Shown: one piece after another, positions 1 through 17,137 of the stretch
Numbering within the stretch: position 1 is the stretch's first letter
Layout: each line of letters opens with the position of its first letter
Source of the DNA: an uncultured Spirochaetaceae bacterium
GTDB lineage: Bacteria; Spirochaetota; Spirochaetia; Treponematales; UBA12059
Direction of reading: 5' to 3'
NCBI GenBank assembly: GCA_938004315.1
Contig: CALKWG010000457.1
Span: 1 to 17,137, forward strand
Length of the DNA stretch: 17,137 bases
Made by a program: the position numbers and the translations under genes
Notes under the pieces: generated by a model
What the model was told of the DNA's origin: nothing
Databases searched by the model: none
The model's input: the letters and a program-made list of their open reading frames with translations, nothing else

Positions 1-67
1 TCGGTAAGGCTTAAGGCCGAAGCGCCGCCGCCCTAGGCCGGCGGGCCGTACCGCGCCCCCGGCCGCC

Positions 68-97
68 TTGTACCCCGCGGCCCTTATGCCGTACTAT
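68..97 (+). promoter_or_regulatory. possible sigma-70-type promoter of the FKBP gene
   Basis: TTGTAC at 68-73 and TACTAT at 92-97 are separated by 18 bases; the -10 matches consensus at 4 of 6 positions and the -35 at 3 of 6. The start of transcription would be near 104, leaving a leader of about 115 bases that holds a 6-bp hairpin (GGCCCC 105-110 with GGGGCC 117-122). I see nothing else in 1-67. The match is modest and could be chance. Confidence 0.3.
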
Positions 98-218
98 GGG
101 TCTCGGCCCCCGTAGCGGGGCCCCGGCGCCGCGCGCGACCGGGCTCGCCGCGCCGAACGCGGAGCCCGGCGCACCGAACCATCGAGCGCGCCGGCAGCAT
201 CCCGTAACGGACGGTATT

Positions 219-908
219 ATGAAGAAGATAGCCATCGCGGCCCTGGCCGCCGCCGCCCTCGCCGCCTCCTGCGTATCCTACAAGGGCCCCGGCGAGAATT
301 CGGTCCTCGAGCCCAGCAAGGCCGACGCCAGCTACGCCTTCGGCGTGGCCATCGGCAACAGCATCAAGGAAACCCAGGTCGACATCGACCTCGACGTCTT
401 CCTCCTCGGCGTCAAGGACCAGATGGCCGAGGGTAAGTCCAAGATGAGCGCCGACCAAGCCAACCAGATCATCCAGACCGCCATCTTCACCGCCATGGAG
501 AAGGCCAATAAGGAGAACGAGGCCAAGGAAGTAGCCTTCCTGGCCGAGAACGCCAAGAAGGCCGGCGTCGTGACCACCGCCAGCGGCCTGCAGTACGAGG
601 TCATCTCCATGGGCTCCGGGCCTAAGCCCGTCGCCGCCGACATCGTCAAGGTCGAGTACGAGGGCAGCTTCGCCGACGGCCAGGTCTTCGACAGCTCCGC
701 CCAGCACGGCGAGCCGGCCGTCTTCCCCCTGGACCAGGTCATCGACGGCTGGACCGAGGGCATACAGCTCATGCCCGTGGGCTCCAAGTTCAAGTTCTGG
801 ATCCCCTCCGCCCTGGCCTACGGCCCCGAGGGCGCCGGCGGCGTCATACCGCCCTACAGCACCCTCGTGTTCGTCGTGGAGCTCCTCTCCATCGAGGCCG
901 GCTTCTAA
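219..908 (+). CDS. FKBP-type peptidyl-prolyl cis-trans isomerase, predicted lipoprotein
   Basis: This is a 229-residue protein predicted to catalyse cis-trans isomerisation of prolyl bonds in proteins outside the cytoplasmic membrane. The N-terminus is a lipoprotein signal: MKK, a hydrophobic Ala/Leu/Ile run, then A-A-S-C with the lipidated Cys at residue 18; position -3 is Ala rather than Leu, a relaxed lipobox. Residues about 30-105 look like the helical FKBP N-terminal dimerisation domain. The FKBP C-terminal domain follows, with VFDSS, VIDGWTEGI, a LAYGPEGAGGVIPP loop and a final VFVVELLSIE strand. I chose the ATG at 219 because the signal peptide begins there; the frame stays open upstream to 96 but that stretch is low-complexity Ala/Arg/Pro. 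The ribosome site is weak. It is monocistronic, closed by the terminator at 958-987. The family call is secure; the client proteins are unknown. Confidence 0.92.
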   Translation: MKKIAIAALAAAALAASCVSYKGPGENSVLEPSKADASYAFGVAIGNSIKETQVDIDLDVFLLGVKDQMAEGKSKMSADQANQIIQTAIFTAMEKANKENEAKEVAFLAENAKKAGVVTTASGLQYEVISMGSGPKPVAADIVKVEYEGSFADGQVFDSSAQHGEPAVFPLDQVIDGWTEGIQLMPVGSKFKFWIPSALAYGPEGAGGVIPPYSTLVFVVELLSIEAGF

Positions 909-957
909 ACGAAGAAGCTAGCCCGGCGCCCGCGCAAGGGGCGACCGATACGCAGAG

Positions 958-987
958 CGCCGCGGCCTCGTCCGCGGCGTTTTTTTT
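958..987 (+). terminator. rho-independent terminator after the FKBP gene
   Basis: A perfect 8-bp GC stem (CGCCGCGG at 958-965 with CCGCGGCG at 972-979) has a 6-base loop and is followed directly by eight T residues (980-987). This is the only terminator in the window with a full U-tract. Confidence 0.95.
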
Positions 988-993
988 ACGCTC

Positions 994-1022
994 TTGCATC
1001 CCCGCCGATCCGGCCCTAAGCT
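994..1022 (+). promoter_or_regulatory. weak candidate promoter for a leaderless cNMP-protein transcript
   Basis: TTGCAT (994-999), a 17-base spacer and TAAGCT (1017-1022) would place the start of transcription at 1029-1030, on the ATG itself. Each hexamer matches consensus at only 3 positions, so this is tentative. It would explain the lack of a ribosome binding site and the position just after the upstream terminator. Confidence 0.25.
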
Positions 1023-1029
1023 ATACCTT

Positions 1030-1557
1030 ATGGATGAGATCGCCGATAAAGCCGCCTGGCGCGATCGCGCCAAGGGCATACTCCTGTTCAGGTATATGGA
1101 GCCGGCGGAGCTGGCCGCGCTCATGGACAAGGCCGCCGTCGTACGGGCCGCCGAGGGCGAGCTCGTCGTCCGCGAGGGCGAGCGCGACCCCTATCTCTAC
1201 GCCGTGCTCGACGGCACCGTCAGCGTGCAGGTCTGCGAGGGCGAGGGCTGCAAGGACGTGTACATGTGCAGCCTAGGCCAGGGCGACGTCTTCGGCGAGG
1301 CGGGCATGTTCCTCAAGGTCAAGCGGACCGCCAGCGTCGCCTGCGCCTCCGACGCCGTCTTCCTGCGCCTGCACCGCGAGGAGCTCGGCGCCTTCATCAA
1401 GGCCAAGCCGGCGGCCGGCAACAAGCTGCTCCTCGTGGTGGTCTACGGCCTCCTGCGCAAGCTCCGCGCCGCCAACCAGGAGCTGGCCTACGAACGCAAG
1501 TCGGACATGGACCAGGCCGACGTCGATAGCCTCTTAGCCGACATGATGGGGGTGTGA
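1030..1557 (+). CDS. stand-alone cyclic nucleotide-binding domain protein
   Basis: This 175-residue cytoplasmic protein is almost entirely one CRP/PKA-type cNMP-binding domain. Visible hallmarks are the GELVVREGE turn, a YAVLDGTVSV strand pair and the phosphate-binding cassette FGEAGMFLKVKRTASV, whose FGE and R-T-A-S residues are those that contact ribose-phosphate in cAMP receptors. A long amphipathic C-helix follows. There is no helix-turn-helix, kinase or channel segment, so any output must come from a partner. The gene is one base upstream of the short-chain dehydrogenase-like gene, which suggests coupled expression and perhaps a joint role (inference). I chose ATG 1030; an in-frame TTG at 994 would add 12 residues but sits just behind the terminator. 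No Shine-Dalgarno precedes 1030. Confidence 0.85.
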   Translation: MDEIADKAAWRDRAKGILLFRYMEPAELAALMDKAAVVRAAEGELVVREGERDPYLYAVLDGTVSVQVCEGEGCKDVYMCSLGQGDVFGEAGMFLKVKRTASVACASDAVFLRLHREELGAFIKAKPAAGNKLLLVVVYGLLRKLRAANQELAYERKSDMDQADVDSLLADMMGV

Positions 1558-1558
1558 T

Positions 1559-2332
1559 ATGGACCTAGGGCTCAAGGGCCTGTGCGCCCTCGTAACCGGG
1601 GCGTCCAAGGGTTTAGGCTTCGCGACCGCCGAGCTCCTGGCGGCCGAAGGCGCTAAGGTCGCGATCAACGGCCGCGACCGGGCCCGATTGGAGGCCGCAG
1701 CCGCGGGCATAGGAGCCTACGCCCTGCCGGCCGACCTGGCCAAGCCGGCCGCCGCGGCCGAGCTCGTCGAGCGAGCGGCCGAGGCGCTCGACGGCCTGGA
1801 CCTCCTCGTCTGCAACGCCGGCGGCCCCCCGCCGGCGGCCTTCGACGAGCTGGACGACGCGGCCTGGCAGCGAGCCGTTGAGCTGTCCTTCCTCTCCGCC
1901 GTCCGCCTTACGCGCGCCGCCCTGCCCTACCTACGCGCCTCCAAGGCCGCCAGCGTCTTGGCCGTCACCTCCTACGCCGTCAAGCAGCCCGTGCCCAAGC
2001 TCATCCTGTCCAACAGCGTGCGCGCCGCCGCGGTCGGCCTCATGAAGAGCCTATCCAACGAGCTCGGCCCCGAGGGCATACGCTGCAACTCCATCCTGCC
2101 GGGCTGGACCGAGACCGAGCGCGTGGGCGAGCTCCTGGCCGCCCGCGCCAAGGCCAAGGGCACGAGCGTCGAGGCGGAGCTCGCCCTGCAGATGGCCGAC
2201 TGCCCCCTAGGGCGCATGGCCCGGCCCGAGGAATTCGCCCGCGCGGCCGTCTTCCTCCTCTCCCCCGCCTCGTCGTATATTACCGGCGTCGCCCTCACCG
2301 TCGACGGCGGCATGTACAAGGGCACGCTCTAG
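1559..2332 (+). CDS. short-chain dehydrogenase/reductase family protein with an altered catalytic site
   Basis: This is a 257-residue Rossmann-fold protein. The nucleotide-binding TGASKGLG motif is at residues 13-20, NAGG at 86-89, the Ser of the active site is probably S138, and the C-terminus has the usual ITGVALTVDGG ending. Resemblance to 3-oxoacyl-ACP reductase-like SDRs is clear. At the place of the catalytic YxxxK, however, the sequence reads S-N-S-V-R (151-155), so Tyr is Ser and Lys is Arg. A subgroup of BKR-like SDRs with an imperfect catalytic tetrad is known, and this probably belongs to it; reductase activity should not be assumed. A GGGGGTG ribosome site precedes the ATG, which lies one base after the cNMP-protein stop, so the two are surely co-transcribed. 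Confidence 0.88.
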   Translation: MDLGLKGLCALVTGASKGLGFATAELLAAEGAKVAINGRDRARLEAAAAGIGAYALPADLAKPAAAAELVERAAEALDGLDLLVCNAGGPPPAAFDELDDAAWQRAVELSFLSAVRLTRAALPYLRASKAASVLAVTSYAVKQPVPKLILSNSVRAAAVGLMKSLSNELGPEGIRCNSILPGWTETERVGELLAARAKAKGTSVEAELALQMADCPLGRMARPEEFARAAVFLLSPASSYITGVALTVDGGMYKGTL

Positions 2333-2416
2333 CCGCCCGCGACGGCCCCGGGCCGCCCGGTTTCCCGGCGGCCGCCGCGGCGCCGACGCCCATCCACCAT
2401 CAGAAGGATCCGCACC

Positions 2417-3178
2417 ATGGAACTCGGCACCATCGCCTTCCTGACCGTCGCCGGCTTCGTGGCCTCGGCGGTCGACGCCATAGCCGGCGGCGGCGGCCTC
2501 ATAAGCCTCCCGGCCATCGTGGCCGCGGGCGTCCCGCCCCACATGGCCTTGGGCACCAACAAGTTCGCCAATACCTTCAGCTCGTCCACGAGCAGCCTGC
2601 GCTTCGCCCTCTCGGGCAAGTTGGCCTGGCGCCTCGTGCGCTGGCAGATACCCTGCACCGCCCTGGGCGCCGCCTTGGGCGTCCGCAGCGCGCTGGCCTT
2701 GGACGAGCGCGTCCTGAACGCCCTCATCATCGTCATGGTCCTGGCCGTCGCCGTGTACAGCGCGCTCAAGCGCGACTTCGGCGAGCGCGACGCCTTCAAG
2801 GGCCTCTCCGCCGGGCGCGTGGGCTTCGGTATGGCCTTCGCCTTCGCCTTGGGCTTCTACGACGGCTTCTTCGGCCCGGGCACCGGCAGTTTCCTCATCT
2901 TCACCTTCATCCGCGCCTACGGCTTCGACTTCACCGTGGCCGCCGGCAACGCCAAGGTCCTCAATTTTACGAGCAACGTCGTGTCCCTAGCGCTCTTCGC
3001 CCTGGGCGGCAAGATCATGTACCCGGCGGGCGTCCCCATGGCCGCCGCCATGGTCGCCGGCGCCTGGGTAGGCGCGCGCGTCGCCATCAAGAACGGCGCC
3101 CGCGTCATCCGCCCCGTCTTCGTGCTCATCGGCCTGGCCCTCGTGGCCAAGCTGGCCATCGAGACCTTCGCGGCTTAG
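2417..3178 (+). CDS. TSUP (TauE/SafE) family membrane permease
   Basis: This is a 253-residue inner-membrane protein with about eight hydrophobic segments. The first half has the family signature: a glycine run GGGGLISLPAI, then GVPPHMALGTNKFANTFSSSTSSLRFA. The second half repeats it with GFYDGFFGPGTGSF and a GNAKVLNFTSNVVSL segment, the usual internal duplication. TSUP proteins move sulfite, sulfoacetate, sulfide-type sulfur compounds or small organic anions; the substrate cannot be read from sequence. AGAAGGA at 2402-2408 is a good ribosome site for ATG 2417. The 84-base gap after the SDR gene holds overlapping GC hairpins (CGGCCC/GGGCCG 2343-2355; GGCCGCC/GGCGGCC 2351-2373) without a T-run, so read-through from the SDR gene is possible but not certain. 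The stop is followed by a T-run (3179-3184) with no convincing stem before it. Confidence 0.9.
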   Translation: MELGTIAFLTVAGFVASAVDAIAGGGGLISLPAIVAAGVPPHMALGTNKFANTFSSSTSSLRFALSGKLAWRLVRWQIPCTALGAALGVRSALALDERVLNALIIVMVLAVAVYSALKRDFGERDAFKGLSAGRVGFGMAFAFALGFYDGFFGPGTGSFLIFTFIRAYGFDFTVAAGNAKVLNFTSNVVSLALFALGGKIMYPAGVPMAAAMVAGAWVGARVAIKNGARVIRPVFVLIGLALVAKLAIETFAA

Positions 3179-3196
3179 TTTTTTCATTTGCTTTTA

Positions 3197-3339
3197 GGGG
3201 GCCTCGGCGCGACGAAGTCGCGGCTCAGTAGGCACGGAGCGCCCTCCCCGCCGCTCCGCACCGGCGCGGGCGCCGATCGCGCTCTCCGCTCCAACGCGCC
3301 TAGGCGCGTTTCCGCTGCGATCGCTGGCCCAAGGTCCCC
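3197..3339. other. structured non-coding block, candidate RNA element
   Basis: Positions 3179-3447 between the convergent TSUP and DUF4395 genes have no believable protein. They can be drawn as a multi-branch fold. A closing helix pairs 3197-3207 with 3329-3339 (10 of 11 positions including one G-T, one mismatch). Inside are CGCGAC-GAA-GTCGCG (3208-3222), CGGAGCG with CGCTCCG (3235-3241 / 3252-3258), CGATCGC with GCGATCG (3274-3280 / 3317-3323), and inside that last pair a perfect 18-base palindrome centred on CCTAGG (3293-3310). The strand is unknown, and no U-tract marks an end. High GC makes chance hairpins common, so this is a candidate only. Confidence 0.3.
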
Positions 3340-3396
3340 GTTCGCGGCGCCTATTTCGCCCCGTGGCTATGGTCTTGAACGCCCTCAAGAGGCGGC

Positions 3397-3433
3397 GCTA
3401 CCCCGCGGCGCGGACGCCGCGAAGCGGGGTAGC
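3397..3433. terminator. strong hairpin between convergent genes, possible bidirectional terminator
   Basis: GCTACCCCGC (3397-3406) pairs perfectly with GCGGGGTAGC (3424-3433); an alternative inner stem CGCGGCG/CGCCGCG exists. It lies 15 bases beyond the DUF4395 stop. There is no T-run on either side, so a classical intrinsic terminator is not shown. Confidence 0.4.
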
Positions 3434-3447
3434 CCAAGATCCCGGGC

Positions 3448-3951
3448 CTAGATCCCCTCACCGCCTGGGAACACGCAGTCGTAGCAAACATCCTCGCGGA
3501 GGAGGCCGAGCCGTACGAGCAGCGCGAACATCTTACAGCCGGCGCAGAAGCGGAAGGCCGCCTCCAGGAACGAGAATAGTAGGAGCGCCGCCAAGGAACC
3601 GTATAGCGCGCCGTCCCAGCCGGCGAGCCAAGAGCCAGCGGCTAGGGCCGTCATAAAGGCGCCTATGCCCGCGGCGAAGCGCTTTGGCTGCGCCGTGATC
3701 ATCCGGGATTTATATCGGAAGACGCTCCCCTGTAGGCTTCCCGAAAGCCCGGCCAGGGGGCTTAAGGCGGAGCGGCCAGCCGCCCTTAGGGTAAAGTCGA
3801 CGGAGAGCGCGGCCGCGGCCGCCCCCGCAATCCAGGGAGCGCTTAATAAGGCGGCCAGCGCAAGGGCGGCGGCGACGGCCGCGCTTACCAGGGTCGCTAC
3901 GCCCCGGACGGGCGCTTCATTGATTCGTTCGGGGGCTTGTGCGGTACTCAT
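3448..3951 (-). CDS. DUF4395 family membrane protein with two CxxC motifs
   Basis: This 167-residue membrane protein has hydrophobic segments at about residues 17-50, 92-112 and 114-132. DUF4395 features are the N-terminal R/N-E region, the DFTLRA segment, PKRFAAGIGAF in the middle and the C-terminal FCAGCKMF followed by CYDC. The four cysteines (C136, C139, C156, C159) form two CxxC pairs suited to metal binding or thiol-disulfide chemistry; this is inferred from spacing. The family has no proven function and, in other bacteria as I recall, often sits near thioredoxin- or rhodanese-like genes; here the nearest sulfur-linked gene is the TSUP permease at 2417-3178. The start ATG has no Shine-Dalgarno and lies 7 bases after a good -10 box, which suggests a leaderless mRNA. 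A perfect dyad in the promoter implies tight regulation. Confidence 0.85.
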   Translation of the reverse strand: MSTAQAPERINEAPVRGVATLVSAAVAAALALAALLSAPWIAGAAAAALSVDFTLRAAGRSALSPLAGLSGSLQGSVFRYKSRMITAQPKRFAAGIGAFMTALAAGSWLAGWDGALYGSLAALLLFSFLEAAFRFCAGCKMFALLVRLGLLREDVCYDCVFPGGEGI

Positions 3952-3958
3952 ATAAGGA

Positions 3959-3986
3959 ATAGTACTAATACGATTATATTAGTCAA
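3959..3986 (-). promoter_or_regulatory. promoter of the DUF4395 gene with operator-like dyad in the spacer
   Basis: On the - strand TTGACT (3986-3981, 5 of 6 to consensus) and TACTAT (3964-3959, 4 of 6) are 16 bases apart. Transcription would begin at about 3952, one base before the ATG at 3951. Between and partly over the two hexamers is a perfect inverted repeat, ACTAATA-N6-TATTAGT (3964-3983), in an AT-rich patch that stands out from its GC-rich surroundings. A dimeric repressor bound here would block polymerase. The regulator is not identified. Confidence 0.7.
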
Positions 3987-4050
3987 GTATACCAAAGGCC
4001 GGCGAGGGCTCCCGAGCCGAAGAGATCGGAGCGGTCCGCGCGGGAACCGC

Positions 4051-5181
4051 CTAGCCCCGCTCCCGCTCCAGGAGCCTAAGCTTGCGCCAGAGCCCGCCGC
4101 CGTAGCCGCCCAGGCTACCGTCGGCGGCGATCACGCGGTGGCAGGGTATGAGTATGGCTAAGCGGTTCAGGCCGTTGGCGTGGCCCACGGCGCGGCCCGC
4201 CCCCGCCCCCAGGCCGAGCTCGGCGGCCAGCCGGCCGTAGCTCCGCGTCTGGCCGTAGGGAATGCGGAGGAGCCCCTCCCAGACCTTCACCTGGAAATCG
4301 GAGCCCGGATAGGCCATGGGCAGGCTAAACTCCCGCCTCTCCCCGTTAAAGTATTCGTCGAGCTCGACGCGCAGTCGCTCGAGGAGCGGCGACGAGGCCG
4401 GCAGGGTCGCTAGGCCGAAGCGTGCCCGCACGGTCTTGAGCTGCGCCTCCAGCATGCGCCGGTCGCTGAACTCAAGAAGGCAGATCGCCTCCTCGGTCGC
4501 GCCGGCCACCATCGGGCCGAGGGGCGTCTCTATCCAGGAGAGGCGTATGAAGTCGCTCCCGCGCGCCGCGCCCGGCGGCGCGCCGGCGGCCTTGGAGAAG
4601 GCGTCGCGGAAGGCCGAGTGGGACTCCCAGCCGTGGTCGAAGACCGCGTCGTCGATGGCGGTCCCGGCCTTGATCGCGGCGAAGGCCTCGCCCAAACGGC
4701 GCGCGCGGCAGTAGGCTTGGAAGGTCAGGCCGAAGCGGCGCTTGAACCAGCGGCGTACGGCCGCCGGGTCCAGGCCCTCGGCGGACAGCTCGGCGTCCGT
4801 GACGCGCCGCGTCGGGTAGTCCTCCACGCGTTCCACGAGCTCCGCCGCCCAGTCCGGCTCGCCGGCTCCCGGCCCCGAGCCGCCCAGGGGCTTACAGCGC
4901 CCGCAGGGCCTGAAGCCGGCGAAGAGCGCCTCGCGCGCGGTCGCGTAGAACTCGACGCGCTCGGGCCGGGGCTTCTTAGCGGGGCAGGACGGGCGGCAGA
5001 AGACCCCGGTCGAGCTGACCGCGGCGTAGAAGAGCCCGTCGTAGCTCGCGTCGCGCCCCATGAAGGCGTCCATCATCTCTGCTTTGGCGGGTAGGCCCTC
5101 GCCCGCGAGGCGGCCGGCCGCCGCGTCGGGGCCTACTGAAAAGAGCTCGCCTTGCTCGGCGGCGACCTTCGTCGTGTTCAT
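4051..5181 (-). CDS. ada: Ada: methylphosphotriester/O6-methylguanine-DNA methyltransferase and transcriptional regulator
   Basis: This 376-residue DNA repair protein takes methyl groups from alkylated DNA onto its own cysteines and, once methylated, activates genes. The N-terminal Ada zinc domain spans about residues 38-100, with DGLFYAAVSSTGVFCRPSC and FRPCGRC giving four zinc cysteines C62, C66, C93 and C96. An AraC-type helix-turn-helix follows (about 110-205), then the O6-alkylguanine methyltransferase domain, with acceptor C347 in IPCHRV and the GGYGGGLWRK region. There is no AlkA glycosylase domain. ATG 5181 is chosen because the frame upstream to 5277 starts with TTG and is uninformative. 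No good ribosome site is present; TATCGT ends 7 bases before the ATG, so a leaderless start is possible. I found no E. coli-like Ada box. Two short GC hairpins (4007-4018 and 4031-4050) lie near the stop. Confidence 0.93.
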   Translation of the reverse strand: MNTTKVAAEQGELFSVGPDAAAGRLAGEGLPAKAEMMDAFMGRDASYDGLFYAAVSSTGVFCRPSCPAKKPRPERVEFYATAREALFAGFRPCGRCKPLGGSGPGAGEPDWAAELVERVEDYPTRRVTDAELSAEGLDPAAVRRWFKRRFGLTFQAYCRARRLGEAFAAIKAGTAIDDAVFDHGWESHSAFRDAFSKAAGAPPGAARGSDFIRLSWIETPLGPMVAGATEEAICLLEFSDRRMLEAQLKTVRARFGLATLPASSPLLERLRVELDEYFNGERREFSLPMAYPGSDFQVKVWEGLLRIPYGQTRSYGRLAAELGLGAGAGRAVGHANGLNRLAILIPCHRVIAADGSLGGYGGGLWRKLRLLERERG

Positions 5182-5321
5182 AGCCCGTACGATAGCCCCT
5201 TTCGCGCCGCCTCGCCACCGGAAATCGCGAGCCAAACCCGCGGGCGGCGTTCCGGGTGCGGCCGCCCTGCGCAGCAAAGTCCCTCGCTCGCCGGAAAAAT
5301 CTCCTATCCTCGTTTTCTCCG

Positions 5322-5352
5322 CTGGCAGGGCTGCGGCGCCGCGCGCTATACT
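5322..5352 (+). promoter_or_regulatory. candidate promoter of the ABC exporter operon
   Basis: TATACT (5347-5352) matches the -10 consensus at 5 of 6. The best -35 is CTGGCA (5322-5327) at a long 19-base spacing. Transcription from about 5359 would place the hairpin at 5368-5409 at the start of the leader. The 270-base gap between ada and this operon otherwise holds only the divergent ada upstream region. Confidence 0.4.
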
Positions 5353-5367
5353 GCGCCATGCGGATAA

Positions 5368-5409
5368 ACCGGTAAAGCCCGCGGCCGAAAGGCGCGGGCT
5401 TTATGCGGT
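5368..5409 (+). promoter_or_regulatory. long hairpin in the leader of the ABC operon
   Basis: TAAAGCCCGCG (5373-5383) pairs perfectly over 11 bp with CGCGGGCTTTA (5393-5403), with a 9-base loop. The helix continues as ACCG/CGGT (5368-5371 / 5406-5409) across a small 1x2 internal loop. Only three U residues are in the 3' arm, so it is a poor terminator. It lies 43 bases upstream of the ATP-binding subunit start, where it could act in attenuation or mRNA stability (inference). It does not match a riboswitch class I recognise. Confidence 0.5.
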
Positions 5410-5451
5410 CGGGCCGATATCGGAATCGGGCGCCCTCCGCGAGGAGCTCAT

Positions 5452-6513
5452 ATGATACGCGTAGACGGACTCTGCAAGACTTTCAAAGCGCCCAAGCGCT
5501 TCCCGGGCCTCCGCGGCGCCGTCAAGGGCCTCTTCAGCCGCGAGTATACCTATACGACCGCGGTGGACGACGTCAGCTTCAGGATAGCCGAGGGCGAGGT
5601 CGTCGGCTACATCGGCGCGAACGGCGCCGGCAAGTCCACCACCATCAAGATGATGACCGGCATCCTCACGCCGAGCGCCGGCCGCGTAACCGTGGCGGGC
5701 GTCGTACCCTACGAGAACCGCATGCTCAACGCCTCGCGGATCGGCGTGGTCTTCGGGCAGCGGACCCAGCTCTGGTGGGACCTGCCGGTGAGCGAGAGCC
5801 TGTCACTGCTCCGCGACATCTACGAGGTCAAGCCGGCCGAATACCAGGAGCGCCTGGCCTTCTTAAACGGCGTCCTCGAGCTGGACGAGTTCATGATGAG
5901 CCCGGTGCGCACGCTCTCCCTAGGCCAGCGCATGCGCGCCGACCTGGCCGCCTCGCTCATCCACCGACCCAAGGTGCTCTACTTGGACGAGCCGACCATA
6001 GGCCTGGACGCCATCGTCAAGGAGCGCGTCCGCGGCGCGGTCAAGGAGCTCAACCGCTCGTACGGCACCACCATCGTGCTCACCACGCACGACCTGGCCG
6101 ACATCGAGGAGCTCTGCCGGCACATCATCGTGATCGACCGCGGCCGCAAGGTCTACGACGGCACCTTGCCCGAGCTACGGGCGGCCTACGGCCGCGGCCG
6201 CACCATCCGCGCCCACATCGCCGGCTTCGCCTCCTTCGACCCCGCGGCCCTGGACGCGGCGCTCAAGGCCCTTGACCCCGGCGCGTCGGCGCGCAAGGAG
6301 GCCGACGAGCTCGTCGCGCGCTTCGACGCGTCGGCCACGGGCATAGCCAAGGTGGTCCAGGCGCTCATGGCCGCCTGCGAGATCGCCGACTACACCGTCG
6401 AGGAGACGCCGATCGAGGACATCGTGAAGCGCATCTACGCCGAGGCCCGCCGCGACGTCGTCGCGGGCGACTCGGTCGCGGGCGACCCCGCCGCGGCCGC
6501 CGGGAGGATCTGA
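5452..6513 (+). CDS. ABC-2 type exporter, ATP-binding subunit (COG4586-like)
   Basis: This 353-residue ATPase energises the two permeases encoded next. Walker A is at 55-63 (GANGAGKST), the Q-loop Gln at 103, the signature is LSLGQ at 155-159 in place of LSGGQ, Walker B is VLYLDEP at 175-181 and the switch His is H213. The extended N-terminus (AVKGLFSREYTYTTAVDDVSF) and a C-terminal tail of about 110 residues are typical of the COG4586 group. Relatives pair with COG4587 and COG3694 permeases and are annotated as exporters of drugs or unknown substrates; the cargo here is not deducible. GAGGAG at 5441-5446 sets the start. The stop TGA overlaps the next ATG by one base, and a GGAGGA site for that gene lies inside this one, so translation is coupled. 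Confidence 0.92.
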   Translation: MIRVDGLCKTFKAPKRFPGLRGAVKGLFSREYTYTTAVDDVSFRIAEGEVVGYIGANGAGKSTTIKMMTGILTPSAGRVTVAGVVPYENRMLNASRIGVVFGQRTQLWWDLPVSESLSLLRDIYEVKPAEYQERLAFLNGVLELDEFMMSPVRTLSLGQRMRADLAASLIHRPKVLYLDEPTIGLDAIVKERVRGAVKELNRSYGTTIVLTTHDLADIEELCRHIIVIDRGRKVYDGTLPELRAAYGRGRTIRAHIAGFASFDPAALDAALKALDPGASARKEADELVARFDASATGIAKVVQALMAACEIADYTVEETPIEDIVKRIYAEARRDVVAGDSVAGDPAAAAGRI

Positions 6514-7358
6514 TGGCCGGCCTACGACGCTACCTGGCCTTCACCCGCAACAGCTTCGCCCGCATCCTGTCCTACCGCGCCACGGTGCTCATGTACGTGC
6601 TCGGCGGCATGACCCAACCGCTCATCCTCTTCTTCCTCTGGCGCGCGGTCTTCGCCGGGGCGGGCGCCGCCGAAGGCGGAACGGCGGCGGGCGGCGCGGC
6701 GGGAACCGTCATCAACGGCTTCAGCTTCCCCCAGATGGTCGGCTACCTCCTGTTCACCGTGCTGGCCGGCTCCCTGATCTACGGCAACGCCGACGAGGTC
6801 ATCGCCAACGAGGTGATGGACGGCTCCATAGCCATGAACCTGGCCCGGCCGCTGGATTATCGCCGCCGCATCTTCTTCGACCACCTGGGCGAGGTGCTCT
6901 ATAACTTCATAGCCATAGGGCTACCCGCTTTAGCTTTAGTCTTCGTCGTCCTGGGCTCGGCGGGACGCTTCCCCTCGGCCGCGAATCTGGCCCTAGGCGC
7001 GCTATCGCTGGCCATGGCCTTCTTCCTGAACTTCTACTACCGCTTCAGCTTAGGCCTCATGGCCATGGTCACCACCAACATGTGGGGTCTCACGCGGCTC
7101 GAGGCGGTGGTGGCCAACTTCCTCTCCGGCGCGCTCATACCCCTGGCCTTCTTCCCCGTCTGGGCGCGGGAGGCCGTTCAGTTCCTGCCCTACGCGTCGC
7201 TCGTGTACGCGCCGGCCATGGCCTTCCTGGGCATGCTGCGCGGCGCCGAGCTCCTGCGGCTCCTAGCCGTGCAGGCGGCTTGGGTCCTCGCCTTCAGGGC
7301 GCTCTCCGGCGCGGCCTGGCGGGGCTTGACCCGGCGCCTGGCCATCAACGGAGGCTGA
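6513..7358 (+). CDS. ABC-2 family exporter permease subunit (COG4587-like)
   Basis: This 281-residue inner-membrane protein has about six hydrophobic segments. Family features are the N-terminal amphipathic stretch ending in YRATVLMYVLGG, the cytoplasmic region EVMDGSIAMNLARPLDYR and the LSGALIPLAFFPVW segment followed by LPYASLVYAPAMAFLG. An Ala/Gly/Thr-rich insertion of about 20 residues near position 50-70 in the first external loop is unusual and looks like low-complexity expansion. It probably forms a heterodimer with the product of 7364-8152. The start is fixed by GGAGGA at 6503-6508 and the one-base overlap with the ATPase gene. Confidence 0.88.
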   Translation: MAGLRRYLAFTRNSFARILSYRATVLMYVLGGMTQPLILFFLWRAVFAGAGAAEGGTAAGGAAGTVINGFSFPQMVGYLLFTVLAGSLIYGNADEVIANEVMDGSIAMNLARPLDYRRRIFFDHLGEVLYNFIAIGLPALALVFVVLGSAGRFPSAANLALGALSLAMAFFLNFYYRFSLGLMAMVTTNMWGLTRLEAVVANFLSGALIPLAFFPVWAREAVQFLPYASLVYAPAMAFLGMLRGAELLRLLAVQAAWVLAFRALSGAAWRGLTRRLAINGG

Positions 7359-7363
7359 AGCTC

Positions 7364-8152
7364 ATGCGCTATCTACGGCTCTACTTAAAATACAACGCCC
7401 AGAACGTCAAGTCGCTCATGTCGTATAGGGCGGACTTCCTCATGGGTTTCTTAGGCTTCCTGGGGAACCAGCTCTTAGGCGTAGCCTTCATCGGCTTCCT
7501 CTTCTCGGCCATCCCCTCGCTAGCCGGCTGGTCGTTCGACGAGATCCTCTTCATTTACGGCTTCGCCCAGTTGCCGCGGGGCCTGGACCACGTCCTGACC
7601 GATAACTTCTGGATCCTGGCCTGGCGCATGGTGGCCAAGGGGGAGTTCGACCGCTTTCTCCTGCGCCCCCTGCCGCCGCTCTTCCAGCTGGTGGCGGATC
7701 GCTTCCAGCCCGACGGCTTCGGCGAGCTCGTCGCCGGCGTAGCGGTGCTGGCCATAGCTTGGGGGAGGCTCGGCCTAAACATAAGCTTCGGCCGCCTGGC
7801 GGCGCTCGCGATCGCCGTGACGGCCGGCTTCTTCATCTACGCCGGCGTCAAGCTGGCCCTGGCCTCGCTGGCCTTCTGGGTCAAGAACTCGCAGGGCTAT
7901 CTCTTCATGGCCTATAAGGTCGGCGACTTCTCCATGTACCCCGTGGGCGTCTTTCCCAAGGCGCTGCGCTTCGTCATGAGCTTCATCCTGCCCTTCGCCT
8001 TTACCGCCTACTATCCGGCGGCGGCCATCCTGGGACGGGAAAGCATGGCGCTCGGCCTGGGCGGCTCGGTCCTGGCCGCCGCGGCCGCCTGCTTGGTCGC
8101 TTCATTGGCCTGGCAGTCCGGCCTTAAGGCCTACGAGAGCGCGGGGAGCTGA
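7364..8152 (+). CDS. ABC-2 family exporter permease subunit (ABC2_membrane_6, COG3694-like)
   Basis: This 262-residue inner-membrane protein is the second permease of the exporter. Signature stretches are SYRADFLMGFLGFLGNQ, GEFDRFLLRPLPPLFQL on the cytoplasmic side, YKVGDFSMYPVGVFPKALRF and FILPFAFTAYYPAAAILG. About six membrane segments are visible. The ATG at 7364 is chosen because GGAGG lies 9 bases upstream and the protein begins with the typical MRYLRLYLKYNAQN; the frame stays open to 7082 but that extension is the shadow of the previous gene. It is five bases after the previous stop, so all three genes form one operon. Confidence 0.9.
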   Translation: MRYLRLYLKYNAQNVKSLMSYRADFLMGFLGFLGNQLLGVAFIGFLFSAIPSLAGWSFDEILFIYGFAQLPRGLDHVLTDNFWILAWRMVAKGEFDRFLLRPLPPLFQLVADRFQPDGFGELVAGVAVLAIAWGRLGLNISFGRLAALAIAVTAGFFIYAGVKLALASLAFWVKNSQGYLFMAYKVGDFSMYPVGVFPKALRFVMSFILPFAFTAYYPAAAILGRESMALGLGGSVLAAAAACLVASLAWQSGLKAYESAGS

Positions 8153-8161
8153 TTTGTCCCG

Positions 8162-8182
8162 GCGCGGGCGGCGAGCCCGCGC
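8162..8182. terminator. GC hairpin between convergent genes, possible bidirectional terminator
   Basis: GCGCGGGC (8162-8169) and GCCCGCGC (8175-8182) form a perfect 8-bp stem with a 5-base loop, ten bases after the last exporter gene and 20 bases beyond the stop of the opposing GNAT gene. No T-run follows on either strand. Confidence 0.5.
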
Positions 8183-8202
8183 GCCGGCCCTAGTCGGCGG
8201 CC

Positions 8203-9108
8203 CTAGTCCGCGGCCCTGATCCAGCGGGTACCGAAGGACTCGTAGCCGTAGCCAGCCAGCGAGGAGCCGAAGGCGTCGGGCAGGAAGGCCAGGTCGACGA
8301 TGAAGCGGGAGATGCCCTCAGACGCGAAGGCCTCGCGCGCCCGCTCGGCCAGCTCGCGGCCCAGGCCCAGGCGGCGGTGCTCGGGGTCGACGTAGAGGTA
8401 CACGAGCTTCCCGAAGCCGCGGTCGGCCACGAAGACCTTGCGGGCTACGGCCACCGCGGCCAGGGCGCCGGCGGCGGCCTCGGCCATGAACAGGGCCAGC
8501 TCCTCGTGGCCGGCGTCCTGGATCTCGCGGTCTATGCGCGTGTACTCGTATTCCACCAAGGCCTCGGGGAAGCGGTCCAAGGCCTCGGACAGGCCGCGGC
8601 TAAAGAGCGTGCGGCAGCTGGCCCAGGCCTCCCGCCCGGCGCGGCGCATGGCGAACTCGCCGGCCAGGAGGTCGGAGGCGTCCTCGGGCTCCGGTCCCAG
8701 TCGCTCTAGGCCCCGGGCGATCCTGAGCTCGTCGTACCACTCGTTCACCCGCTTGGCCATCGCCGCGTCCTTGTAGTCGAACCAGGTCCGCTCCAGCTCG
8801 GGGAAGGCCGCCAGGGTGTCCTTGAAGGCGCGGAATACGCCGCGGCCGCGGCCCAGGGCCGCGGCGAGCGCCGCGCGGGCGTCGGGCGAGCCCACGGAGC
8901 GGGCGAAGGCCTCCATCAGCCTGAAGCCGTCGCCCGAGCTCCAATAGGGCGGGTCGACGAGCTCGCGGCCCTCGCCCGGCTCGTCCTCCGCGTAGTCCAA
9001 GTCCAAGGCCACGACTTCGCCTGAGTCGACGTCCACCGCGTACTCGACCTCTTGGTTCTCCATGGCGAATATGATCTCGTCGCGTAGGCGATCGTTTAAG
9101 TCGAACAT
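8203..9108 (-). CDS. UPF0158 domain fused to a GNAT acetyltransferase domain
   Basis: This 301-residue cytoplasmic protein has two parts. Residues about 1-125 match the UPF0158 family: an acidic AVDVDSGEVVALDLDY stretch, a FRLMEAFARSV segment, then GRGRGVFRAFKDTLAAFPELERTWFDYK and a VNEWYDELRI end. Residues about 160-300 are a GNAT N-acetyltransferase: YLYVDPEHRRLGLGRELAERA carries the acetyl-CoA phosphate-binding RRLGLG (245-250), followed by a terminal GYGYESFGTRW strand. The acceptor substrate is unknown. ATG 9108 is chosen because it begins the UPF0158 domain and follows a GGGGGG purine run; the frame is open much further (to 9846), but that is the antisense shadow of the PLP gene. It is 14 bases downstream of that gene, hence probably in one operon. 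Confidence 0.87.
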   Translation of the reverse strand: MFDLNDRLRDEIIFAMENQEVEYAVDVDSGEVVALDLDYAEDEPGEGRELVDPPYWSSGDGFRLMEAFARSVGSPDARAALAAALGRGRGVFRAFKDTLAAFPELERTWFDYKDAAMAKRVNEWYDELRIARGLERLGPEPEDASDLLAGEFAMRRAGREAWASCRTLFSRGLSEALDRFPEALVEYEYTRIDREIQDAGHEELALFMAEAAAGALAAVAVARKVFVADRGFGKLVYLYVDPEHRRLGLGRELAERAREAFASEGISRFIVDLAFLPDAFGSSLAGYGYESFGTRWIRAAD

Positions 9109-9122
9109 AGCTGCCCCCCGGG

Positions 9123-10253
9123 CTATAAGTATATCGTAGAGTCGCGTAGCGCGTGAGCCGCCAGGCAAGAGTGCACCGGGCACACGAAGAGGAGCTCGCC
9201 TAGCCGCAGGGTCGACAGCCCATCCGCCGGGAGCCTTACGATGCCGTGCTCCTGGGTGAGGCCGCGCAGGTACGCGCCGGGCATAAGGCCGGCCCAGCGG
9301 GGGGCGGCCATGCGCCAGACGCCGCCGTAGGAGGCTTCGGCGCTCGCGCCGGGGAAACGGCCGGCCGAGGGCGGCTGCGCCTGCTTGGACAGGTGCACCG
9401 CCCCGCCGTAGACCACGGCCTCGCCGCGCTCGGGGTAGATGCCCACCACGGGGCAGGCCACGGCGACCGCGACCTCTTCGGGGGAGCAGGCGCCCGTCCC
9501 CAGCTGCTGCAGGTCGTAGTAGGCGAAGTTGCCCGGGCGGGCCTCGTCCGCGCCCAGCCAGTCCTCTAGCAGGCTTGCCGAGGGCGTGTCGCCGACCGAG
9601 ACCTTGAGACCCTGAAAGCCGCGCGCGGCCAGAGCGTCGCGCAGCTTCAGGATAGCGCCCGTCCCCTCGCGATAGAGCGCGCCGACCTCCGCCGCGCCGT
9701 AGGCGGCGTAGCTCCTGCTGTCGTGCGTGAGGAGCCCGGCCAAGGAAAGGAGCGGCCGCCCGTCGCGAGCCTTTGCGCCGCCGGCCCTCGTAATCGCCGC
9801 GGCTAAATCGGCGACCGCGTCTATCCGATCCGCCTGGATGCCGCAACGCCGCGAGCCCACGTCCACCTTGATCCAGACCTCGACCGGGTTCGTAAGGCCG
9901 GAAGCCAGCGCGGCGACCGCGTCCGGATGGTCGACGAGGAGGCCCAGCCTCACGCGCGAGGCCAGCGCGTCGTAGTCGGGAAGCTCCCGAAGATTGACCG
10001 GGAAGGCGATGGTCAGGTCGTCCCAGCCTGAGTCGGCGAAGTAGGCCGCCATGCCCGCCGAGGAGACGGTGCCCGCCGAGACGCCGGCCTCTTTGAAGAT
10101 GCGGCCTATGGTAGCAGATTGATGCGTCTTTAAGTGGGGCCGCAGAGCGGCGCCGTTCCGCCGCGCCCGCTCGGCCATACGCCCGACGTTCGCCCTGACC
10201 TTAGCCGTATCCACGACCAAGGTCGGCGCGCAAATCCGCCCGTACTCGTCCAT
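9123..10253 (-). CDS. D-serine dehydratase-like / alanine racemase N-terminal-fold PLP enzyme
   Basis: This is a 376-residue cytoplasmic enzyme of the DSD/D-threonine aldolase family (fold-type III PLP). The Schiff-base lysine should be K42 in RPHLKTHQS. The barrel includes VEVWIKVDVGSRRCGI and a GDTPSAS segment. The C-terminal D-serine dehydratase-like domain ends in CPVHSCLAAHAL, where H361-x-C363 is the zinc-binding pair of eukaryotic-type D-serine dehydratases. It would eliminate or cleave a D- or 3-hydroxy-amino acid; D-serine dehydratase is more likely than D-threonine aldolase, but both are possible. GGGAGGG stands just before ATG 10253, fixing the start. It is the first gene of the two-gene unit with the GNAT fusion and is divergent from the PHP gene. 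Confidence 0.85.
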   Translation of the reverse strand: MDEYGRICAPTLVVDTAKVRANVGRMAERARRNGAALRPHLKTHQSATIGRIFKEAGVSAGTVSSAGMAAYFADSGWDDLTIAFPVNLRELPDYDALASRVRLGLLVDHPDAVAALASGLTNPVEVWIKVDVGSRRCGIQADRIDAVADLAAAITRAGGAKARDGRPLLSLAGLLTHDSRSYAAYGAAEVGALYREGTGAILKLRDALAARGFQGLKVSVGDTPSASLLEDWLGADEARPGNFAYYDLQQLGTGACSPEEVAVAVACPVVGIYPERGEAVVYGGAVHLSKQAQPPSAGRFPGASAEASYGGVWRMAAPRWAGLMPGAYLRGLTQEHGIVRLPADGLSTLRLGELLFVCPVHSCLAAHALRDSTIYL

Positions 10254-10286
10254 CTTCCCTCCCGCGGCTACCCAAGGCGCCCATCC

Positions 10287-10303
10287 TATTGTATCCTACG
10301 ATC
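10287..10303 (+). promoter_or_regulatory. candidate -10 region for a leaderless PHP-thyX transcript
   Basis: TATCCT (10292-10297; T-A-T and final T match) ends 6 bases before the GTG at 10304, placing +1 on its first base; TATTGT (10287-10292) is an alternative. No good -35 is seen. The start codon has no ribosome binding site, in agreement with leaderless initiation. Confidence 0.35.
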
Positions 10304-11221
10304 GTGAAAGCCGATATGCACTTCCACAGCCGCTACTCCGACGGGGCGCTCTGGCCGGCCCAGCTGGCCGCCCTGGCGCTGGCGGCGGGGCTCCAGGCGG
10401 CGGCGCTGACCGACCACGACACCCTGGCCGGCTCGGCCGAATTCTGCGCCGCCGCCGCGGAGCTGGGCCTCGTTTCGTGGCCGGCGGTGGAGATCGACTG
10501 CGTCGACGAGCCTTCGGGCTACCGGAGCGAGCTCCTGGCCTACTTCCCCGGCGGCTCCTACGAGCGGACGGCCGCCATGCTCGTCGACGTGCGGGCCGAG
10601 CGGCGGCGCATCGTCGCCGGCCTCTTCGACCGCGCCGCCAGGCTCATGGGCGCTACGGGACTCTCGTTCGAGCGCTACGAGGAGCGGGAGCTGGCCTCGC
10701 GGCCGGGCTTCGCCCCGCCTATCGCCGTCGGCGACCTACGCTACGGCAAGCCCGACCTGCATCGCGCCCTCGTCCAAGAGGGGCTCCTCGATACGTCGGT
10801 GAGCTACAAGGAATTTAAGAAAGCCTACCTCAAGACCGGGCTCTTAGGGCCGGCCAACTTCCCCAAGCCCAGCGTCGAGGAGCTCTGCCGCGTCGTGGCC
10901 GCCGACGGCGGTTATTGCTCCATACCCCACCCGGCCCATGTCATGGACGACGATCCTTCGCGCATCAAGGCCGAGGCTCTCAAGCTCCGGGCCATGCTCG
11001 AACGCCTTAAGGGCTTGGGCGTGGGCTACCTCGAACTCTACGCCTATCCTAAGAAGGCCGACTCCTTGAATAAGCTCATGTGGAAGGAGGCCCAGGCCCT
11101 GGGCTACGGCCTTACCTACGGCTCCGACGACCACGGCCCGGGCTCCGGCACGGCGGCCGTCGGCTCCTTCCACGGCAATTTTATTGGCTTCCCCGCTGCG
11201 GCGGGAGCCGGAAAGGCATAG
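10304..11221 (+). CDS. PHP-domain metal-dependent phosphoesterase
   Basis: This is a 305-residue enzyme of the polymerase-and-histidinol-phosphatase family. Metal ligands are visible in order: H6-x-H8 with D13 in HFHSRYSDG, D37-H38-D39 in LTDHDT, E63 in WPAVEID, the IPHPAH motif in the last third, and GSDDHG near the end. This is the layout of the COG0613 group, which includes 3',5'-nucleoside bisphosphate phosphatase and 5'-3' exoribonucleases of the RNase AM type; the substrate cannot be chosen from sequence. GTG 10304 is preferred because MKADMHFHS is a normal family start and the upstream in-frame TTG (10289) has no support. The stop is one base before thyX, with GGAAAGG inside its end serving as the thyX ribosome site. 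Confidence 0.85.
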   Translation: MKADMHFHSRYSDGALWPAQLAALALAAGLQAAALTDHDTLAGSAEFCAAAAELGLVSWPAVEIDCVDEPSGYRSELLAYFPGGSYERTAAMLVDVRAERRRIVAGLFDRAARLMGATGLSFERYEERELASRPGFAPPIAVGDLRYGKPDLHRALVQEGLLDTSVSYKEFKKAYLKTGLLGPANFPKPSVEELCRVVAADGGYCSIPHPAHVMDDDPSRIKAEALKLRAMLERLKGLGVGYLELYAYPKKADSLNKLMWKEAQALGYGLTYGSDDHGPGSGTAAVGSFHGNFIGFPAAAGAGKA

Positions 11222-11222
11222 C

Positions 11223-12047
11223 ATGGCGCGCTGCATCGTCCCCGAGGCCGACGCGATCCTCGACCATGAATTCAAGGTCCACGAGCTGGGCTTCGTACGC
11301 CTCGTCGACTACTTAGGCGGCGACGCCCGCATCGTGCAGGCCGCCCGCGTCTCCTACGGCGAGGGCACCAAGACCGTCCGCGAGGACGCCGGCCTCATCG
11401 ACTACCTCCTGCGCAACGAGCACACGAGCCCCTTCGAGCAGGTCGTCCTCACCTTCCATATCAAGATGCCCGTCTTCGTCGCGCGACAATGGATACGCCA
11501 CCGCACCGCCCGCGTCAACGAGATCTCCGGCCGCTATTCGGTAATGAAGGACGAGTTCTGGCTCCCCGCCCCCGGCGACCTGGCGATGCAGAGCAAGGAC
11601 AACAAGCAGGGCCGGCAGGCCGAGCCCCTGCCGCCGGACGAGGCCGAACGCGTCATCGCGTGCCTACGCGACGGCCAGCGCGCCGCCTACGCCTCGTACA
11701 AGGACTTGGTCGACTCGGGCCTGGCGCGGGAGATAGCGCGGGTCAACCTGCCTTTGTCGCTCTACACCGAGTGGTACTGGCAGATGGACCTGCACAACCT
11801 CTTCCGCTTCCTGGCCCTGCGCCTAGACGCCCACGCCCAGAAGGAGATACGCGACTACGCCGCCGTCATCCTCGGCTTGACCGAGAAGGTGGCGCCCCTG
11901 GCGACCGCCTCCTTCAGGCGCCACGCCTTAGGCGGCGCGCGCCTATCGAGCGACGAGCTTTCGGCCCTGCGCGCCATGCTCTCGGGGCGGGAGGCGGGCC
12001 TGCCTGAGAAGGAGCTGGCGCGGCTCAAGGAGAAGCTGGGGATATAA
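11223..12047 (+). CDS. thyX: flavin-dependent thymidylate synthase ThyX
   Basis: This 274-residue enzyme makes dTMP from dUMP with methylene-tetrahydrofolate, using FAD and NADPH. The ThyX signature RHR-X7-S is present at residues 92-102 (RHRTARVNEIS), followed by GRYS. Upstream are ARVSYGEGTK and the RNEHTSPFEQ stretch; downstream, LPLSLYTEWYWQMDLHNLFRFLALRLDAHAQKEIRDYA covers the dUMP/FAD-binding helices. Length is typical of the larger bacterial ThyX. It is translationally close-coupled to the PHP gene (one-base gap), so nucleotide turnover and synthesis may be co-expressed. The protein ends in a charged helix of about 40 residues. Confidence 0.96.
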   Translation: MARCIVPEADAILDHEFKVHELGFVRLVDYLGGDARIVQAARVSYGEGTKTVREDAGLIDYLLRNEHTSPFEQVVLTFHIKMPVFVARQWIRHRTARVNEISGRYSVMKDEFWLPAPGDLAMQSKDNKQGRQAEPLPPDEAERVIACLRDGQRAAYASYKDLVDSGLAREIARVNLPLSLYTEWYWQMDLHNLFRFLALRLDAHAQKEIRDYAAVILGLTEKVAPLATASFRRHALGGARLSSDELSALRAMLSGREAGLPEKELARLKEKLGI

Positions 12048-12071
12048 GAAAGGGACCTGCGGCGGACGATA

Positions 12072-12476
12072 TTAAGCGCCGGCTACCCAGTTCTCCATAG
12101 AAAGACCTTCTATATCGGAAAAATCAACCTCGTTATTGGTCACGAGGACGCGCCCGCTCGCCATGGCCTGGGCGGCGATCAGCGTATCGAAGCGATTCCG
12201 CCCGAGCGCCTTCCTCGCGTTCCGTATGCGGCCGTACTGCCTAGCCGCCGCGGCGTCGAAGGGCAGGGCCGGAACGAGGCGCAGGAAGGCGTCGAGCTGC
12301 CGCCGCCTCGAAGAAGCCAGCGTAGGATCGGCGTCGGCCCCATGCTCCAGTTCGGCCAAAGTAATGGCCGATATGAAGACGTCGCCGACGCGCAGGGCCT
12401 CGAACCTACGCCGAACTTCGGGCGGCTGACGCTTCATAAGATAGATGCAGATATTCGTATCGAGGATATATTTCAC
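12072..12476 (-). CDS. vapC: PIN-domain toxin, VapC family
   Basis: This 134-residue ribonuclease is the toxin of a type II toxin-antitoxin pair. The acidic metal-binding residues of PIN domains are present: D6 in LDTN, E42 in TLAELEHG, D97 in NRFDTLIAA and D119 in TNNEVDF. VapC enzymes usually cut tRNA or rRNA; the target is unknown here. The start is GTG 12476, whose GTGA overlaps the antitoxin stop by four bases, the usual coupling for such pairs. Its codons (for example the AT-rich first dozen) are less GC-biased than in neighbouring genes, in keeping with lateral transfer. Confidence 0.92.
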   Translation of the reverse strand: MKYILDTNICIYLMKRQPPEVRRRFEALRVGDVFISAITLAELEHGADADPTLASSRRRQLDAFLRLVPALPFDAAAARQYGRIRNARKALGRNRFDTLIAAQAMASGRVLVTNNEVDFSDIEGLSMENWVAGA

Positions 12477-12703
12477 CAGGCCCGCTCCCGATCGAGGTCC
12501 TCTTCGCGGCCGCCTTCCATGAAGGCTTCGTCGAATTCAGCCAACAGATCCAAGAAACCCGAAAGGCTTTCGGCCACCGGCGTAATGACGATACTATCGC
12601 CGCGGCGCTCGATCTCCACCGTCGAGCCCGGCTCGATCGGCCACAAGGCTTTAGGTATCCTCACGGCCGCCGAATTGCCGGACATGAAAATTTGCGTCTG
12701 CAT
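12473..12703 (-). CDS. vapB: AbrB/MazE-type antitoxin, VapB family
   Basis: This 76-residue antitoxin starts with the swapped-hairpin DNA-binding motif MQTQIFMSGNSAAVRIPKAL seen in VapB/MazE proteins, followed by an acidic C-terminal tail (FDEAFMEGGREEDLDRERAW) expected to wrap the toxin. It should neutralise the downstream VapC and repress the pair by binding its own promoter. The ATG is fixed by GGAGG about 6 bases upstream. The operator candidate at 12714-12731 lies directly before that site. Confidence 0.92.
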   Translation of the reverse strand: MQTQIFMSGNSAAVRIPKALWPIEPGSTVEIERRGDSIVITPVAESLSGFLDLLAEFDEAFMEGGREEDLDRERAW

Positions 12704-12713
12704 TGCCGCCTCC

Positions 12714-12731
12714 GTATATACAAGTATATAC
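12714..12731 (-). promoter_or_regulatory. VapB operator: tandem 8-bp palindromes over the -10 region
   Basis: GTATATAC occurs twice (12714-12721 and 12724-12731), separated by AA, giving an 18-base perfectly repeated, self-complementary block 11 bases upstream of vapB. A - strand -10 box TATACT (12728-12723) lies inside it. The 10-base spacing would place two half-sites on one face of the helix. The -35 is weak. Confidence 0.7.
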
Positions 12732-12748
12732 TAAGAGCCAACCAAATT

Positions 12749-13828
12749 CTACGCCCGCAAGTATTTCTGCTCGCCCATGCCGTAGAGGATCTTGGCGTCG
12801 ATCTTCTCGTTGCCGTCGGGCGTTCGTAGGGCGCCCTCGAAGCGGCCGAAGGGGCCGTGGTAGTCGCTCCGGATCGCCAGGGCCTTGACGACCAGGTCGT
12901 TCTGGCGCTCGGGCTTGAAGACCAAGTCCACGAGTCCCTCGACGTCCTGGATATGCCATTCGCCCTCGTGGCCGTAGGGCCGGGTAATCTTCACCGGCGG
13001 CAGGGGATAGAGCTTGGCGTTCACCCAGAGCGCGTTCTCGTTGTAGCGCGCCTGGTCGCGCACCTGGTTGTCGGTCAGGTTAAAGCCTATCCGCCGCCCC
13101 TTGGCGTCGGCGCCGAAGCCGGTCACCCAATCGTAGCGCAGTTGATACGGGTAGTAACCCTTGTGGTCGTCTAAGACGCCGATGGCCTCGGGCCCCTTCA
13201 GCTCGAAGAGTTCGTCGCCCAGCTCCAGGGTCCCTTCAAGCGGCAGGAGAGCCTTGGTCGAATACATAGTCCGGCCCAGGCCCAGAGGCAGGCACACGGC
13301 GCTCGGAGCGGCGAGCTTGGGGCCGTAAGCCAGGCTCAGCTCCGCCTTGACCGGCACGGCGGCGTGCCGCGCCGATAGATCGAAGCTCACGCCTATCCTA
13401 CCGGCGGCCAGCTCATTCTTGAATCGCAGCGAGACGCCGCGGCGCTCGTAGGACAGCTCGCGGCCGTCCAGGCTATCGCCGAAGCGGAAGGAGCGCAGCG
13501 GTAGGAGGCGCCGAAAGTCGTAGGCCTTGCGCTCCCGCCTGTCCCAGACGCTGAACAATGCCAGGCTGAAGCTACGGGCGTCGTAGAGCGCGGTAAAGAT
13601 GAAGAAGCGCGCGTCGCCCAGCTGTAGGGCCTGCCACTCCTTGAGCCGCCAGCGCTTGAGCCAGCGCGGCGGTTTTATGCCGAAGAGCCGTTCGGTATCG
13701 ATAAGGTTGGCCCGGCCGGGCGGCCCGGCGAAGCAGCCTAAAGCGGGCTCGCCGTCCGTAACGAGGAGCTCGGGCGGCGCGGCGTACTCGCGGCTATACG
13801 GCCCCGGCCTAACCTCTTCGTCGCCCAT
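12749..13828 (-). CDS. DUF2804 family protein
   Basis: This is a 359-residue soluble protein with no signal peptide or membrane segment. It has the DUF2804 pattern: a short N-terminal GPYSREY / GCFAGPPGRANL region, an FFIFTALYD strand and LPLRSFRFGDS, then the C-terminal half with YSTKALLPLEGTL, the diagnostic LDDHKGYYPYQLRYDWVTGFG and FNLTDNQVRDQARYNENALW. The family is lipocalin-like in predicted shape and has no proven function. The ATG overlaps the TGA of the upstream dehydrogenase gene by one base and has no strong ribosome site of its own, so it depends on coupled translation. It ends 45 bases before the vapB start. Confidence 0.85.
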   Translation of the reverse strand: MGDEEVRPGPYSREYAAPPELLVTDGEPALGCFAGPPGRANLIDTERLFGIKPPRWLKRWRLKEWQALQLGDARFFIFTALYDARSFSLALFSVWDRRERKAYDFRRLLPLRSFRFGDSLDGRELSYERRGVSLRFKNELAAGRIGVSFDLSARHAAVPVKAELSLAYGPKLAAPSAVCLPLGLGRTMYSTKALLPLEGTLELGDELFELKGPEAIGVLDDHKGYYPYQLRYDWVTGFGADAKGRRIGFNLTDNQVRDQARYNENALWVNAKLYPLPPVKITRPYGHEGEWHIQDVEGLVDLVFKPERQNDLVVKALAIRSDYHGPFGRFEGALRTPDGNEKIDAKILYGMGEQKYLRA

Positions 13829-14712
13829 CAGATGAGGCCGCGCTTATAGAGCAGGTACAGGGCCTGCGTGCCCTTGTCGCCCAGGCCCTCGTCGCAGACC
13901 TTGGCGAAGAAGCCTTCGACCAGTTCGAGGCCCGGAAGCCGCAGGCCCGAAGCGCGCGCCGAGCTCAGGGCGATGCGCAGGTCCTTGAGGTAGTGCTTGG
14001 CGTAGAATCCCGGCTCGAAGTCGCCGCCGAGCATGCGCGGCGCCATGTTCACCAGCTGCCAGCTCTGGGCCGCGCCGCCGCCTATGCTTTCCAGCACGCG
14101 GCGCGGGTCTAGGCCGCCCTCCTCGGCGTAGCGCAGGGCCTCGATCGTGCCCATGAGGGTGCCGGCGATGGCTATCTGGTTGGCCATCTTGGTGCGTTGG
14201 CCGGCGCCAGGGCCGCCCTGCAGGATAACGGACTTACCCATGACCTGTAGGAGCGGCAGGACCTCGTTAAAGGCGGCTTCGTCGCCGCCGACCATGATGC
14301 TTAAGGTTGCGTTACGTGCGCCTAGGTCCCCCCCGGACACCGGGGCGTCCAGGGCCTTGAGGCCGCGAGCCGCCGCGGCCGCCGCGATGCGCTCCGCCAG
14401 CGCGGGGTCGCTCGTGGTCGCGTCTATGAGCACGGCCCCCGGCTCGGCCGCGGCGACGACGCCGGCCGGTCCCAGATAGACCTCCTCCACGTCGGAGGGG
14501 TAGCCCACCATGGTGATGACGACGCGGGCGCCCCGCGCGGCCTCAGCCGGGCTGGCCGCCCATCGAGCGCCGGAGGCGACGAGAGCGTCGGCCTTGGCCT
14601 TGGTCCTGGTATATACGCGGACGGCCGCGCCGGCCTTGACCAGGTGGCCGGCCATGCTCGCGCCCATGACGCCGGCGCCAATGAAGGCGACCGTACAACC
14701 CTTAACGTCCAT
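13828..14712 (-). CDS. 3-hydroxyisobutyrate dehydrogenase-family beta-hydroxyacid dehydrogenase
   Basis: This 294-residue cytoplasmic oxidoreductase uses NAD(P) to oxidise a beta-hydroxyacid or reduce its semialdehyde. The Rossmann motif GAGVMG is at 12-17, an Arg (R36) after the second strand hints at NADP, the substrate motif DAPVSGG is at 122-128, and the catalytic Lys is K175 in GQRTKMANQ. The KDLRIAL stretch in the C-terminal helical domain is also typical. Tartronate semialdehyde reductase and 3-hydroxyisobutyrate dehydrogenase cannot be separated by eye. The start is fixed by GGAGGAT 6 bases upstream. It lies 29 bases downstream of the DUF355 gene and overlaps DUF2804, so all three form an operon. 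Confidence 0.92.
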   Translation of the reverse strand: MDVKGCTVAFIGAGVMGASMAGHLVKAGAAVRVYTRTKAKADALVASGARWAASPAEAARGARVVITMVGYPSDVEEVYLGPAGVVAAAEPGAVLIDATTSDPALAERIAAAAAARGLKALDAPVSGGDLGARNATLSIMVGGDEAAFNEVLPLLQVMGKSVILQGGPGAGQRTKMANQIAIAGTLMGTIEALRYAEEGGLDPRRVLESIGGGAAQSWQLVNMAPRMLGGDFEPGFYAKHYLKDLRIALSSARASGLRLPGLELVEGFFAKVCDEGLGDKGTQALYLLYKRGLI

Positions 14713-14741
14713 GACTATCCTCCGTCGGCGTCCGCAACGCC

Positions 14742-15239
14742 TTAGCAGAATTTATAGCCGAAGCGGCGTAACAGGCCCTTGCGATCCGCCTTATCGGCCT
14801 CGCCCTCGACGCCCTTAGGCGAGAAGCCGTCGATCACGCCCATGATGCCGGCGCCCTGCTCGCTCTTAGCTACTACGACCTGTACCGGATTGGCGGTAGC
14901 GCAGAAGACGCGGCAGACCTCCTGGCAGGCCTTGATCCGGTCGAGCACGTTGATGGGGAAGGCGCCGGGGCCGAGCACCAGGTAGAAGCTATGGCCGGCG
15001 CCGGTCGCCTCGGCGCAACCCGCGGCGTCGGCGATCAGCGCCGGATCGTTGCCCTCGGTCCGTATAAGGCAGGGCCCCGAGGCCTCGTTGAAGGCCAGGC
15101 CGTATTTAGCTCCCGGTAGGCTCGCCGCCATGATCTCGGCCAGGTCCTCCACGGTCTTAATGAAGTGCGACTGGCCTATGATGATATTCGCATCCTTGGT
15201 CCAGGAAAGGTTGACGAGGCTGATCGAGACGTCGTTCAC
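14742..15239 (-). CDS. adenosine-specific kinase family protein (DUF355/PF04008)
   Basis: This 165-residue protein matches the small DUF355 family along its whole length. It has IIIGQSHFIKTVEDL near residues 19-33, FNEASGPCLIRTEGND, GAGHSFYLVL, FPINVLDRIKACQEVCRVFCATANPVQVVVA, MGVIDGFSPKGVE and a final RKGLLRRFGYKF. An archaeal member is reported to bind adenosine/AMP and was named adenosine-specific kinase; physiological activity in bacteria is unproven. The frame is open to 15353, but GTG 15239 is chosen because a perfect AGGAGG (15251-15246) lies 6 bases upstream and the family starts here. It is the first gene of the operon with the dehydrogenase and DUF2804 genes. Confidence 0.88.
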   Translation of the reverse strand: MNDVSISLVNLSWTKDANIIIGQSHFIKTVEDLAEIMAASLPGAKYGLAFNEASGPCLIRTEGNDPALIADAAGCAEATGAGHSFYLVLGPGAFPINVLDRIKACQEVCRVFCATANPVQVVVAKSEQGAGIMGVIDGFSPKGVEGEADKADRKGLLRRFGYKFC

Positions 15240-15324
15240 GGCTATCCTCCTGGCGCGTATGCCGCCGCGCCGCGCGGGCGAAGCTACGCGGGAGCCCCGA
15301 AGGCGGGCCCCGCCGGGCGGCCCT

Positions 15325-15353
15325 AGTCTACCTTCATCCCGTAGAGTGCGCAA
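15325..15353 (-). promoter_or_regulatory. weak candidate promoter of the DUF355 operon
   Basis: On the - strand TTGCGC (15353-15348) and TAGACT (15330-15325) are 17 bases apart; matches are 3 and 4 of 6. TAAAAT (15368-15363) is a better -10 but lacks a -35. The start of transcription would leave a leader of about 80 bases. Confidence 0.3.
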
Positions 15354-15390
15354 GCGCGCGCGATTTTAGTCGAATTCTCATTCTAGAATA

Positions 15391-15419
15391 TTGATTCATG
15401 CGACGATGGGCGGCATATT
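15391..15419 (+). promoter_or_regulatory. promoter of the tetR-efflux operon
   Basis: TTGATT (15391-15396) and CATATT (15414-15419) are exactly 17 bases apart, each matching consensus at 4 of 6. The start of transcription would fall near 15426, inside the operator dyad. A 10-base palindrome, ATTCTAGAAT (15380-15389), lies just upstream. Confidence 0.5.
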
Positions 15420-15449
15420 ACACAGTTACAGGGTAATTTGTGTAATGCC
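15412..15449 (+). promoter_or_regulatory. TetR-family operator dyad
   Basis: ATTACACA (15417-15424) and TGTGTAAT (15439-15446) are perfect inverted repeats around a 14-base centre, which itself contains TTAC-AGG-GTAA. GGCAT (15412-15416) and ATGCC (15445-15449) extend the symmetry with a two-base slip. TTAC/GTAA thus occurs four times in symmetrical order. The site covers the end of the -10 and the start of transcription of the tetR gene, a normal place for autorepression. Confidence 0.75.
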
Positions 15450-15502
15450 ATAGCAAGCTCAGTGGCCATACCGGTCACCCCGCCCTAGACCGAGGAGAGC
15501 CC

Positions 15503-16117
15503 ATGTCAGACCAAACCAAGGCGCGCATACTGGAAGCGGCCGGCGCCATCTTAAAGCGCCAAGGCCCCGAGCGCCTGACCGTCGAGGCCGCCGCCGACCT
15601 GGCGGGCGTCAGCCGTAAGACCGTCTACAATCACTTCCCCAACCGCTTCGCCCTGATCGACGAGGCGACGACGCAGTGGGCCGAGCGGACCATCGCCGCG
15701 CTCGAGCTCGTGGCCGGCGACGAATCGCTGGGCTTCATCGAGCGGCTCAACACCATCGTCGAGCGCGGCTTCGCCGAGCTCCGCTCGGGCGGCTGCCTGG
15801 GGGCCGAGCCCCCGGCCGCCCGCGAGGCCGGCCCCGAGGAGGGCGTGCGTCGCGCGCTCCGCGCCAAGCTCCGCGCGTTCATCGAGGGCATCGTCAGCCA
15901 GGCGCGCGCGGCGGGCCTCGTGCGCGAGGACTTCGAGCCGCGTCGCCTGACCTGGGTCCTGGTGAACGTCGTCGAGGGGCTCCTCTTCATCGACGAGCCC
16001 GAGGACGAGCCCTTCGCCCGTTTCGACATCCTGCGCGACTCGCTGCGCGCGGTGCTCGGCGGCGTCCTGACGGAGGACGGCGAACGCGCCCTGCGCGGCT
16101 CGCCGATATACGCATGA
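15503..16117 (+). CDS. TetR/AcrR family transcriptional repressor
   Basis: This 204-residue repressor has an N-terminal helix-turn-helix at residues about 26-46 (TVEAAADLAGVSRKTVYNHFP), the invariant TetR pattern, followed by an all-helical ligand-binding and dimerisation domain with VNVVEGLLFID near the end. It probably represses its own operon through the dyad at 15412-15449 and is released by a compound that the efflux system exports (inference). GAGGAG is about 8 bases before ATG 15503. The stop overlaps the next start as ATGA, so regulator and efflux protein are coupled. Confidence 0.93.
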   Translation: MSDQTKARILEAAGAILKRQGPERLTVEAAADLAGVSRKTVYNHFPNRFALIDEATTQWAERTIAALELVAGDESLGFIERLNTIVERGFAELRSGGCLGAEPPAAREAGPEEGVRRALRAKLRAFIEGIVSQARAAGLVREDFEPRRLTWVLVNVVEGLLFIDEPEDEPFARFDILRDSLRAVLGGVLTEDGERALRGSPIYA

Positions 16118-17092
16118 AGGCGCTCCGCTGGCTCGTCCCCATCGCCATCGTCGCGGCCGCCGGCGCGCTGCGCGTCTTGGCGCCTAAGCCGGAGGCGGCC
16201 GCGGCCCTGCCGCCGCTACCCGTACGCGTTACCCGCCCCGAACGCGGCGACCTGACGGAGGCTCTGCGCCTGAACGCCCACGTCGAGTCGGAGAGCATGG
16301 TCACGGTGCTGCCCCTAGTCTCGGGGGTCATCCAGGATCTCTTCGTAGACGCCGGCAGCCGCGTGAAGAAGGATCAGATCATCGCCCGCATCGACGCTGC
16401 GCGTTTCGAGCTGCAGCTCAAGCAGGCCGAGTCGGCCTATTTCTCTTCCAAGTCTACCTATGAGCGCGTCGCCCAGCTGTACCGCGCCGCCGCGACCAGC
16501 CAGCAGAACTACGACCAGGCCAAGGCCCAGTACGAGGCCTACGCCTCCCAGTACGAGCTGGCCAGGCTGCAGCTGGGCTACGCCTCGGTGAAGAGCCCGG
16601 TGGACGGCGTCGTGCTCATGAAGCATCTCTCGGTCGGGGCGCTGGCCGCGCCCGAGCGCCCCCTGGTCACCATTGGGGATCTGGGGCAGCTGGTCCTCCG
16701 CGTACGGGTGCCCGAACGCCACTATGCGGCCTTCCTAGCCGGCATAGGGATCATGCCCATAGCCGTAGAGGACGCCTCGGGCCGTCGCTACGCCGGGCGC
16801 TTACGGACCGTGAGCCCCTTCGTCTCGGCCGAGAGCAAGAGCTTCGAGGCCCTCGTAGCCATAGAGGGCGATACCGAGACGCTTCGCCCCGGCATGTTCG
16901 TCGGGGTGGAGTTCGAGCTGGCCCGCTGGGTAGCTGTCTTGAGCCTGCCCTACGAGGCGCTCTCCGGCGACGGCCGGGTCTGGTTCGTCGAGGGCGACGC
17001 GGCCCGATCGGAGGCCTATAGGCCGAGCGCCGGCTCCGCCTCGCGCTTCGTCGTGCCGGAGGCCTGGGCCGAACGCGCAGTGATCGTCGAAG
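16114..17092 (+). CDS. RND efflux membrane-fusion protein (HlyD/AcrA-type), 3' end missing
   Basis: The genomic part gives 326 residues of a periplasmic adaptor that joins an inner-membrane RND pump to an outer-membrane channel. A signal/membrane anchor occupies about residues 5-23 (no lipobox). The first half of the barrel-sandwich domain is VSGVIQDLFVDAGSRVKKDQIIARID; an alpha-hairpin follows (LQLKQAESAYFSSKSTYERV through YELARLQLGYA); the second half is VKSPVDGVVLMKHLSVGALAAPERPL; then a beta-barrel ends in LRPGMFVGVEFEL. Most of the membrane-proximal domain is present, so only a short tail seems missing. The apparent C-terminus I-G-R-A-H-V and stop (17093-17115) is translated adapter and must be removed. 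The pump gene would be expected next, beyond the window. Confidence 0.92.
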
Positions 17093-17137
17093 AGATCGGA
17101 AGAGCACACGTCTGAACTCCAGTCACCGAATACGATC
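17093..17137 (+). other. Illumina sequencing adapter with index: artefact, not genomic
   Basis: From 17093 the sequence is the 34-base TruSeq read-1 3' adapter (it opens AGATCGGAAGAGCACACG and ends CCAGTCAC at 17126). Then come an 8-base index CGAATACG (17127-17134) and ATC, the first bases of the flanking P7 segment. The match is exact. The 3' junction could shift by a base or two if the genome shared the first adapter bases. Confidence 0.98.

Follow-up and report, generated by a model that had tools for sequence, protein, structure and literature searches.

An untrimmed TruSeq-type adapter, almost certainly left by read-through, gives an efflux gene at the tip of a spirochaete contig a false end

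The final 45 bases of the window, by which we mean the whole 17,137-nucleotide stretch analysed here (contig CALKWG010000457.1 from an uncultured Spirochaetaceae bacterium, assembly GCA_938004315.1), raise the question of whether the unusual C-terminus and the short reverse-strand ORFs found at this contig tip belong to the organism or to the sequencing library. Our analysis indicates that these bases are, almost beyond doubt, a TruSeq-type adapter, an index, and the start of P7, left by the untrimmed read-through of an insert ending at 17092. The tail of the window reads ...GTGATCGTCGAAG/AGATCGGAAGAGCACACGTCTGAACTCCAGTCAC/CGAATACG/ATC, in which AGATCGGAAGAGCACACGTCTGAACTCCAGTCAC, the TruSeq-type adapter, occupies 17093-17126 and is identical at 34 of 34 positions. 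This 34-mer has a single match in the whole window, even when up to three mismatches are allowed, and gave no match in any of 200 shuffles at the same tolerance. The earlier note had read the 45 bases as TruSeq adapter, 8-base index, and P7 start and had proposed their alignment with adapter sequences; aligned with the oligos printed in the matching passages of PMC6791352 and PMC10251645, 17093-17137 contains an exact match, and the reading is borne out. In those passages, PMC6791352 gives the iTru stub oligo as /5Phos/GATCGGAAGAGCACACGTCTGAACTCCAGTCAC and the i7 primers as CAAGCAGAAGACGGCATACGAGAT + 8-base tag + GTGACTGGAGTTCAG, and this primer layout, once reverse-complemented, matches the final 26 bases of the window at all 18 fixed positions; the excerpt of PMC10251645 uses the same 34-mer for read trimming.

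The adapter lies on the + strand at the very tip of the window and points outward (17093-17137). Because the ligated oligo starts with G (17094), A17093 is likely the non-templated dA-tail added ahead of adapter ligation, as library chemistry suggests. The closing ATC represents only three bases of P7, by itself a weak match (1 in 64), and is assigned to P7 because of its position after the index slot. The first 13 bases of the TruSeq read 2 adapter are common to the window sequence at 17093, and 12-base seeds of TruSeq read 2, Nextera, P5, and P7 were found nowhere else in the window. As an index, CGAATACG was not found in a printed index list among the literature matches listed.

Table 1. 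Coordinates of the genes, the adapter components, and the false coding features in the window.
Feature	Position	Strand	Basis
ABC transporter ATPase gene, then two ABC2_membrane_6 permease genes	5452-8152	+	
PIN-domain (VapC-like) gene	12072-12476	-	toxin-antitoxin pair
MazE-type antitoxin gene, overlapping the PIN-domain gene	12473-12703	-	toxin-antitoxin pair
TetR-family regulator gene	15503..16117	+	Pfam TetR_N, E 8.3e-10
RND efflux periplasmic adaptor (MFP/HlyD) gene, genuine part, 326 codons, true 3' end missing	16114..17091	+	Pfam HlyD_D23, E 1e-20
Second false ORF, MLFRSL..., 118 aa, start codon within the adapter	16751..17107	-	ORF list
False ORF, MCSSDL..., 102 aa, start codon within the adapter	16801..17109	-	ORF list
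Last gene-fitting base, first of the conserved Gly codon	17092	+	GGN in relatives, GAG here
False C-terminus E-I-G-R-A-H-V and stop TGA (17113-17115)	17092..17115	+	translation
Likely dA-tail A	17093	+	stub oligo begins GATCGG (PMC6791352, matching passage); trimming sequence AGATCGG... (PMC10251645, matching passage)
33-base TruSeq/iTru-type adapter oligo	17094..17126	+	exact match
Putative 8-base i7 index CGAATACG	17127..17134	+	fits the 8-base tag position in the i7 primers
ATC, the three opening bases of P7	17135..17137	+	agreement with the layout

The gene that runs into the adapter allowed the break to be placed to the base. Its start is overlapped by the stop of the TetR gene at ATGA, and its product carries the HlyD_D23 barrel-sandwich domain, so that the earlier description of an "RND" efflux gene stands as regards efflux but not as regards the pump itself, the product being a periplasmic adaptor (MFP). 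A protein search that scored 7,999 candidates found 198 homologues, of which 120 were listed, those with an organism name being mostly from Spirochaetota. Together with the spirochaete MAG titles of the five closest loci in a genome scan, this makes a spirochaete the likely source of the window. Pairwise checks revealed a glycine directly after the last genuine residue (Glu326) in 119 of these 120 listed homologues, the sole exception (P0067) being a protein that ends earlier; a first alignment of 17 of the 120 had shown the glycine in all 17. At the DNA level, 15503-17092 matched five of five related genomes in pieces at 63-79% identity, and the junction codon in the related loci (L121-L125) was GGC, GGT, GGA, GGC, and GGC, that is, GGN in all five. 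In the window, the codon at 17092-17094 is a hybrid, G followed by AG, with one genomic base and two artefact bases. Genomic homology of the MFP gene ceases at 17092/17093, and the break is placed between these two bases because of the glycine in the homologues and the GGN codon in the five loci. The best homologue among the 120 listed of the 198 (P0001, 353 aa) is identical at 315 of 326 residues (97%) and extends 27 residues from the junction glycine to its end; across the listed homologues, this distance ranges from 11 to 48 residues, with a median of 20. Of the 11 residues that differ from P0001, three are among the final seven ahead of the junction (gene at 16114-17091); either sequence errors at a thinly covered tip or natural variability of this stretch could explain them.

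The gene order of the window recurs in L123, a locus of a Spirochaetales MAG (G003), in which a 3-hydroxyisobutyrate-dehydrogenase type gene, an adenosine-specific kinase gene, TetR, and MFP follow one another; the first two proteins are 71% and 79% identical, respectively, to those of the window. Downstream of its MFP gene, L123 carries an ACR_tran RND pump gene (E 3.8e-221) and, after one intervening ORF, a TolC-like OEP gene. By analogy with relatives, the MFP gene would run on past the end of the window for approximately 20 to 27 codons, and genes for an RND pump and a TolC-like protein would be expected to follow. Elsewhere, the window holds an ordinary toxin-antitoxin pair on the - strand (12072-12703).

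Translation across the junction yields a false protein end, which the earlier note had given as I-G-R-A-H-V with a stop at 17113-17115. The stop is where it was said to be, but the false tail is seven residues long (EIGRAHV) because the codon at 17092-17094 mixes one genomic base with two artefact bases. Similarly, the - strand ORF beginning MCSSDL at 17109 is present as described but is not the only one, since two reverse ORFs start within the adapter. A Pfam scan of the 102-aa ORF gave no match at E 0.01, and neither GRAHV nor any of eight further adapter peptides occurred in the 120 listed homologues (of 198). Six adapter-derived peptides had no match in the literature searched, and the matches listed from a search that also took in the index contained no such peptide. 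The false C-terminus and the short reverse-strand ORFs at this tip are thus most likely not biology.

Many other contigs, viral ones among them, have tips of the same kind. The 34-mer was found in at least 120 loci of viral_contigs, with 121 occurrences among those listed, and in 120 of the 121 it pointed outward with no more than 250 bases beyond it (at least 120 loci), a distance counted up to where the locus ends; the contig ranges show that each cut locus reaches the contig end. The internal case is L013, with 1,257 bases past the adapter. Among the matches listed, 58 of 68 viral tails of at least 20 bases showed 5-11 bases followed by ATCTCGTATG; in the first 80 loci, 80 of 81 occurrences were near the end, and 39 of 47 tails had an index-length stretch and then ATCTCGTATG. 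Neither the full 45-mer with the index of the window nor the 22-mer across index and P7 had a match in viral_contigs, which indicates no more than that this particular index was not encountered in that set. Coding features similar to the false ones of the window were counted at a threshold of at least 60 codons: in 64 of the 121 listed viral occurrences, such an ORF entered the adapter on the forward strand, and in 70 of 121 one started inside it on the reverse strand, both counts standing without a clean-tip control.

In bacteria, four of the 394 genomes in the class to which G003 belongs (L169, L170, L171, and L172) carried the untrimmed adapter, in all four pointing outward and lying no more than 38 bases from a contig tip, and the tail of L170 had the same layout as the window, 8 bases and then ATC; the adapter pattern read backwards occurred in none of the 394. 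Megablast of the 45 bases matched none of 72,556 plasmid records, 2 of 5,426 E. coli genomes, and 16 of 50,697 phage records, 14 of the latter at 99% identity or more over approximately 30 to 40 bases. The distribution of the 34-mer is the behaviour of a trimming artefact and not of a cellular element. Among the deposited phage genomes with a match (H1-H3, H5, H7-H10, H12-H16), several carry it no more than 100 bases from an end; the set includes a record of MS2 and a RefSeq record of a Vibrio phage. In four phage records (H4, H7, H9, and H16), the adapter lies well inside. The two E. coli records (NZ_AP046542.1 and NZ_AP040990.1; H17 and H18) are complete chromosomes with the adapter deep inside, where no feature is annotated. 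In Stenotrophomonas phage vB_SmaS_Bhz63 (OR797046.1; L167 1565-1599), the adapter sits inside an annotated 'hypothetical protein' adjoining a phoP-like gene, and neither flank was matched by other phage records at megablast level; the site may be a chimeric junction between phage and bacterial DNA. The internal copies in L013, in these four phage records, and in both E. coli chromosomes speak against a purely terminal rule and would fit chimeric joins.

The record of Staphylococcus phage Andhra (KY442063.1), deposited as complete, carries the adapter at both ends (L166 301-355 and L168 394-447), with its index slot filled by ACAGTG and with the P7 start following at the right end, and NC_047813 has the same left-end match. 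These adapters belong to stretches annotated as repeat regions, 14-168 and 18380-18534. The terminal inverted repeats of Andhra are given as 155 nt, from an Illumina MiSeq run, in the matching passages of PMC5362749; the two ends have in common 113 nt of phage sequence and a further 42 nt made up of adapter, index, and AT, which add up to 155, and the published repeat therefore contains 42 adapter-derived nt. A search with the 113 phage bases returned 20 records, including two of Andhra itself. In Pike, Pontiff, PSU3, and S-CoN_Ph33, the last of the 113 bases coincides with a terminal base of the record, and most of the remaining matches lie a few bases from a record end or align part of the query; S-CoN_Ph31 has the full match approximately 890 bases inside the record, and S-CoN_Ph9 has a partial internal match. 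The adapters in the Andhra record appear to mark real genome ends of the phage. No mention of an adapter was found in the passages of PMC11476376, PMC9710869, and PMC5362749 that the searches returned.

Several readings of the window end compete with untrimmed read-through. If the gene truly ended in EIGRAHV and the 45 bases were genomic, the natural C-terminal variant would account for the open frame and for the stop at 17113-17115; set against this are the complete identity of the 34-mer with a synthetic oligo, the glycine found at the junction in all but one of the listed homologues, the absence of GRAHV and the eight other adapter peptides from all of them, and the lack of plasmid matches together with the mere two matching E. 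coli genomes, and we regard the variant as having practically no probability. An internal chimera, in which fragments were joined through the adapter and the window was cut within it, with unrelated real sequence past 17137, has precedents in L013, in the four phage records, and in the two E. coli chromosomes with internal copies. Nevertheless, the listed viral occurrences, with that one exception, and all four carriers in the class of G003 have the adapter near a tip, and a window end falling three bases into P7 by chance would be a coincidence, which makes such a chimera very unlikely. From the Andhra adapters, which appear to mark real genome ends, one could also suppose by analogy that the DNA in the cell physically ended at 17092, at a recurrent break or a replicon end, rather than being sheared there at random; this supposition is exceedingly improbable.

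Untrimmed read-through, as the preferred reading, would work as follows: a sequencing read would have run through a short library insert whose end is base 17092, and its assembly without trimming would have placed the adapter at the contig tip. The tip would then be the end of the read itself, and the insert would have been approximately 105 bases long if the reads were 150 bases. The earlier proposal that the contig ends in untrimmed adapter and not at a biological boundary is upheld by homologues whose glycine and C-terminal stretch are replaced by adapter in the window, by the terminal and outward position of the 34-mer elsewhere, and by the lack of a match in the plasmid records.

The tail of the window is an ordinary artefact, worth trimming and of little interest as biology. 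Adapter-bearing tips do, however, yield gene ends and small genes that look plausible but are false, and with the adapter-derived part of the Andhra repeat such an artefact has reached print. Trimming and screening of contig tips should come ahead of any call of a C-terminal motif, a terminal repeat, or a small gene.

Compared with known systems, the truncated gene resembles the RND periplasmic adaptors (MFP/HlyD) of Spirochaetota, being 97% identical to P0001 over 326 residues and 55-63% identical to the five closest loci, which come from spirochaete MAGs; it differs in lacking the C-terminal residues (27 in P0001), in place of which it has adapter-encoded ones. The contamination itself recalls the assemblies described in PMC4511556, which reports PhiX contamination in microbial isolate genomes and, in its matching passages, names adapters among the sources. 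In both cases, laboratory sequence ends up in deposited genomes, although the window has a short terminal adapter rather than a control genome. Relative to Illumina TruSeq/iTru i7 adapter read-through, the window shows just three P7 bases and an index found in no viral contig, whereas the oligo, the index slot, and the P7 start all stand in the right order and orientation.
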